Assembly (NCBI RefSeq): GCF_000302595.1
Contig: NZ_JH947125.1
Coordinates: 1,114,785-1,178,784, forward strand
DNA: 64,000 nucleotides
Source of the DNA: Pedobacter arcticus A12
GTDB lineage: Bacteria; Bacteroidota; Bacteroidia; Sphingobacteriales; Sphingobacteriaceae
Direction: 5' to 3'
The number at the start of each line of letters is the position of its first letter. Position 1 is the stretch's first letter. Under the pieces are notes generated by a model that was not told where the DNA came from, ran no database searches, and was given only the letters and a program-made list of their open reading frames with translations. A program made the position numbers and the translations under genes. This document shows, one piece after another, positions 1 through 64,000 of this stretch.

Positions 1-266
1 ATCTGCTCTTGGATTTTAGAATCGGTTTTAATTGCACCGCCTGTTTTTGGGCTAGTTACATTTACCATGATAGAAATTACCATAATTGCAATTGCTAATC
101 CCCAAGTTCCGTTTTCCAGAAAATCTCCTGTACGTTTTACACCTATAATATTGTTTGATGATGAAAAACCAGAGCTTAAACCACCGCCTTTTGGATTTTG
201 GATAAGGATGATTAAAACCAATAGGATACATAACGAAATACCCAATATTACTAAAAACGTTATCAT
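1..266 (-). CDS. secG: Preprotein translocase subunit SecG (3' end beyond window)
   Basis: Small inner-membrane subunit of the SecYEG protein-export channel. Reading leftwards from the ATG at 266, the product starts with a hydrophobic segment (about residues 2-21). Next comes the family's loop signature ILIQNPKGGGL followed by a serine-rich stretch, and then a second hydrophobic segment at about residues 53-67. This two-helix layout with the QNPKGGG loop is typical of SecG. The reading frame is still open at base 1, so the C-terminal tail lies outside the window. It starts 10 bases after the end of the acidic TPR gene on the same strand and is probably cotranscribed with it, lptE and the sigma-54 activator gene. 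Identification is confident from the motif, although the protein is incomplete here. Confidence 0.9.
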   Translation of the reverse strand, partial: MITFLVILGISLCILLVLIILIQNPKGGGLSSGFSSSNNIIGVKRTGDFLENGTWGLAIAIMVISIMVNVTSPKTGGAIKTDSKIQEQ

Positions 267-276
267 AATATATTTT

Positions 277-2289
277 CTAATTAACTTTTAATTCCAAATA
301 TTTTATTTGGCTGGCAAAGTAAGTGCTTTTTTCTGGATATTTCAAACTTAATTTTTTGTAAACATCTAAGGCTTTGTGGTAAAGCATTTGTTCTACGTAA
401 ATTTTAGCTAAAGTTTCCGAAACTACTTGATTAGCATCCTCCGAGCTTTTCTTTGCTTTATTTTCTGTATCAATTTTGTTTGCGGCCGGGGGTTTAATCT
501 GTGGCTCTTCTTTGATGAACTTCTCTACAATGTAAAACTCCTTTTTTCTAAAATCAAAAGGAACCGTTTGGTTTTGTGCGTTGTTGGTACTTATTTCATC
601 AACTCCGCGTAAATGAAAAATATTTTCCGCAATCTGATGGTTTAAGCTTGGTTCTGATTGTCCTGCGATTTTCGTTTGAGGCTGAGTAGCTACTTTTACA
701 TAAGGTTGGTTGTTGTTTGCATGTTCTTTTCTGGTTTTATTTAACCACCATAAAAAAGTATAAGGCAAACGTTCATCGTTATACTGCGCAATGTCTTCTT
801 TTGGTTTTTCCTGTGCTATAACTTTTTGTGGCTCTGCGATTGGTTGTGCAGGCGAAGCTGGTTTTTCTGCTTTTGCAAAGGCGAAAAAATCGCTTGCTAC
901 GGGGCTGTCGAAGATTAATTCATCTTTTTCAGTAAGTTTTGTTGCACTTGGTTCTGGTATAGACTCTTCTTCCTTGTTGTAATCTGCGATCGCTATTTCT
1001 TCACCGTTCTCGTTCTCTTCTGAAACAGTCTCTTCAACGCTTTCAGTTTCTTTAATTGGTTCTTCTGTAGGAGTTTCTTCTTCTGCGACCGCTATTTCTT
1101 CAGTGTTCTCTTCCGAAACAACTTCTTCAACGCTTTCAGTTTCTTGAATTGATTCTTCTGTAGGAGTTTCTTCCTGTTCAACGGCTATTTCTTCAGCGTT
1201 CTCTTCTGAAACAATCTCTTCAATGCTTTCAGTTTCTATAACTGGTTCTTCTGTAGCAATTTCTTCTTCTGCGGCCGCTATTTCTTCAGTGTTCTCTTCC
1301 GAAACAACTTCTTCAACGCTTTCAGTTTCTTGAATTGATTCTTCTGTAGGAGTTTCTTCCTGTTCAACGGCTATTTCTTCAGCGTTCTCTTCTGAAACAA
1401 TCTCTTCAATGCTTTCAGTTTCTAGAACTGGTTCTTCTGTAGCAATTTCTTCTTCTGCGACCGCTATTTCTTCAGTGTTCTCTTCTGAAACAGTCTCTTC
1501 AACGCTTTCAGTTTCTAGAACTGGTTCTTCTGTAGGAGTTTCCTCTTCTGCGACCGCTATTTCTTCACCGTTCTCGTTCTCTTCTGAAACAACTTCTTCA
1601 ACGCTTTCAGTTTCTTGAATTGATTCTTCTGTAGGAGTTTCTTCTTCTGCGACCGCTATTTCTTCAGTGTTCTCTTCCGAAACAATCTCTTCAACGCTTT
1701 CAGTTTCTTGAATTGGTTCTTCTGTGGGAGTTTCTTCCTGTTCAACGGCTATTTCTTCAGCGTTCTCTTCTGAAACAGTTTCTTCAACACTTTCAGTTTC
1801 TAGAACTGATTCTTCTGTAGGAGTTTCTTGTTCCGTAGTTACAGGAGAATTGCTTTCATTAACTTTATAATAGTTTAAATCACTACCAAACGCTTGCCCC
1901 ATATCGTTACGGGGTTCCACAGTTTCTAAAACTTCGTTCTGGTTATTTAAATTTTCATCTAAAACTACAGGATCACTGTTAAAAGTTTCAACATGGTTAA
2001 CAAACTGAAACAATACTTCGCGGTTTGATGCGAAAGTGGCGGCTTTAATCAAATTATCTCCAGCTTCTACACTTTGTTTTGTAGCCTGGGCAACTAAAAA
2101 TTTTAAACTTTGGCTGTAAGGATATTCCGAAATCCAGTCATTAATCAGACTTAAATCCTTGCTGGTCACATCTTGAGGGTGTGCATGCAGATTTATAAAT
2201 TGATTAGCTTCTGATATATTGATATCCACTGGTAATGTTTGCTTAGCGTTATAAGAGTGTGAAGTTAATAAAAGCCTACCAATTGGCAA
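277..2289 (-). CDS. Acidic repeat protein with C-terminal TPR-like segment
   Basis: Product of 670 residues with no catalytic motif that I recognise. The N-terminal 150 residues are ordinary soluble sequence. The middle, about residues 150-430, is nine tandem copies of a glutamate-rich unit of roughly 31 residues, each containing ETESVEE or ETESIEE and SEEN. The C-terminal 60 residues (YVEQMLYHKALDVYKKL) look like one or two TPR helices, as in other Bacteroidota proteins at this locus. The start is a TTG overlapping the lptE stop by 14 bases, so translation is probably coupled; there is no in-frame ATG in the first 40 codons. No clear signal peptide is present. A role in the cell envelope or secretion is suggested only by its neighbours lptE and secG. 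The function is unknown. The repeat number is likely to vary between strains. Confidence 0.8.
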   Translation of the reverse strand: MPIGRLLLTSHSYNAKQTLPVDINISEANQFINLHAHPQDVTSKDLSLINDWISEYPYSQSLKFLVAQATKQSVEAGDNLIKAATFASNREVLFQFVNHVETFNSDPVVLDENLNNQNEVLETVEPRNDMGQAFGSDLNYYKVNESNSPVTTEQETPTEESVLETESVEETVSEENAEEIAVEQEETPTEEPIQETESVEEIVSEENTEEIAVAEEETPTEESIQETESVEEVVSEENENGEEIAVAEEETPTEEPVLETESVEETVSEENTEEIAVAEEEIATEEPVLETESIEEIVSEENAEEIAVEQEETPTEESIQETESVEEVVSEENTEEIAAAEEEIATEEPVIETESIEEIVSEENAEEIAVEQEETPTEESIQETESVEEVVSEENTEEIAVAEEETPTEEPIKETESVEETVSEENENGEEIAIADYNKEEESIPEPSATKLTEKDELIFDSPVASDFFAFAKAEKPASPAQPIAEPQKVIAQEKPKEDIAQYNDERLPYTFLWWLNKTRKEHANNNQPYVKVATQPQTKIAGQSEPSLNHQIAENIFHLRGVDEISTNNAQNQTVPFDFRKKEFYIVEKFIKEEPQIKPPAANKIDTENKAKKSSEDANQVVSETLAKIYVEQMLYHKALDVYKKLSLKYPEKSTYFASQIKYLELKVN
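996..1835 (-). repeat. Nine tandem ~93-bp coding repeats
   Basis: Nine imperfect in-frame units of about 93 bp (two of them 6 bp longer, with an extra NENGEE version) encode the glutamate-rich part of the TPR protein. Bases 1081-1266 and 1267-1452 are a 186-bp (two-unit) tandem duplication with only two mismatches by direct comparison (1088/1274 and one near 1239/1425), which points to a recent duplication. Edges are approximate. Confidence 0.9.
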
Positions 2290-2788
2290 AAGCTCGGTTA
2301 TAAATATCCTCGGTTAGCTGCTGATTAATATCTTTTACCAAAGCCGCTTCCTGTCCGCTGAACGGACTGCCTTGCGTAGAGAAATCTTTAAAACGGGTAA
2401 ATGATTGCTCAAAACTTTTATCAGCTTCTAGCTTATTGGTGTATTTTACGTTTACCGTGATGCTTAACCGTGTTAAACCCGCAGTTACTTGTTCGTTTGC
2501 TTGTATGGCAACTGGTTGCAGATTGTAATCTGTTATTCGTCCACTAAAATCTGCATCGCCATCTACACGTACAAAGCTTAAACTAGTTTGTGTTCTAATA
2601 CGGTCTTTAAGTGATTCGGTAAAAGACTGACTTAAATTTGGGTTTACCAAAGCTGCGGTGTTTTCAAAAACCAAAACCGAAACCGTTTTCATCCCCGCAG
2701 AGATTGAACCTCCGGTAAAAGAATAAATACCACAACCAGCAAGAAAAACTAGGGGGAAAGCAATCAGCAGAAAAGCTTTTTTTATCAT
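2276..2788 (-). CDS. lptE: LptE-family LPS assembly lipoprotein
   Basis: Outer-membrane lipoprotein of 170 residues that should plug and support the LptD barrel during insertion of lipopolysaccharide. The N-terminus is a lipoprotein signal: a hydrophobic stretch followed by the lipobox LAGC with the acylated cysteine at residue 19, then GIYSFTGGS. The pattern of a short beta-rich domain (VSVLVFENTA, SLSFVRVDGDADFSGRITDY) is that of the Bacteroidota LptE-like family. Its start overlaps the end of the upstream sigma-54 activator gene by 4 bases (ATGA), and its stop overlaps the TTG start of the TPR gene, so the three are almost surely one transcript. LptD is not in the window. The family assignment is confident; the exact role is inferred from the family. 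Confidence 0.85.
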   Translation of the reverse strand: MIKKAFLLIAFPLVFLAGCGIYSFTGGSISAGMKTVSVLVFENTAALVNPNLSQSFTESLKDRIRTQTSLSFVRVDGDADFSGRITDYNLQPVAIQANEQVTAGLTRLSITVNVKYTNKLEADKSFEQSFTRFKDFSTQGSPFSGQEAALVKDINQQLTEDIYNRAFANW

Positions 2789-4017
2789 AGGTTTAGTTCT
2801 TTAATTTTTCGGTACAAAGTTCGTTCAGAGATTCCTAATTCTTCTGATGCTGCTTTTCTTTTTCCTTTATGCTTTTTTAAAGCTTTTTTGATCATATCCG
2901 CTTCTTTATCAACCAAAGATAAAGACTCTTCTACTTCTTCCGCATCATGTGTAATATGGTAATTATCTGATCGAGAAATACTAACAGGTTGCTGAATAGT
3001 TAATGTAGAATCGCCTTGAGGCATATCCAAGTCCTCGTATAAAGCATTAACTACGTGAGGATTATCTGCTGCATAATTAGAAACGCCATCGCCATGATTG
3101 ATGATATCCACCACTAACTTTTTAAGCTCTACCATGTCCTTTTTCATATCAAAAAGAACCTTGTAAAGGATATCACGTTCAGAAAAGTCGTCTTTACTGC
3201 CATTTTGGTTTAAGCGCATCGGCAAGCTAGAAGGGTTATCTGTAGGGATATATGACAGTAAAGTTTGTCCGCTAATGTGCCTTTCCTTTTCTAAAACAGC
3301 AATCTGCTCGGCAATATTGCGGAGTTGTCTTACGTTTCCGGGCCAACTGTAGCTCATTAAAACCTGCACCGCATTATCATCAAGCGTTACATTTGGCGAA
3401 CGGTATTTATCAGAAAAATCAGCAACAAATTTTCTAAAAATCAAGTGAATGTCTTCTTTACGATCTCTTAATGGGGGTATCTTCAGCGGAACGGTATTTA
3501 GGCGGTAATACAGATCCTCACGGAATTTACCAGCTTTTACAGCTTCAAACATATCTACGTTTGTGGCCGCAACCACCCGCACATCCGTTTTCTGAACTTT
3601 TGACGAACCTACTCTAATGTACTCGCCCGATTCTAAAACGCGTAACAGCCTGGCTTGCGTACCAATTGGTAGTTCGCCTACTTCATCTAAAAAGATGGTT
3701 CCGCCGTTTACTACTTCAAAATAGCCTTTTCGGGCTTCATGTGCACCCGTAAAACTTCCTTTTTCGTGACCGAAAAGCTCTGAGTCTATGGTTCCTTCTG
3801 GTATTGCGCCACAGTTAACAGCGATAAAAGGACCATGCTTACGGGTGCTCAAATTGTGGATAATATGCGAAAAAACTTCTTTCCCAGATCCACTTTCTCC
3901 CGTAATTAAAACGGTAATATCTGTGGGCGCAACCTGTCTGGCAATATCTATAGCCCGATTAATCAAAGGTGAACCTCCAATTATCCCGAAACGTTGTTTA
4001 ATGTCTTGTACGTCCAT
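2785..4017 (-). CDS. Sigma-54-dependent transcriptional activator (AAA+ and Fis-type HTH, no receiver)
   Basis: Bacterial enhancer-binding protein of 410 residues. It uses ATP hydrolysis to remodel RNA polymerase carrying sigma-54. Visible parts are Walker A GESGSGKE (residues 40-47), the sigma-54 contact loop GSFTGA (87-92; a serine replaces the usual alanine of GAFTGA), Walker B TIFLDE (107-112), the AAA+ sensor region with YYRLN, and a C-terminal Fis-like helix-turn-helix (about 385-410, ELGISERTLYRKI). The AAA+ domain starts almost at the N-terminus, so there is no receiver or other sensory domain. Activity must therefore be controlled by level, by partner proteins, or by the linker at residues 265-370. 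It lies between the miaB region and lptE on the same strand. Its targets cannot be read from the sequence. Confidence 0.93.
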   Translation of the reverse strand: MDVQDIKQRFGIIGGSPLINRAIDIARQVAPTDITVLITGESGSGKEVFSHIIHNLSTRKHGPFIAVNCGAIPEGTIDSELFGHEKGSFTGAHEARKGYFEVVNGGTIFLDEVGELPIGTQARLLRVLESGEYIRVGSSKVQKTDVRVVAATNVDMFEAVKAGKFREDLYYRLNTVPLKIPPLRDRKEDIHLIFRKFVADFSDKYRSPNVTLDDNAVQVLMSYSWPGNVRQLRNIAEQIAVLEKERHISGQTLLSYIPTDNPSSLPMRLNQNGSKDDFSERDILYKVLFDMKKDMVELKKLVVDIINHGDGVSNYAADNPHVVNALYEDLDMPQGDSTLTIQQPVSISRSDNYHITHDAEEVEESLSLVDKEADMIKKALKKHKGKRKAASEELGISERTLYRKIKELNL

Positions 4018-4028
4018 TTTAAATTAGA

Positions 4029-4492
4029 TTTTAGAGTTAAGATTCAAGAAGCAAGAGACTTGCGTTGTCTTTAATCTCAATAGAAAATATCAGCTGTTTA
4101 GAATTTTCTCCCTAAATGAAAATATCATTTTTTGTAATTCGGTAATTAATTCTAAGCAAGATTGTAATTTTTCTTTATCTCCGTAATTTCTTCTCTCACA
4201 AATTAATAATTGGGTTTCAGCTTCATAAGACGATGTTAAGGCGGTAGTCAAAAACTCTGCAAAATGAACTGCTGTTCTTTTTCCAGAACCTTCCGCAATA
4301 TTTGACGGAATTGAACATGAACATCGATTAATTTGATCAATCAAGTTAAATCTCTCAGAAGATGGCAAACCTGCACAATAATAAAAGGTAAGGTCGGTTA
4401 AATCCATAGCTTTCTGCCAAATTTTAAGACTTTTAAAATTGTGTTTAACCATTTCGCTCTTGTTTCTTGCTTCTAAAAATCTTGCCTCTAAA
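4029..4492. repeat. Imperfect inverted repeats flanking the IVP-type gene
   Basis: The left copy (4029-4059, + strand) and the right copy (4457-4492, read on the - strand) share TTTAGAG, AAGATT and AGAAGCAAGA in the same order, with only short differences between the blocks (about 25 of 29 aligned positions). They face each other on either side of the four-helix-bundle gene, and the right copy contains the miaB stop codon (4488-4490). This arrangement resembles the ends of a small inserted cassette. Confidence 0.7.
4090..4452 (-). CDS. Four-helix-bundle protein of the 23S rRNA intervening-sequence (IVP) family
   Basis: Product of 120 residues with the hallmarks of the IVP family: an N-terminal FKSLKIWQKAMDLTD, the central IPSNIAEGSGK signature (about residues 49-59), and long helices ending in LITELQKMIFSF. 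These proteins form four-helix bundles. Their molecular function is not established, though some are encoded inside 23S rRNA intervening sequences. Here the gene stands alone between miaB and the sigma-54 activator, in the same orientation, and is flanked by imperfect inverted repeats. It breaks an otherwise tight gene set, which suggests a mobile or recently inserted passenger. No rRNA sequence is nearby. The family call is confident, but no function is claimed. Confidence 0.88.
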   Translation of the reverse strand: MVKHNFKSLKIWQKAMDLTDLTFYYCAGLPSSERFNLIDQINRCSCSIPSNIAEGSGKRTAVHFAEFLTTALTSSYEAETQLLICERRNYGDKEKLQSCLELITELQKMIFSFREKILNS

Positions 4493-6059
4493 CCACCCTT
4501 CCTATCAAAGTTGCTGTTGTTGTTTTCTCAATTAATACATTCACATAATCCCCAGGTTTTACGCCTTCCGTTACCGGAAAAATAACCATGTGGTTATGGT
4601 CGCTACGGCCACAGTAATCTGTTTTTGATTTTTTAGATAAGCCTTCTACTAAAACCTGCTCAACTTTACCTAGCCTATCTTGCGCTCTAAGGCGACTGTT
4701 TTTTTGCTGTAATTCGATGATTTCCTCTAATCTGCGTTGTTTAACGTCTTCCGGCACATCATCTGCAAACTTTTTAGCGGCTGGCGTTCCTGGTCTTTCA
4801 GAGTAGGAATACATATAAGCGAATTCAAACTTCACCAATTCCATTAAACTTAAAGTTTCTTGATGTTCTTCTTCAGTTTCGCTACAGAAACCAGTAATGA
4901 TATCACTGGAAATGGTGCAAGTCGGGATAATCTCGCGAATAGCTTTGATCCTATCTAAATACCATTCTCGGGTATAGGTACGGTTCATTAATTCCAATAC
5001 TCTTGAACTCCCGGATTGAACTGGCAAATGAATATAATTACAAATATTATGATGCTTTGCGATGGTTTCTAAAACCTCATTGGTAATATCTTTCGGGTGC
5101 GAAGTAGAAAAACGCACCCGCATATCTGGACTAACCGCAGCCACCATTTCTAGGAGATTTGCAAAATTCAAAGAAGCCTCACCCCGGCCCTCTCCGAAGG
5201 AGAGGGAGGCATTGTGGGCACTCTTTTTATCAGAATTATTTTCTTTTTCTGCTTCTCCTTCTAAAACTACATGGGCGCTCTTGTTTTCACTTTCTCCTAG
5301 TTCTCCTGCGCTTCCTTCTCCTTCGGAGAAGGACTGAGGATGAGGCACCCACTTATACGAGTCCACATTTTGCCCCAACAAAGTCACTTCTTTATATCCA
5401 GCATCTCTTAGTTCTTCAGCTTCCCGGATGATAGAAAATGGATCTCGACTACGCTCTCTTCCTCTCGTGAAAGGCACTACACAAAAAGAGCACATATTAT
5501 CGCAACCACGCATAATAGATATGTAAGCCGAAATTCCGTTTGAGTTTAAACGGATCGGACTTAAATCTGCGTAAGTTTCTTCTCTGGAAAGCAAAACGTT
5601 GATGGCTTTATGACCATCGTTGACCTGTGCAATTAAATTTGGTAAATCGCGGTAAGCATCTGGTCCAACCACAACATCTACCAGTTTTTCTTCTTCTAAA
5701 AACTTAGCTTTTAATCGCTCGGCCATGCAGCCCAGAACGCCAATTACTAGATTTTTGTTTTCACGTTTTATGGCTCTAAACTGCTTCAAGCGATTTCTAA
5801 CCCTGGTTTCCGCATTCTCGCGGATAGAGCAGGTATTGATAAAAATCACATCAGCTTCCTCATAAGAATCTGTTGTAGAAAAGCCCTGCTCGCTTAAAAT
5901 AGAAGCAACAATCTCGCTGTCGGAAAAGTTCATGGCACAACCGTAACTTTCTATATAAAGCTTTCGCTGATTGGGTAAGGTGCTTTTATTTTCTAAAATT
6001 AAAGCTTCTCCCTGTCTGGACTCATCGTGTTGTTTGGAAGCTAAATCTATCTCTAACAT
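4488..6059 (-). CDS. miaB: tRNA-2-methylthio-N6-dimethylallyladenosine synthase MiaB
   Basis: Radical-SAM methylthiotransferase that adds a methylthio group to i6A37 of tRNAs reading codons that begin with U. Read from ATG 6059 it has 523 residues. The N-terminal domain carries the cluster-binding cysteines in SYGCAMN, NTCSIRE and GCMAER. The radical-SAM motif is [10 protein letters not shown], followed by [26 protein letters not shown] and a C-terminal TRAM domain. The longer in-frame start at 6107 is rejected because a promoter-like TAATTTTG (6085-6078) lies between it and 6059. An extra stretch of about 55 residues after LLGQNVDSY is encoded by a palindromic repeat element (5177-5345) that keeps the frame open. 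It falls in a loop that varies in the family, so the enzyme may still work. The stop codon lies inside one of the repeats flanking the IVP gene. Confidence 0.95.
5177..5345. repeat. Palindromic element inserted in frame within miaB
   Basis: Two related arms face each other: the left arm (5177-5209) holds CCCTCTCC/GGAGAGGG as an 8-bp stem with a 3-base loop, and the right arm (5311-5345) holds CTTCTCC/GGAGAAG. Read in opposite directions, both start CCTCAYCC. The spacer contains a TGGGCRCTCTT motif twice, 57 bases apart. The arms are more GC-rich than the surrounding gene. The layout is that of a REP/BIME-like or small non-autonomous mobile element. Confidence 0.75.
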
Positions 6060-6077
6060 GCTTTTTGATTTGGACTG

Positions 6078-6085
6078 CAAAATTA
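6078..6085 (-). promoter_or_regulatory. miaB promoter -7 box
   Basis: TAATTTTG on the minus strand matches the Bacteroidota housekeeping -7 consensus TAnnTTTG and lies 18 bases before the ATG at 6059. No convincing TTTG -33 box was found at the usual spacing. It supports the shorter miaB start. Confidence 0.5.
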
Positions 6086-6217
6086 TGAATTTAAAATGAA
6101 ATGACACTTTGTCAGCAAAGAATTTACAGATGATGATTCTTAGATGATTTTATTTAACATGAAAACGATCAAAATTTAAACTTTTCGACAAAATGACTAA
6201 GCTCTAATGCGATTTGC

Positions 6218-6225
6218 TATTTTTG
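6218..6225 (+). promoter_or_regulatory. MFS gene promoter -7 box
   Basis: TATTTTTG fits the TAnnTTTG -7 consensus and ends five bases before the ATG at 6231, implying a very short leader. It lies inside the longer reading frame that would start at 6207, which argues for the 6231 start. Confidence 0.4.
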
Positions 6226-6230
6226 CAAAA

Positions 6231-7421
6231 ATGTCCAACACGCAAAAAAGTATTTACACTCTTCCATTTCTTTTAGTCTGCACCAGTTCTTTTCTGTTTT
6301 CGGCAAGTTTTAACATGCTGATACCAGATTTACCGGCTTATTTAACTGGCTTAGGCGGTGCAGAATATAAGGGGTTGATTATTGGCTTATTTGCATTAAC
6401 CGCTGGTTTCTCTCGCCCGTTTAGCGGAAAACTGACTGATAAAATAGGTCGTGTGCCGGTAATGGCGGTTGGTTCTCTGGTCTGTTTTGTTTGCGGTTTT
6501 CTATATCCGATATTAACGAGTGTTGCGGGTTTTCTTTTTCTTCGATTGATTCACGGTTTTTCAACCGGTTTTAAACCAACCGCAACGGCTGCTTATGTTG
6601 CAGATATTGTTCCTTCGGGAAAATGGGGCGAAGCCATGGGTGTACACGGTTTGTTTTTTAGTACGGGAATGGCCATTGGTCCCGCAATAGGTAGCGCAAT
6701 TACCCAATGGTATTCTATCAATGTGTTGTTTTACTGCTCCTCTGTTTTTGCTTTGGCTTCAATGCTCATCATATTTAATATGAAGGAGACATTAAAGGAT
6801 AAGCAAACTTTTAAGCCCGTTTTGTTAAAAATTGAGAAACACGAGTGGATCAACAAACAGGCGCTTCCGGCATTTTGGGTTACTATTTTTAGTTATGTGA
6901 GTTACGGTGCTATTATTACGGTTATTCCGGATTGGACAGCGCATATCGGTATCGCCAACAAAGGCGTATTTTTTATGGTTTTTACCATTTCGTCTTTATT
7001 AATCAGGTTCATAGCCGGAAAAACATCCGATAGGTATGGAAGAAAACCTATTTTGAAAGTATCTATAACCCTGCTTTGCATTGCTTTGATATGGATTGGT
7101 GCTTTCCAAACCATCAATGGCTTTCTGATTGGCGCTGTTTTGTATGGCTTCGCAACGGGAATGCTTTCGCCAGCAATTTCTGCATGGACCATAGATTTAA
7201 GCGATGCTGATAAACGAGGACTTTCTGTAGCAACCATGTACATTGCTTTAGAAGCTGGAATTGGTTTGGGAGCTTTCTTTTCGGGGTGGTTTGTGAGTGA
7301 TAAAATCGGGAAAACACCTTTCGTTTTTTACGGTGTGGCCTTTGTAAACCTTATGGGATTAATCTATCTGTTTTTCCATCAAAATCCAACAAATAAAAAA
7401 CCCCTTATCCAAAAAGGATAA
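6231..7421 (+). CDS. Major facilitator superfamily transporter (12 TM, drug-exporter-like)
   Basis: Inner-membrane transporter of about 396 residues with roughly 12 hydrophobic segments. The MFS cytoplasmic loop motif is clear twice: GKLTDKIGRVPVM after the second helix and GKTSDRYGRKPILK after the eighth, marking the two six-helix halves. The family exports small molecules using the proton gradient. The substrate cannot be read from the sequence, and an arabinose-efflux or multidrug type is the usual label. I prefer ATG 6231 over 6207 because a promoter-like TATTTTTG sits between them. It is transcribed away from miaB and alone on this strand. Its last codons form the first arm of a terminator hairpin shared with the convergent beta-barrel gene. 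Confidence 0.88.
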   Translation: MSNTQKSIYTLPFLLVCTSSFLFSASFNMLIPDLPAYLTGLGGAEYKGLIIGLFALTAGFSRPFSGKLTDKIGRVPVMAVGSLVCFVCGFLYPILTSVAGFLFLRLIHGFSTGFKPTATAAYVADIVPSGKWGEAMGVHGLFFSTGMAIGPAIGSAITQWYSINVLFYCSSVFALASMLIIFNMKETLKDKQTFKPVLLKIEKHEWINKQALPAFWVTIFSYVSYGAIITVIPDWTAHIGIANKGVFFMVFTISSLLIRFIAGKTSDRYGRKPILKVSITLLCIALIWIGAFQTINGFLIGAVLYGFATGMLSPAISAWTIDLSDADKRGLSVATMYIALEAGIGLGAFFSGWFVSDKIGKTPFVFYGVAFVNLMGLIYLFFHQNPTNKKPLIQKG

Positions 7422-7427
7422 AGGGTT
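7399..7427 (-). terminator. Bidirectional hairpin terminator
   Basis: Twelve-base stem (AACCCCTTATCC with GGATAAAGGGTT, one mismatch) and a five-A loop. On the minus strand it is followed by a run of T (TTTTTTATTT), so it best serves the beta-barrel gene at 7451-8077. It overlaps the last codons of the MFS gene. Confidence 0.75.
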
Positions 7428-7450
7428 GATTTGATAATTTATTCTGGTTC

Positions 7451-8077
7451 TTAAAAATGCAAAGCTAAACCAGCTTGCCACACCTGATTTTTAAATGCAG
7501 GAGTTTCATTTGTTCCATCTTCATTGTTTTTTTGGAAGTCTAAAGCATATCTGGCATTTAAACTTAAGTTTTTACTGATATCAAATCCAGCACCTAAAAC
7601 ACCGCCAACAATACTCTTCTTAAATTTATCAGCATCGTCTTCATAAGTAGTTTGTTGTGCATTGGTAAAAGTACCTTCGTACTTTGTATTGGTTTTAGTT
7701 AGAAATGAAACTTGCGGACCAATTACAATATTAAATCCAGCTACGGGACTAATTTTCGCTAAAATCGGCACTTCAATCCAGTTGGTAGTTTGGGTAAGTG
7801 TACCATCTCCCAAAATCCCAGTTCGTTCAGATTTGTAACCTTTTTGAGAAAACATTAGCTCTGGCTGAAAAGATAAACGATCCACAATTGGAATACTTAC
7901 ATATAAACCTGCGTTAAAGCCGGTGTTATAATCTGTTTTAAAATCCGAGTCGTCGGTCTTTATAATATTACTAAAGTTAACTCCACCTTTAATTCCAAAA
8001 TTTAAACCTTTTGAGTCTTGTGCGCTAACTTTTCCTGCAACTAGCAAGGCAAAAGCTACTATAAATAATTTTTTCAT
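7451..8077 (-). CDS. Outer-membrane beta-barrel protein (porin/PorT-like family)
   Basis: Secreted protein of 208 residues: a signal peptide (MKKLFIVAFALLVAGKVSAQ) and then alternating beta strands typical of the small Bacteroidota outer-membrane barrels (FGIKGGVNFSNI, YNTGFNAGLYVSIPI, LSFQPELMFSQKGYKS, ending in WQAGLALHF with the terminal aromatic residue of barrel proteins). It resembles the protein encoded at 49824-50459 in length and in the motifs FGIKxG, PELxFSQKG and GPQVSFL, so the two are paralogues. Barrels of this type have no known enzymatic role; transport or a structural role is possible. It is monocistronic with a hairpin terminator at its 3' end. Confidence 0.85.
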   Translation of the reverse strand: MKKLFIVAFALLVAGKVSAQDSKGLNFGIKGGVNFSNIIKTDDSDFKTDYNTGFNAGLYVSIPIVDRLSFQPELMFSQKGYKSERTGILGDGTLTQTTNWIEVPILAKISPVAGFNIVIGPQVSFLTKTNTKYEGTFTNAQQTTYEDDADKFKKSIVGGVLGAGFDISKNLSLNARYALDFQKNNEDGTNETPAFKNQVWQAGLALHF

Positions 8078-8384
8078 ATTCTTTTTAGTTTTAATTAAGT
8101 TGCATTAGGAAATAAGTATGCCAAACTAACTTTTGAAAATATTAAAAATCAGTAACAATGTGGCTTACAGGTATTTAGTTTGACTTTCAAAAAAGTAGGA
8201 GTTGCTAGTACAGCTTATATCCCAAATCGTAAAATTGTATATTTTGACCTACGCTCGCTATTTCCGCTAGTCAGATTTTTGCGTGTTTCGCTCAAATTGT
8301 GTGTTGTATCATAATCTAATAAAAGTTATACTTGCTCATATTAAACTCGTTTAACCAAAAAAATTACGAAATACTATCCATTTA
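8078..8384. other. Intergenic region, 307 bp, divergent start regions
   Basis: Lies between the diverging starts of the beta-barrel gene and the GH3 gene. I see no open frame of note, no tRNA and no strong hairpin. A stretch at about 8245-8300 (CGCTCGCTATTTCCGCTAG, GTGTTTCGCTC) is less AT-rich than its surroundings and could be the remnant of a repeat, but I cannot assign it. Confidence 0.5.
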
Positions 8385-10100
8385 ATGAAAAAGCCAATAT
8401 TCACATTGTTAGGCGGTTTACTAGTTAGCCTTACGGCAATTGCGCAAAGCCCTGTTCCTTTTGTAAAAACCTTAAACAATCCAAACCGTTGGGTAGATTC
8501 GGTATTTAAAAAAATGAGCCGTCAGGAAAAAATAGGACAGCTTTTTATGATAAGGGCACATACTGATTTGGGTCAAAAATACGCCGACTCTGTAGGTCTT
8601 GTAATTAAAAAGGAACACTTAGGAGGCGTGGTTTTCTTTAAAGGCGGGCCAGTTAGGCAAGCAAATTTGAGCAATCACTATCAAAGTTTAGCTAAAATAC
8701 CATTAATGGTTGCCATGGATGGTGAGTGGGGTTTGGGAATGCGTTTAGATAGCACCACCTCGTTCCCTTATCAAATGACTTTGGGCGCTATACAAAACGA
8801 AACCTTAATTTATAAAATGGGGCAACAGGTTGCAAAAGATTTCAAGCGTTTAGGCATGCAGATCAATTTTGCACCCGTAATGGATATCAACAACAACCCA
8901 CGTAACCCTGTTATCGGCTTCCGCTCTTTTGGGGACAACAAATATAACGTAGCAAAAAAATCAATTGCCTATATGAATGGGATGCAGGACGGTGGTTTGC
9001 TGACTACTGCAAAGCACTTTCCTGGGCATGGTGATACCGACGTTGATTCGCATTATGATTTACCGCAACTTCCTTTTTCAACGGGGAGGTTAGATTCTTT
9101 AGAGATGTACCCTTTTAAACAAGCTATTGCCGAAAATTTAAGCGGTGTAATGGTGGCGCACATGAATATTCCAGCTTTAGACAATACACCTAACTTACCG
9201 TCTACCCTTTCAAAACCAATAGTAACGGGTATTTTAAAAGAGAAATTAGGTTTTAAAGGTTTGATTTTTTCTGATGCTATGGGTATGAAAGGCGTGGTGA
9301 AATTTTTCCCTAACGGCGAAGCAGACGTTAGAGGGTTGATTGCTGGCAATGATGTGTTGGAATTATCAGAAAACTCTGGCAGGGCAATTAAGTTAATCCG
9401 TAAATCTATCAGACAAAAAAGATTAAGCTGGGCTGATATTGATGCGAAAGTGAAAAAAATATTAGCAGGTAAATATTGGATGGGTTTGGCACAACTTAAA
9501 CCTGTGGAAACCGCAGGTTTAATTGCCGATTTAAATTCGCCAGCCGCACAACAGTTAAACCAAGAACTAACAGATGCTTCAATCACTCTGTTAAAAGGTG
9601 AGCAATTGATTCCCTTACGGAACGATTTTGTACGAAAAACGGCAATCATCACGGTAGGTGTTAAACAGCCCAGCGCTTTTGCTAATGCAATAAAAAAGGA
9701 AATGCCCAACGCAACAATTTTCATCATTCCAAAAGATGTTTCTGTTAAAGAAATGGAAGCTGTAAAAGCGGAGCTAAAGAAGTTTGATTTAAACCTATTA
9801 GCCATTTACGATACCCGTTCCAGGCCAGCTGCCACACTAGATTACAGTGCCGATTTAAACCTTTTTATCGCAACTTTAACCAATAAGAACACCATTACAA
9901 CTGTATTTGCAAACCCATATACGGTTGCAGGGTTGCCTGGAATTGAAGCAAGTAAGGGTTTAATTATCACTTACCAAAACAGTGAAGGAACAGAAGCATC
10001 GGCGGCTAAACTTTTATTAGGTAAAATAAAAGCCAAAGGAAAATTGCCGGTTACCATCAATGGTTTTTTTAAATATGGCGATGGGATTGTGGTAGATTAA
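8385..10100 (+). CDS. Glycoside hydrolase family 3, beta-N-acetylglucosaminidase-like
   Basis: Secreted 571-residue enzyme; the signal peptide is at residues 1-20 (ending TAIAQ). The GH3 domain carries the NagZ-type signature KHFPGHGDTDVDSH at about 208-221, whose histidine and aspartate form the acid/base pair in NagZ enzymes. The likely nucleophile aspartate is in FSDAMGM at about residue 296. A C-terminal alpha/beta domain follows, ending near residue 571. Enzymes with this signature remove N-acetylglucosamine from peptidoglycan fragments or other glycans. Many Bacteroidota homologues are roughly 1000 residues long because a beta-lactamase-like domain is fused behind GH3. That domain is absent here, and no frameshifted remnant follows, since the next gene is a DUF4886 protein. 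Specificity is inferred from the motif only. Confidence 0.88.
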   Translation: MKKPIFTLLGGLLVSLTAIAQSPVPFVKTLNNPNRWVDSVFKKMSRQEKIGQLFMIRAHTDLGQKYADSVGLVIKKEHLGGVVFFKGGPVRQANLSNHYQSLAKIPLMVAMDGEWGLGMRLDSTTSFPYQMTLGAIQNETLIYKMGQQVAKDFKRLGMQINFAPVMDINNNPRNPVIGFRSFGDNKYNVAKKSIAYMNGMQDGGLLTTAKHFPGHGDTDVDSHYDLPQLPFSTGRLDSLEMYPFKQAIAENLSGVMVAHMNIPALDNTPNLPSTLSKPIVTGILKEKLGFKGLIFSDAMGMKGVVKFFPNGEADVRGLIAGNDVLELSENSGRAIKLIRKSIRQKRLSWADIDAKVKKILAGKYWMGLAQLKPVETAGLIADLNSPAAQQLNQELTDASITLLKGEQLIPLRNDFVRKTAIITVGVKQPSAFANAIKKEMPNATIFIIPKDVSVKEMEAVKAELKKFDLNLLAIYDTRSRPAATLDYSADLNLFIATLTNKNTITTVFANPYTVAGLPGIEASKGLIITYQNSEGTEASAAKLLLGKIKAKGKLPVTINGFFKYGDGIVVD

Positions 10101-10181
10101 GATAAAACGGCCAAAGAAATTACGAGGAGGGAGCTTGTAATCTTGTTTGGTCAAAAAATCAATTTTAAAATAAACTTAAAT

Positions 10182-11102
10182 ATGAAATTTTTTTCAAAAA
10201 GAATTGGATTAGAAATTGGGCTAGTTTTTTGCACCTTATTTCTTTTAAACATCACATCCGTTAGCGCAACCAAGCTTATTCCCTCATCCGCAAAACAGAT
10301 AAAAACAGACAGTACGGTAAGGATATTAGCCATTGGAAACAGCTTTTCTCAGGATGCCCTAGAGAATTATTTATACGGTTTGGCAAAAGCTGGTGGCCAT
10401 AAAATCATTATTGGGAATCTCTATATCGGCGGTGCGGAATTAGCGCTCCATTGGACTAATGCGAGCGAAGATAAAAATGCCTACAGCTACAGAAGAATCG
10501 GGCTTAACGGAGAGAAGGTTACGCGTCCGGAAACCTCAATAGCTTTCGCTTTGGCAGCTGAAAACTGGGATTACGTCAGCTTTCAGCAAGCAAGCCCACT
10601 TTCTGGACTTTACGATACCTATACCGTTCCATTGCCAGCTTTGATCAATTATGTGAAAGAAAGGGTGAAAAATCCTAAAACAAAATACGTTCTTCACCAA
10701 ACTTGGGCCTATGCACAAACTACAAAACATAAAGGCTTTGCCAATTACGAAAGTAACCAAAACAAGATGTACAAAGCCATATCAAAAGCTACAGAAAAAG
10801 TTAGTAAAGAAAACAAAATGGATCTGTTGGTTCCAAGTGGCACCGCAGTTCAAAACGCCAGAACATCTTTTGTTGGCGACAGTTTAAATGTTGCAGACGG
10901 GTATCACCTTGCACTTATGGGGAGGTACGCTGCCTCTTGCACCTGGTACGAGAAACTTTTTAAAGAAAGCGTTATTGGTAACACTTTCTCTCCAAAGGGA
11001 TTGTCGGCGTATAAAACCGAAATGTTGCAAAATGCAGCTCATTCGGCAGTATTAAAGCCTTTCAAAGTAACGGTACTAAAAAAATTCAAGCAAGCTCCTT
11101 AA
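10182..11102 (+). CDS. DUF4886 (SGNH-hydrolase-like) secreted protein
   Basis: About 306 residues from ATG 10182, giving a good signal peptide (FCTLFLLNITSVSA). Upstream TTG 10143 would add 13 residues and spoil the signal. The mature part begins with ILAIGNSFSQDALE, the block-I-like GNSFS of DUF4886 proteins, which look like SGNH esterases. Other conserved pieces are NLYIGGAELALHW, WDYVSFQQASPLSG, HQTWAYA and DGYHLALMGRYAASCTWYE; the last supplies an Asp and a His three residues apart that could complete a catalytic site. It lies 81 bp after the GH3 gene on the same strand, so the two may act on the same extracellular glycan. Esterase or deacetylase activity is an inference; DUF4886 has no established function known to me. 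Confidence 0.8.
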   Translation: MKFFSKRIGLEIGLVFCTLFLLNITSVSATKLIPSSAKQIKTDSTVRILAIGNSFSQDALENYLYGLAKAGGHKIIIGNLYIGGAELALHWTNASEDKNAYSYRRIGLNGEKVTRPETSIAFALAAENWDYVSFQQASPLSGLYDTYTVPLPALINYVKERVKNPKTKYVLHQTWAYAQTTKHKGFANYESNQNKMYKAISKATEKVSKENKMDLLVPSGTAVQNARTSFVGDSLNVADGYHLALMGRYAASCTWYEKLFKESVIGNTFSPKGLSAYKTEMLQNAAHSAVLKPFKVTVLKKFKQAP

Positions 11103-11253
11103 CCAAGAAGGCTTGACTGGTTTGCAGAGCCGATATTCTCATTTTTTAAGCCTTTCACTTTAAAATAGCTATGGTAATATTAGCTGTTTTTTCTTTCATG
11201 CAATTTTAAAGAATTGTATTTTTACCATTATACCTTTCTAAATTAAACCTAAG

Positions 11254-13530
11254 ATGAGTAAAACGCGAAGAAAGCAAGATGCCTTAGACTATCATGCTCA
11301 TGGTCGTCCCGGTAAAATCGAAGTAATCCCTACAAAGCCAACAGCTTCACAAGGCGATTTAACGCTAGCCTACTCGCCAGGCGTGGCCGAGCCTTGCTTA
11401 AAAATAGCCGAAAACGTTGATGATGTTTATAAATACACAGCTAAAGGCAATCTGGTAGCCGTAATTAGCAACGGGACTGCGGTTTTGGGCTTAGGGAACA
11501 TTGGCCCGGAAGCTAGTAAACCGGTAATGGAGGGCAAAGGGTTGCTCTTTAAGATTTTTGCAGATATTGATGTTTTTGATTTAGAGTTAGATGTTACCAG
11601 CGTTGACGACTTTGTAAATACGGTAAAGGCCTTAGAGCCCACGTTTGGTGGCGTAAACTTAGAAGATATTAAAGCACCAGAATGCTTTGAAATTGAGCGT
11701 AGGCTAAAGGCAGAAATGAAAATCCCCGTGATGCATGATGATCAGCATGGCACTGCCATTATTTCTTCTGCGGCGTTAATCAACGCTTGTGAACTTCAGG
11801 ATAAAAAAATAGGAAATGTAAAAATTGTTATTAGCGGAGCGGGGGCGGCAGCAATTTCATGTACCCGTTTATATGTTGCTTTAGGTGCCAAAAAAGATAA
11901 CATTGTGATGTTGGACAGGACAGGAGTGATTAGGGCCGACCGAGAAAATTTAGAAGGAACCAAAGCGGAGTTTGCAACAAAAAGAGATTTGCATACTCTG
12001 GAAGATGCTGTTAACCATGCGGATGTGTTTATTGGACTGTCTTCCGCAGATGTTTTAACTGCTGCAGCTTTAAAAACCATGACAAAAAACCCGATTGTTT
12101 TCGCAATGGCGAACCCAAATCCAGAAATTGCTTATGACCTTGCGATAAAAACCCGCGAAGATATCATCATGGCAACAGGACGGTCTGATTATCCAAACCA
12201 AGTAAATAATGTTTTAGGTTTTCCTTATATTTTTAGAGGCGCTTTGGATGTTAGGGCAACCGCAATAAATGAGGAAATGAAACTGGCTGCAGTAAAAGCC
12301 ATCGCCGATTTAGCCAAAGAAAATGTACCCGAAGCAATTAATGTAGCTTATAACGCCAAAAACTTAAAGTACGGCAAAGAATACATCATCCCGAAACCAA
12401 TGGATATCCGTTTAATTACTACGGTATCACCAGCGGTTGCGAAAGCAGCAATGGATTCGGGAGTGGCAAGGCACCCAATTACCAATTGGGAAAAATACAA
12501 AGACGAGCTTAAAAAACGTTTAGGTATGGACGATGCTTTGATGCGTGGCATTGCCGCTAAAGCTGTTTCGGCACCAAAAAGAGTTGTTTTTGCTGAAGCT
12601 GATAACTATAAAATATTAAAGGCAGCACAAATTGTTAAAGACGATTGTATTGCGATACCACTATTGTTGGGTAACAAAAAAGCAATCAATAAGATTATTG
12701 CTGAAAACGAGCTGGATTTAGAAGGTGTTGTTATTTTAGATCCGCTAGAAGAGGAGTTGATGCTAGAAAACTACGCACAAAACCTTTATAAAAAACGCCA
12801 GCGCAGAGGAATCAGCTTGTACGAAGCTCGGAAAGCCATGCGAGATCGTAATTATTTTGGAGCATCAATGGTTGAATTTGGCGATGCTGATGCGTTGATA
12901 TCTGGCTTGACCAAAAACTACGCAAGCACCGTAAAACCAGCTTTGCAAATTATTGGAACGGAAGAAGGTGTAAATAGGGTTGCCGGAATGTACTTAATGC
13001 TCACCAAAAAAGGGCCTATCTTTTTTGCCGATACCACCATTAACGTAAACCCAAGCACAGATGAACTGGTAGATATCACCATTTTAGTCAATGAATCCGT
13101 AAAGCGTTTCAATATTAAACCACGTATTGCACTTTTATCGTACTCAAATTTTGGATCTAACGAAGGGAAAATACCTTTCAAAATCCGCGAAGCGGTAAGG
13201 GTTTTACACGAAAAACATCCTAAAATTAAGGTGGATGGAGAGATGCAGGCGAATTTTGCCTTGAACCATTGTTTACTGAATGATAACTTCCCCTTTTCTA
13301 AATTAAAATCTGCACCTGCTAATACCTTAGTTTTTCCTACCTTAGAGGCCGGAAATATTGCCTATAAATTATTGCAGGAATTAGGTGGTGCAGAAGCAGT
13401 TGGCCCTATTCTTTTAGGGATGAATAAATCAGTGCATGTGTTGCAACTGGGTAGTTCTGTAAGAGAAATTGTGAACATGGTTACCATTGCTGTAGTTGAT
13501 GCGCAGGCGAAAGAGAGTAATAAGGTTTAA
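11254..13530 (+). CDS. maeB: NADP-dependent malic enzyme with C-terminal phosphotransacetylase-like domain
   Basis: Decarboxylates malate to pyruvate, producing NADPH, at the junction of the TCA cycle and gluconeogenesis. The 758 residues match the large MaeB type. A malic N-terminal domain is at about 20-150 (YSPGVAEPCL, MHDDQHGTAI). The NAD(P)-binding domain has the Rossmann turn ISGAGAAAIS near residue 193. A C-terminal domain of about 320 residues related to phosphotransacetylase follows (KRVVFAEADNYKILKAA, then GPILLGMNKSVHVLQLGSSVREI). In known members the last domain is regulatory and binds acetyl-CoA. Full length, with no breaks. A -7-like TATTTTTA lies about 37 bases before the ATG. 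It probably forms its own unit, with ruvA following after 34 bp. Confidence 0.95.
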   Translation: MSKTRRKQDALDYHAHGRPGKIEVIPTKPTASQGDLTLAYSPGVAEPCLKIAENVDDVYKYTAKGNLVAVISNGTAVLGLGNIGPEASKPVMEGKGLLFKIFADIDVFDLELDVTSVDDFVNTVKALEPTFGGVNLEDIKAPECFEIERRLKAEMKIPVMHDDQHGTAIISSAALINACELQDKKIGNVKIVISGAGAAAISCTRLYVALGAKKDNIVMLDRTGVIRADRENLEGTKAEFATKRDLHTLEDAVNHADVFIGLSSADVLTAAALKTMTKNPIVFAMANPNPEIAYDLAIKTREDIIMATGRSDYPNQVNNVLGFPYIFRGALDVRATAINEEMKLAAVKAIADLAKENVPEAINVAYNAKNLKYGKEYIIPKPMDIRLITTVSPAVAKAAMDSGVARHPITNWEKYKDELKKRLGMDDALMRGIAAKAVSAPKRVVFAEADNYKILKAAQIVKDDCIAIPLLLGNKKAINKIIAENELDLEGVVILDPLEEELMLENYAQNLYKKRQRRGISLYEARKAMRDRNYFGASMVEFGDADALISGLTKNYASTVKPALQIIGTEEGVNRVAGMYLMLTKKGPIFFADTTINVNPSTDELVDITILVNESVKRFNIKPRIALLSYSNFGSNEGKIPFKIREAVRVLHEKHPKIKVDGEMQANFALNHCLLNDNFPFSKLKSAPANTLVFPTLEAGNIAYKLLQELGGAEAVGPILLGMNKSVHVLQLGSSVREIVNMVTIAVVDAQAKESNKV

Positions 13531-13564
13531 CACAGCCTTTAAACACCAGTAAAAAAGAAATAAA

Positions 13565-14149
13565 ATGTACGAATATATAGATGGTAAACTGGCGTTTAAA
13601 TGCCCGGCTTACGTAGTGATAGAGACTGGTGGAATTGGTTACCACATACACATTTCATTAAACACCTACAGCGCATTAAAAGACCAAGAACGTTGTAAAC
13701 TATACACTTGGTTGTCTGTGAAAGAAGATTCGCACACGCTTTATGGTTTTGCTGATGAAGGCGAACGACGTTTGTTTTTACATTTGATTTCTGTAAACGG
13801 CATAGGTCCTAATACAGGACGTATGATGCTTTCATCGATTACACCTGCCGAAATTGAACAAGCAATTGTACAAGGCGATGTAAACCAGATTAAGCGAATT
13901 AAAGGCATTGGACCAAAATCTGCGCAACGTTTGATTATTGAACTGCAGGATAAACTTAAAAAAGATGGTCCGGGTACTTTAATTTCGATGCCACTAAATA
14001 ATACTTCTAAAGATGAAGCGTTAAGTGCATTGGTGATGTTGGGTTTTGTTAAAAACACAGCCGAAAAAGCAGTAGATGCCGCAGTAAAATCGTCGCCAGA
14101 ACCATTAAGTGTCGAAACCATCATCAAACTCGCACTAAAAACCTTATAA
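13565..14149 (+). CDS. ruvA: Holliday junction branch migration protein RuvA
   Basis: DNA-binding subunit of the RuvAB branch-migration motor; 194 residues, normal length. An N-terminal OB fold (MYEYIDGKLAFKCPAYVVIE) is followed by two helix-hairpin-helix motifs, VNGIGPNTGRMML at about residue 78 and IKGIGPKSAQRLI at about 113. The C-terminal three-helix domain III ends in VETIIKLALKTL and would contact RuvB. It sits 34 bp after maeB and 24 bp before sprA. The ruvA-sprA order is known from other Bacteroidota, so the pair is probably one transcript even though the functions are unrelated. Confidence 0.96.
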   Translation: MYEYIDGKLAFKCPAYVVIETGGIGYHIHISLNTYSALKDQERCKLYTWLSVKEDSHTLYGFADEGERRLFLHLISVNGIGPNTGRMMLSSITPAEIEQAIVQGDVNQIKRIKGIGPKSAQRLIIELQDKLKKDGPGTLISMPLNNTSKDEALSALVMLGFVKNTAEKAVDAAVKSSPEPLSVETIIKLALKTL

Positions 14150-14173
14150 TAACCAACGTAAAATCGCAATCGC

Positions 14174-17100
14174 TTGAAAATTAATTTTACTAGGCTGTTC
14201 TTCTTGATTAGTGTTATTGGCTTATGCGCAAGTAATTATGCGCTGGCACAAAATGCTGGAACAGATTCTTTAAGGCTTAAATACCCTGTTAAAGACACTT
14301 ACGTTACTCCATTTTTTGGTAAAAGCGGTATGTTTCTAGAGCACCCGCAAGCGGTAAAAAAAACAGTTTCTTATGACCCAGCAACAAAAAAGTACGTGGT
14401 TAAAGAAATGCTTGGGAACAAGTTGATAAAAGCACCACAATATTTAACGTTTAAAGAATACCAAGAACTCGAAGAGAAAAACATCATCAATGCTTATTGG
14501 AAAACCTTGGTGAGCACTGGTAAAAACCCAGTAGAAAAGGAAGGTTTTATCCCGGAGGTGAAAGTGCAAAGTAAAGCCTTTGAGCGAATTTTTGGAGGCA
14601 ATACTATTAACATCCAGCCCAGAGGTTCGGCAGATTTAACGTTTTCTGGTAGAATAAACCGCAACGAGAATCCACTATTTAACGAACGCCAGCGCAAGCA
14701 GGCAAATTTCGATTTCGACCAGCGAATTCAGATGAACTTGGTGGGTAATATTGGAAACAAATTAAAAATCAGTACCAACTACAACACCGAAGCACAGTTT
14801 GATTTTGAAAACCAGGTTAAGTTAGAATATACTGGAGATAAGGATGAAATCATCAAAAAAATTGAAGCGGGTATTGTAAACTTTCCGTTAAATACCACCT
14901 TAATTAGCGGTAGCCAAGCTTTGTTTGGTATAAAAACCCAGTTGCAATTTGGGCGTTTAGGCGTTACTACCATGTTTTCGCAACAGAAATCGCAATCCAA
15001 AGAAATTAACATCACCAACGGTGCGCAACAGAATGAGTTTAGCTTAAGCACCGATAATTACGAGGCGAACAAGCATTACTTTTTAGCGCAGTACTTTCGG
15101 AACAATTACAACAGGGCTTTAGCCAACTTACCAATTATTTCTTCAAACATCAACGTCACCAATATTGAAGTTTGGGTAACCAACAAAAGTAACAGCACCA
15201 CCGATTCTAGAGACGTTTTGGCCTTTATGGATTTGGGAGAAAATAACCCATACAATACTACGCTTTTTCAAGGAGGCGCAAGTTATTCTGGTTTGCCTGC
15301 CGCCTTTAACGGACCGGGTTTTACGCAACAGTCTAACAATTTATTGCAACAAATCCCAGCATCGGCCCGCCAAACAAATGCAAATGACATTGATAACTAT
15401 TTCCAAAGTTCTGGCGCTTTAGACAACTATAACAAACTTACATACGCTCGTAAATTAACCGATAGAGAGTACACCATTAACCGCCAACTGGGTTATATAT
15501 CTTTAAATAACGCCCTCAATTCCGATGAGATTTTATCTGTTGCTTATCGCTACAGCGTTAACGGTGTAGAATATCAGGTCGGCGAGTTTTCTACAGATAT
15601 ACAGGTTACGCCAGAAAATCCACAGGTTTTATATACCAAATTATTAAAGAACGAAACCACTAAAACCAATTTGCCTATTTGGGATTTGATGATGAAAAAC
15701 ATCTACTCCATTGGTGCGTATCAGATTAGTCCTTCAGATTTTAAATTGAACATTTTTAGGTTGGATGATAAAGCGGGTATCGAAAAACCTTTAATTACCG
15801 AAGGCCAAAATTTGAATGGAAAGTTATGGCTACAAGTCGCCAATTTAGACCGTTTAAACCAGCAAGGTGCAAAACAACCTGATGGTTACTTTGACTTTTT
15901 AGAGGGATTAACGATTGACTCCCAAAACGGGCGGGTAATTTTTCCAACGATAGAGCCTTTTGGGAAGGATTTGGCATCGCAGTTTGTGCCCGGCGCCGAG
16001 CAGGCTTTAATTGATAAATACGTTTACCAACCGTTATACGATTCTACAAAAACAGTAGCACAACAACTTTTTCCGGGACTAAATAGGTATCTTATTAAAG
16101 GAACTTACCAGTCGCAAGTGAGCTCCGAGTTTCAGTTAAATGCCATTAATGTACCCGAAGGTTCCGTTGTGGTTACCGCTGGTACGCTTAAATTAACAGA
16201 GGGAGCAGATTATACAGTAGATTACAATATTGGCCGGGTTAAAATTTTGAATGATGCCTTGCTAAATTCTGGGCAACCCATTAAAATTAAGTTAGAAAGC
16301 AACGAGCTTTTTGGTATTCAACAAAAATCTTTGTTCGGGACAAGGTTAGATTATCGGGTAAACGACGATTTCAATTTAGGAGCTACCTTTTTAAGTTTAA
16401 AAGAAACACCGCTCACCCAAAAAATTAATTTTGGCGAGGAATCAATCTCCAATAATATTTACGGTTTTGATTTAAATTACAGCACCAATTCTAGGTTTTT
16501 AACCCGGATGATTGATAAGCTTCCATTTTTATCAACCAAAGAAACCTCATCCATCACGTTCAACGGAGAATTTGCCAAGTTCAATCCGGGCCATCCAAAA
16601 GCGTTAGACTTTGCTGGCAACAGTGGCGGAACAAGTTACCTGGATGATTTTGAGGGTGCAAGATCTGTGATAGATTTAAAAAGCTCCTCGGTATGGCAAA
16701 TTTCTGGTACACCGCAGTTATTTCCCGAATCACAATATTCAAACGATTTATCTTACGGCTTTAACAGGGCAAAACTTGCTTTCTTTAACATCGATCCGAT
16801 TTTTTACAGCAAGAGTAGCAGGTTTACACCATCTAACATCAAAAACAACAAAACAGAACTCTCCAACCATTACGTAAGGGAAGTTTTAGAAACGGAGGTT
16901 TTCCCCTTTAAGCAAACCGCAACTGGTACTTTATTGAGTTTATCAACCCTAAACTTGGCGTATTACCCCATGTTGCGTGGTCCATATAATTTTACCACTA
17001 CCGGTTTAAATAACGATGGTACACTGCAAAACCCAAGAAGTCGCTGGGGCGGGATGTTCCGGAAAATTGAAACCAACGATTTCGAGGCTTTAAACATTGA

Positions 17101-20100
17101 GTTTATTGAGCTTTGGGTATTGGATCCGTTTATCGGTAAAGAGAATTCGCAAGGCGGAGATTTATATTTCAACATTGGTAATATCTCCGAAGACATTTTA
17201 AAAGATGGGCGTAAAAGTTTGGAGAACGGTTTACCGGCAGATGGCGACATTAGTAAAACAGATGAAACCGTTTGGGGACGTGTTGGTAAACTGCAGCCTG
17301 TTATCCAGGCATTTGATAACGACCCAAATGCCCGTAAAATGCAGGATGTGGGTTTGGATGGTTTAAATAACGAGGATGAACAGACAAAGTACCAAACTAT
17401 TGTAAACCAAGTAACCTCCGCTTTGGATCCAATGGCCGCAAATCAGTTCCGTAATGACCCATCATCTGATGATTATATTTACTACCGTGGCAATCAGCTC
17501 GACCAACAAAATGCAGGTATTTTAAAACGTTACGAAAACTTTAACGGTACAGAAGGAAACTCGAAAACTACACAACAGTCTTTAGATGCCACAGGGATTG
17601 AAAACTCAGCATCTACTTCTTACCCTGATGGTGAAGATATCAACAGAGATAATAACTCGTCAAAATCTGATGAATATTTCCAATATAAAGTTAAAATTAC
17701 CCCTACAGATTTAGCAGTTGGGTCTGGTTTTGTAACCGATAAGGTAACTTCTTCTGTTAATTTAGCCAATGGCGAAAAGAAAATGGTAAGCTGGTACCAG
17801 ATAAAAATCCCTATTGCGCAGTTCAACAGTAAAGTAGGAAACATTCAAGATTTTAAATCCATTCGCTTTATGCGGATGTTTATGACAAATTTTGCCGATA
17901 CCACAGTTTTAAGATTTGCCCGACTACAATTGGTGCGTGGCGAGTGGAGAAGGTTTAACGCAGAAAACACACCCGCAAAAGTCTTGGCAGATCCAGCTTT
18001 AAATAATCCAGGTTTAGATGGTTCAACCTTAGATGTAACAACTGTAAACCTTGATGAAAATGGATCTCGTACACCTATTCCTTATGTTATCCCGCCGGGC
18101 ATTCCTACAGAAAAAGATATTTCGAATTTTAGAGGAGATACCCGTCAAAACGAGCAGTCTTTATCGGTAGTTGTTAAAAACTTACAAGACGGTTATGCTA
18201 GGGCTGCCTTTAAAACAACGTTAAATGATGTACGTTCTTACAAGCGTTTGCAAATGTACATCCACGCAGAGGCAGGTGATCCGGCTAAATCCCTTAAAGA
18301 CGGCGATGTTAATGCATTTATTAGAATTGGTACAGATTATCAGGATAACTATTACGAATATCAAATTCCAACAAAAGTTACCAACCAAGGTTCACGCGAT
18401 CCCGAATTAATTTGGCCTATAGAAAACAGAATCAACGTAGAGTTCCGATTGTTCCAGTTGGCTAAAACTGCGAGAAACAATGATGTATCTACGGGTCAGC
18501 CTTGGCCGGTAAACGTTCCTTATACTTATTCCGACGGTGTAAACACCATTACGGTTAAAGGTCAGCCAGATTTAAGTAAACTTAGGGTAATGATGTTGGG
18601 TGTTAGAAACCCGTTAAAGACCAACGCTTCTGTAGGCGATGATGGTTTGGATAAAACTGCCGAAATTTGGTTTAACGAACTGCGCCTGACGGATTTTGAC
18701 GAACGCGGAGGTTGGGCCGCAACCGCCAGAATAAATGCTAAATTGGCCGATTTTGGTGATGTAACACTTTCGGCAAACAAAAGCACCATCGGTTTCGGCT
18801 CACTAGAACAACGGGTGAGCGAGATCAATCGTTCTGATGACCGTTTCTTTGATGTTTCCTCTAGTTTGGAGTTGGGCAAATTTTTCCCGCAAAGGTCTGG
18901 GCTAAAAATACCAATGTTCATCAATTACTCCAGTCAGCTAAGTACACCACAATACGATCCCCGCAACCCGGATATCGAACTTAAAAATGTATTAAACAGC
19001 GTATCTAACCAAACCAGAGATTCGATATTAAATTATGCACAAGATTATACGCAACGCCGTAGCATCAACTTTACCAATGTGCGTAAAATCAAAACCGACC
19101 CGAACGCTAAAAACCATCTTTGGGATGTAGAAAACTGGAGTTTAACCTACGCTTATACCGAATATGGTCATCGTGATTTTATCAATCAGAATACCGAACA
19201 AAAAACTTATCGTGGTGCTTTAGCCTATGATTTTAACAATCCGGCTAAGTTTTATTCGCCATTTAGTAAAGCTGTAAAATCTAAATATCTAAATCTGTTA
19301 AAAGATTTCAACTTTAGTTTATTGCCTTCTATGCTTAATTTTAGGATAGAACTGAACAGGTTATATTCTGAGAATACTTTGCGAGATAACGATCCAAATA
19401 ATTTTATTCCAATTAGAACAACGTTTAACAAAAACTTCCAGATCAACAGACTTTACGGGATAAGCTGGGATTTAACAAAATCGTTAAAACTAGATTTCAA
19501 CGCTACCAACTTATCTGTTGTGGATGAGCCGGAAGGACGTATTACCGGTTTAAAACGTGATACCATGTGGAATAATTTAAAGCGCCTGGGACGTACCACA
19601 AACTACAACCATACCGTTAGCCTTTCTTACACGGTACCATTGAATAAAATACCTGGTCTTGATTTTATAAGTGTACTTACCCGTTACCAAACGCAGTTTA
19701 CTTGGGTAACTGAACCATTATTAACGCTTAACGATCCTACTATTGATTTTGGTAATAACATCCAAAACTCAAGAACTATCCAAATTAACCCAACGCTGAA
19801 CATGAATTTGCTTTACAACAAGTTCGGTGCATTTAGGCGTATAAATAACAGTGCAGATAGCACCGCCGGCGTAGGTAAAATTTTGATCAACGCATTAGCC
19901 AGTATTAAAAACTTAAGCGGTTCGTACATCCGTAACGATGGTACCTTTTTACCGGGTTATTTACCGCAAACCGATGCTTTTGGGTATGATTTTAACGCCA
20001 ACGCACCGGGTGTAGGCTTCCTTTTAGGTGCTCAAGGCGATATTAGAGCTAAGGCTTTAGCCAATGGCTGGTTAACGCAGGATACCTTACAAAATCAGCT

Positions 20101-21229
20101 CTATATCAATAACCTCAACGAAAAATTAAACTTACGTGGAACTATTGAGCCTTTTAAAGATTTTAGAATAGAACTAACCGCATTTAAAAATAGTAGTAAA
20201 AACTTTACCACTAATTTTAGGTACAACAATTCTGCACAAGGTTTTGAAAGCTTAAATCCAATAACCACTGGTGATTATAGCATTAGCATGATTGCTTTGG
20301 GTAGTGCATTTAAAGACAAGAATTCGGCTAAAACATCGGCTGTTTTCCAACAGTTTTTAGCTAACCGTACCGTTATTTCGCAAAGATTAGGCGGGGAAAA
20401 CCCAAACAGTGTAGGCACAAACACAGACGGTTTCGCCGATGGTTATGGTAGAACTTCCCAAGAGGTGGTAATTCCTGCTTTTTTGGCGGCTTACAGAAAT
20501 AAAGATGCTGGAGCAGCGAGTTTAACTAAGCTGCCAAAAATTCCAATCCCAAACTGGCGCTTAACTTACAACGGTTTGGTAAAAGTAGAGGCCATCAATA
20601 AGATTTTCTCGGCTTTTGACTTATCGCATGGGTATAGCTCAACGTATAACGTAAACGGTTATACTTCCTTGATCAGGTACGGAGAAGCAAACGGAGCGGT
20701 GAACGTGAGAGACAACCAAGGAGATTTCTTACCGTTCTACCAATTTTCTCAGGTTACTTTATTTGAGCAATTTGTGCCACTTTTAGGTATCGATATGCGA
20801 CTGAAGAACAACATGACCGCCAATGTAGAATACCGTAAATCACGTTCTATGAGTTTGAGTTTGGCGAACAGTCAATTGGCATCACAAAAAGACCAAGCTT
20901 TTGTAATTGGTTTTGGTTACCGAACTTCTGATTTTAGGTTCCCGTTTGGTTTGTTCAAAAGCGTAAACCTTAAAAATGATTTAAACTTTAAATTGGATGT
21001 TGCCATCCGTGATAACAAAACAGTAATTTATAGAGCTGATGTGGATGATCCTGAGATTTCTGGAGGATCTAAAAACATCACCTTTAGGCCAAGTATTGAT
21101 TATGTGTTGAACCAACGCTTTAACTTAAGGTTGTTTTACGATTCTAACGTCACTAAGCCTTATACCTCACAAACATTTGTTACGGCGTTTACCAACTTTG
21201 GAATTAATTTAAGGTTTACGATACAGTAA
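14174..21229 (+). CDS. sprA: SprA, outer-membrane translocon of the type IX secretion system
   Basis: Product of 2351 residues, matching the size of SprA/Sov, the very large beta-barrel through which type IX secretion substrates cross the outer membrane. The signal peptide is MKINFTRLFFLISVIGLCAS followed by NYALAQ. The start is TTG; no other start gives a signal. Family landmarks are the N-terminal IFGGNTINIQPRGSADLTFSG, the repeated TAGTLKLTEGADYTVDYN segment, the SYLDDFEGAR block near residue 830, and many barrel strands to the C-terminus (GINLRFTIQ). No frameshift was noticed across 7 kb. No gcvH follows, unlike the order I recall for some flavobacteria. A hairpin terminator lies about 75 bp downstream. 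Other type IX genes are not in the window. Gliding is not implied, since many non-gliding relatives carry SprA. Confidence 0.95.
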   Translation: MKINFTRLFFLISVIGLCASNYALAQNAGTDSLRLKYPVKDTYVTPFFGKSGMFLEHPQAVKKTVSYDPATKKYVVKEMLGNKLIKAPQYLTFKEYQELEEKNIINAYWKTLVSTGKNPVEKEGFIPEVKVQSKAFERIFGGNTINIQPRGSADLTFSGRINRNENPLFNERQRKQANFDFDQRIQMNLVGNIGNKLKISTNYNTEAQFDFENQVKLEYTGDKDEIIKKIEAGIVNFPLNTTLISGSQALFGIKTQLQFGRLGVTTMFSQQKSQSKEINITNGAQQNEFSLSTDNYEANKHYFLAQYFRNNYNRALANLPIISSNINVTNIEVWVTNKSNSTTDSRDVLAFMDLGENNPYNTTLFQGGASYSGLPAAFNGPGFTQQSNNLLQQIPASARQTNANDIDNYFQSSGALDNYNKLTYARKLTDREYTINRQLGYISLNNALNSDEILSVAYRYSVNGVEYQVGEFSTDIQVTPENPQVLYTKLLKNETTKTNLPIWDLMMKNIYSIGAYQISPSDFKLNIFRLDDKAGIEKPLITEGQNLNGKLWLQVANLDRLNQQGAKQPDGYFDFLEGLTIDSQNGRVIFPTIEPFGKDLASQFVPGAEQALIDKYVYQPLYDSTKTVAQQLFPGLNRYLIKGTYQSQVSSEFQLNAINVPEGSVVVTAGTLKLTEGADYTVDYNIGRVKILNDALLNSGQPIKIKLESNELFGIQQKSLFGTRLDYRVNDDFNLGATFLSLKETPLTQKINFGEESISNNIYGFDLNYSTNSRFLTRMIDKLPFLSTKETSSITFNGEFAKFNPGHPKALDFAGNSGGTSYLDDFEGARSVIDLKSSSVWQISGTPQLFPESQYSNDLSYGFNRAKLAFFNIDPIFYSKSSRFTPSNIKNNKTELSNHYVREVLETEVFPFKQTATGTLLSLSTLNLAYYPMLRGPYNFTTTGLNNDGTLQNPRSRWGGMFRKIETNDFEALNIEFIELWVLDPFIGKENSQGGDLYFNIGNISEDILKDGRKSLENGLPADGDISKTDETVWGRVGKLQPVIQAFDNDPNARKMQDVGLDGLNNEDEQTKYQTIVNQVTSALDPMAANQFRNDPSSDDYIYYRGNQLDQQNAGILKRYENFNGTEGNSKTTQQSLDATGIENSASTSYPDGEDINRDNNSSKSDEYFQYKVKITPTDLAVGSGFVTDKVTSSVNLANGEKKMVSWYQIKIPIAQFNSKVGNIQDFKSIRFMRMFMTNFADTTVLRFARLQLVRGEWRRFNAENTPAKVLADPALNNPGLDGSTLDVTTVNLDENGSRTPIPYVIPPGIPTEKDISNFRGDTRQNEQSLSVVVKNLQDGYARAAFKTTLNDVRSYKRLQMYIHAEAGDPAKSLKDGDVNAFIRIGTDYQDNYYEYQIPTKVTNQGSRDPELIWPIENRINVEFRLFQLAKTARNNDVSTGQPWPVNVPYTYSDGVNTITVKGQPDLSKLRVMMLGVRNPLKTNASVGDDGLDKTAEIWFNELRLTDFDERGGWAATARINAKLADFGDVTLSANKSTIGFGSLEQRVSEINRSDDRFFDVSSSLELGKFFPQRSGLKIPMFINYSSQLSTPQYDPRNPDIELKNVLNSVSNQTRDSILNYAQDYTQRRSINFTNVRKIKTDPNAKNHLWDVENWSLTYAYTEYGHRDFINQNTEQKTYRGALAYDFNNPAKFYSPFSKAVKSKYLNLLKDFNFSLLPSMLNFRIELNRLYSENTLRDNDPNNFIPIRTTFNKNFQINRLYGISWDLTKSLKLDFNATNLSVVDEPEGRITGLKRDTMWNNLKRLGRTTNYNHTVSLSYTVPLNKIPGLDFISVLTRYQTQFTWVTEPLLTLNDPTIDFGNNIQNSRTIQINPTLNMNLLYNKFGAFRRINNSADSTAGVGKILINALASIKNLSGSYIRNDGTFLPGYLPQTDAFGYDFNANAPGVGFLLGAQGDIRAKALANGWLTQDTLQNQLYINNLNEKLNLRGTIEPFKDFRIELTAFKNSSKNFTTNFRYNNSAQGFESLNPITTGDYSISMIALGSAFKDKNSAKTSAVFQQFLANRTVISQRLGGENPNSVGTNTDGFADGYGRTSQEVVIPAFLAAYRNKDAGAASLTKLPKIPIPNWRLTYNGLVKVEAINKIFSAFDLSHGYSSTYNVNGYTSLIRYGEANGAVNVRDNQGDFLPFYQFSQVTLFEQFVPLLGIDMRLKNNMTANVEYRKSRSMSLSLANSQLASQKDQAFVIGFGYRTSDFRFPFGLFKSVNLKNDLNFKLDVAIRDNKTVIYRADVDDPEISGGSKNITFRPSIDYVLNQRFNLRLFYDSNVTKPYTSQTFVTAFTNFGINLRFTIQ

Positions 21230-21303
21230 TAAAGGTTTAAGCATCTAACAACTGCTTACAGTTCAGATAGAAATCATTTTAAGTTTCAAAAAATATCCAA
21301 TAA

Positions 21304-21337
21304 AAAAAGCCACTCCCAAACTGGAGAGTGGCTTTTT
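21304..21337 (+). terminator. Terminator after sprA
   Basis: Perfect 12-base stem AAAAAGCCACTC with GAGTGGCTTTTT and a 10-base loop, with the T run forming the end of the stem. It can act in both directions. Confidence 0.85.
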
Positions 21338-21374
21338 CATACGAGCAAAAAATCTTTATTCTTTGCACCAAGCT

Positions 21375-21490
21375 CATCGGGATTTGCAATCCCGATGTTA
21401 TAAATAAAGGATTTTTGATCCGGCCTCTTAAACTTAATTTAGATTGTAATCTAATATTATAAAGATCGGAATTGCAAATCGCGACCAAGA
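21375..21490. repeat. Cluster of REP-like palindromes
   Basis: A 10-bp perfect stem (CATCGGGATT with AATCCCGATG, 3-base loop, 21375-21397) is followed by GGATTTTTGATCC (about 21409-21421), then TTAGATT-GT-AATCTAA (21439-21454), and a degraded CGGAATTGCAAATCG version of the first motif (about 21467-21482). This 'xGGATTTGCAATCCx' theme is typical of repeated extragenic palindromes, but copy number in the genome cannot be judged here. Confidence 0.6.
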
Positions 21491-21530
21491 TTTTTAAGGA
21501 TATAACCTCCCAAAAACATTCACAAGCAAA

Positions 21531-21560
21531 AAAACCGGTCCCAAAAATGAGAACGGTTTT
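21531..21560 (-). terminator. Terminator after eno
   Basis: Stem AAAACCG with CGGTTTT, extended by two more pairs past a mismatch. On the minus strand it is followed by a long T run (TTTTTTTTGC), as expected for the end of the eno transcript. Confidence 0.7.
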
Positions 21561-21601
21561 AAATCTTGATACTCGATACTTATTACTCGATACTCAAAAA
21601 A

Positions 21602-22915
<1,314 letters not shown>

Positions 22916-22980
22916 TTATTTTTGTCTATTTTACACTTAGTGTTAAAACTACACTAAAGTAAGTAATTTTGTTCAACTCG

Positions 22981-22988
22981 CAAATATA
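22981..22988 (-). promoter_or_regulatory. eno promoter -7 box
   Basis: TATATTTG on the minus strand matches TAnnTTTG; transcription would begin about 70 bases before the ATG at 22903. No good -33 box was found. Confidence 0.5.
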
Positions 22989-23198
22989 GCAATTGTTTTT
23001 TGGGCGTGTAGTTCTTCGACCTCATCATTAAAAAACAATTTTTTCTAATAAAACCGTTTGTTAAGCTTTTCTCAAAGACGAGTATTTGCATAAGAAAACC
23101 ATTTTCAATAAATCCTACACTGATCATAAAATATGCTTTCATCGCTGTTTTTTAACATTACTTATCCTTAATCATCAAAAAAACATTTCCATGACAAT

Positions 23199-23225
23199 AA
23201 TTAATCAATCGATTAATTAATTTTG
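23199..23225 (+). promoter_or_regulatory. tetR operator overlapping its -7 box
   Basis: Inverted repeat AATTAATC-AATC-GATTAATT (23199-23218) directly abuts and overlaps by one base the -7-like TAATTTTG (23218-23225). The tetR ATG is at 23234. A palindrome in this place is what an autoregulated TetR repressor would bind. It may control the whole efflux operon. Confidence 0.6.
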
Positions 23226-23233
23226 TCGTCGTT

Positions 23234-23860
23234 ATGACAGATGATAAATTAGACACCAAAGCAAAGATCCTTGCAATAGCCGAGGATCTTTTTGCCGAGT
23301 TAGGTTTCGATGCGGCGTCTACCAGGTTAATTGCTAAAAAAGCTGATGTAAATATCGCGATGCTTAACTATTACTTTGGTGGCAAAGAAGGCTTGTATAT
23401 GGCAATTATAGAAAGACATATCCTAGCCAATCGTATAAAGTTGCAGAATATTAACAGCGATAATATTTCCTCGTTTGAAAAACTATATCGGTTTATTGAT
23501 GGTTACGTTGATAATATGCGGAGAAATTTGGCGGTGCAAAAGCTGATGTACATAGAGATGAGCTTAACCTTGCGTAGCCAACTTAACGAGCAGATTGTGG
23601 AGCTACTTTCTAAAAACTTGGTGCAAGTAAAGCGAATTATAGACGACGGTGTTAGCAACGGCAGTTTTGCCAAAGTTGATTCGGATATGCTGATTGCGTC
23701 TATGTTCGGTACTAAAATCTACTTAATTAACGCATCGCCGATGGCTTCCATCCTATTTAATGGCCATGCAAACTCAAAAGACTTATTAGATGATGAAATG
23801 GTTGTCCGTCTAAAAAATCATTTAAAAACCATGTTCAAATTGTACTTAACAAAATCATGA
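23234..23860 (+). CDS. TetR/AcrR-family transcriptional regulator of the efflux operon
   Basis: 208-residue repressor-type regulator. The N-terminal helix-turn-helix spans about residues 10-57 (KILAIAEDLFAELGFDAASTRLIAKKADVN, then the typical MLNYYFGGKEGLY). The rest is a helical ligand-binding domain, with no recognisable ligand. Its stop overlaps the ATG of the TolC gene by 4 bases, and three efflux genes follow on the same strand. The common design is a regulator that represses its own pump operon and lets go when it binds the pump's substrate. A palindrome overlaps its promoter. The inducer and the direction of control are inferred from the context. Confidence 0.9.
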   Translation: MTDDKLDTKAKILAIAEDLFAELGFDAASTRLIAKKADVNIAMLNYYFGGKEGLYMAIIERHILANRIKLQNINSDNISSFEKLYRFIDGYVDNMRRNLAVQKLMYIEMSLTLRSQLNEQIVELLSKNLVQVKRIIDDGVSNGSFAKVDSDMLIASMFGTKIYLINASPMASILFNGHANSKDLLDDEMVVRLKNHLKTMFKLYLTKS

Positions 23861-25197
23861 ATATCAAATACAATTATCAAAAAAAATTAAGCAAGTGGCT
23901 TGCCTGCTCTTTACTCGTTTTACCTTTTTTGTCTGTTGCACAGGATGTAAAAACACTCAGTTTAAAGGATGCAATTGCGCTTGGATTAGCAAACAGCAAG
24001 ACCATTGCTTTAAGTCAAAACAAAGTAGCAGAAGCCCAGGCCGCTTATCAGCAGGTTTTAGACAAAAGCTTGCCATCAGCCAATGCAAGTGCGATTTACA
24101 ACCATGCTGAAATACCAAATAATGTACTGCAGTTAGGTCCTGGTGACCCGATAAAATTACCTAAAAGTGCAGATGCTTACATTGGCACTTTGTCTGTACA
24201 AGAATTGATTTTTGCTGGCAATAAACTAAAATATGCTAAAGAGAGCGCACAGCTTGTTAAAAAAATCGCCGTTTTAGACGTGGTGAAAGACGAAGATGAA
24301 ATCGCCATCAACATCATCAACGCTTATTTAAACTTGTATAAGCTGGATGCTAGCAAATCCGTTATCGCTCAAAACATCAAAGCCTTAGAAACGCAGCTAA
24401 AGCAAACGCAACGCTTTTTTGATCAAGGCATTGTTACCAAAAACGAGGTGCTACGCATTCAATTACAGCAATCAAATATCGAATTAACGGATTTAGACCT
24501 TGACAAAAACAGAAATGTGGTCAACTACAATTTAGATATTCTGTTAGGCCTACCAGAGCAAACACTTATCCAAACTGCCACTTTACCTACAGATTTTGAA
24601 TCGGAAAACGGCTTAAGCACTTATTTAGACAGTGCGATTGTTAACCGTGTGGAACTTAAACAGATTGACTATCAATCCCAGGTGCTGGGTAAGAACATAG
24701 CATCCATTAAAGCTGATCAGCTACCAAGTTTAGGTGCGGGTTTAGGAGCTTATTACCTTAACCCTAGCGGTAAGTTTATCCCCGGAACCAATGAGTTTGT
24801 TACGCCGTTAACCCTGGGTTTAACATTATCATGGAATATCGGTAGCCTTTGGACCACCAAAAACAAAGTTGCAGAAGCCCATATTAAACAGCAAGGAACG
24901 CTAATCAATAAGTCATTAATTGCAGATCAGATTAAATCAGAAGTAAACAGAAACTATCAAGATTATCTACAATCAATCAAAAAAATCAGTCTGCTTAAAA
25001 CAGCAATTAATCAGGCCACCGAGAACGATAATATTGTACAGTCTAAGTATAAAAATAGTATTTCTCCGTTAACGGACAGACTTGATGCAAACACACAGCT
25101 TTTTCAGGCCAAAATCAATTTAGAGCTGGCCAAAGCAGATGCGCAGATTGCTTATTACAACTTATTAAAATCTACAGGTAAAAAAATTATTTTATAA
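23857..25197 (+). CDS. TolC-family outer-membrane efflux channel
   Basis: Outer-membrane factor of 446 residues that would form the exit duct of a three-part pump. The signal peptide ends near LPFLSVAQ. Two TolC repeats of long helices follow, starting with LSLKDAIALGLANSKTIALSQNKVAEAQAAY and with the second half beginning about residue 255. Strand segments such as LGAGLGAYYLNPSG and PLTLGLTLSWNIGS belong to the barrel. It overlaps the tetR stop and is followed after 5 bp by the HlyD-type adaptor gene. Full length and intact. Confidence 0.9.
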   Translation: MNIKYNYQKKLSKWLACSLLVLPFLSVAQDVKTLSLKDAIALGLANSKTIALSQNKVAEAQAAYQQVLDKSLPSANASAIYNHAEIPNNVLQLGPGDPIKLPKSADAYIGTLSVQELIFAGNKLKYAKESAQLVKKIAVLDVVKDEDEIAINIINAYLNLYKLDASKSVIAQNIKALETQLKQTQRFFDQGIVTKNEVLRIQLQQSNIELTDLDLDKNRNVVNYNLDILLGLPEQTLIQTATLPTDFESENGLSTYLDSAIVNRVELKQIDYQSQVLGKNIASIKADQLPSLGAGLGAYYLNPSGKFIPGTNEFVTPLTLGLTLSWNIGSLWTTKNKVAEAHIKQQGTLINKSLIADQIKSEVNRNYQDYLQSIKKISLLKTAINQATENDNIVQSKYKNSISPLTDRLDANTQLFQAKINLELAKADAQIAYYNLLKSTGKKIIL

Positions 25198-25202
25198 ACA
25201 GA

Positions 25203-26246
25203 ATGGAAACACAAAAACCCAAATCAAAATCAGCAAAAGTAATTCCCTTTATATTAGGTGTACTGATACTTATAGGCGCTATTTTCGGCATCAAAGAATA
25301 CATTTATTTTAGTAAACACGTTGATACGGATGACGCCCAGATTGATGGCGACATTAGCCCCGTTGTGGCAAGAGTTGGTGGCTACGTGGACTCTATTTAT
25401 TTTGAAGAAAACCAACATGTTAACGCAAACCAGCTATTGGTAAAATTGGATGACAGAGAATTTAAGGTAAAACTAGCTCAGGCACAATCTGGCAAGCAAT
25501 CTGCTTTAGCAAATGTAAACGTTAGTGAAGCTGTAGTAAGCTCAACAGCGGCAGGAATCGGTACGGCTAAAGCAAACGTGGAAATCGCAGAAGCGAAGGC
25601 AAATCAAGCCAATAAAGATTTTGCCCGTTACCAAAACCTAGTAAAGGACGGCTCTGTTACCCAACAACAGTTTGACCAGGCTAAAGCGCAAAAAGACGCA
25701 GCCGATGCGAGTTTAAGAGCATCAAAAACACAATTTGAAGCGGTTAAAAAACAGGTAAACACCAGCGAGTCGCAGGTTTCTGTAGCAAACTCAAACATCA
25801 GTTCGCGTATGGCCGATATTGATTTTGCAAAACTTATTTTATCCTACACAAAAATTGCAGCGCCAACTTCTGGCATTGTATCTAACAAAAACATTCAGAT
25901 AGGGCAGCTTATCCAGCCAGGACAATCGTTGTTTGCCATTGTAAACGACAATAGCTTGTTTGTGAAGGCAAATTTCAAGGAAACGCAGTTAGAGAAATTA
26001 AAAGAAGGGCAAGTAGTTGATATAGAAATTGATGCTTTCCCAGATGTTGCATTGAAGGGCCACATCTATAATTTTTCTCCCGCTACCGGCGCAAAATTTT
26101 CGCTTCTTCCGCCAGATAATGCTACCGGAAATTATGTAAAGGTGATTCAACGCGTTCCGGTAAAAATAAAGTTAGAAAAAAATGAAATTCTATCGAAGCT
26201 ACGTCCTGGAATGAGCGTTAAAGTTTCGGTGCATACAGCAGATTAA
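25203..26246 (+). CDS. HlyD/EmrA-type membrane fusion protein
   Basis: 347-residue periplasmic adaptor anchored by one N-terminal membrane helix (about 16-32, VIPFILGVLILIGAIFGI). The biotinyl-lipoyl-like domain starts at about residue 40 (HVDTDDAQIDGDISPVVARV, ENQHVNANQLLVKLDD), matching the EmrA signature. A long coiled coil follows (about 90-190). The second half of the lipoyl domain is TKIAAPTSGIVSNKNIQIGQLIQPGQSL, and then a beta-barrel domain. It links the inner-membrane DHA2 pump with the TolC channel encoded on either side. The gap to the pump gene is one base, indicating an operon. Confidence 0.92.
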   Translation: METQKPKSKSAKVIPFILGVLILIGAIFGIKEYIYFSKHVDTDDAQIDGDISPVVARVGGYVDSIYFEENQHVNANQLLVKLDDREFKVKLAQAQSGKQSALANVNVSEAVVSSTAAGIGTAKANVEIAEAKANQANKDFARYQNLVKDGSVTQQQFDQAKAQKDAADASLRASKTQFEAVKKQVNTSESQVSVANSNISSRMADIDFAKLILSYTKIAAPTSGIVSNKNIQIGQLIQPGQSLFAIVNDNSLFVKANFKETQLEKLKEGQVVDIEIDAFPDVALKGHIYNFSPATGAKFSLLPPDNATGNYVKVIQRVPVKIKLEKNEILSKLRPGMSVKVSVHTAD

Positions 26247-26247
26247 A

Positions 26248-27795
26248 ATGGCAGAAAAAGGTCTAAAGAAGTGGGTAATTACCATTACGGTGATTGTTGC
26301 CGCACTTTTAGAATTAATAGATACCACAATTGTTAACGTTTCTTTACCCCAAATGCAGGGTAATTTAGGCGCAACATTAGAGGATATTGCGTGGATAACA
26401 ACTGGCTATGCGGTGGCAAACGTAATTATTTTGCCCATGTCGGGCTGGTTAGGAGAAACTTTCGGACGTAAAAACTACTTTTTAACATCCATCATCATTT
26501 TCACCATTGCCTCATTTCTATGCGGAAATGCCACCAGTTTGAATGAACTGATTATGTTCAGGATTTTGCAAGGTTTGGCCGGTGGTGGATTGATCTCTAC
26601 GGGACAGGCTATTTTATTAGAAACCTGGCCACCAGAAGAAGTAGGAACAGCAACAGCGATGTTTGGTTTAGGTGCCGTTGTAGGTCCAACCTTAGGCCCA
26701 ACTATTGGCGGTTATATTACTGAGCATTTCTCTTGGCCATGGATATTTTATGTTAATATTCCTGTGGGGATTTTAGCGGCCTTTGCAACCTATATGGTAA
26801 TCAAAGAAACACCAAAAACGGCAAAAGGACGACCAGTTGATTGGTGGGGAATTGCATTGCTCGCTTTAACAGTAGGTAGCTTACAAACCGTACTAGAAAA
26901 AGGCGAAAGCGAAGATTGGTTTGCAACTCCCTACATTTTAGCACTGTCCATCGTTTCTATTCTGGGTTTTTTCTTATTCATTTGGCGAGAGAAAACCACG
27001 GAATATCCGATTGTCAACCTGGACATATTAAAGAAGCGGAGTTTCTCCGTGGGGATGTTTTTTAGCTTTATTTTAGGATTCGGCTTATATGGTTCTGTCT
27101 TCATCTTCCCGATTTTTTGCCAGAACCTGCTCGGCTTTTCCCCCTTACAAACCGGAGAAATATTACTCCCGGGCGGTATTGCAACCATTATTTTGATGCC
27201 TTTTATTGGTATTATGCTAAAAAAGGGTGTGCCAGCACAACTGATGGCAGGTTTTGGGATGTTCCTGTTCTTTGTTTTCTCGCTCATGTTGAGTAAGTCA
27301 ACGCTATCATCTGGTACCGGAGATTTCTTTTGGCCCTTAATTATTAGGGGAGTTGGAATGGCATTTTTGTTTGTGCCCTTAACTACTTTGGCTATTCAAG
27401 ATTTACGCGGAAAAGAAATTGGACAGGGAACGGGTTTAAATAATATGGGCAGGCAGTTGGGTGGATCTTTCGGAATTGCAGCTTTAACAACGCTTTTACA
27501 CCTTAGAAGCGGAGTACACCGCAGCAGTTTGTTAAGTAATATCAACGAATATAACACTGCCTTTACCGATAAAATGCATGCAATTACCCAAAATTTTGTA
27601 ACCAAGGGCTATAGCTTCTTAGATGCACAACATGCTGCAACTAAAGCTATCGAAGGCATGGTGACTAGGCAAGCTACTTTATTAACTTATACCGATGCTT
27701 ATTGGTTAGTGGGTTATGTAATGTTGTTTTCAATACCCTTATTGCTGTTGCAAAAGTTTAAGAAGAACGTTGAGATTCCTACAGATGTGCATTAA
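26248..27795 (+). CDS. DHA2-family MFS drug transporter (EmrB/QacA type)
   Basis: 515-residue inner-membrane proton/drug antiporter with about 14 hydrophobic segments, the number typical of DHA2. Signatures are LELIDTTIVNVSLPQM in helix 1, the loop GWLGETFGRKNYF, and LFRILQGLAGGGLI-like MFRILQGLAGGGLIST. Motif C-like GLGAVVGPTLGPTIGG marks it as an antiporter. It is the last gene of the tetR-TolC-HlyD-EmrB operon and ends just before a strong hairpin terminator. The likely work is export of toxic, often lipophilic, compounds straight out of the cell. The substrate is unknown. Confidence 0.93.
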   Translation: MAEKGLKKWVITITVIVAALLELIDTTIVNVSLPQMQGNLGATLEDIAWITTGYAVANVIILPMSGWLGETFGRKNYFLTSIIIFTIASFLCGNATSLNELIMFRILQGLAGGGLISTGQAILLETWPPEEVGTATAMFGLGAVVGPTLGPTIGGYITEHFSWPWIFYVNIPVGILAAFATYMVIKETPKTAKGRPVDWWGIALLALTVGSLQTVLEKGESEDWFATPYILALSIVSILGFFLFIWREKTTEYPIVNLDILKKRSFSVGMFFSFILGFGLYGSVFIFPIFCQNLLGFSPLQTGEILLPGGIATIILMPFIGIMLKKGVPAQLMAGFGMFLFFVFSLMLSKSTLSSGTGDFFWPLIIRGVGMAFLFVPLTTLAIQDLRGKEIGQGTGLNNMGRQLGGSFGIAALTTLLHLRSGVHRSSLLSNINEYNTAFTDKMHAITQNFVTKGYSFLDAQHAATKAIEGMVTRQATLLTYTDAYWLVGYVMLFSIPLLLLQKFKKNVEIPTDVH

Positions 27796-27798
27796 CAA

Positions 27799-27830
27799 AC
27801 AAAGCCACTTTATTAATAAAGTGGCTTTGT
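27799..27830 (+). terminator. Terminator of the efflux operon
   Basis: Perfect 14-base stem (ACAAAGCCACTTTA with TAAAGTGGCTTTGT) and a 4-base TTAA loop, starting 4 bases after the stop codon. There is no long T run downstream, but the stem is strong. Confidence 0.75.
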
Positions 27831-28036
27831 AATTAACAATTAAAACCTGTAAAAACCTAAAAGCAAATTAGTGATCATACTTTTAGGTGTGATTAACCTT
27901 AGTACTAATTTAGTAAATTTTAAGGATGAAAAGCAAATTTTCTGTAAAATAACTTGTTAATTATGTTATTAGTTGCAACTATTAACTAATTCAGGCAGTC
28001 GGTTTATTGCCGAAAGCAATTTTTGTCAGCTTTGTG

Positions 28037-28612
28037 TTAATAAACTATTTTTCCTGTAGCAGTAACGATAGATGCTATCCTAACGGCATCAAAAATTCTT
28101 TCCTCTTTGCTACCTAATTTAATTAACGAATCTTCGTGAGCGTTTACACACATTTCGCAACCATTCACTGCAGAGATTGCTAGACTCAACAATTCAAAAA
28201 ATTCTTTTGAAGTTGGTTTCATCATTAATTGCATTCTAATACGAGCTGGAATCTGCGTGTATTTTTCTTTCTGCGTAAAGTGACGGAACCTGTAGAACAC
28301 GTTGTTTGATGCTAATAAAGAAGCGCATGAAACAGCTTCGGCCAATTCATCTTCCGTGGCCTCAAACTTTAACGCGTAATTTTTGTAAAACGTTATCAAT
28401 ATTGCATTCTGGTTGTTGGCTGCAATACTTAAACCTAGCAAAGCACATTCTTTTTCCGATAAAAACTCAGAAGTAAGCGTACTGTTGAAATTCAATTTTA
28501 AATCACGCAGGTATTTATAATCTGTAGCGTTTAAAAGTTCTAATGCTTTGTTGTTGATGGTGCTCTCACCAAAAATGGCTAAAACCTCTTGTGTAGTTTC
28601 TGAAATATTCAT
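28037..28612 (-). CDS. AhpD-like carboxymuconolactone decarboxylase-family alkylhydroperoxidase
   Basis: 191 residues from ATG 28612; an upstream TTG at 28627 would add five residues. The active-site motif is near residue 150: NGCEMCVNAHEDS, the CxxC plus histidine of AhpD-type proteins. In known members the two cysteines pass electrons or reduce peroxides, and the His/Glu pair assists. The protein is all-helical in pattern. It lies 80 bp downstream of a two-cysteine peroxiredoxin gene on the same strand, so it likely acts as that enzyme's reducing partner, in the manner of AhpC-AhpD in actinobacteria. A terminator hairpin between the two genes suggests partly separate transcription. Confidence 0.85.
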   Translation of the reverse strand: MNISETTQEVLAIFGESTINNKALELLNATDYKYLRDLKLNFNSTLTSEFLSEKECALLGLSIAANNQNAILITFYKNYALKFEATEDELAEAVSCASLLASNNVFYRFRHFTQKEKYTQIPARIRMQLMMKPTSKEFFELLSLAISAVNGCEMCVNAHEDSLIKLGSKEERIFDAVRIASIVTATGKIVY

Positions 28613-28653
28613 AATATTGATTATCAAGTGTTTATAAAAATATCAATCCAGTA

Positions 28654-28686
28654 AAAAGCCCCTTGCTTAATAAACAAGGGGCTTTT
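28654..28686 (-). terminator. Hairpin between ahpC- and ahpD-like genes
   Basis: Perfect 12-base stem AAAAGCCCCTTG with CAAGGGGCTTTT and a 9-base loop; a T run ends the stem on the minus strand. It lies 6 bases after the peroxiredoxin stop and may attenuate readthrough into the AhpD-like gene. Confidence 0.85.
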
Positions 28687-28691
28687 ATTTA

Positions 28692-29249
28692 TTAAGCTTC
28701 TAAAGCTGCAGTTAAAGTTTCTTCTCCTTTTTCCCAGTTACATGGACAAAGCTCATCTGTTTGTAAACCATCTAGTACACGTAAAACTTCTTTCACGTTT
28801 CTACCTACGTTAAGGTCGTTTACACAAACCCAACGTATAACACCTTGTGGATCGATGATGAAAGTTGCTCTGTAAGCTACTTTTTCTTCAGCTACCAAAA
28901 TACCTAAATCTTCTGCTAATGATTTAGAAGTATCAGCTAACATTGGGAATTTTAAGCCTCTTAAATCATCGTGGTTATTTCTCCAAGCCAAATGCACAAA
29001 TTCCGAATCTGTAGAAGCGCCGATTAAAGTAGTATCTCTGTCTCTAAACTCGCTATAGTTGTTGTTAAATTCTGCGATCTCTGTTGGACAAACAAAGGTA
29101 AAATCCTTAGGCCACCAAAACATAACTGTCCAACGGTTGTCCTCGTTGATAAAAGAATCAGATGAAATGCTTTCGAACTCTTTACCTTTTTCTAAACTTA
29201 CCACAGCTGTTTTATTAAACTCTGGGAATTTTTCTCCTATACCTATCAT
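28692..29249 (-). CDS. AhpC-type two-cysteine peroxiredoxin
   Basis: Thiol peroxidase of 185 residues that reduces hydrogen and alkyl peroxides. The peroxidatic cysteine is C54 in FTFVCPTEIAEF. The C-terminal CPCNWEKGEE holds candidate resolving cysteines at about 168 and 170. The supporting arginine (YRATFIIDPQG) is also present. The TATATTTG box at 29288-29295 on the minus strand looks like its promoter. The AhpD-like gene downstream probably supplies electrons, since no AhpF-type reductase is nearby. The family call is confident; the electron donor is inferred from linkage. Confidence 0.93.
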   Translation of the reverse strand: MIGIGEKFPEFNKTAVVSLEKGKEFESISSDSFINEDNRWTVMFWWPKDFTFVCPTEIAEFNNNYSEFRDRDTTLIGASTDSEFVHLAWRNNHDDLRGLKFPMLADTSKSLAEDLGILVAEEKVAYRATFIIDPQGVIRWVCVNDLNVGRNVKEVLRVLDGLQTDELCPCNWEKGEETLTAALEA

Positions 29250-29287
29250 AATCTTATATTTTAATGTTTTGCTTGAATATTGTGATA

Positions 29288-29295
29288 CAAATATA
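29288..29295 (-). promoter_or_regulatory. Peroxiredoxin gene promoter -7 box
   Basis: TATATTTG on the minus strand, 38 bases before the ATG at 29249, matches TAnnTTTG. No OxyR-like site was recognised. Confidence 0.45.
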
Positions 29296-29516
29296 CAGGT
29301 TAAAGTAATGCCTTTGCATTGTATGTTTTGATAAGCTCATAGTCAAAAGCTATAATCTTTTTTATTTTCATAAGATAGTGTAATTGCTATAAATGAATAC
29401 CAAAAAAGGCTTTCAGGTTGGTCTTGGTACAATTTTTATAAGTAGGCTCATCTATTAATCGTATTTTTGTTATTATAGTTCAGATCATAAAAGCAACAAA
29501 ACGTAATTTAAAAGCA

Positions 29517-30530
29517 ATGGAGAATAAAATTAAAGTAGGCTTAATGGCATACGGAATGTCAGGAAAAATTTTCCACACTCCATTTTTTGAACTACATCAA
29601 GGTTTTGAGCTGGTTGCGGTTGTAGAGCGCAGTAAAAATAAAGCGGTAGCCGATTATCCAAACATCATCACTTACCGAAGTGTAGATGCATTATTGGCAA
29701 ACGAACAGTTGGAGCTCATCGTGGTAAACACACCCAATTATACCCATTACGAATATGCAAAAGCTGCATTGAATGCCGGAAAAAATGTATTGATAGAAAA
29801 ACCTTTTTCTGTAACCAAAGAAGAAGCGGAGGAACTTTTTTCCTTAGCTTTTAGAAAAGGATTAAAGGTGTTGGCTTATCAGAACCGCAGGTTCGACAGT
29901 GATTTTTTAGCCGTACAGAAAGTTCTAAAATCTGGAAAACTTGGAAAAATAACCGAAGCACACTTACGTTTCGACAGGTATCGGAACGAAATCAGCGAAA
30001 AAACCTTTAAAGAAGAACCAATACCCGGTGCTGGTATCTTCTACGATTTGGGTGCACACATGATTGACCAAGCCATTGCACTTTTTGGTATCCCATCAGA
30101 ATTTTATAAAAGCTACGGAAAGCACAGAGCCAATACCGAAGTTGACGACGTTGCACACGCACATCTTAAATACAATAACGGTTTAAATGTTTTTATAACC
30201 ACAAATATGTTGGTGGTAAAACAGCAACCCGCTTATGTTTTTTATGGGATTGATGGAACGCTTACAAAAAGCCGTACGGATGTGCAGGAAGCGCAACTTT
30301 TAGCGGGTATAAAACCTAACGATGAACGTTACGGTAGGGAAATTGCCGGCGGAGAAGGAAAACTTTACACTTTTAATAGTGAAGGCGAAGTGGTTGAAGA
30401 GGATGTTCCCTTAGAAAACGGTAACTACATGTTATTGTTTGATGAGGTTTACAATGCCATAAGAAACGATAGCGAATATTTTATTAGACAGAACGATATT
30501 TTAGGTCAGCTGTCTATACTACAGAAGTAA
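29517..30530 (+). CDS. Gfo/Idh/MocA-family NAD(P)-dependent oxidoreductase
   Basis: 337-residue cytoplasmic dehydrogenase. The N-terminal Rossmann domain runs to about residue 120 with KVGLMAYGMSGKIFHTPFF (a glycine-rich turn of the family) and the EKPFSVTKEEAEEL signature, whose lysine is catalytic in the family. The C-terminal alpha/beta domain has DLGAHMIDQAIALFG, carrying the usual Asp and His. Members oxidise or reduce sugars, inositols or related polyols; the substrate here is not deducible. It is a single gene, with a TATTTTTG promoter-like box at 29462-29469. Confidence 0.88.
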   Translation: MENKIKVGLMAYGMSGKIFHTPFFELHQGFELVAVVERSKNKAVADYPNIITYRSVDALLANEQLELIVVNTPNYTHYEYAKAALNAGKNVLIEKPFSVTKEEAEELFSLAFRKGLKVLAYQNRRFDSDFLAVQKVLKSGKLGKITEAHLRFDRYRNEISEKTFKEEPIPGAGIFYDLGAHMIDQAIALFGIPSEFYKSYGKHRANTEVDDVAHAHLKYNNGLNVFITTNMLVVKQQPAYVFYGIDGTLTKSRTDVQEAQLLAGIKPNDERYGREIAGGEGKLYTFNSEGEVVEEDVPLENGNYMLLFDEVYNAIRNDSEYFIRQNDILGQLSILQK

Positions 30531-30581
30531 TGGCTCAAATATGTTTTAGGATGCTGCTTTAAAACATCGTAAATTTATCAG

Positions 30582-31526
30582 ATGAAATACCAATTAGGAG
30601 AGTTTGTGCGCTTTGTTGATGAGCGAAGAGAAGGTTATATCACCAAAATAATTAACGATGAAATGGTGGGTGTTACCGGTGATGATGATTTTGAGATTCC
30701 GGTAATGGTTACAAATATCACCAGGGTACACGGACATTCATCAAACCCTGAAACCAAACAAGCTTCTCCGGAAGAAAAAGCAAACATAGAGAACTTTGTG
30801 GAGAAGGGCATTTTTTTGGTGGCTATTCCAGATGCGAACAAAGGCTCTGTGGTGCATTTTTCGGTGGTCAATGAAACATCTTATCAATTGATGGTAGGGC
30901 TAAAAACTTTAACCAAAGATGTTTATAAAGGAGCATTTTTTGGTGAGCTTGCCAGCGAAAAATCGGTAAAAGTATTTAGTGCTGCTTTGCCAGAACTGGA
31001 TTTATGGCCCACATTAAATTTTCAAATACTTTATTATACCGCCACAAACAAGGCTCCCGTTAAGCCTTTGGAGTTTAGCGTTAAATTTAAATCTAAAGAT
31101 TTTGCCGGCAGTAAACAGCAAGTTGCTTTGATGAAAGCAAACGGGTGGTTGTTTAGAATGGACGAGCCGGTATTGGTTTTAGACGCTCAAAAAATAAAAG
31201 AAAGTTTTTTTAAGCCTTCAGAAGAAAAAGTAGTTCTACAGAAACCTGCCAAAGAAGTTGATCTTCATATTGAGAAGCTACGAGATGATCATGATTTTTT
31301 AAGTAAAAGAGAAATTATGGACATTCAGCTAGATCATTTTCAAAAGAGTTTAGAAGCGGCCATTGTTCACAAATATGAAAGTATTGTATTTATACATGGC
31401 GCCGGAAACGGAACTTTACAGCATGAAATTCACAAAGCGATAAGTAAAAACACACAGGTGAAAACGTTTATGGATGCGCAAAAAGAGAAGTTTGGATACG
31501 GTGCCACCAAAATAATTTTAAAATAA
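30582..31526 (+). CDS. DUF2027 and Smr-domain protein
   Basis: 314 residues. The N-terminal part opens with YQLGEFVRFVDERREGYITKI, an SH3-like segment of the DUF2027 family, and continues to about residue 215. The C-terminal 85 residues form an Smr domain: EVDLHIEKL with the family's DLH motif, then the HGAGNGTLQHEI block (HGxGxG) and FGYGATKIIL at the end. Smr domains of MutS2-type proteins are nucleases or bind nucleic acid; this architecture is characteristic of Bacteroidota, and its role is not known to me. It is followed after 48 bp by the TerC gene. Confidence 0.85.
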   Translation: MKYQLGEFVRFVDERREGYITKIINDEMVGVTGDDDFEIPVMVTNITRVHGHSSNPETKQASPEEKANIENFVEKGIFLVAIPDANKGSVVHFSVVNETSYQLMVGLKTLTKDVYKGAFFGELASEKSVKVFSAALPELDLWPTLNFQILYYTATNKAPVKPLEFSVKFKSKDFAGSKQQVALMKANGWLFRMDEPVLVLDAQKIKESFFKPSEEKVVLQKPAKEVDLHIEKLRDDHDFLSKREIMDIQLDHFQKSLEAAIVHKYESIVFIHGAGNGTLQHEIHKAISKNTQVKTFMDAQKEKFGYGATKIILK

Positions 31527-31574
31527 CTTTAAGTTCCATCCGTTTTTCTATTTTTAGAAAATTTTTTAGCACCT

Positions 31575-32354
31575 ATGGAATGGCTTACTAACCCAGAAAT
31601 TTGGGTTTCACTTTTAACCTTAACAGTTTTAGAAATTGTTTTAGGTATTGATAATATCGTTTTTATCTCTATTCTGTCTGGTAAATTACCGGCAGAGCAA
31701 CAGAATAAAGCCCGGAAGTTAGGTTTGGCTTTGGCCATGATCACCAGGGTTTTGCTTTTGCTTTCATTGAGCTGGATAATGACCCTTACTGCGCCTTTAT
31801 TCAACGCAAGTAGTTGGTTTGGAATAAGCAGTGGCGAATGGTTTGAGAAACTAGCCATCAGTGGTAGAGATTTGATCCTGATTATTGGAGGACTGTTTTT
31901 AATTTATAAAAGCACCCACGAAATCCACGATAAGTTAGAAGGAGAAGAGGAAGACACTACGGTAAAGAAAGTTCATTCTTTTTCGGGCGTAATCTTTCAG
32001 ATCTTATTGTTAGATGTTGTTTTTTCTTTAGACTCTGTAATAACCGCAGTGGGTATGGCAAAAGAGTTATGGGTTATGGTTGCCGCCGTAATTATCTCGG
32101 TAATTGTGATGATGTTTTCTGCAAAATCAATTTCCGATTTCGTAAACGATCACCCTACAGTTAAAATGCTGGCCTTGTCGTTCTTATTGCTTATCGGCGT
32201 TTCATTATTAGCAGAGGGTTTTGAACAACATATCCCGAAAGGATATATTTATTTTGCGATGGCTTTCTCTGTTTTGGTAGAGTTTTTAAACTTAAGAATA
32301 AAGTCAAAAGCAAAACCAGTTACATTAAGAAGAACCCCTCACGAACCAAAATAG
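31575..32354 (+). CDS. TerC-family integral membrane protein
   Basis: 259 residues with about seven hydrophobic segments. The TerC family signature is clear: LEIVLGIDNIVFISILSGKLP near the start, with the second half repeating the pattern in LLDVVFSLDSVITAVGMA. The conserved aspartates (GIDN and SLDS) are thought to bind metal, and characterised relatives export manganese or work in tellurite resistance. In this window there are no ter genes, so a metal-ion export role is more likely than tellurite resistance. It converges with the topoisomerase gene two bases away. Confidence 0.9.
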   Translation: MEWLTNPEIWVSLLTLTVLEIVLGIDNIVFISILSGKLPAEQQNKARKLGLALAMITRVLLLLSLSWIMTLTAPLFNASSWFGISSGEWFEKLAISGRDLILIIGGLFLIYKSTHEIHDKLEGEEEDTTVKKVHSFSGVIFQILLLDVVFSLDSVITAVGMAKELWVMVAAVIISVIVMMFSAKSISDFVNDHPTVKMLALSFLLLIGVSLLAEGFEQHIPKGYIYFAMAFSVLVEFLNLRIKSKAKPVTLRRTPHEPK

Positions 32355-32356
32355 CT

Positions 32357-33427
32357 TTACATCGCTTTCGCAATTTTCTCATTTTCCAAAATTTTCAAAA
32401 GCAGCCTTTCTTCATTAGTCAGGCTGTTTTTGTTGTTATCCTTCACTTTATATTTGTGTATGGTGCCACTTTCATGCGCACTAATTATTGATGGATGTAC
32501 GTAGTACTTTTTACACACCGTTCTGGTGTTGCCTAATTTTGTAGCTACGTGGTCTATTACGTTAACAACCTGTTGTTTAAGTTGTGTTTTATTTTCCGCA
32601 GTTTCCAATTCTTTAAAAGCACATAAGGCATTTACACTGCCCGCCCAAGTTCTAAAATCCTTTGCTGTATAATCCTCTCCAGTAATTTCTTTCAAATAAT
32701 TGTTAACGTCTCCACTGCCTATACTGTAATGTTTTCCGTCTGTATCGTAATACTGAAAAAGCTCTTTTCCTGGTATGTCTCTACATTTTTTAACCAAATT
32801 AGCGAGTTTTTTACTTTGTAATTCTATATCGTGATAAACACCTTTTTTTCCCTTGAACGCAAATCTAACTTTTGTTCCTTCAAACTTTACATGCCTATCT
32901 TTAAGCGTACTTAAACCAAAGGAACCATAAAGTTTGCTGTAATTCTCATTGCCAATTCTAATATGGGTAAGCTCTATTAATTTTACCGCTAAAGCCACCA
33001 CCTTTGTAAAAGGTAAGCCCTTCTTTTGAAGATCTTTTTCAACCTGTTGTCTGATTTTTGGAAGGCATTTTGCAAAATTACGGAGACGGTAAAATTTTGC
33101 CTGATTACGGATGTTGTTCCAGTCTGCATGGTAACGGTATTGTTTCCGTTCCTTTACGTCGTATCCGGTAAATTGTAGGTGATTATTTGGGTAAGGAGCT
33201 ATCCAAACATTTTCGTAAGCCGGTGGAATCACCAACTTTTTAAACCGCTCTAAAAGTTCTTTGTCTTTTACAGGCCTTCCTTCGTAATCTTCATAGCTAA
33301 AGCCTTTGCCTGCTTTTTTACGATAATAGCCTTTGTTACGGTCTTCGGTGTAGCGTAAACCCGCAGTTTTCGCTGTTAGCTTGGCATCGCTACCAATTTT
33401 CTGCAACTTGTTCTCTAATCTGGTCAT
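32357..33427 (-). CDS. DNA topoisomerase IB
   Basis: 356-residue poxvirus/eukaryotic-type topoisomerase that relaxes supercoils through a 3'-phosphotyrosine intermediate. The N-terminal part has GKGFSYEDYEGRPV and KLVIPPAYENVWIAP. The catalytic domain has the first arginine in THIRIGNENY, KGKKGVYH, ITGEDYTAKDFRTWAGS with the second arginine, and LGNTRTVCKKYYVHP, where the active tyrosine is expected. All pentad residues I can place are present, so it should be active. Bacterial TopIB genes are often attributed to horizontal transfer; base use here does not look different from its neighbours. It ends two bases from the TerC stop. Confidence 0.93.
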   Translation of the reverse strand: MTRLENKLQKIGSDAKLTAKTAGLRYTEDRNKGYYRKKAGKGFSYEDYEGRPVKDKELLERFKKLVIPPAYENVWIAPYPNNHLQFTGYDVKERKQYRYHADWNNIRNQAKFYRLRNFAKCLPKIRQQVEKDLQKKGLPFTKVVALAVKLIELTHIRIGNENYSKLYGSFGLSTLKDRHVKFEGTKVRFAFKGKKGVYHDIELQSKKLANLVKKCRDIPGKELFQYYDTDGKHYSIGSGDVNNYLKEITGEDYTAKDFRTWAGSVNALCAFKELETAENKTQLKQQVVNVIDHVATKLGNTRTVCKKYYVHPSIISAHESGTIHKYKVKDNNKNSLTNEERLLLKILENEKIAKAM

Positions 33428-33489
33428 AACGATTCAAAAAAATACATGAATCTAAAACCAGACCAGTTTAAAGCCGAAAGCTACGCAAA

Positions 33490-33687
33490 CTATTTCGCCA
33501 ACAGAAACCTGATGATAGAAGCCTCACCAGTTTTAACTAGTTTTTGAGTGGCACTTGTTGTAGTTGTAGTTAGTTCGCTATCTGTTGGTGCATCATTTGA
33601 TTTAAAGCTCAACGAAAGCAGTACCGCAAAAAGTACTGGAACAATTAACATTAAGAAAGGAGAAACGGACGTGGTTAACTTTTTCAT
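33490..33687 (-). CDS. Small hypothetical membrane protein
   Basis: 65 codons. It begins MKKLTTSVSPF and then has one strong hydrophobic segment (about residues 12-28, LMLIVPVLFAVLLSLSF), followed by a polar tail rich in threonine and serine (TTTTTSA). It could be a small membrane-anchored or secreted peptide. It lies 62 bp upstream of the topoisomerase gene on the same strand and may be cotranscribed. There is no known family that I can name. Reasons to believe it are the clean MKK start and the signal-anchor shape; reasons for doubt are its shortness and lack of any relative to compare. Confidence 0.5.
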   Translation of the reverse strand: MKKLTTSVSPFLMLIVPVLFAVLLSLSFKSNDAPTDSELTTTTTSATQKLVKTGEASIIRFLLAK

Positions 33688-33963
33688 TAGTATATAATTT
33701 GAATTTTAGCGGTTATGAAGCGATCATGAGCGTATTCTTCCTATTTGTAAGCGGTATGCTCATGATGGTTTCATTTTGTTTTTGGTTTGATGATCAAATA
33801 TTCGAATAACTTAAACGCTACAAAAATCTATTATACCAACGGTTTAAATCTCAAGATAAACGTCCTTTATTATCGATAATTAAGGTTTACGGTGTTGGTA
33901 GATAAAAATTGGGCGTTGGTCTAAAGTTTCTCGATTTTGTATTTCTTTATCTACTTTTATTTT

Positions 33964-34989
33964 ATGAGCAGGTTACAGAAGTTTATGCTTCATATTATGG
34001 TGTGGTTGTTTTTAATCACACTTTTTACGTTTGTGGCAACCGCAGGTTTTGAAAGTACAAAAGGGGTTTACATTCTCTTTATCGGAATTTCGCTTTTAAA
34101 CTTGGCTATTTTTTACCTCAACCTGTATGTTTTAATTCCGCTTACGCTTGATAAAAGAAAGTTTTTTTTATGGATGCTGGGCTGTTTAGCTATTGTTATC
34201 GCTTTTTTAGCCATTAAATACGGCTTCACTTTTTACCTTTATGAAATAAGTGGTTTAAAAATGATGGCTGGCCAAAAACAGATGGTATTTTCTGAACCAG
34301 AAAAACAGCTCATCAGTACTTTTGTAACCAATGGTTTTTTTGTTTTTTTAAGTACGGTTTATAAATTTACAGTCGATTGGTTTTTTAATGAGCGAGAAAA
34401 AACAGAGTTGGAGAAGCAAAGACTAACGTCTGAATTAGCATTTTTAAAATCGCAGATTAACCCACACTTCTTATTTAATTCGCTCAATAACATCTATTCA
34501 CTAGCGTATCAAAAGTCTGATGCAACGCCGAACGCAATTTTAAAGCTTTCGGAAATTATGCGCTATATGCTTTACGAGAGTAATGACAGTAGCGTAGCTC
34601 TAGAAAAAGAAATAACTTACTTAAACAGTTTTATTGAGCTCCAAAAATTACGATTTAAGGAAGAGGCTTATGTGGTTTTAGAAGTAGAAGGGCAAATTAC
34701 CGATCAAAAAATTGTGCCTTTATTGTTGATTTCGTTTGTCGAAAATGCCTTTAAACACGGTATTGCCACTGATAAGGATAATCCAATACACATCAATATC
34801 TCCGTACTCGAAGAAAATCTACTCTTTACTGTTAAAAACAAAAAAAACTTACAAAACAAAGATCAAACCGGGGGAATTGGGATGGCAAACGTGGTTAGGC
34901 GGTTGGATTTAACTTATCCGGAAAAATATAAATTGGCTGTAGAAAATAGAGAACACGATTATTTTTCTGAATTATATCTAAATTTATAG
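33964..34989 (+). CDS. LytS/YehU-type sensor histidine kinase
   Basis: 341-residue membrane sensor of a two-component system. The first ~145 residues hold about four hydrophobic segments (the sensor region). The histidine kinase domain of the LytS class follows, with the phosphorylated histidine in FLKSQINPHFLFNSLNN. The C-terminal ATPase has the N-box FVENAFKHGI and the G-box NKDQTGGIGMANVVRRL-like QTGGIGMANV. The longer frame from TTG 33937 would prefix nine residues and is less likely than ATG 33964. The response regulator starts 1 bp after the stop. The signal and the target are unknown. Confidence 0.92.
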   Translation: MSRLQKFMLHIMVWLFLITLFTFVATAGFESTKGVYILFIGISLLNLAIFYLNLYVLIPLTLDKRKFFLWMLGCLAIVIAFLAIKYGFTFYLYEISGLKMMAGQKQMVFSEPEKQLISTFVTNGFFVFLSTVYKFTVDWFFNEREKTELEKQRLTSELAFLKSQINPHFLFNSLNNIYSLAYQKSDATPNAILKLSEIMRYMLYESNDSSVALEKEITYLNSFIELQKLRFKEEAYVVLEVEGQITDQKIVPLLLISFVENAFKHGIATDKDNPIHINISVLEENLLFTVKNKKNLQNKDQTGGIGMANVVRRLDLTYPEKYKLAVENREHDYFSELYLNL

Positions 34990-34990
34990 C

Positions 34991-35722
34991 ATGATCAAAT
35001 GTTTGATAGTGGATGATGAGCCTTTGGCATTAGATATCATTGAAGATTATATTTCAAAAATTCCGTTTTTAACACTCCATAAGCGTTTGCATAATCCTAT
35101 TGAGGCGCTCACTTTGGTACAGGAAGAGAAAATAGATCTTGTTTTTTTAGATGTGCAGATGCCGGAACTAACAGGAATTCAGTTTCTAAAAATTGCCAAT
35201 GATAAATGCAAGGTTATTTTAACCACTGCCTATCCAGAATATGCTTTAGATGGTTATGAACATAACGTGGTTGACTACCTACTAAAACCTATTGCGTTTG
35301 ACCGATTTTACAAAGCTGCCCAAAAAGCACAAAGCATCCTCTGCAATTTACCCACACCGCCATCGCCGGTAATAGAAGCTAGCCCCGTAAGCAATACTTT
35401 TACCCATGATTTTATTTTTGTTAAAACCGAATATAAAATCCAAAAGATTTATTTAGATGACATCCTTTTTATTGAAGGCCTGAAAGATTATATCTCTATT
35501 TATACCAAAACCGAGCGAATTATTACGTTACAAAGTATGAAAAAGATAGATGAAGCTTTGCCAAACCATTTGTTTGTAAGGGTCCATAAATCTTACATTG
35601 TTGCTTTAGGTAAAATAGAAAGTATTGAACGGAGCCGGATTACTATCGGTGATAAAATAATTCCTATCGGCGATACGCATAGAGAGTATTTTTTTAAAAT
35701 GATTGAGGATAAAAACGTGTAG
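34991..35722 (+). CDS. LytTR-family response regulator
   Basis: 243 residues. The receiver domain (about 1-125) has the acidic pair DDEP at residues 8-9, the phosphorylated aspartate in LVFLDVQMPELTG, and the lysine in VDYLLKPIAFDRF. A LytTR DNA-binding domain follows (about 140-240; FVKTEYKIQKIYLDDILFIEGLKDYISI, then FVRVHKSYIVAL). Such regulators usually bind imperfect direct repeats near their target promoters. The partner kinase lies immediately upstream. Full length and intact. Confidence 0.93.
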   Translation: MIKCLIVDDEPLALDIIEDYISKIPFLTLHKRLHNPIEALTLVQEEKIDLVFLDVQMPELTGIQFLKIANDKCKVILTTAYPEYALDGYEHNVVDYLLKPIAFDRFYKAAQKAQSILCNLPTPPSPVIEASPVSNTFTHDFIFVKTEYKIQKIYLDDILFIEGLKDYISIYTKTERIITLQSMKKIDEALPNHLFVRVHKSYIVALGKIESIERSRITIGDKIIPIGDTHREYFFKMIEDKNV

Positions 35723-35728
35723 AAGCTA

Positions 35729-36124
35729 TTATAAAAATTTTGCTTTTAACTCGGGCGTGGGCACCATACATTGTTCTTTTTTTCCGAACCATTGGTAGCG
35801 GTATTGCGCCACCCAATTATAAAGACCGTTTCTTAAAAATGCGGGTAACACGTAGCCTATTTGAACCAGTTTCCAAAGCCCGTTTAAATGACCTGCAATT
35901 TTTAACACTGCATTGGATTTAGTAAATATTTTACCGTTTTCTAGGTAAACAATACTTTTTAGATCTTGTAAATGGGGGTATGTACTCAGCAAGTTTTTAC
36001 CGATTTCAGACTGTAAAGAAGCAAACCGAAAAAAGTCTTTTTGATCAGCCACAATAATGCGCTGTACAAAGCCATCGCATAAATTGCAAACACCATCAAA
36101 TAAAACGATACCGTGTTTCTCCAT
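35729..36124 (-). CDS. DCC-family thiol-disulfide oxidoreductase (DUF393)
   Basis: 131 residues from ATG 36124; a TTG at 36154 would extend it by ten. The N-terminus has the DCC motif VLFDGVCNLCDGFVQRI, in which two cysteines (CNLC) sit next to an aspartate. The later part has FRFASLQSEIG and VYLENGKIFTKSNAVLKI, typical of DUF393. The motif resembles a thioredoxin-like redox site, but the physiological substrate is not established. It converges with the LytTR gene and lies downstream of the DUF3078 gene. Confidence 0.83.
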   Translation of the reverse strand: MEKHGIVLFDGVCNLCDGFVQRIIVADQKDFFRFASLQSEIGKNLLSTYPHLQDLKSIVYLENGKIFTKSNAVLKIAGHLNGLWKLVQIGYVLPAFLRNGLYNWVAQYRYQWFGKKEQCMVPTPELKAKFL

Positions 36125-36171
36125 AATCAAATGTAAATTAATTTTAAAGGCCAAACCCGATTTTGAGCCTG

Positions 36172-37176
36172 TTATCGGGGTACTTTAAACATAATTCCAA
36201 GCGCCAAATTCTGGCTATACTGCACTTTCCCGCTAAAATCATCATCGTAAAGAGCAGTAGCGCCAACAGTAACATTTACCAACCTGTTCACTTTTGCTGT
36301 TAAAGTTACATCTAAACGTTGATCAATATTGTTGATGTTTTCGTAAGCCGCAAAAAGTAAATAACGGGCTTTTAAATTAAGATTTGTAGCAATATCCTTA
36401 TCAAAATTTGCAACACCTTGAAAAGCCAACTCATTTTTAAAACGTTTACCAACCTCAACACCAAAGTTTTTCGGATTATTTTTGTAAAGCGTTGTATCTA
36501 ACAAAAACGTTTGACGGGCAGTACCCGTACCTAATCGTAAACTAAAATACTTTTCGGGCTTGTATTCAAAACCGATAGACTCTGTTAGATAGCCAGGCGC
36601 CATAAATTTAGAAATGATTTTACGTGTTTCGTTACCATCAGCATCCTTTCCGTAAGTAAAACCACTATCAAACTGCGATTCAAAACTTACAGACCCAAAA
36701 AAGCTCCAATTTTTGGAGATTTGCAAAGCAGCCTTGTTATCAAAAAACATACGATCATTCGTTTTCCGCTCTAGTTGACCCTCGTTTTTTAGTTTTCCAT
36801 ATTGTAATAAAACCTCCGATGTAAAGTTTTTTCCATCCTTGTTGTATTCAGCTTTATAGTTAAGTAAGCTACCTAATGCTATAGAATTTACACCGCCACC
36901 GCTCCAGTTATCGCTAAAAGCAGCTTGGTTAAGGTTAACACCAAAGTTGAGTTTGGTTTTCCAATAATTAACTTTTATGTGAACAAAACTTTGGTGTAGA
37001 CGTTGTTTATAAATAAAAAAAACTGGTTGGCGTACCGGAAAAAGATTTTTTTTAGCCTCGATTTCTTTAACGATGATTGGCTCAATTTTATCATTGCTCT
37101 GTGCTACCGCATTGGTGATATTAAATAAAAGTAAAGCAAGCACCAGTTTAGGACCGTAGTTTTTGAAGCAATTCAT
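36172..37176 (-). CDS. DUF3078 secreted beta-rich protein
   Basis: 334 residues with a signal peptide (about 1-26, ALLLFNITNAVAQ). The mature part contains the DUF3078 hallmark NQAAFSDNWSGGGVNSIALG and long stretches of alternating polar and hydrophobic residues suited to an outer-membrane barrel, ending YSQNLALGIMFKVPR. No enzymatic motif is visible. It is probably exported to the outer membrane of this Bacteroidota cell; the function is unknown. The DCC gene follows on the same strand, 48 bp away. Confidence 0.8.
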   Translation of the reverse strand: MNCFKNYGPKLVLALLLFNITNAVAQSNDKIEPIIVKEIEAKKNLFPVRQPVFFIYKQRLHQSFVHIKVNYWKTKLNFGVNLNQAAFSDNWSGGGVNSIALGSLLNYKAEYNKDGKNFTSEVLLQYGKLKNEGQLERKTNDRMFFDNKAALQISKNWSFFGSVSFESQFDSGFTYGKDADGNETRKIISKFMAPGYLTESIGFEYKPEKYFSLRLGTGTARQTFLLDTTLYKNNPKNFGVEVGKRFKNELAFQGVANFDKDIATNLNLKARYLLFAAYENINNIDQRLDVTLTAKVNRLVNVTVGATALYDDDFSGKVQYSQNLALGIMFKVPR

Positions 37177-37409
37177 TCCGCAAAAGTGACAATTTATACG
37201 GTTTTAAAAAAATCAAATGTGGTTTGTGATTTTTAGCGGATAAATAGCTTTGTTTTTTTTACCTAAAGAATCGTTGTAGAAGGCACCATCCCATAAAGCC
37301 CTAATCGTTAAAGTAATAAGTCTATTACGAAACGTGTTAAACTGGGGAAATACCATCCATGTTTTGTAAATTCATACCATTCTATGAAAAAATAAAAAAC
37401 AAGTAAAGT

Positions 37410-39524
37410 ATGAACATCTATAAAAAACCATTAGCTATTGTAATTGCAGGGATTGTTTTGGCAAGTTGCAATAACTCACAGAAAAACGAGAGTAACTCCG
37501 ATAATCCGTTTTTTAAAGCAAGCAGTTTAGCGTACCAAGCACCAGATTTTGGTAAAATAAAAACTGGCGACTTTATGCCTGCTTTTGAAGAAGGGATGAA
37601 ACAGCAGTTACAGGAGATTGACTCTATTGTTAACAATGCTCAAGCACCAAACTTTGAAAATACCTTTGTTCCGTTAGAAAAAAGCGGGCAGCTTTTGGCA
37701 AGGGTAAACAATGTTTTTGATTTATTAACAGCGGCTAACACCGATCCGGAACTACAGAAAATAGAAGAAGATATTTCTCCGAAACTAGCTGCACACCACG
37801 ATGCTATTTATTTAAACCAAAAACTTTTTAACCGTATTTCTGCGGTATATGAAAGTGTAGAGAACGGTAAGCTTGATGCCGAATCTAAAAAGCTGGTTGA
37901 TGTTTATTATGAGAATTTTATTTTAGCAGGCGCTAAATTATCTGATAAAGATAAGGTAGAGATGAAAAAGCTAAACGAGGAAAAAGCGAGTTTAGGCACA
38001 AAATTTACCAATCTATTACTGGCAGCTACAAAAGTTGCAACTTTAAAAGTTGACTCGGCAACAGCGTTAAACGGTCTTTCTGAAGCAGAATTGAAAGCTG
38101 CTGAGGATTCGAAAACGGGCAGTAAATATGCAATTGTGTTACAAAACACCACACAACAGCCCTACTTAAGCCAGTTAACAAATCGCGATACACGTAAAAG
38201 CTTGTTTGACGCCAGCTATAACCGCACAGAAAGAGGAGATGCCAACGATACCCGAAGTACACTTATTCGGTTAGCAGAAATTAGGGCTCAACAAGCTAAG
38301 CTTTTAGGCTTTAAAAATTACGCCGCTTGGAACTTGAAGAACCAGATGGCGCAAACGCCTGAAGCTGTTGACAGTTTTTTAAAAGGGATTGTACCTGCTG
38401 CAACCGCTAAGGCAAAAGCCGAGGGTGCAGAAATTCAAAGTTTAATTGACCAACAAAAAGGTGGGTTTAAGCTAGAAGCTTGGGACTGGAACTTTTATGC
38501 AGAACAAGTTAGAAAAGCAAAATATGATTTAAATGATAATGAGATTAAGCCTTATTTTGAGTTAAATAAAGTATTGCAGAACGGTGTTTTTTATGCTGCT
38601 ACGCAACTTTACGGCATTACATTTAAGGAGCGTAGAGATCTTCCTGTTTACCAAAAAGATGTGAAAGTGTATGAGGTTTTTGAGAAAAATGGTACGCCTA
38701 TCGGTTTGTTTTACGCAGATTATTTTAAACGTGATAATAAATCGGGTGGTGCTTGGATGTCTAACCTTGTTGGGCAATCCACATTGTTAGGTACAAACCC
38801 GATTATTTATAATGTTTGCAACTTTACCAAACCTGCCGCTGGCGAACCTGCCTTAGTTAGCTTTGATGATGTAACTACCATGTTCCACGAGTTTGGCCAT
38901 GCCTTACATGGTTTTTTTGCAAGTCAGAAATACCCTACACTTTCGGGTACTGATGTTGCCCGTGATTTTGTGGAATTCCCTTCTCAGTTTAACGAGCATT
39001 GGGCTATGGAACCTACTGTTTTTAAAAATTATGCAGTACACTATAAAACTGGCGAGCCAATGCCGGCTACACTGGTAGAAAAAATTAAAAAATCGGCTAC
39101 ATTTAATCAAGGTTATATGCTTACCGAATTGTTGGCTGCCGCTTCTTTAGATATGCAGTGGCACAGCATCAGCAGTGATATAAAAATTACCGACGCCAAT
39201 AAATTTGAAAACGATGCATTGCAAAGAACTGGTTTATTGCTAAGTGAAGTGCCTCCACGTTACCGTTCAAGTTATTTTAAGCACATTTGGGGAGGTGGTT
39301 ACGCAGCCGGTTATTATGCTTATTTGTGGACAGAAATGTTAGATCACGATGCTTACTCTTGGTTTGAAGAGAATGGTGGCATGAGCGCCAAAAACGGTCA
39401 ACGGTTTAGAGACATGATTTTATCAAGAGGTAATACCTTAGATTACAACAAAATGTTTTTGGACTTTAGAGGGCATAAGCCAGATATCAGACCGATGTTA
39501 AGAAACAGGGGATTAATCAAATAA
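37410..39524 (+). CDS. M3-family metallopeptidase (peptidyl-dipeptidase Dcp-like)
   Basis: 704-residue zinc peptidase with a lipoprotein signal: hydrophobic stretch ending VLASCNN with the lipid cysteine at residue 20. The catalytic site is FHEFGHALHG (HExxH; about residues 494-503), with the third ligand expected in the following DFVEFPSQFNEHW, both as in thimet/Dcp enzymes. Length matches Dcp from other bacteria (about 680-720). Dcp removes dipeptides from the C-terminal ends of short peptides. The lipoprotein signal places this one in the periplasm, suggesting breakdown of imported peptides. Monocistronic on this strand, with the PBP4 gene following after 75 bp. Confidence 0.92.
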   Translation: MNIYKKPLAIVIAGIVLASCNNSQKNESNSDNPFFKASSLAYQAPDFGKIKTGDFMPAFEEGMKQQLQEIDSIVNNAQAPNFENTFVPLEKSGQLLARVNNVFDLLTAANTDPELQKIEEDISPKLAAHHDAIYLNQKLFNRISAVYESVENGKLDAESKKLVDVYYENFILAGAKLSDKDKVEMKKLNEEKASLGTKFTNLLLAATKVATLKVDSATALNGLSEAELKAAEDSKTGSKYAIVLQNTTQQPYLSQLTNRDTRKSLFDASYNRTERGDANDTRSTLIRLAEIRAQQAKLLGFKNYAAWNLKNQMAQTPEAVDSFLKGIVPAATAKAKAEGAEIQSLIDQQKGGFKLEAWDWNFYAEQVRKAKYDLNDNEIKPYFELNKVLQNGVFYAATQLYGITFKERRDLPVYQKDVKVYEVFEKNGTPIGLFYADYFKRDNKSGGAWMSNLVGQSTLLGTNPIIYNVCNFTKPAAGEPALVSFDDVTTMFHEFGHALHGFFASQKYPTLSGTDVARDFVEFPSQFNEHWAMEPTVFKNYAVHYKTGEPMPATLVEKIKKSATFNQGYMLTELLAAASLDMQWHSISSDIKITDANKFENDALQRTGLLLSEVPPRYRSSYFKHIWGGGYAAGYYAYLWTEMLDHDAYSWFEENGGMSAKNGQRFRDMILSRGNTLDYNKMFLDFRGHKPDIRPMLRNRGLIK

Positions 39525-39599
39525 CCGAAAGGGGCGAAGAAATTTGCCCCATTTTTGTTTACAGAAGGCGGTAAAATTTTAATTTACTATTTTGCCAGT

Positions 39600-40982
39600 A
39601 TGAAAAAGTTAGCATTGCTATTACTAATTAGTTCTTCTGTACTTAACATCGTTACGGCGCAAAATTTGGCTTCAAAGCTCGAAGTTGCGTACGCCAGATT
39701 TTCAGCAAACCAACAGCTAAAATATGCCACTGTTTCTTTCTCTGTAATCGATAATAAATCGGGGAAAGTACTTTTTAGCAAAAACGGAAATACGGGACTT
39801 GCGCCTGCATCAACATTAAAAGTAATTACCGCGGCCACCGCATTAGATTTACTTGGGGAAGATTTCACCTTTAAAACCAATGTTTTTTACCGTGGAGAAA
39901 TTAGAAACGGCACACTAAACGGCGATTTAATTATAAAAGGCAGCGGCGACCCAACTTTAGGGAGCGATCGTTGGGATAAAACTAAAAAAAGCCAGATCCT
40001 CAATAAAATTCTGTTCAACCTACAACAAAAAGGAATTAACAGAATAACTGGCTACGTTATTGGCGATGCTTCTGCTTGGGATACACAAACATTACCTATT
40101 GGCTGGATTTGGCAGGATATGGGGAACTATTACGGTGCTGGAACGTCTGCGCTGTGCTGGGGCGAAAACTATTTTGAATTGGGGTTTTCACCAGGAAAAA
40201 CTGCTGGTGCTCCAGTTAAAACGAACACAAAAAATTATCCATTCTTAGAAATCACCAATGAATTAACGACTGGAGCCAGTGGTTCTGGAGACCAGGTTTA
40301 CGCTTACTCGGCACCATATAGCAGTGATGTGTTTTTACGCGGAACCTATGGGATAGATTTAAAAAAGCAGATTGGTGTAGCTTTGCCTAATCCTCCATTG
40401 GCAATGGCTTTTGATGTTGCCCAGTTCTTGCAGACTAACGGTTATGGTTCTGAAGAGTTTAAAGCGCAGATTTTGCCTGCTGACGCTAAGGACCATCAAT
40501 TGCTTTTTAGCATTAGTTCGCCACCATTGAGCGAAATTATTTATTGGTTTAACCAGAAAAGCATCAATTTGTATGGAGAGCAGTTGGTAAGGGTAATTGG
40601 TGAAAAATCAGGGAAAAATCCGTCGACGATAGAAGGGATTAAAGTAATAAACGATTATTGGGAGAAGAAAGGCATTGATCCAGACGCTTTACGCATATTG
40701 GATGGCAGTGGCTTGTCCCCTTCAGATCGGGTTACCACTTTAGCAATGGCAAAAGTATTATCATTTAGCCGAAGCAAACCTTGGTTTAATAGCTATTTAA
40801 AAAGTATTCCGCTTTACAACAACCAGAAAATGAAAAGTGGTACCATTGCCAATGTATTGGCTTATAGCGGTTTTTCGGGAAATGGAAATGAAATTAGCTT
40901 TTCGCTGATGGTCAACAACTATAGCGAAAGTACCGGCCAGATGAGACAAAAAATGTATGAGTTTTTAAACGCTTTAAAATAG
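39600..40982 (+). CDS. dacB: D-alanyl-D-alanine carboxypeptidase/endopeptidase (PBP4 family)
   Basis: Exported 460-residue peptidoglycan hydrolase, counted from ATG 39600, which gives a clear signal peptide (ALLLLISSSVLNIVTAQ). The longer frame from TTG 39555 is rejected, as it would bury that signal. Active-site motifs are SxxK in APASTLKVIT (about residue 63), SGLSPSD in the SxN position, and KSGT in QKMKSGTIANV. These are the three motifs of the class C low-mass penicillin-binding proteins (DacB/PBP4), which trim stem peptides or cut cross-links in the periplasm. Full length and intact. Confidence 0.9.
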   Translation: MKKLALLLLISSSVLNIVTAQNLASKLEVAYARFSANQQLKYATVSFSVIDNKSGKVLFSKNGNTGLAPASTLKVITAATALDLLGEDFTFKTNVFYRGEIRNGTLNGDLIIKGSGDPTLGSDRWDKTKKSQILNKILFNLQQKGINRITGYVIGDASAWDTQTLPIGWIWQDMGNYYGAGTSALCWGENYFELGFSPGKTAGAPVKTNTKNYPFLEITNELTTGASGSGDQVYAYSAPYSSDVFLRGTYGIDLKKQIGVALPNPPLAMAFDVAQFLQTNGYGSEEFKAQILPADAKDHQLLFSISSPPLSEIIYWFNQKSINLYGEQLVRVIGEKSGKNPSTIEGIKVINDYWEKKGIDPDALRILDGSGLSPSDRVTTLAMAKVLSFSRSKPWFNSYLKSIPLYNNQKMKSGTIANVLAYSGFSGNGNEISFSLMVNNYSESTGQMRQKMYEFLNALK

Positions 40983-40984
40983 GG

Positions 40985-42025
40985 TTATAAAATAATTTTA
41001 AAGCTTGCGCCTTTACCATCACCCTCACTAAAACCTGTTAGTTTTCCACCAATTTGCTCAATAATTTTTTTGCTAAGATGTAAGCCCAAGCCTATAGAAG
41101 GTTCATTTTTAGTGCCTTTACGGCCTGTGTTTCTTGCATCTTTAAAAAGGTTTTTTTGATAGTTTTCTGAGAAACCCAAACCTTCATCGGCTACCTCAAT
41201 CTCCATTTTTCCATTGATGTTTCTAGTGTAAATACTAATTTTTCCATCAGTGTAGGAGAATTTAATAGCATTGGATAACAGATTCTGGAACACCAAGGAA
41301 AGGTTACTCCGATTTTTATTGATAAGCAATTCTTCTTCAGCTAAATTTAAGGAAATCGATAAGCTTTTTGTTTCTAAGCTATCTATAACGGTTTGTAGCT
41401 CCTCATTAATAAAACCATTTAAATTATAGGGAACATCGGGCAAAGCAATAATTTGTGTACCCGTTTCCATCATTTGTGTTAATAAATCGGTTAAGTTTTG
41501 TAACTGCAATCTGGTTACCGATTCAATTTTATCGACATACTCGTTCAAATTAAGGTCGTCGACCTTAATAAGTTCGCAAAGGCTAATAATTTGGCTCAAG
41601 GGTGTTCTTAAGTTATGAGAAACTAAGGTTGTAATCTCCTGCTTCTCGTTCGCCAGCTTATCTAAATGTTTAATCGTATCCTGTATCAAAACCATTAATT
41701 TGCCGGCTTCGTCTTCATAGTGGGTAGGCAAATCTGGTATAGTTCCGTTACTGATGTAATCTTTTAAGGCCTTATCACTCATCAATAATGGCGCTAAAAG
41801 CTTCTTTAAAACAAACAGAGTAACACCGGTTGATAAAAGCGTAAATATCAGGGTAACGATAATAATTGCCGTACCCGAAAAAAGACTCTGAGAACTATTT
41901 AGTGCATAAACAGCAAGGCCAATTAGGGGAATATGGATTCCGATGAAAGCAACAAATAAAAATTTTAAGCTATAATTGTACTTAATAATTGGAACTCGTG
42001 ATAACCTACTATAAACTGTATCCAT
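40985..42025 (-). CDS. Orphan membrane sensor histidine kinase
   Basis: 346 residues from ATG 42025 (the upstream frame reaching 42142 overlaps the start of the desaturase gene and is rejected). Two hydrophobic segments near residues 20-40 and 52-75 are followed by a linker. The HisKA motif is TTLVSHNLRTPLSQIISL with the phosphoacceptor His, and the HATPase domain has NLLSNAIKFS, the DEGLGF G1 box and GLGLHLSKKI. No response regulator is adjacent. It diverges from the carotenoid genes with 49 bp between starts, so it might sense a membrane or light-related state, but only position suggests that. Confidence 0.88.
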   Translation of the reverse strand: MDTVYSRLSRVPIIKYNYSLKFLFVAFIGIHIPLIGLAVYALNSSQSLFSGTAIIIVTLIFTLLSTGVTLFVLKKLLAPLLMSDKALKDYISNGTIPDLPTHYEDEAGKLMVLIQDTIKHLDKLANEKQEITTLVSHNLRTPLSQIISLCELIKVDDLNLNEYVDKIESVTRLQLQNLTDLLTQMMETGTQIIALPDVPYNLNGFINEELQTVIDSLETKSLSISLNLAEEELLINKNRSNLSLVFQNLLSNAIKFSYTDGKISIYTRNINGKMEIEVADEGLGFSENYQKNLFKDARNTGRKGTKNEPSIGLGLHLSKKIIEQIGGKLTGFSEGDGKGASFKIIL

Positions 42026-42074
42026 TAGCCTTATTACGATTGCTTTCCAATAATGTTTTAACGAATTTAATTTA

Positions 42075-43553
42075 ATGGCAAAAACTATAGTTGTAGGAGC
42101 TGGCTTAGCCGGGATTGCCAGTGCAATTAGGTTTGCATGCAAGGGTTTTGCCGTAGAAGTGTTTGAAAGTAATGCATATCCCGGCGGAAAACTCTCGGAA
42201 TTTGAGCAAGGAACTTATCGTTTTGATGCCGGACCCAGTCTTTTTACGATGCCCCAATATGTAAATGAGCTTTTTACTTTAGCCGGAAAAAAAGCAAGCG
42301 ACTATTTCGAATACCAAAAACTAGACGAGATTTGTAATTACTTTTGGGATGACGGAACGCGATTGACCGCTTTCGCTGATGTGAAAAAATTTAGTGAAGA
42401 GGTTGAGAAAAATACCAACGCTACTGCAAAAGAACTCCAAATCTATTTGGATAAAAGTGCCACCATCTATGATATCACACATCAGGTTTTTCTGGAGAAA
42501 TCTTTGCATTTATTGTCGACTTACACCAACACAAATACCGCTAAATCTTTTTTGAGATTCGGACAGATTGATGCCTTCCGTACAATGGCAAAGGCTAACC
42601 AATCTTTTTTTAGCGATACAAAAATGGAGCAGTACGCGAACCGCTTTGCTACTTATAACGGATCAAACCCTTACCAAGCACCTGCAACCCTAAATATTAT
42701 TCCACATTTAGAACAGAATTTGGGCGCTTATTTTCCTAAAGGCGGTATGTACAGCATCACCAAAAGCTTGGTAAAGTTAGCGCAAGATTTGGGTGTGAAA
42801 TTTCGTTACAACAAGCGAGTGGATGAAATTGTGGTTACTGGTGGAAAAGTGAGAGGGATCAACGTGGGGCAACAGTTTTACGAAAGTGACCTGGTGGTTT
42901 CTAATATGGATGTTTATTTCACTTATAAGCATCTTTTAAAAGACCAAAAGCAACCTCAGAAAATATTGAAGCAGGAACGCTCAAGCTCTGCGCTCATATT
43001 TTATTGGGGTGTTAAAAAGCAGTTTAAAGAACTTGGTTTACACAATATCTTTTTTAGTAGAGATTACCGGGCAGAGTTTAATGCCATGTTTAAGTCGCAA
43101 AGTATCCACTACGACCCTACAGTTTATGTGAATATTAGCTCCAAAATGCAACCCAATGATGCGCCTGCTGGTTGCGAGAACTGGTTTACCATGATTAACG
43201 TACCGAATAATACTGGGCAAAATTGGGACAGCTTAATTGGGGAGGCTCGTAAAAACATCATCAATAAACTCAATAAAAACTTAAGAGTTGATCTTGAAAA
43301 GCTGATTGAAAACGAAAGTATTTTGGATCCAAGGACAATAGAAAGTAGAACATCATCTTTCCGTGGTTCACTTTATGGCACCAGCTCAAACAATCAATTT
43401 GCCGCATTTTTGCGTCATGCAAACTTTAGTAAAAGCATAGAAAACCTGTATTTCGTTGGCGGAAGCGTACACCCAGGTGGCGGAATTCCGTTGGCTTTAT
43501 TATCTGCAAAAATTGTGGCTGACATGGTTAAATCCTCATCCCTTTCACTTTAA
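42075..43553 (+). CDS. Phytoene/carotenoid desaturase (CrtI/CrtD family)
   Basis: 492-residue FAD-dependent desaturase. The N-terminus has the dinucleotide-binding motif VVGAGLAGIASAIRFACKG with the acidic end FEVFES-like VEVFESNAYPGGKLSEF. The C-terminus has the family signature YFVGGSVHPGGGIPLALLSAKI. It heads the carotenoid cluster. Because a CruF-like hydratase and a CrtW-like ketolase are present, a 3,4-desaturase (CrtD) role in a 1-hydroxycarotenoid pathway fits. A true phytoene desaturase is also possible, since the two groups look alike by eye. The acyltransferase, glycosyltransferase and hydratase genes follow in the same direction. Confidence 0.85.
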   Translation: MAKTIVVGAGLAGIASAIRFACKGFAVEVFESNAYPGGKLSEFEQGTYRFDAGPSLFTMPQYVNELFTLAGKKASDYFEYQKLDEICNYFWDDGTRLTAFADVKKFSEEVEKNTNATAKELQIYLDKSATIYDITHQVFLEKSLHLLSTYTNTNTAKSFLRFGQIDAFRTMAKANQSFFSDTKMEQYANRFATYNGSNPYQAPATLNIIPHLEQNLGAYFPKGGMYSITKSLVKLAQDLGVKFRYNKRVDEIVVTGGKVRGINVGQQFYESDLVVSNMDVYFTYKHLLKDQKQPQKILKQERSSSALIFYWGVKKQFKELGLHNIFFSRDYRAEFNAMFKSQSIHYDPTVYVNISSKMQPNDAPAGCENWFTMINVPNNTGQNWDSLIGEARKNIINKLNKNLRVDLEKLIENESILDPRTIESRTSSFRGSLYGTSSNNQFAAFLRHANFSKSIENLYFVGGSVHPGGGIPLALLSAKIVADMVKSSSLSL

Positions 43554-43591
43554 CTAAAACCAAATGATTAGATTTGTGTTTTGTATCAACG

Positions 43592-44215
43592 ATGATCAAA
43601 CCTAAATCTAATAAAGTCATTTATGCTTTCTTCTCTTGGTACATAGAGCGGATTATAAAAAAAGATTTTTCGGGGTTTGAGTACAACAAAATAGCCGTTG
43701 ATCCGCATAAGGCGATACTTTTATTATCCAACCACTTCAGCTGGTGGGACGGTTTCTTGGTATTTCATCTGAACAAAATCTACTTTAAAAAGAAATTTCA
43801 TGTGATGGTTTTAGAAGAAACCGCAAAAAAAGTGAGTTTTCTAAAATATTTAGGTGCTTTTGGTATTCAAAAGAACGCAAAAAGCTTGGTAGAATCTTTA
43901 ACCTATGCCGGCGAATTATTAGATAATCCAGATAATTTATTGTTGATTTTTCCTCAGGGAAAACTACATTCCTTACATAGCAAGTCTATAGATTTTGAAA
44001 AAGGTGTTTCGCGAATTATCGACGCCTCTAAAAAAAACTTCAATTATGTTTTTGCAGCCATTATAACAGATTATTTTGACCAGCGGAAGCCTAACTTGAA
44101 AATAGCCTTACAAAATTGGGAAGCCCCAGAATTTGTAGGCTTACAGCTTTTAAAAAGTGCCTACAACAAACATTACGAAGCTACTTTAACCCAACAATCA
44201 GAAATAACAGTATAA
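43592..44215 (+). CDS. PlsC-like acyltransferase (CruD-like candidate)
   Basis: 207 residues from ATG 43592 (the TTG at 43574 would add six). The catalytic HX4D site is NHFSWWDGF (about residues 47-55). The second family motif appears as LLIFPQGKLHSLHSKS in the place of the usual EGxR/PEGTR. These proteins transfer fatty acyl groups. Between a carotenoid desaturase and a glycosyltransferase, the natural guess is acylation of a sugar on the carotenoid, as CruD does in green sulfur bacteria. A normal phospholipid role (1-acylglycerol-3-phosphate acyltransferase) is the alternative. It is 1 bp from the glycosyltransferase gene. Confidence 0.8.
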   Translation: MIKPKSNKVIYAFFSWYIERIIKKDFSGFEYNKIAVDPHKAILLLSNHFSWWDGFLVFHLNKIYFKKKFHVMVLEETAKKVSFLKYLGAFGIQKNAKSLVESLTYAGELLDNPDNLLLIFPQGKLHSLHSKSIDFEKGVSRIIDASKKNFNYVFAAIITDYFDQRKPNLKIALQNWEAPEFVGLQLLKSAYNKHYEATLTQQSEITV

Positions 44216-44216
44216 A

Positions 44217-45311
44217 ATGATTTACTTTTTTTACATAGTGTTCTTTTTCCTGATTTTACGTTTTACCGTAACACTGTTCAACTTTATATCAAACCCTAAA
44301 TTAACCAACTCCCCCAAAAAGTTTAACGATTTGGTTTCTATCTTAATCCCGGCCAGAAACGAGAAAGAGAATATCTTGCAGCTTTTGAAATCCATCCACC
44401 AACAAGATTATCAAAATATAGAAGTTATTGTTTTAGATGATGATTCGGAAGATAATACCTATCAATTGGTTGATAATTTTTGCGGAAACCACCCAAAATT
44501 TAAAATTGTAAAAGGCAAAAGCTTAGCAAAAGGTTGGTTAGGGAAAAACTTTGCCTGCCACCAACTAAGCCAGAAAGCAAAAGGAGATTGGCTGTTGTTT
44601 TTAGATGCCGATGAAGAAGTGAAAGACCACTTGATCAATAATACACTTTACCGAATGTACGTAGGTAAATTAAGCCTGCTCAGCTTATTCACTAACCAAA
44701 TCACAATCAGCCTTGGCGAAAAAACCGTAGTACCTTTAATGCATTTCCTGCTATTAAACTTGCTGCCCTTACGTTTAGTAAAATTATCTAAATTGCCATC
44801 TTTTGCGGCGGCTAGCGGGCAGTTTATGCTGTTTAAGGCTTCGGATTATAAGCAGTTCGAATGGCATCAAGCAGTAAAAAACAAAGTGGTGGAGGATATT
44901 GAGATTATGAAAAAAGTAAAGCAAGATGGTTTGCTTGGCGAAGCTTTATTGGCAAACGGATTTGTTTTTTGCCGGATGTACAAGAATTATAACGAGTGTT
45001 TAAGCGGATTTAGTAAAAACATATTGGCAGGCTTTAACAACAGCATTATTGCATTAATCATCTACATTATATTTGTCGTTTTTGGTCCCGTTTTTATCTT
45101 ACTCTTCGGGAATTTCCAGCTATTCTACTTCGCTTTGACACTTATCATTTTTAGCCGCATAATGATTTCTTATCTTTCGGGCCAAAATGTGTTTATCAAT
45201 ATTTTATATCATCCCATTCAAATGCTAAACTTACTTATCTTGGCTTTTTTGTCTATCAAACAATCGTTAGGCAGTAAAATAAGTTGGAAAGGCAGAACCA
45301 TCAACACATGA
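44217..45311 (+). CDS. Family 2 glycosyltransferase with C-terminal membrane segments (CruC-like candidate)
   Basis: 364 residues. One N-terminal hydrophobic segment (about 3-20), then a GT2 domain: VSILIPARNEKENI, VIVLDDDSEDNT, the DxD site in LLFLDADEEV, and the catalytic-base region in VVEDIEIMKKVKQDG. Two to three hydrophobic segments close the protein. Such GT2 enzymes with membrane tails can glycosylate membrane-embedded lipids; in the green sulfur bacterium Chlorobaculum a similar enzyme (CruC) adds glucose to a hydroxylated carotenoid. Its end overlaps the start of the hydratase gene by 4 bases (ATGA), which supports a shared transcript. Confidence 0.83.
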   Translation: MIYFFYIVFFFLILRFTVTLFNFISNPKLTNSPKKFNDLVSILIPARNEKENILQLLKSIHQQDYQNIEVIVLDDDSEDNTYQLVDNFCGNHPKFKIVKGKSLAKGWLGKNFACHQLSQKAKGDWLLFLDADEEVKDHLINNTLYRMYVGKLSLLSLFTNQITISLGEKTVVPLMHFLLLNLLPLRLVKLSKLPSFAAASGQFMLFKASDYKQFEWHQAVKNKVVEDIEIMKKVKQDGLLGEALLANGFVFCRMYKNYNECLSGFSKNILAGFNNSIIALIIYIIFVVFGPVFILLFGNFQLFYFALTLIIFSRIMISYLSGQNVFINILYHPIQMLNLLILAFLSIKQSLGSKISWKGRTINT

Positions 45312-45949
45312 AGTATTTAGAAAAAACAGGTTTATCAAAAATCTTTATCATCGTTTTTCACGCTGTAGGCTTTGTAGGTTTTACCTTACCTCACTTACAC
45401 GATTTTTTTATCTCATTTGTACCTTTCCATCTATTGTTGATGGCAAGTATCCTACTCATCAACCAAAAAGATTATAAAAAAGAATTTTGGCTGGGCTTAG
45501 GCTTTGTTTATTTGAGTGGCTATTTGGTAGAAGTAGTGGGCGTTTCTAGCGGTGCAATTTTTGGAACCTACGCTTACGGCGAAACATTAGGCATTAAGGT
45601 AGCGCAAGTTCCGCTGTTAATTGGCGTTAACTGGGTTATTTTGGTTTTCTGTGTGGGTGCAGTTTTAAAGAAGTATTTTAAACATCTCCGTAGTCTTAAA
45701 TCGTTAATCGGTGCTGCTATTCTGGTTTTTGTCGATTTTTTAATAGAACCCGTAGCCGTACGTTTTGATTACTGGAGCTGGGCAGATAGTACCATTCCAC
45801 TTCAGAATTACATCGCTTGGTTTTTTGTCTGCTTTATTTTACTGAGGGTTTATTACGAGCTAGATTTCCGTAAATCAAACCCGGTAGCTTTAACTTTATT
45901 AATTAGCCAAGTGCTGTTTTTTATTGGCTTAAATGTTACGGCACTCTGA
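45308..45949 (+). CDS. CruF-like carotenoid 1,2-hydratase
   Basis: 213-residue membrane protein from ATG 45308 (the longer frame begins at a TTG inside the glycosyltransferase gene). About seven hydrophobic segments, with conserved polar stretches such as EVVGVSSGAIFGTYAYGE, FLIEPVAVRFDYWSWAD and the internal LIGVNWVILVF. This is the pattern of the carotenoid biosynthesis protein family that includes CruF and the bacterioruberin hydratases, which add water to the terminal double bond of the psi end. A hydroxyl placed there can be the attachment point of a sugar. It is followed by ispH after a promoter-like box. Confidence 0.82.
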   Translation: MKYLEKTGLSKIFIIVFHAVGFVGFTLPHLHDFFISFVPFHLLLMASILLINQKDYKKEFWLGLGFVYLSGYLVEVVGVSSGAIFGTYAYGETLGIKVAQVPLLIGVNWVILVFCVGAVLKKYFKHLRSLKSLIGAAILVFVDFLIEPVAVRFDYWSWADSTIPLQNYIAWFFVCFILLRVYYELDFRKSNPVALTLLISQVLFFIGLNVTAL

Positions 45950-45961
45950 CTTAACTTTTTA

Positions 45962-45969
45962 TATTTTTG
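45962..45969 (+). promoter_or_regulatory. Internal promoter before ispH (-7 box)
   Basis: TATTTTTG, matching TAnnTTTG, 16 bases before the ispH ATG at 45986. No clear TTTG -33 element was found. It suggests that ispH can be expressed apart from the upstream carotenoid genes. Confidence 0.45.
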
Positions 45970-45985
45970 TAGAAAATGATATCAA

Positions 45986-46834
45986 ATGGAATATAACTTA
46001 CAAGTTTCTATTGACAACGATTCGGGCTTTTGTTTCGGCGTAGTTTATGCCATTGATATGGCCGAGGAAATTTTGGCAGAAGACGGCTATTTATATTGCT
46101 TAGGAGACATTGTCCATAACGATGAAGAAGTAATTAGACTCAAAGCAAAAGGTTTAAGAATTATCGATAACGAAGAGCTTAAATCTTTACATAACGAAAA
46201 AGTATTAATTAGAGCCCATGGCGAAGCACCAGAAACATATAAGGTTGCTTTAGCGAATAATATTATCTTAATTGACGCTTCATGCCCGGTAGTTTTAAAA
46301 TTGCAGAACCGTATAAAAACTACGCATGATGCAAAAGAGAAGGTGCTTATTTTTGGAAAGCATGGCCATGCCGAAGTAATTGGTTTACAAGGTCAAACAA
46401 ATAACGAAGCACTAGTTTTTCAGGATTTGGCAGAGCTTGACGGCGTAGATTTACCAAAGTCATTTACACTTTACAGCCAGACTACCAAATCAACCCATAA
46501 ATTTTACGACATCAAAAACGAACTGATTGCTCGTGGTCACGATGTTAAAGCTAACGACACCATTTGCCGTCAGGTATCTAACAGAGATAAAGAGCTTCCA
46601 AATTTTGTAAAGAAATTTGATAAAATTGTTTTTGTATCTGGTAAAAAATCATCAAACGGAAAAGTGCTTTACGAAGTTTGCAAAAAGCACAATCCAGCTA
46701 CTTATTTTATCAGCAAACCCAATGATTTAGAAACGGCAATGTTTAATAAAGGAGATAAAATTGGTATTTGTGGTGCAACGTCGACACCAATGTGGCTAAT
46801 GGAGCAGGTTAAACAGGTTTTAGAAACGTATTAA
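45986..46834 (+). CDS. ispH: 4-hydroxy-3-methylbut-2-enyl diphosphate reductase (IspH/LytB)
   Basis: Last enzyme of the MEP pathway, making IPP and DMAPP for carotenoids, quinones and other isoprenoids; [4Fe-4S] enzyme, 282 residues. The three cluster cysteines fit GFCFGVVYAI (N-terminal), DASCPVVLKL (about residue 98) and DTICRQVSNRD (about residue 193). The active-site glutamate lies in the region of LYSQTTKS. Full length. It sits inside the carotenoid cluster, upstream of a palindromic repeat and the ketolase gene, so precursor supply is linked to pigment synthesis. Length and motifs leave little doubt about identity. Confidence 0.96.
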   Translation: MEYNLQVSIDNDSGFCFGVVYAIDMAEEILAEDGYLYCLGDIVHNDEEVIRLKAKGLRIIDNEELKSLHNEKVLIRAHGEAPETYKVALANNIILIDASCPVVLKLQNRIKTTHDAKEKVLIFGKHGHAEVIGLQGQTNNEALVFQDLAELDGVDLPKSFTLYSQTTKSTHKFYDIKNELIARGHDVKANDTICRQVSNRDKELPNFVKKFDKIVFVSGKKSSNGKVLYEVCKKHNPATYFISKPNDLETAMFNKGDKIGICGATSTPMWLMEQVKQVLETY

Positions 46835-46840
46835 TTATTT

Positions 46841-46954
46841 GGGCGCTTTTCCGCTAACTGCGGAACCGGGCTTTCCGCTCATACGGTTTTGCCAAAACAC
46901 AAGCCAACCACACGGCCTTATTCAAAGGCCGGTATCCGCTTCTATCCCTAACGC
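46841..46954. repeat. Palindromic repeat element between ispH and crtW
   Basis: GC-rich block of about 114 bp starting 6 bases after the ispH stop. It has stems such as TTCCGC-TAACT-GCGGAA (46849-46865) and GGCCTT-ATTCA-AAGGCC (46915-46931), and the recurring pieces TTTCCGCT, TATCCGCTTC and CTATCCCTAACGC. It reads in one open frame on the + strand, which artificially lengthens the ketolase ORF. The pattern is familiar from Bacteroidota intergenic repeats; the copy number in this genome cannot be told from here. Confidence 0.7.
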
Positions 46955-46982
46955 AAATTATCATTATTATAAATATTATAGC

Positions 46983-47675
46983 TTGAAAAACAATAACGGA
47001 ATATATATGGCTATGCTAATCATCTTTTTATGGATGCTTAGTATTACTATGTTGATGCGTTTCGATTTCAGCTTTTCAAATCCTTTGATTTACATTTTTG
47101 TGTTGATACAAATGCATTTATATACCGGGCTTTTTATCACCGCACATGATGCAATGCATGGCACTGTAGCGCCGGCAAACAAAAAGCTAAATAATTTTAT
47201 TGGTCAGCTTTGTACTTTGTTTTACGCGGTTTTTCCTTTTCAAAAATTAAATAGAGAACACCATAAGCACCATAAATTTGTGCATACCGCAGAAGATCCG
47301 GATTATTATGAAGGCAACTTTTTCAAATGGTATTTTCAGTTTATCAAACAATACCTCAGCTGGTGGCAAGTGGTAGCAATGGCTATTATTTACAACATTT
47401 TAAAAATTTACATTCCAGAAAAAAATCTTTTGATGTTCTGGGTTATACCATCCTTGTTAAGTACGCTGCAGCTATTTTATTTTGGCACTTATTTGCCACA
47501 CAAAGGCGAACATCAAAATATTCATCATTCAAAAACACAGTCAAAAAATCATATATGGGCTTTCTTTACCTGCTACTTTTTTGGGTATCATTATGAGCAC
47601 CACGATTCCCCAGGTACGCCTTGGTGGAAACTTTGGCAGGTAAAAGAAAATATTACAGATACAGATAATGGGTAA
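46983..47675 (+). CDS. crtW: Beta-carotene ketolase-like membrane desaturase (CrtW)
   Basis: Membrane di-iron enzyme of about 230 residues. Three histidine boxes are typical of CrtW and related fatty acid hydroxylase/desaturases: HDAMHG (first), REHHKHHKF followed by HTAEDPDYY (second), and HYEHHDSPGTPWW (third). The third, with its PWW end, is particularly like CrtW. It would add a keto group to the ring of a carotenoid. I place the start at TTG 46983 (MKNNNGIYMAM), since the upstream frame to 46839 is repeat-derived; ATG 47007 is the alternative (222 residues). It overlaps hemH by 8 bases, so the two are probably translated together. Confidence 0.83.
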   Translation: MKNNNGIYMAMLIIFLWMLSITMLMRFDFSFSNPLIYIFVLIQMHLYTGLFITAHDAMHGTVAPANKKLNNFIGQLCTLFYAVFPFQKLNREHHKHHKFVHTAEDPDYYEGNFFKWYFQFIKQYLSWWQVVAMAIIYNILKIYIPEKNLLMFWVIPSLLSTLQLFYFGTYLPHKGEHQNIHHSKTQSKNHIWAFFTCYFFGYHYEHHDSPGTPWWKLWQVKENITDTDNG

Positions 47676-48684
47676 AAAAGGAATTCTATTGGTAAATCTG
47701 GGTACACCAGATAGTCCTTCAACGGCAGATGTAAGAAAATACCTCGGTCAGTTTTTAATGGACGAACGCGTAATTGATATCAACGCTGTTAGTCGTACAA
47801 TGTTGGTAAAAGGGATTATCGTTCCATTCCGTGGACCAAAGTCTGCCAAAATCTATAAAGAAATCTGGACAGAAGAGGGTTCTCCTTTATTGATTTATGG
47901 CAACAGCGTTCGTGATGCCGTTGCCGAAAAATTGGGTGGTGATTATCACGTTGAATTGGCAATGCGTTACCAATCTCCATCAATCCCAGATGCGTTAGAA
48001 AGGTTAAAGCAAGCAAAGGTAGATAGCATTAAAGTGGTTCCTTTGTTTCCACAATATGCTTCAGCATCAACCGGATCGGTACATCAATTGGTTATGGAAA
48101 TTGTGAGTAAATGGCAGGCAATTCCAGCCTTAAGCTTTATAAACAGCTATTATGATCATCCGGGGATGATTAAGATTTTTGCAGACAATACCCGGAAATA
48201 TCTTGATCAAAAGTGGGATCATATTTTATTCAGTTTCCACGGAATCCCACAACGGCAAATGCGTAAAGCCGACGTTTCTGGCGAGCATTGCTTAAAGGTA
48301 GAAAACTGTTGTGCTACACTTACCGAAAACAATAAATTCTGCTACTCGGCACAGTGCCATAATACGGCACAATTAATTGCCAAAGAATTAAACTTAACCA
48401 ATCAAGATTATACGCTTTGCTATCAATCTCGTTTAGGAAACGATCCTTGGATGCAACCTTACACCAGTGTTGTACTTAAAGATTTAGCCGAAAAAGGTGT
48501 TAAACGTTTGTTGGTTTTATGTCCGGCTTTTGTTGCCGATTGTTTGGAAACGCTTTACGAGATTTCGGTAGAGTACCAAGAAGAATTTGTTGAACTGGGT
48601 GGCGAGAAAGTTCAATTGGTGGAAAGCTTAAATGATAATCCAGCTTGGATTGAGGTTTTAGAAGATATCATCTTGAATAAATAA
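47668..48684 (+). CDS. hemH: Ferrochelatase (HemH)
   Basis: 338-residue enzyme that inserts Fe2+ into protoporphyrin IX, the last step of heme synthesis. Motifs are LVNLGTPDSPSTADVRKYL at the N-terminus, the active-site histidine in FSFHGIPQRQMR (about residue 195), and a cysteine-rich segment after it (GEHCLKVENCCATL, with QCHNTAQ) of unknown meaning. Near the C-terminus CPAFVADCLETLYEI, with the catalytic glutamate, is also typical. Full length. Its ATG lies inside the last codons of the ketolase gene, and the toxin-antitoxin pair follows. No other heme gene is in the window. Confidence 0.96.
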   Translation: MGKKGILLVNLGTPDSPSTADVRKYLGQFLMDERVIDINAVSRTMLVKGIIVPFRGPKSAKIYKEIWTEEGSPLLIYGNSVRDAVAEKLGGDYHVELAMRYQSPSIPDALERLKQAKVDSIKVVPLFPQYASASTGSVHQLVMEIVSKWQAIPALSFINSYYDHPGMIKIFADNTRKYLDQKWDHILFSFHGIPQRQMRKADVSGEHCLKVENCCATLTENNKFCYSAQCHNTAQLIAKELNLTNQDYTLCYQSRLGNDPWMQPYTSVVLKDLAEKGVKRLLVLCPAFVADCLETLYEISVEYQEEFVELGGEKVQLVESLNDNPAWIEVLEDIILNK

Positions 48685-48717
48685 AGAAATATTTCTTTGT
48701 TATCGAGAAATATTTCT
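48683..48717 (+). promoter_or_regulatory. Duplicated palindromic operator of the Xre/RES pair
   Basis: Two perfect palindromes with the same core AGAAATATTTCT occur at 48683-48698 (extended to 16 bp) and 48706-48717. Their centres are 21 bp apart, i.e. two helical turns, so they would face the same side of the DNA. They sit 25-59 bp before the antitoxin ATG. This is a typical design for cooperative autoregulation by an antitoxin or complex. Confidence 0.75.
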
Positions 48718-48741
48718 TAAATTAGATTTATAAAAGGTATC

Positions 48742-49215
48742 ATGAAAAAGCCAATCAAAAAGATGAAGATATATGCAGAAACGGCACATGCACCGCTAAG
48801 CTTGGTTGCAGAAACTATTGCTGCTTACGGCAATATGTACGCTAGTCCAATCAGTATTTTATCTAATGCTAAACAAGGCTTAAAAGCAAATGCTGCTTTA
48901 GATTTTATTTCCGTCTCTGGCTTTACCTATGATGAGTTTCAGGAAACTTTTAAAACTACGGTAAAAACGATTCAAAACTATGTAGTTAAAGATCTAAAGC
49001 TTGATGCTGTATTAAGCGAGAAACTTCTAAAATCGTTTTCATTATATAATTTGGGTATTGAAGTATTTGGTAGCGCACCAGCTTTTCATCAATGGTTAAA
49101 TGTGCCCGCTTATGGTTTAGGTGAACAAATACCCTTTAATTTAATGGATACAATTACGGGCATCACCTTAATAGAAGATGAACTCAACCGCATTGCTTAC
49201 GGAGATTTAGCTTAA
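48742..49215 (+). CDS. Xre/MbcA/ParS-type antitoxin (DUF2384)
   Basis: 157 residues, the probable antitoxin of the following RES toxin. The N-terminal half has a helical region without an obvious strong helix-turn-helix. The C-terminal part is the ParS/MbcA toxin-binding domain: LYNLGIEVFGSAPAFHQWLNVPAYGLGEQIPFNLMDT. The closing LIEDELNRIAYGDLA is also typical. It starts 57 bases after hemH ends, downstream of a duplicated palindrome, and stops 2 bases before the RES gene. In characterised pairs this protein blocks the toxin and represses its own promoter. Confidence 0.88.
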   Translation: MKKPIKKMKIYAETAHAPLSLVAETIAAYGNMYASPISILSNAKQGLKANAALDFISVSGFTYDEFQETFKTTVKTIQNYVVKDLKLDAVLSEKLLKSFSLYNLGIEVFGSAPAFHQWLNVPAYGLGEQIPFNLMDTITGITLIEDELNRIAYGDLA

Positions 49216-49217
49216 GT

Positions 49218-49667
49218 ATGCAGGTTTACAGAATTACGCTTGCAAAGTTTGCTGATTCTTTGCAAGCATCTGGGCGGTCGGCGAGATGGAACGGCAATCA
49301 GGTACGGGTTATTTACGCTGCTTCATCGCAATCGCTATCCTGTTTAGAGAACGTTGTTCATAGAACTTCTTTGGGCCTAAATCAAAACTTTCGCTTATTA
49401 AGCATCAACATCCCGGATAACTTAAAGATTTCCACCATAAAACTATCTGATTTAAAACCCGATTGGCTAGCTTATGAAGAGCTTCCTTATACCCAAAACA
49501 TCGGCAACAATTGGATACAGAAAAACGAAACGGCTGTGCTACGGGTTCCCTCAGCCATCATCGCTCAAGAGTATAATTATCTATTAAATCCCAATCACCC
49601 CGATTTTTCAGAAGTTAAACTGTTAGGAAATGAGTCCTTTATTTTTGATAGTAGGATAAAATCCTAA
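49218..49667 (+). CDS. RES-domain toxin
   Basis: 149 residues. RES-domain hallmarks are an early arginine in MQVYRITLAKFADSLQASGRSARWNGNQVRVIYAASSQS with GRSARWN in the R-W-N position, a glutamate after LSCLENVVHRT, and the C-terminal serine region in VPSAIIAQEYNYLLNPNHPDFSEV. Characterised RES toxins deplete NAD by cleaving or phosphorolysing it, slowing growth until the antitoxin binds. The pair is complete and both proteins look intact, so the system should be functional. It follows the antitoxin at 2 bp in one operon. Confidence 0.88.
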   Translation: MQVYRITLAKFADSLQASGRSARWNGNQVRVIYAASSQSLSCLENVVHRTSLGLNQNFRLLSINIPDNLKISTIKLSDLKPDWLAYEELPYTQNIGNNWIQKNETAVLRVPSAIIAQEYNYLLNPNHPDFSEVKLLGNESFIFDSRIKS

Positions 49668-49823
49668 GTGAGAAATACCTTTTATTTTTAAAATCAATCA
49701 GACTCTCATTAGCTGTTAAAGGGCATATTTACCACTTTTAAGCGTTCAAACATTCTTTTACTGGCATGGTTTTAACAGTGTTGTTTTAGATATTCTGTTT
49801 TACAGGATAATAAAATTAGAAAT

Positions 49824-50459
49824 ATGAAAAAGACCTTAATTATGTTATTTGCTGTAAGTCTAGGATTTGGAGCAAGTGTAAATGCCCAAGAAGCTAAAAC
49901 CGATAAAATAAAATTTGGTATTAAAGCCGGCGCAAATTTAACCACATTAGGAAAAATTGGAAGTGGTGCAAATGAATATAAATACGATTACCAACCAGGA
50001 TTTACAGCTGGAATTTTTACTGAAATACCTTTAGGTGGTCAGTTCAAATTTGTTCCTGAAGTGAACTATTCTCAGAAAGGCGCCAAAGTCGAAGGTACCG
50101 TAAGTGGAGTAACCGGAAAATTAGAGACTAAAATTGATTACTTAGATGTGCCAATTGCGTTTAGTTATGAGGCAGCACCAAGATTTAATGTTTTTGCTGG
50201 TCCACAGGTTTCTTTTTTGTTAAGCCAAAAAACAGAATTCTATTCTAACGGCGAAAAATTAAACGAGACTACAGACACAAAAGATTTTGCAAAGACTATA
50301 GCAGGCGGTGTTGTTGGTTTAGGGTATGATTTTACACAAAACTTAAACGTAACAGGACGGTACATGAGAGATTTTCAAAAAGGAACCACTAACGATGATG
50401 AGAATTTTGGAAAAGCAAAGAACAGTGGTTTTGCGCTTACACTAGGTTATAAGTTTTAA
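49824..50459 (+). CDS. Outer-membrane beta-barrel protein (porin/PorT-like family), second copy
   Basis: 211 residues; signal peptide at about 1-21 (ASVNAQ). The barrel strands echo the protein at 7451-8077: FGIKAGANLTTL, YQPGFTAGIFTEIPL, FVPEVNYSQKGAKVEG, FAGPQVSFLLSQKTEF, ending FALTLGYKF. The function is not known. It is a stand-alone gene with a terminator hairpin at 50480-50507. The two copies are 42 kb apart, so they are likely old paralogues, not tandem repeats. Confidence 0.83.
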   Translation: MKKTLIMLFAVSLGFGASVNAQEAKTDKIKFGIKAGANLTTLGKIGSGANEYKYDYQPGFTAGIFTEIPLGGQFKFVPEVNYSQKGAKVEGTVSGVTGKLETKIDYLDVPIAFSYEAAPRFNVFAGPQVSFLLSQKTEFYSNGEKLNETTDTKDFAKTIAGGVVGLGYDFTQNLNVTGRYMRDFQKGTTNDDENFGKAKNSGFALTLGYKF

Positions 50460-50479
50460 ACGAGCTAATCATTGATACA

Positions 50480-50512
50480 AACAGCCGTGAGTAAATCCAC
50501 GGCTGTTTTTTT
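50480..50512 (+). terminator. Terminator after second barrel gene
   Basis: Perfect 10-base stem AACAGCCGTG with CACGGCTGTT, 8-base loop, followed by a run of T to about 50512. Confidence 0.85.
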
Positions 50513-50629
50513 ATACTCTGGTTTTTATCATCTGCAAATGTTCTTTTTACAAAACCATTACATCTAACCAGTTCAAAACCCAATGCATTCAGAGAATTAA
50601 ATGATAACTTTCCATCTAAATTTTTTGTT

Positions 50630-51472
50630 ATGAAATTAGGTTTTAAAATCCTTAGCGTAAGTTTTTTGCTTACAATTTTTGCTGCATCTGTGTATGCGCA
50701 AGCTTTAATGCCCCAACCAAGTTCTGGGCAAACCATTGTCCAAGATTTTGGATTAGGAAAAGTTACGGTTAATTACAGTCGCCCGGTGGCTAATGGTAGA
50801 GTGATTTTTGGCGGATTAGTGCCATACAACGAAATTTGGCGAACAGGTGCAAATAGTGCTACCACCATTGTTTTCACAGACGAGGTTAATTTTGGTGGAC
50901 AAAAAATTGCAGCTGGTGAGTATGCCTTGTTTACCATTCCTGGCGAAAGCGAATGGACTGTGGTTTTAAATAAAGCTGCTAAACAATGGGGTGCTTATAC
51001 CCATAAAGATGCAGATGATGTTGCAAAAATAAAAGTGAAAGCAGTAAAAACGGCTACTAAAACAGAAACTTTTACCATTCAATTTGATAACGTAACTCCA
51101 GGCACATTAGACTTAACTATCGCTTGGGACCATACGCAAGTAAATGTTCCTTTAACTGTAGATTACGATGCAAAGGTAATGGCTAACATAGCGCAAGCGA
51201 TGAAGGGCGAAAAGAAACCTTATTTTGCGGCTGCTCAATATTACTTTACGAATGATAAAGATTTAAAGCAAGCTTTAGCTTGGGTTAAAGAAGCAGAAAA
51301 AGCTGACACAAAAGCACCGTGGATTAAACTTTGGAAAGCTAGAATACAGTCTAAAATGGGAGATAAAAAAGGTGCTAAAATCTCTGCAACCGAGGGATTG
51401 GCAATTGCTAAAGAAATCAATAATTCAGAGTACGTTAAGTTAAATCAAGCGTTTATAAACGATTTGAAATAA
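50630..51472 (+). CDS. DUF2911 secreted protein
   Basis: 280 residues; signal peptide about 1-23 (ASVYAQ). The DUF2911 block runs from about residue 28 to 180: VNYSRPVANGRVIFGGLVPYNEIWRTGAN, then GQKIAAGEYALFTIPGESEWTVVLN, and a strand-rich tail. The last 85 residues, with KKPYFAAAQYYF and PWIKLWKARIQSK, are helical and TPR-like. It is probably in the periplasm or at the cell surface. No enzyme motif was found. DUF2911 is common in Bacteroidota and its function is not established. A hairpin terminator follows. Confidence 0.85.
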   Translation: MKLGFKILSVSFLLTIFAASVYAQALMPQPSSGQTIVQDFGLGKVTVNYSRPVANGRVIFGGLVPYNEIWRTGANSATTIVFTDEVNFGGQKIAAGEYALFTIPGESEWTVVLNKAAKQWGAYTHKDADDVAKIKVKAVKTATKTETFTIQFDNVTPGTLDLTIAWDHTQVNVPLTVDYDAKVMANIAQAMKGEKKPYFAAAQYYFTNDKDLKQALAWVKEAEKADTKAPWIKLWKARIQSKMGDKKGAKISATEGLAIAKEINNSEYVKLNQAFINDLK

Positions 51473-51484
51473 CACCGTAATTTA

Positions 51485-51522
51485 AAAAAAGCTTCCCTTC
51501 AAAAAAGATGGGAAGCTTTTTT
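51485..51522 (+). terminator. Terminator after the DUF2911 gene
   Basis: Perfect 13-base stem AAAAAAGCTTCCC with GGGAAGCTTTTTT and a 12-base loop; it also serves the convergent beta-propeller gene on the other strand. Confidence 0.85.
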
Positions 51523-51540
51523 ATGCCCAAAAAGTATCAA

Positions 51541-52359
51541 TTACTTATCGCTTATTTTATAAGCAACAACAGAGTTTTTCAAAAACGTAGGTACATATAG
51601 TATATTTTTTTTGGCGTTCAAACCAATGTCTGCAGTGTTGATTTTTTCTGCCCTGCTATCCAATAACATGTCAAAAGTACCATCTGCTTTAATATGATAA
51701 ATTAAGCCCACCCAGCAAGTTGCTATAAACTCATCTTTTTTGTAGGGCTCCAAACCGTCGCCACCTGCAGCCAAACCACTTGATATAATTTGTTGGTTTT
51801 GATTTTTTCCAATTTTCACCAAATTAGGCCCACTTAATACATACAGCTGGTCATTAATAAACTTAAGTCCGTTAGCGTTTTTAACATCGGCTAAAAACAG
51901 CTCGGCTTTGTTATTTACAATTCGGTAAATTTTACCTAAACGGGTATCAGAAACAAAAACTTCTCCTTTACTATTTATAGCAATATCATTTAAAAAAATA
52001 GCTTCGTTAATCGGAATTTTGGCTTCTACATTGGCAGATTTAATATCAATTTTAACTACCTCGTTAAGGTCGGCAACATAAATTTTACCTTTAAAATAAC
52101 CTAAACCTTTTGGTGCGTTTAAACCGGTTATCCATTCTTTATTTAACACGGTTCCATCTTCCTTTAATATTGCAATCCCGCCTACGCCATCTGCTTTAGC
52201 GCCGTCGCCATCAATTAAAGAAACGTACAATAAATCGCCCAAAGGCAAAACAGATTCTGGTGTTGCCAAATCTTTAGTTTCCCAAATTTTAGTAAGTTTC
52301 AGTTGTGCATTTACTTGTGAAAAAGACAAAGCGAACAGTAAAAAAAGAATGTTTCTCAT
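51541..52359 (-). CDS. SMP-30/gluconolactonase-like beta-propeller protein
   Basis: 272 residues with a signal peptide (about 1-18, ALSFSQVNAQ). The mature part is a run of propeller-like blades with repeated pieces: ESVLPLGDLLYVSLIDG, LGYFKGKIYVADLNEVVKIDI, NDIAINSKGEVFVSDTRLGKIYRI, GLKFINDQLYVLSGPNLVKI. This suits the SMP-30/NHL-type six-bladed propellers. Substrate and enzyme activity are not evident, since no clear metal-ligand set of a lactonase was identified. It diverges from the MBL nuclease gene and converges on the DUF2911 terminator. Confidence 0.75.
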   Translation of the reverse strand: MRNILFLLFALSFSQVNAQLKLTKIWETKDLATPESVLPLGDLLYVSLIDGDGAKADGVGGIAILKEDGTVLNKEWITGLNAPKGLGYFKGKIYVADLNEVVKIDIKSANVEAKIPINEAIFLNDIAINSKGEVFVSDTRLGKIYRIVNNKAELFLADVKNANGLKFINDQLYVLSGPNLVKIGKNQNQQIISSGLAAGGDGLEPYKKDEFIATCWVGLIYHIKADGTFDMLLDSRAEKINTADIGLNAKKNILYVPTFLKNSVVAYKISDK

Positions 52360-52457
52360 GATAATTTGATTACGAATTTAATTTTGACCTGCTAATTTAC
52401 ACATAAACCACAGGTTTTGGATTAATAATTGTTTAACTTAAGGTCTATAGATTTTTT

Positions 52458-53858
52458 ATGAAAATAACTTTCCACGGCGCTGCACAAACTGTAACAGGCA
52501 GTAAACATTTGGTAACTCTTAATAACGGAACGCAGATTTTATTAGACTGTGGTCTTTTTCAAGGGCATGGTTCTGATACGGATGAAATGAATCGAGATTT
52601 TGGTTTCGATCCAAGAGCAGTGGATTATTTGATACTTTCTCATGCGCATATTGATCATTCTGGTTTAATCCCTAGATTGGTGGCTCAGGGGTTTAAAGGA
52701 GATATCATTTGTACGCCTGCCACTTATGCACTCTGTAAAATCTTGCTACAGGATTCTGCCAAAATTCAAGAAAACGATATCCGTTACGCTAATAAAAGGC
52801 GGTCAAAACATGGACAAAAACTTTTTGAACCATTATATACCATGAAAGATGCACTCGTTGCGTTAACACATTTCAAAAAAGTAAAATATAGTACGGTTTA
52901 CCAAATTAGGGATGGAGTAAGGGTAAGTTTTGAAGACGCAGGTCATATTATAGGGAGTGCATCTGTGCATTTAGATATTAAAGAGGATGAGAAACTTACC
53001 CGCATTTCTTTTAGTGGCGATGTAGGTAGGTATAAAGATTTAATACTGAAAGCGCCAAGCCAGTTTAGACAGGCAGATTATATTTTGCTCGAGTCTACTT
53101 ATGGCGATAGTTTACACGAAGATGCTAACCCGGCTGCAGAAAAACTGTTGCAGATTATTGAAGAAACTTGCGTAAAAAGAAAAGGAAAGCTCATTATTCC
53201 GGCATTTAGTGTAGGGAGAACACAAGAACTTTTATATTCTTTAAACAGTTTGGAGTTGGCAGGAAAACTGCCCGATGTTAAATATTATGTAGATAGTCCA
53301 CTGTCTGAAAAAGCCACCATGGTTGTAAAATCATACCCTTGGAATTTTAACGAAAACGTACAGGAAGTTTTAAAAGTTGATGATGACCCATTTGACTTTA
53401 AAGGGCTACATTATGTGGAGGATGCTGAGGAGTCGAAGGCATTAAATACCGACGATACACCCATGGTTATTATTTCTTCTAGCGGTATGGCCGAAGCAGG
53501 GCGTGTAAAACACCATATCAGAAATAACATTGAAAATCCTAATTGTACAATTTTAATGGTAGGTTATTCAGAACCTTCTTCTTTGGCAGGAAGACTAAAA
53601 AATGGCGTGAATCCAGTTGCTATTTTTGGCGAGTATTATCAGGTAAATGCTACAATTGCTTCTTTACAATCGATGAGTGCGCATGGAGATCAGTCAGATT
53701 TGATACATTTTTTAAACGGTCAAGATAAAACGATACTCAAAAAGATATTTTTAGTACACGGCGAGTTCGATACCCAAAATAACTTTAAGTCAGAACTTAA
53801 TAAGAGAGGCTATGAGAATGTTGAGATACCAAAAAGACATCAAAGTTTTCAGCTCTAA
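52458..53858 (+). CDS. MBL-fold RNA-processing metallo-hydrolase (CPSF/beta-CASP type)
   Basis: 466 residues. The metallo-beta-lactamase motif is HAHIDHSG at about residues 61-68, and further motifs are SFSGDVGRY and LESTYGDS. The beta-CASP part follows (residues about 240-360, with SVGRTQELLYSL and DSPLSEKATMV). The C-terminal RNA-specificity segment has ISSSGMAEAGRVKHHI, SAHGDQSDLIHFL and LVHGEFDTQNNF. These are the marks of a zinc-dependent ribonuclease similar to CPSF-73 and RNase J relatives; in bacteria the family is thought to act on RNA. The target is unknown. Full length and free-standing. Confidence 0.9.
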   Translation: MKITFHGAAQTVTGSKHLVTLNNGTQILLDCGLFQGHGSDTDEMNRDFGFDPRAVDYLILSHAHIDHSGLIPRLVAQGFKGDIICTPATYALCKILLQDSAKIQENDIRYANKRRSKHGQKLFEPLYTMKDALVALTHFKKVKYSTVYQIRDGVRVSFEDAGHIIGSASVHLDIKEDEKLTRISFSGDVGRYKDLILKAPSQFRQADYILLESTYGDSLHEDANPAAEKLLQIIEETCVKRKGKLIIPAFSVGRTQELLYSLNSLELAGKLPDVKYYVDSPLSEKATMVVKSYPWNFNENVQEVLKVDDDPFDFKGLHYVEDAEESKALNTDDTPMVIISSSGMAEAGRVKHHIRNNIENPNCTILMVGYSEPSSLAGRLKNGVNPVAIFGEYYQVNATIASLQSMSAHGDQSDLIHFLNGQDKTILKKIFLVHGEFDTQNNFKSELNKRGYENVEIPKRHQSFQL

Positions 53859-53867
53859 AGTATAAGA

Positions 53868-53889
53868 AGAGAGAAGCATGCTTCTCTCT
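53868..53889. terminator. Loopless 22-bp palindrome between convergent genes
   Basis: A perfect 11-bp inverted repeat without a spacer (half-site AGAGAGAAGCA), starting 10 bases after the nuclease stop and 41 bases before the phosphoglycerate mutase stop. There is no T run. It may act as a terminator or as a protein site; the sequence alone does not decide. Confidence 0.5.
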
Positions 53890-53929
53890 CGAAGGACTAT
53901 TATTCGTTCGTTTAATTGATTAAAACGAC

Positions 53930-54514
53930 TTATAGATTTAACGGCCAGCGATAAGTTATTGGAGTTCCGGTGGCAATTTCCCGGTTTACTATCTCTTTCG
54001 GTGAAAGCTTTTCTAGATACATAATTAAAGCCCTCAAACTGTTGCCATGCGCAACAATAAGAACGGCTAGTCCTTTGTCTAAGTCTTTTTTTATGTATTT
54101 TTCAAAATAAGGAATTACCCTGTCATAAGTGTTTTTTAAGCTCTCTCCGCCAGGAGGAGGAGTGTCGAAAGACCTCCGCCAGATGTCTACCTGTGTTTCT
54201 CCAAATTTCTGAACGGTGTCACTTTTATTTAAACCTTCTAAATCTCCATAACGGCGTTCATTTAAAGCATCGCTCTCCACAACAGATATGTCTTTGAAAC
54301 CAGCGCTATCACTTATAATTTGATAGGTATGCTTTGCCCTCAACAAAACCGACGTATAAACCCTATCAATCGTTACATATTTTAGTCTCTCTCCAACCTT
54401 TTTAGCCTCTTCTACACCACGAGCACTTAAGTCCACATCTCTACAACCTGTGAACCTGTTTTCGAGATTATAGACCGACTGCCCATGCCGAACAAGTATC
54501 AATTCGTTTCTCAT
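53930..54514 (-). CDS. gpmA: 2,3-bisphosphoglycerate-dependent phosphoglycerate mutase
   Basis: 194 residues from ATG 54514 (the upstream ATG at 54577 would add a 21-residue tail before the conserved start). The phosphohistidine motif is LILVRHGQSVYN at residues 4-15. Further conserved sites are NERRYGDLEGLNKSD, RRSFDTPPPGGESL and VAHGNSLRALIMYL. It interconverts 3- and 2-phosphoglycerate in glycolysis and gluconeogenesis. It is shorter than the 250-residue enteric enzyme because the loop after PPP is much shorter; the active-site residues remain. The partner enolase gene is 31 kb away. Family call confident. Confidence 0.9.
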   Translation of the reverse strand: MRNELILVRHGQSVYNLENRFTGCRDVDLSARGVEEAKKVGERLKYVTIDRVYTSVLLRAKHTYQIISDSAGFKDISVVESDALNERRYGDLEGLNKSDTVQKFGETQVDIWRRSFDTPPPGGESLKNTYDRVIPYFEKYIKKDLDKGLAVLIVAHGNSLRALIMYLEKLSPKEIVNREIATGTPITYRWPLNL

Positions 54515-54621
54515 TTTTTGTTGCTTAATAGTTGTATTGGTTTCACAGGCATTAAACATGCCATTATTTCCTTCCAAATTTCAGTTCGGCTAATCAATCA
54601 AAGAATCGTATTTTTACAGCA

Positions 54622-55899
54622 ATGAGAGTAATTCATCTAAACACATACGATGGAAATGGGGGAGCCGGCCGAGCAAGCTATAGACTAAACAATGCTTTAA
54701 AAAAAGCAGGCGTAGATAGTGATTTGTACACCTATATCAAATTGGGGAAGCGGGATGATATTAAAGCACTGTATCCAGGGGTTGTAGATCGTTTTTTTGC
54801 CACACTTAGAATTCTAGCAGAGCGATACCTTCCTCGATTTTATGAAAAAGATTTAAAATTGCCGTTTTCTCTTTCTTTTTTTGGGAAGGATATTCATCAA
54901 CATCCAGCCTTGCTACAAGCAGATATTATCCATTTACACTGGATTAATCACGGGTTTTTAAATCCAACGGATTTGGCAAAACTAGCTTTACTAAAAAAGC
55001 CCATTGTTTGGACCATGCATGATAGTAATACCTTTACAGGCGGTTGTCACGTACGTTTTGATTGCCAGAACTACATCACCGATTGTGGATTTTGTCCGCT
55101 GTTAAAAGACCCCGAGGCAGATGATATTTCTCATAAAACTTGGAAGCGTAAAATGCTTGCCTATCAAAAAATGAATGCGCAGTTCATCAGCCCCAGTAAA
55201 TGGTTAACAGAATCCGCCAAGGAGAGCGGCCTGTTAAAAGATAAGCCAGTACATCATATTCCAAATACCTTAGAAACCGATATTTTTAAGCCTTTAGATA
55301 AGCAAGTAGCCCGAGCAAATTTGGGCTTAAAGCCTGATGATTTCATTCTGTTAAGCGGTTTTATGCCCTCTAAAAAAGATGCGCATAAAGGCACTCCTTA
55401 CTTAATTGATGCTATTAATCTGTGGTTGGCTAAAAATCCAGAATTGGCAAAAAAGGTAACCTTGGTTGTCTTCGGAAATAGAAATACGCAATTGCCACCC
55501 CCGTTTGAGATTCCTGTAAAATTTTTAGGTACCATCAATAATGATGAAACTTTAGTAGAAGCATATGCCGCTGCGGATGCTTTTTTAACGACTTCTTTAG
55601 AAGATAATTTACCGAATACGGTAATGGAAAGCTTAGCCTGTGGAACTCCTGTGATCGCTTTTGAAACCGGTGGAATACCCGACATGGTGGATCATCAGGA
55701 AAACGGTTATTTGGCAAAGTATAAAAATGCGGAGGATTTTATGGAAGGTTTGAACTGGATTTATAATCACCAAAATAGAACTGTTTTAAACGCGAATGCT
55801 CGAGCCAAAGTAATGACTCGGTTTAGCGAGGCAAAGATTGCCGAGAAACACATCAACCTATACAAATCTTTATTGAACAATCTCGATGGAGAATTTTAA
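54622..55899 (+). CDS. Glycosyltransferase family 4 (WcaC-like)
   Basis: 425 residues. The N-terminus RVIHLNTYDGNGGAGRASYRLNNALKKAG is the donor-side glycine loop seen in GT4 colanic-acid-type enzymes. The C-terminal half has FILLSGFMPSKKDAHKGTPYLIDA, then the family 4 catalytic site EDNLPNTVMESLACGTPVIAFETGGIPDMV. The protein lacks membrane segments, suggesting a cytoplasmic enzyme working at the inner face of the membrane. It probably contributes to a surface polysaccharide or glycolipid. It overlaps the next glycosyltransferase gene by 14 bases. Confidence 0.87.
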   Translation: MRVIHLNTYDGNGGAGRASYRLNNALKKAGVDSDLYTYIKLGKRDDIKALYPGVVDRFFATLRILAERYLPRFYEKDLKLPFSLSFFGKDIHQHPALLQADIIHLHWINHGFLNPTDLAKLALLKKPIVWTMHDSNTFTGGCHVRFDCQNYITDCGFCPLLKDPEADDISHKTWKRKMLAYQKMNAQFISPSKWLTESAKESGLLKDKPVHHIPNTLETDIFKPLDKQVARANLGLKPDDFILLSGFMPSKKDAHKGTPYLIDAINLWLAKNPELAKKVTLVVFGNRNTQLPPPFEIPVKFLGTINNDETLVEAYAAADAFLTTSLEDNLPNTVMESLACGTPVIAFETGGIPDMVDHQENGYLAKYKNAEDFMEGLNWIYNHQNRTVLNANARAKVMTRFSEAKIAEKHINLYKSLLNNLDGEF

Positions 55900-56644
55900 G
55901 CCTATTTTATCTGTTATAACGGTTGTTTATAACAACGTAATTGATATTGAAAGAACCATCAAATCTGTAGTTAATCAAAGTTATAGCAATATCGAGTACA
56001 TTATTATTGATGGTGCAAGTAACGACGGTACTTTGGCAATAGTTGAAAGTTACCAGTCCAAAATTTCCAGAGTGGTAAGTGAAAAAGATAATGGAATTTA
56101 CGATGCGATGAACAAAGGTTTGGCTTTAGCTACTGGCGATTATGTGTTGTTTATGAATTCTGGCGACGAAATTTATGAAAGTGATACCGTCGAGAAGATT
56201 TTCGCCAGCAAGGCACATGCTGATATTTATTATGGCGAAACAGAAATGTTGAATGCCAACTTACAGAGCGAAGGAACCAGACGCCACAAAACCCCAAAAG
56301 AGTTAACGCTGGCTAGTTTTAAATATGGTATGTGCGTAAGTCACCAGGCTATTTATATCAAAAAATCAATTACTGAACTTTATAATCCAAACTATCAGCT
56401 TAGTGCCGATATAGACTGGATTTTAAATGCGCTTACCAAAGCCAAAATGGTGGTAAACGTTGATTTTTATGTTGCCAAGTATTTGATGGGCGGCATGTCA
56501 AAACAAAAGCACTTGCAAAGTTTAAAAGAGCGCTTTAAAATATTCAGCCGTTATTTTGGTATTCTACCAAATATTTTCAATCATGGCGTAATTTCGTTAC
56601 GTCTCCTTTTTTACTATTTGAGATACAATAAAACGAACGACTAA
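55886..56644 (+). CDS. Glycosyltransferase family 2
   Basis: 252 residues. The GT2 fold is indicated by LSVITVVYNNVIDIERTIKSV, YIIIDGASNDGTLAIV, the DxD-like segment VLFMNSGDEIYES, and an acceptor/base region SADIDWILNALTKA. It starts inside the last codons of the preceding family 4 gene (14-base overlap), so the two are almost surely translated together and act in the same glycan pathway. The acceptor is unknown. A terminator hairpin lies just after the stop. The product is different from the carotenoid-cluster GT2, with no membrane tail. Confidence 0.87.
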   Translation: MENFKPILSVITVVYNNVIDIERTIKSVVNQSYSNIEYIIIDGASNDGTLAIVESYQSKISRVVSEKDNGIYDAMNKGLALATGDYVLFMNSGDEIYESDTVEKIFASKAHADIYYGETEMLNANLQSEGTRRHKTPKELTLASFKYGMCVSHQAIYIKKSITELYNPNYQLSADIDWILNALTKAKMVVNVDFYVAKYLMGGMSKQKHLQSLKERFKIFSRYFGILPNIFNHGVISLRLLFYYLRYNKTND

Positions 56645-56673
56645 AACGTTTGATTACAAAAGCCTATAAAGGC

Positions 56674-56707
56674 AGAAAATCCCGATCTTTTTGAATCGGG
56701 ATTTTCT
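56674..56707 (+). terminator. Terminator of the glycosyltransferase pair
   Basis: Perfect 13-base stem AGAAAATCCCGAT with ATCGGGATTTTCT around an 8-base loop, shared with the convergent YfhO gene. Confidence 0.8.
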
Positions 56708-56722
56708 CTTATACTGGTTAGT

Positions 56723-59185
56723 TTAAGCTGGTTGCTTACGGGCGATCTCGCGGTAGATCGCTATTGCTAGAATTAAAGATAGGAGAATAGATCCAAATAA
56801 TGAAATGTTTTCTCCTAAAAAATATGAGGCTGGCTCAAATTTCCATTCAATTTTATGATTTCCAGCTGGCAAAACTGCAGCTCTTAAAAGGTAGTTAGCT
56901 CTAAAATATGGCTTTTCTTCGCCGTCAATGTACATTTTCCATCCTTTAGGATACCAAATTTCAGAAAAAACAGCTACTACATTTTTATCTACAGAATATT
57001 CATATTTTAATAGATCTGGGTGATAACTAGTTAGCTTTATTTGTCCGTTTTCCGGAATTCCAATTTTTTGGGCTTCAACTTGGCTTTTGAATTCTTTATT
57101 TACAATCGCCTCTTTTTGAGGGTCAAAAGAACTGATTGCCTGCATTTCCTGATCATTGTTTTCCGCATATTGCACACTTTGTACAAACCAAGCATGGCCA
57201 CATGCTGTACTGTTTGCTTGCATACTTGCAGTTTTACCATCCTTACCCGTGGTGATAAAATATTTGGTGTTTAGCATATCCAATACATCCTGATTCAGGC
57301 CACCAGTAAACTGTTTATCAATCACCTCCTGAAAACGCTTTAATTTAGCAGCATGGTAGCCACCAATTGTTTTGTGGAATGCGGTAGCGTCTGCACTCTG
57401 AAAAGTTGGAATCGTTAAATCCAAAACCCTAAAATCAGGATCACGATCTCTCAATATAAACTCATCAACCTCACGTGGTTGTGCTTGCTGGTTCATGACC
57501 GCTTTCGCCACAAATTTATCATCATTCAGATAGCGTTTATCTAATGACCATAAATCGGTTAATACAATTAAACCGATAATAATAAGCCCTAAGGGTTGTG
57601 CGATCTTTTTATTGATTAAAGCCCAAAGAACGCCGATTCCTACCACAATAAACAGTAAAGACCGAATCGCATCTGCTCTAAAAAGTGAGATTCTATCATC
57701 CACTAAAGCACCAGCTATACTTGCTCCAAAACTGTTATCGCCACCTGCCATTTGGTTAAGTTGCGAAAGGAAATCTTGGTGATTATCAGCTTTAAAGCTA
57801 AATAGTAAAGTAGGCACAGCTAACAAAACCACCAAAATACCTAATACAATATATGCACTGGTTTTTAGTTTTTTGATGATTTCCTTTACATCGGCGGTTG
57901 GCTTGGTTGCTTCGAAAATGGCCAAACAAGCTAATATTGGTACGCATAAACTTGCAATAACCAGGTTAAACTCTACCGATCGGAACTTGTTATAAAGCGG
58001 GAAGTAGTGGAAAAACAGGTCGGAAATTAAGCTGAAGTTTTTACCGAATGCGAGCAGAATACTTAATAAGGTAGCGCTTAGTAACCACCATTTAAATCTT
58101 CCTTTAACTACAAATAATCCGAAGATAAATAGAAACAATACAAACGCACCAAAATACCACGGACCAGACGTAAATGGCTTTGGCCCCCAGTACACTGGCA
58201 TTTGTTGTGCAAAACCAGCTGCTTGGTTAATATCGGCACCTTTACCCAATAAGGCCTTCGCAACGTTTGACTTATCATCAAGCATGGGCATTGAAGCACC
58301 ACCGTATGCATTAGGAACTAATAAGGTAATGGTTTCGCCAACGCCTTGGCTCCATTGGTAAGCGTAATCTTTATCTAAACCATTGTTTGGTTGCGAACTG
58401 TCTGTGGTAATATTTGATTTGCCACGGGTAGAAAACTTGCTGTACTCGTAGGTTGTCCATAACGTTCCAGCGTTCACTAAAACTCCTAAAATCACCGTTA
58501 AAGTTAGTACACCAACTGATTTGCCAAAAGGTTTGAGTGTTTTGTTTTTATAAGCATGAAAGAATTCGATCCCCATTAATACTAATAGGGCAATAAACAA
58601 ATAGTAAGTCATTTGAATATGGTTTGCCCTAATTTCTAAAGAGATAAATAGCGCCGAAACTGCTGCGCCCAACAGATACCTGCCTCTTAAAGTTAGCATT
58701 ACACCCGCCAAAATTGCCGGAAAAAAGGCAATTGCCATAGCCTGGTTGCTGTGGCCAGCCTCTATAAAAATAAAATTATACGAAGAAAAGCCAAAGGCTA
58801 TGGCACCCACGGCTGCCAGCCAAGGACTTAAGCCCAGCACAATTAATAGAAAATAAGTTCCGATAAGGTATAACAAAACGATATCAACGGGATTTGGCGA
58901 AGAAGCCTTGATAAAGTCAATGATGTGCGTAGTTATGTTTTTAGGATATTTTAACCAGATTTGGTAACTAGGCATCCCACCGAACATGCTATTTGTCCAA
59001 AGTGGAGCTTTGCCATCAAGTTTATTGTATTTCATGATCTCGCTTTGTGTAGCACCCGCTTTTTGAACATCGCTTTGCATCAATACCTTACCCTGAAAAG
59101 CGGGGGTGAAATAAACAAAACATAAGATTACAAAAAACAGGATGATACCGATATGGATACCATTTCTTTTAAACCAATTCGCCAT
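56723..59185 (-). CDS. YfhO-family polytopic membrane protein
   Basis: 820 residues with about 12-14 hydrophobic segments over the first two thirds, the pattern of YfhO-type proteins, and a soluble C-terminal domain (about 560-790) of beta-sandwich appearance ending with a final membrane helix (NISLFGSILLSLILAIAIY). Conserved-looking pieces are MQSDVQKAGATQ and MFGGMPSYQIWLKYP near the N-terminus and GYHAAKLKRFQEVIDKQ in the tail domain. The family resembles GT-C glycosyltransferases, and a role in adding sugars to cell-envelope polymers is likely from family knowledge. It lies opposite the two glycosyltransferase genes, on the other strand. Confidence 0.85.
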   Translation of the reverse strand: MANWFKRNGIHIGIILFFVILCFVYFTPAFQGKVLMQSDVQKAGATQSEIMKYNKLDGKAPLWTNSMFGGMPSYQIWLKYPKNITTHIIDFIKASSPNPVDIVLLYLIGTYFLLIVLGLSPWLAAVGAIAFGFSSYNFIFIEAGHSNQAMAIAFFPAILAGVMLTLRGRYLLGAAVSALFISLEIRANHIQMTYYLFIALLVLMGIEFFHAYKNKTLKPFGKSVGVLTLTVILGVLVNAGTLWTTYEYSKFSTRGKSNITTDSSQPNNGLDKDYAYQWSQGVGETITLLVPNAYGGASMPMLDDKSNVAKALLGKGADINQAAGFAQQMPVYWGPKPFTSGPWYFGAFVLFLFIFGLFVVKGRFKWWLLSATLLSILLAFGKNFSLISDLFFHYFPLYNKFRSVEFNLVIASLCVPILACLAIFEATKPTADVKEIIKKLKTSAYIVLGILVVLLAVPTLLFSFKADNHQDFLSQLNQMAGGDNSFGASIAGALVDDRISLFRADAIRSLLFIVVGIGVLWALINKKIAQPLGLIIIGLIVLTDLWSLDKRYLNDDKFVAKAVMNQQAQPREVDEFILRDRDPDFRVLDLTIPTFQSADATAFHKTIGGYHAAKLKRFQEVIDKQFTGGLNQDVLDMLNTKYFITTGKDGKTASMQANSTACGHAWFVQSVQYAENNDQEMQAISSFDPQKEAIVNKEFKSQVEAQKIGIPENGQIKLTSYHPDLLKYEYSVDKNVVAVFSEIWYPKGWKMYIDGEEKPYFRANYLLRAAVLPAGNHKIEWKFEPASYFLGENISLFGSILLSLILAIAIYREIARKQPA

Positions 59186-59618
59186 TTTAAATTAAATTAT
59201 TGAGCATCAAAAATAGGAATATACTCGGGCAAATGAAATCTATTATTTTTTGTGGGATTTGCGTTCAAAAAAACAGTTTTTGAGGCGGATGGACTGGAGT
59301 TTATGGAATATTGAACCTTAACTACATTGTAACGATAGCTTTAAGTTCTAAGAATGATAGTCAATAATTATAATAACGTTGTTGTGGTACAATTGTAAAT
59401 GTTCACAGGCAAAAAACCTTGTTCTTTTACCAAAAGTAAAACCAATACGTACACACCATCAGCTCATGTATCAGTCCTGTAAAAGCGATTCTGTGTTAAA
59501 CTTCATTCAGTTTAAGGACCGTTTTTATCAAAAAGCAAATTAAATTATTCTTTATGAATCCCTTATTTGGATTTAATATAAATAAGCCTTATTTTCGTGG
59601 CAACTCATTTATACTAGC
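59186..59618. other. Intergenic region between YfhO and feoA, 433 bp
   Basis: Divergent spacer. The last 60 bases before feoA hold the promoter and the operator-like palindrome listed separately. In the first 350 bases I see no open frame longer than a few dozen codons, no tRNA-like cloverleaf and no strong hairpin. Confidence 0.5.
59562..59597 (+). promoter_or_regulatory. feoAB promoter with operator-like inverted repeat
   Basis: TTTG (59566-59569), a 20-base spacer and TATTTTCG (59590-59597) closely fit the Bacteroidota TTTG / TAnnTTTG promoter. A 7-11-7 inverted repeat, CTTATTT (59562-59568) with AAATAAG (59580-59586), lies across the -33 box and spacer. That position suits a metal-responsive repressor (Fur- or DtxR-type), but the regulator is a guess. 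Confidence 0.55.
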
Positions 59619-59834
59619 ATGAAGTTATCGCAACTAAAAATAGGACAGGTAGGAATTATTAAAGAATTTACAGATTTAGAAATGTCTGTTAAGTTAATGG
59701 AGATGGGATGTTTGCCTGGCGAATGTGTTAAATTAGAACGTATAGCCCCAATGGGCGATCCCATAGCAGTTTCTGTAGCTGGCTATCAATTATCGTTAAG
59801 AAAACTAGAAGCTTCTACGATAGAATTGATTTAA
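59619..59834 (+). CDS. feoA: Ferrous iron transport protein A (FeoA)
   Basis: 71-residue cytoplasmic SH3-like protein that works with the FeoB permease. The pattern LKIGQVGIIKEFTDLEMSVKLMEMGCLPGECVKLERIAPMGDPIAVSVAGYQLSLRKLEA contains the family's LMEMGCLPGE and GDPIAV. The FeoB gene starts 11 bases after its stop, so they form an operon. A promoter with an operator-like palindrome precedes it. Confidence 0.9.
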   Translation: MKLSQLKIGQVGIIKEFTDLEMSVKLMEMGCLPGECVKLERIAPMGDPIAVSVAGYQLSLRKLEASTIELI

Positions 59835-59845
59835 TCTGATAAGGA

Positions 59846-61960
59846 TTGAAAAATATTAAAAAAGTAGCTCTTGTTGGTAATCCAAATACAGGGAAATCGA
59901 CCATTTTTAACATATTAACAGGTTTAAATCAGCGAATAGGTAATTTTCCAGGCGTTACGGTTGATAAAAAGTCGGGCTTTACCAAGCTGGCCGATGGAAC
60001 CAGTGTAGAGGTTATAGATTTACCGGGTACTTACAGCCTGTACCCTAAAAGCGCAGATGAAACCATTGTTTTTGAAGTACTGTCTGATAAGCAGAATTCA
60101 GCCCATCCAGATATTGTTTTAGTAGTTGCAGATGCAACTAGTTTAAAGCGAAACTTATTACTTTATACCCAGATTGCGGATTTAGGTTTGCCTGTTATTT
60201 TGGTTTTAAACATGATGGATTTGGCTAAAAAAGGCAATATCGAGATAGATATTGATGCTTTAGCCAAAAGATTGAATATCCAAGTTGTAACGCTGGCCGC
60301 TCGCAAATCGCAAGGTATTGAGGAGCTAAAAAAAGCAATACAGTTTCAGGATAAGGTTGGCTTGCAACTGGAGACCATTTCGGTCGAAGCGATTGCTCCG
60401 GAGTTGATACAGGATATTTCTGTAGCATTAAAAACTGAGAACCCCTACGTTGCGCTTCAGATTGCGCATCAGCATAAAAATTTAAGATACTTAAGCAAAG
60501 CAGAAAGACAACAGGTTGAAGAATTTGTAAGTTCAAGAGATTTTCATTCCCAAAAATCGCAGGCAGCAGAAACGATTGCCCGTTACAATTATATTAATGA
60601 TGTTCTTTTAGATTCTGTTAAGTACACAACTGTTGCAGTAGAAGAAACCATCAGCAATAAAATAGATCATTATTTAACCCATAAGGTTTGGGGTTTTGTG
60701 ATTTTTATTGGGATACTGTTCGCTATTTTCCAATCTATTTTTGCTTGGTCGGAGTACCCGATGACGCTAATAGAAACGTTATTTGTTTGGTTAGAGCAAG
60801 CGGGGCATCAGTTTTTACCGAGCGGAGTTTTAACAGATTTATTGGTTGACGGGGTACTAGCAGGCTTAAGCGGTGTAATGGTTTTTATCCCTCAAATAGC
60901 CCTGTTGTTTGCTTTTATCTCCATTTTAGAAGATACGGGTTACATGGCTCGTGTTACGTTTATGATGGACCGATTAATGCGAAAAGTGGGCTTGAACGGA
61001 AAATCTGTTGTACCGATGATTGGAGGATTGGCTTGCGCCGTTCCTGCTATTATGAGTGCCAGAACAATTGAAAACTGGAAAGAACGGATGATTACCATTA
61101 TGGTAACACCCTTGGTAAGCTGTTCTGCAAGGTTGCCTATTTATACCTTATTGATATCTTTAGTTGTGCCTAACAAAATGGTATTCGGCTTTATACAGTT
61201 ACAAGGTTTGGCGCTAATGTCATTGTATTTAATGAGTATTGTGTCGGCTATTTTAGTGGCTTGGGCAATGAAGTTTATTTTAAAAAGTAAGGCAAAAGGC
61301 TATTTTATTATGGAGTTGCCGGTTTACAGAATGCCACGCTGGAGCAATGTTGGTTTAACCATGTACGAGAGTGTTAAAACCTTTGTTACCGAAGCTGGTA
61401 AGGTTATTATAGCGGTGTCTATTCTGCTTTGGGTGCTGGCGAGCTATGGTCCTGGAGATAAGTTTGAGAAAATAGATGCTAAATACAAGGCTGAAACCTA
61501 TACCTCAAAATATAGTGAGCATGAGATTGAAAGGCTAAAATCTTCAGAAAAGCTGGAAAATTCTTACGCTGGCGTGTTAGGGAAAAGTATTGAACCTTCC
61601 ATTAAGCCTTTAGGTTTCGATTGGAAGATAGGGATTGCTTTAATTACATCATTTGCTGCCAGAGAAGTTTTTGTAGGCACAATGGCTACATTGTATTCTG
61701 TTGATGGCGATGCGGATCAAATGGATTCTGTACGGGATAAAATGGCAAATGCTAAAAACACGGAAACTGGTCTGCCGGTTTTTACAGTGGCTACCGCATT
61801 TTCTTTAATGATGTTTTATGCTTTTGCCATGCAGTGCATGAGTACCATGGCGGTGGTTTACCGCGAAACCAAACACATTAAATGGCCAGTTATCCAATTT
61901 GTTTATATGTTGGTACTGGCTTATGTGGCCAGTTATGTTACCTATGTAATTTTAAAATAA
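59846..61960 (+). CDS. feoB: Ferrous iron transport protein B (FeoB)
   Basis: 704-residue Fe(II) permease of the inner membrane. The N-terminal GTPase has G1 GNPNTGKST (residues 10-18), G2-region GVTVDKK, G3 DLPGTYS, and G4 NMMDLAKK. A helical insertion domain follows, then about eight membrane helices from residue 275 with the Gate motifs GLACAVPAIMSARTIEN and VTPLVSCSARLPIYTLLI. The start is TTG, preceded by an AAGGA stretch; no ATG fits. It converges with the ammonium transporter gene, one base apart. The pair supplies iron under low-oxygen or reduced conditions. Confidence 0.97.
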   Translation: MKNIKKVALVGNPNTGKSTIFNILTGLNQRIGNFPGVTVDKKSGFTKLADGTSVEVIDLPGTYSLYPKSADETIVFEVLSDKQNSAHPDIVLVVADATSLKRNLLLYTQIADLGLPVILVLNMMDLAKKGNIEIDIDALAKRLNIQVVTLAARKSQGIEELKKAIQFQDKVGLQLETISVEAIAPELIQDISVALKTENPYVALQIAHQHKNLRYLSKAERQQVEEFVSSRDFHSQKSQAAETIARYNYINDVLLDSVKYTTVAVEETISNKIDHYLTHKVWGFVIFIGILFAIFQSIFAWSEYPMTLIETLFVWLEQAGHQFLPSGVLTDLLVDGVLAGLSGVMVFIPQIALLFAFISILEDTGYMARVTFMMDRLMRKVGLNGKSVVPMIGGLACAVPAIMSARTIENWKERMITIMVTPLVSCSARLPIYTLLISLVVPNKMVFGFIQLQGLALMSLYLMSIVSAILVAWAMKFILKSKAKGYFIMELPVYRMPRWSNVGLTMYESVKTFVTEAGKVIIAVSILLWVLASYGPGDKFEKIDAKYKAETYTSKYSEHEIERLKSSEKLENSYAGVLGKSIEPSIKPLGFDWKIGIALITSFAAREVFVGTMATLYSVDGDADQMDSVRDKMANAKNTETGLPVFTVATAFSLMMFYAFAMQCMSTMAVVYRETKHIKWPVIQFVYMLVLAYVASYVTYVILK

Positions 61961-61961
61961 A

Positions 61962-63275
61962 TTAAAGTCTTTCGCCATGTTGCGAAATATCTAAACCCAC
62001 TTCTTCTTCTTCTTTAGAAACTCTTAAGGGCGTAATCATATCTGTTACTTTCAATAATAGTAAGGATCCAAAAAAAGAAAAAGCAGAAACACAGATCATC
62101 GCTACCAAATGCACCAGAAACAAATGTGTTTCTCCAAAAATCAGGCCGTTGCCTGTGGTGTTTGCTGGGTTAATTGACTGGTGGGCAAACACGCCAGTTA
62201 ACAACATGCCAACCATACCTCCAACTCCGTGGCAGGGAAAAACATCTAAAGTATCATCTATCGAAGTCCGTGTTCTCCAGTCTACTACCAGGTTGCTTAT
62301 CACCGCTGCAACAACACCGATAATTAGTGAATGTGAAATACTTACAAACCCAGCGGCGGGCGTAATTGCCACAAGTCCTACAACAGCGCCAATACATGTT
62401 CCCATTGCAGACGGTTTTTTCCCTTTGTAAGAATCAAAGAAGATCCAAGCCAATGCCGCGGCTGCAGAAGCAGTCATTGTGTTTGCCAGTGCAATTGCGG
62501 CTAAAGTGCCCGCACTGTAGGCAGAGCCACCATTAAATCCAATCCAACCGAACCATAAAAGTCCTGTTCCTAAAAGCACATAGGTTACTCGGGCTGGATT
62601 ATGGTTGGGCTCACTTCTCTTTTTTAGGTAAAGTGCAGACGCCAGTGCAGCCCATCCAGCAGACATGTGTACAACGGTGCCACCTGCAAAATCTAAAACC
62701 CCAAACTTAAACAGCAAGCCATCTGGATGCCATGCAGAATGCGCTAGCGGGGCATAAATAACAATAAAAAATAAACAGATAAACAAACAGTATGAAATAA
62801 AGCGAATGCGTTCAGCAAATGCTCCGGTAATTAAAGCTGGCGTAATAATGGCGAATTTCAATTGATAGATAGCAAACAGAATAAAAGGTATGGTAGGAGC
62901 TAAAGGCCATGGTTTTCCTTCTATTACATGGTTCATCATAAAGTAAGTGGTTGGGTTGCCAATAATACCACCTATGGAGTCTCCAAATGCTAAACTAAAC
63001 CCAAAAACTACCCAAAGCACTGTAATAATAGCCATACATATAAAGGTTTGTAGCATGGTTGATATCACATTTTTCTTGTTTACCATTCCTCCATAAAAGA
63101 AAGCTAAACCTGGAGTCATGATCAAAACCAAAGCAACAGCGCTAAGCATCCAAGCAACATCGGCATTGTTATAAGTGTTTTTGTATAATCCGCTAGGTAA
63201 ACTAGGATGAATAATTGTTAGTAAAGCAATAATTACCAGAAATACGAATGGAAACTTGGAAAGTTTTTTAGACAT
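61962..63275 (-). CDS. amt: Ammonium transporter (Amt family)
   Basis: 437 residues with about 11-12 hydrophobic segments. Amt signatures are AFFYGGMVNKKNVISTMLQT-like FFYGGMVNKKNVIS near residue 62, DFAGGTVVHMSAGWAALASA (first pore histidine), and the second histidine in DVFPCHGVGGMVGMLLTG. The C-terminal tail EEEEVGLDISQHGERL is the typical cytosolic end that meets GlnK. No GlnK/PII gene is adjacent. The promoter is a good TTTG-N22-TACTTTTG at 63335-63302 on the minus strand. It takes up ammonium for nitrogen metabolism, a single gene here. Confidence 0.96.
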   Translation of the reverse strand: MSKKLSKFPFVFLVIIALLTIIHPSLPSGLYKNTYNNADVAWMLSAVALVLIMTPGLAFFYGGMVNKKNVISTMLQTFICMAIITVLWVVFGFSLAFGDSIGGIIGNPTTYFMMNHVIEGKPWPLAPTIPFILFAIYQLKFAIITPALITGAFAERIRFISYCLFICLFFIVIYAPLAHSAWHPDGLLFKFGVLDFAGGTVVHMSAGWAALASALYLKKRSEPNHNPARVTYVLLGTGLLWFGWIGFNGGSAYSAGTLAAIALANTMTASAAAALAWIFFDSYKGKKPSAMGTCIGAVVGLVAITPAAGFVSISHSLIIGVVAAVISNLVVDWRTRTSIDDTLDVFPCHGVGGMVGMLLTGVFAHQSINPANTTGNGLIFGETHLFLVHLVAMICVSAFSFFGSLLLLKVTDMITPLRVSKEEEEVGLDISQHGERL

Positions 63276-63301
63276 CTTCTTTTTTGCACATTTTTATGAG
63301 A

Positions 63302-63335
63302 CAAAAGTATGTAAAAACTATAGTTTATTTGCAAA
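63302..63335 (-). promoter_or_regulatory. amt promoter
   Basis: Minus strand: TTTG (63335-63332), 22-base spacer, TACTTTTG (63309-63302). This is a close match to the Bacteroidota consensus TTTG ... TAnnTTTG. Transcription would start about 20 bases before the ATG. Confidence 0.65.
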
Positions 63336-63507
63336 TCTGATATTTTGTATCGATTTTTATTATGTTTATATTGTAAAAAGCTTTATAGCATAAATATTTT
63401 CAATATAAGTAGGCTATTTTGTTGTTAAATTTTAATTTTCGTAAAATAGAAATGAAATTGATAGCTGTAAAAGGTGCCAAATATAAAATATCGTAATTTT
63501 TATAGAG

Positions 63508-64000
63508 CTAAATTGTTTTTTTTGAGATAAAAGGGAGCGAAACATAGAAAGTGCTTCCATGTCCAACTTCGGTTTCGAACCAGATTTCTCCGTTTTGTAA
63601 ATGAGTATATTCTTTACAAAGTACCAAGCCTAGTCCTGTGCCTTTCTCTTTCTTTGTTCCTATGGTTGTTTGTACGTTAAGCGAAAATATGTTTTTCTGG
63701 TTTTCTTCAGAGATACCCACGCCATTATCTTCCACCTTAAAAATCACTTGATCTTGCTCTTTAAACACACTGAAGATGACTTTTTCGTTGGTATCAGAAA
63801 ACTTTACAGCGTTAAATAACAAATTACGAATAACAAGTTTTAACATGTTTTCATCGGCTTTTACTACTATATCTTTTTCAATATCTTCAATAATTAAAAC
63901 ACCTTTGTGTTCTGCGTAATTTTTAGCTTGGTTAAGCTCATGATATAAAGTCTGTTTTACGTCTAATTGTTTTTCGAAGGGTTTGGCGCCTCCCATTTGG
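63508..64000 (-). CDS. Sensor histidine kinase, C-terminal part (5' end beyond window)
   Basis: Open frame that runs to the right edge; the codons before the internal ATG at 63996 are still open, so this is not the true start. What is present is the HATPase_c domain: MLKLVIRNLLFNAVKFSD (N-box), FKVEDNGVGISEENQKN (G1), and GTGLGLVLCKEYTHLQNGEIWF (G2). It is preceded by the end of the dimerisation helices. It ends 232 bp from the start of amt. Input and output domains cannot be seen. It may also be a hybrid or a PAS kinase. Confidence 0.85.
   Translation of the reverse strand, partial: QMGGAKPFEKQLDVKQTLYHELNQAKNYAEHKGVLIIEDIEKDIVVKADENMLKLVIRNLLFNAVKFSDTNEKVIFSVFKEQDQVIFKVEDNGVGISEENQKNIFSLNVQTTIGTKKEKGTGLGLVLCKEYTHLQNGEIWFETEVGHGSTFYVSLPFISKKTI

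Follow-up and report, generated by a model that had tools for sequence, protein, structure and literature searches.

In Pedobacter arcticus A12, genes encoding HMB-PP reductase (ispH), a beta-carotene ketolase-like protein (crtW) and ferrochelatase (hemH) have been located in a window of 64,000 nt, the whole stretch of DNA analysed here. Together with an HpnB/CruG-like glycosyltransferase and a CruF-like protein, they all run in one direction within 44217-48684. The 263.5-bit match of crtW to NF045690 falls under the equivalog cut-off of 350, and the substrate of the ketolase is thus a presumed one. The 8-nt overlap between hemH and the end of crtW suggests that translation of the two may be coupled. 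The spacer between ispH and crtW, now 148 nt, contains a GC-rich block with several recognizable parts (Table 1).

Table 1. Genes and parts of the repeat at the ispH-crtW junction (positions in the window).
Feature	Position	Strand	Basis
ispH (HMB-PP reductase)	45986..46834	+	NCBIfam NF002187, 352.9 bits (cut-off 276); LYTB; its stop codon precedes the element by 6 nt
False 48-codon extension of the crtW frame	46839..46982	+	Open reading frame list; extension absent from the 25 other crtW loci
Flavo-1-like structured repeat	46841..46954	-	RF01705 match and genome-wide copies; minus is the presumed folding strand
Terminal stem, 5' arm GCGCT	46843..46847	+	Partner AACGC 46950-46954; 4/5 pairs in the window copy; covariation among 47 short-type copies
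Variable hairpin 1 (TTCCGC taact GCGGAA)	46849..46865		Sequence and fold
Stem 2, 5' side GGG	46868..46870	+	Pairs with CCC 46946-46948; compensatory change in 219 copies and 45-row alignment
Conserved internal-loop arm 1 (GCTTTCCGCT)	46870..46879	+	Alignments
Exchangeable tip, CATAC...GGTAT type	46880..46935		Holds hairpins 46886-46898 and 46913-46931; tip exchange in sister pair
Conserved internal-loop arm 2 (TATCCGCTTCTATC)	46933..46946	+	Near direct repeat of arm 1; alignments
Terminal stem, 3' arm AACGC	46950..46954	+	Sequence; covariation in short-type copies
crtW (beta-carotene ketolase-like), start TTG 46983	46983..47675	+	NF045690 CrtW, 263.5 bits, E 1.6e-78; start conservation
hemH (ferrochelatase)	47668..48684	+	TIGR00109, 278.3 bits (cut-off 124.6); overlaps crtW end by 8 nt

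The automatically called reading frame of crtW begins at TTG 46839 and remains open through the block, which adds 48 codons before TTG 46983. A preliminary description of this DNA had regarded these residues as a false N-terminus, and comparison with relatives of the window agrees: in all 25 other crtW loci an in-frame stop codon occurs no more than 40 codons upstream. The alternative, a genuine N-terminal extension of CrtW, is compatible with the open frame and is extremely improbable in view of these stops, of conservation that begins only at the position of TTG 46983 (26 loci) and of the nature of the block as a dispersed intergenic repeat; a coding extension was rejected on comparison with the 25 loci. 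The contrary case named in the same description, an element absent elsewhere and conserved within CrtW, does not apply, as copies occur genome-wide and the 25 other loci are free of the extension. Two possible starts had been proposed, of which TTG 46983 has stood and ATG 47007 is disfavoured. The residue aligned with ATG 47007 is other than methionine in 20 of the 26 loci (window and relatives), and in every one of the 26 a start codon is found 7-17 codons upstream of that position; six relatives from the same genus (loci L076-L081) retain TTG at the exact place it has in the window (codon -8). Start conservation and the upstream in-frame stops of the relatives' loci thus support TTG 46983 as the true start of crtW, where its annotation should begin. 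The repeat is predicted to contribute nothing to the ketolase protein.

A palindromic repeat had also been placed at 46841-47006. A GC-rich, partly palindromic block that recurs in the genome does lie between ispH and crtW, but its limits are narrower: the repeat proper comprises 46841-46954, and is followed by an AT-rich leader (46955-46982, 11% GC) and then by coding sequence (46983-47006). The GC content of the block is 55.3%, compared with 37.5% for the whole window, and very few 114-nt windows (0.016%) are as GC-rich. Its palindromic portions are the hairpins at 46849-46865, 46886-46898 and 46913-46931 and the terminal stem, outside of which the flanks ATTT (46837-46840) and AAAT (46955-46958) are also complementary. 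The exact words given in the preliminary description, searched inside the window alone, did no better than chance, and the case for a repeat is therefore made by the genome-wide search. RNA folding of 46835-46960 gave -34.9 kcal/mol (z -2.33). Fold energies of a typical single copy are unremarkable and not decisive; the structural case is built on covariation and non-canonical pairs.

A hairpin in this position might act locally, as an intrinsic terminator or attenuator separating ispH from crtW-hemH, and the transcript would indeed contain hairpins between the two. Such a role is improbable. A search for GC stems followed by a T run gave none on the plus strand and one weak site on the minus strand, and an intrinsic terminator was rejected for lack of a plus-strand site. 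In addition, the ispH-crtW junction occurs without the element in relatives, and other copies of the element occupy both divergent and convergent spacers.

A BLAST search of the block against its own genome returned 42 places at E<=10 and 15 at E<=0.001, both counts including the block itself. Sibling loci in this genome match the Rfam family Flavo-1 (RF01705). With up to 150 candidates scored, 71 RF01705 matches were obtained at E<=0.1, 54 of them above the cut-off, and the best sibling copies reached up to 61 bits. None of the 15 strong BLAST places overlaps any of these 71 matches, and at least 86 copies are thus present in 4.23 Mb. The search for related blocks proposed in the preliminary description was accordingly positive; that description had missed both the relationship to Flavo-1 and the covarying fold. 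Two loci at contig ends (L029 and L030, contigs C5 and C3) carry a longer variant of the element within an inverted duplicated segment, which probably broke the assembly there.

The window as a whole contains no Rfam match at the gathering cut-off. When 211 nt were searched alone, the window copy matched RF01705 at 46860-46959 on the minus strand with 17.8 bits (E 0.19), below the gathering cut-off of 42 bits, and it is for this reason filed as a divergent relative and not as a strict member of Flavo-1. The cmscan alignment covers model positions 1-76, with four columns marked for non-standard pair partners. The loop arms and paired positions of RF01705 are present in the window copy, and the anchors and the stem-2 pairing are common to 219 copies. 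The block falls in a divergent subfamily of Flavo-1 and is in minus-strand orientation. Tips of the CATAC type were found in 15 of 45 copies from its own genome and in none of 174 copies from elsewhere; these other copies were gathered with the Rfam model and a pattern favouring T-rich tips, so that CATAC tips look private to this genome but are not claimed to be so.

Read in the orientation of the window, a copy consists of a foot GGGCG(TT), then either a variable side hairpin or TTTAAC as a short spacer, the 5' side of stem 2 and the arm GCTATCCGCT, followed by the tip, the arm TCCGCTNCWATC, the 3' side of stem 2 and a foot AACGC. Copies were anchored by the sequence of the loop arms only, and pairing of the flanking bases was then scored. 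In a first pass, stem 2 was paired in 106 and 109 of 114 copies. In a stricter set, both variable pairs were Watson-Crick in 210 of 219 non-redundant copies, compared with a mean of 48.3 and a maximum of 73 in 5000 shuffles. Nine complementary combinations were represented (GG/CC 72, AC/GT 50, CC/GG 44, CT/AG 16, AG/CT 10, CG/CG 9, CA/TG 6, GC/GC 2 and GT/AC 1); the covariation counts are uncorrected for relatedness, and stem-2 combinations do recur within single genomes. In one intergenic region, three species have three different stem-2 classes (AC/GT in L182, AG/CT in L292 and CT/AG in L107).

An alignment of 45 rows, drawn from 126 short-tip copies with at most seven rows per stem-2 class, had 88.5% of its cells paired. 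After shuffling this value was 67.4%, none of 500 shuffles reached 88.5%, and slid controls remained at or below 59%. The central pair inside the internal loop covaries in the same 45 rows (C-G in 29, T-A in 12, unpaired in four). The terminal stem of 47 short-type copies has T-A in 42 and C-G in five at one pair (47/47), and G-C in 36 and A-T in seven at another (43/47). New here are the terminal stem and the second stem with strong compensatory change, which enclose a conserved two-armed loop whose central pairs covary.

The strand that folds can be approached through mismatches. At four pairs in 219 copies, 27 wobble-type mismatches were found on the Flavo-1 strand and two on the window strand, spread over several genomes and stem-2 classes. 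This asymmetry points to one folded strand, either RNA or single-stranded DNA; a cruciform gives no reason for it, and a sequence preference of a protein could mimic it. Crude ORF calls around 100 copies placed 27 in sense and 32 in antisense orientation, 17 between divergent and 13 between convergent genes, and 11 overlapping an ORF, with 89 of the 100 contexts being intergenic. A fixed-strand mRNA element or a terminator should not show such a mixture of orientations. The passage on Flavo-1 in a transcriptome study of F. psychrophilum likewise gives its matches without a preferred orientation to genes (PMC9723704). It is on these two grounds that a reading as a DNA repeat is favoured. A bias towards one replication strand was not found (49 runs, 47.2 expected, P 0.70).

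The same kind of sequence had been suspected in other Bacteroidota, and it is indeed present there. RF01705 matches were found in 51 of 100 relatives, with counts from one to at least 42 per genome, and in 38 of 247 genomes (22 of 122 genera) of a phylum sample; at most 42 and 18 candidates per genome were scored in the two sets, respectively, and the top counts are thus lower bounds. Among the matches listed, a pattern scan gave Flavobacterium, Chryseobacterium, Polaribacter, Pedobacter, Chitinophagaceae and Bacteroidales and, outside Bacteroidota, metagenome-assembled genomes (MAGs) of Spirochaetales and Leptospirales. Flavo-1 has already been noted in spirochaetes. Five spirochaete MAGs contained 11, 86, 138, 140 and at least 150 copies. 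The repeat thus occurs in Bacteroidota and Spirochaetota in patchy numbers, from zero to 150 or more per genome. Carriage by plasmids or phages was rejected on a single query each, with no match. A few viral contigs (L426-L433; seven and one pattern matches) carry the 3' arm of the element, in what may be viral or host DNA.

In one genome, copies of up to 94% identity occur at loci whose flanks are unrelated. In 15 other genomes of the genus that contain crtW, the ispH-crtW junction is empty in ten and holds the element or a remnant in four, and crtW does not adjoin ispH in one (G005). The four consist of an element with a different tip (G017), a shortened element (G011) and two remnants (G004 and G006). 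At the G011 junction (L080), the shortened element adjoins a tandem expansion of a second repeat word, GAGCGGAGTCGAAGG.

An orthologous element in G004 and G006 is identical at 52 of 53 positions of its base and differs in its tip, where G006 has a GAGCGGAGTCGAAGG-type repeat. Further, nine of 28 occurrences of this word among 69 loci of the own genome lie inside element tips, and the word also sits inside the tip at L297. The apex is thus a freely exchangeable hairpin, and copies are scattered through intergenic DNA with no regard to the direction of genes. G004 and G006 have in common all three elements of one 20-kb stretch, at approximately 93% identity, so that no transposition event has been caught in this pair. 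Turnover of the element is slow. Neither an exact empty site nor a target duplication was recovered from the 20-kb stretch of the two genomes or from more distant pairs, which align too poorly to yield one.

The main rival explanation takes Flavo-1 as Rfam does, as a structured non-coding RNA that might possess a promoter of its own or act within mRNA of either strand; the window copy would then be a divergent member. It is suggested by the curated Rfam family, by the strand-specific, wobble-tolerant fold with strong covariation and by conservation of the element base, which in a few orthologous pairs is about equal to or higher than that of nearby intergenic DNA. We nevertheless consider it rather unlikely, since copies favour neither orientation (27 sense, 32 antisense) nor any promoter or terminator position, and their number varies from zero to over 100 among the genomes searched.

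Movement as a REP/BIME by a RAYT (Y1 HUH transposase), as in Proteobacteria, would fit a short, palindromic, intergenic and multi-copy element of which one strand folds. A passage of PMC6006769 also describes a tnpA-REP subclass of Bacteroidetes with 'atypical secondary structures' and copies elsewhere in the genome. The genome of A12 does contain RAYT-like Y1 genes, but the four inspected (L071, L072, L073 and L074) are flanked by repeats of their own (CCGCTAGTGCGAGCTTGTAGCTCGTTCT, TTCGACATGCCCTGCGGAACAT and CGCAGGGTCCTCTGCGAGAGACCCTGC types) and not by the element, which indicates that several independent REP systems coexist. Y1_Tnp had no match in two copy-rich genomes (G051 with 34 copies and G069 with 26), and no element was found in 40 Y1 loci (126 kb) with a strict regex that misses part of the copies. 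Ownership by RAYT was rejected on these three findings, movement by such an enzyme has little probability, and the element does not require a RAYT transposase in cis. Clustering of 674 neighbour ORFs gave no recurrent neighbour gene; the top clusters were unrelated, of housekeeping type and without a transposase. Five IS200-like genes of the same genome (L065-L069), with equal Y1_Tnp scores and length (151-codon frame), probably represent a single insertion sequence that was copied recently.

We therefore propose, with a probability of roughly 0.55, that the block is a dispersed intergenic REP-like hairpin repeat of a divergent Flavo-1 subfamily, acting as single-stranded DNA. The selected entity would be a single strand in Flavo-1 orientation with a purine-rich, probably G.A-rich, loop, folding as DNA in the manner of REP or IS200-type elements. 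The family may spread slowly in trans through a putative single-strand DNA enzyme, and its apex may accept other repeats. At the ispH-crtW spacer, the element would have been inserted or inherited, and would place hairpins in the ispH-crtW-hemH transcript.

A literature search, in which most matches were judged from their listings, gave no paper treating Flavo-1 as a DNA repeat. That Flavo-1 itself should be re-read as single-stranded DNA is what we infer at close to even odds. A broader proposal is more tentative: Flavo-1 may comprise not an RNA family but mobile single-stranded DNA hairpins in two phyla (Bacteroidota and Spirochaetota), independent of RAYT, with a strand-specific putative enzyme, a recognition loop rich in G.A and an apex that can be swapped and accepts other repeats. 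If so, Rfam has listed a DNA element among RNAs, annotation pipelines err in many genomes when they call its copies sRNA genes, and two phyla harbour a strand-specific element of a new kind. The reading as a DNA repeat is open to direct test through the covarying stems, the conserved loop and those culturable species that are rich in copies.

Several known systems resemble this element in part. In integron attC sites a single folded strand matters and the apex is variable. Both would hold for the element, although no integron array or integrase context was noticed for it. Like MITEs, it is short and dispersed with inverted ends (about 5 bp), but no parent transposon was found, no target duplication was recovered from the genome pairs compared, and its interior fold is under selection. 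It shares with the REP/BIME of RAYT (TnpA-REP) an intergenic, palindromic, multi-copy nature, the folding of one strand and indifference to orientation. It differs in that some copy-rich genomes are without a RAYT and none was found adjoining copies, in having two repeated loop arms and a much larger variable apex, and in its feet, which, by eye in 47 short-type copies, read GGGCG...AACGC with variants and are without the GTAG or CGTC tag named in PMC3733652. Closest is Flavo-1, with which the window repeat shares the two-armed internal loop, the pairing scheme and the strand (RF01705; Weinberg et al., 2010; PMC2864571). The window copy is set apart by its score (17.8 against 42), by the CATAC...GGTAT tip of its subfamily and by a terminal stem and side hairpin outside the part of the model shown as paired, and it behaves as a dispersed DNA repeat.
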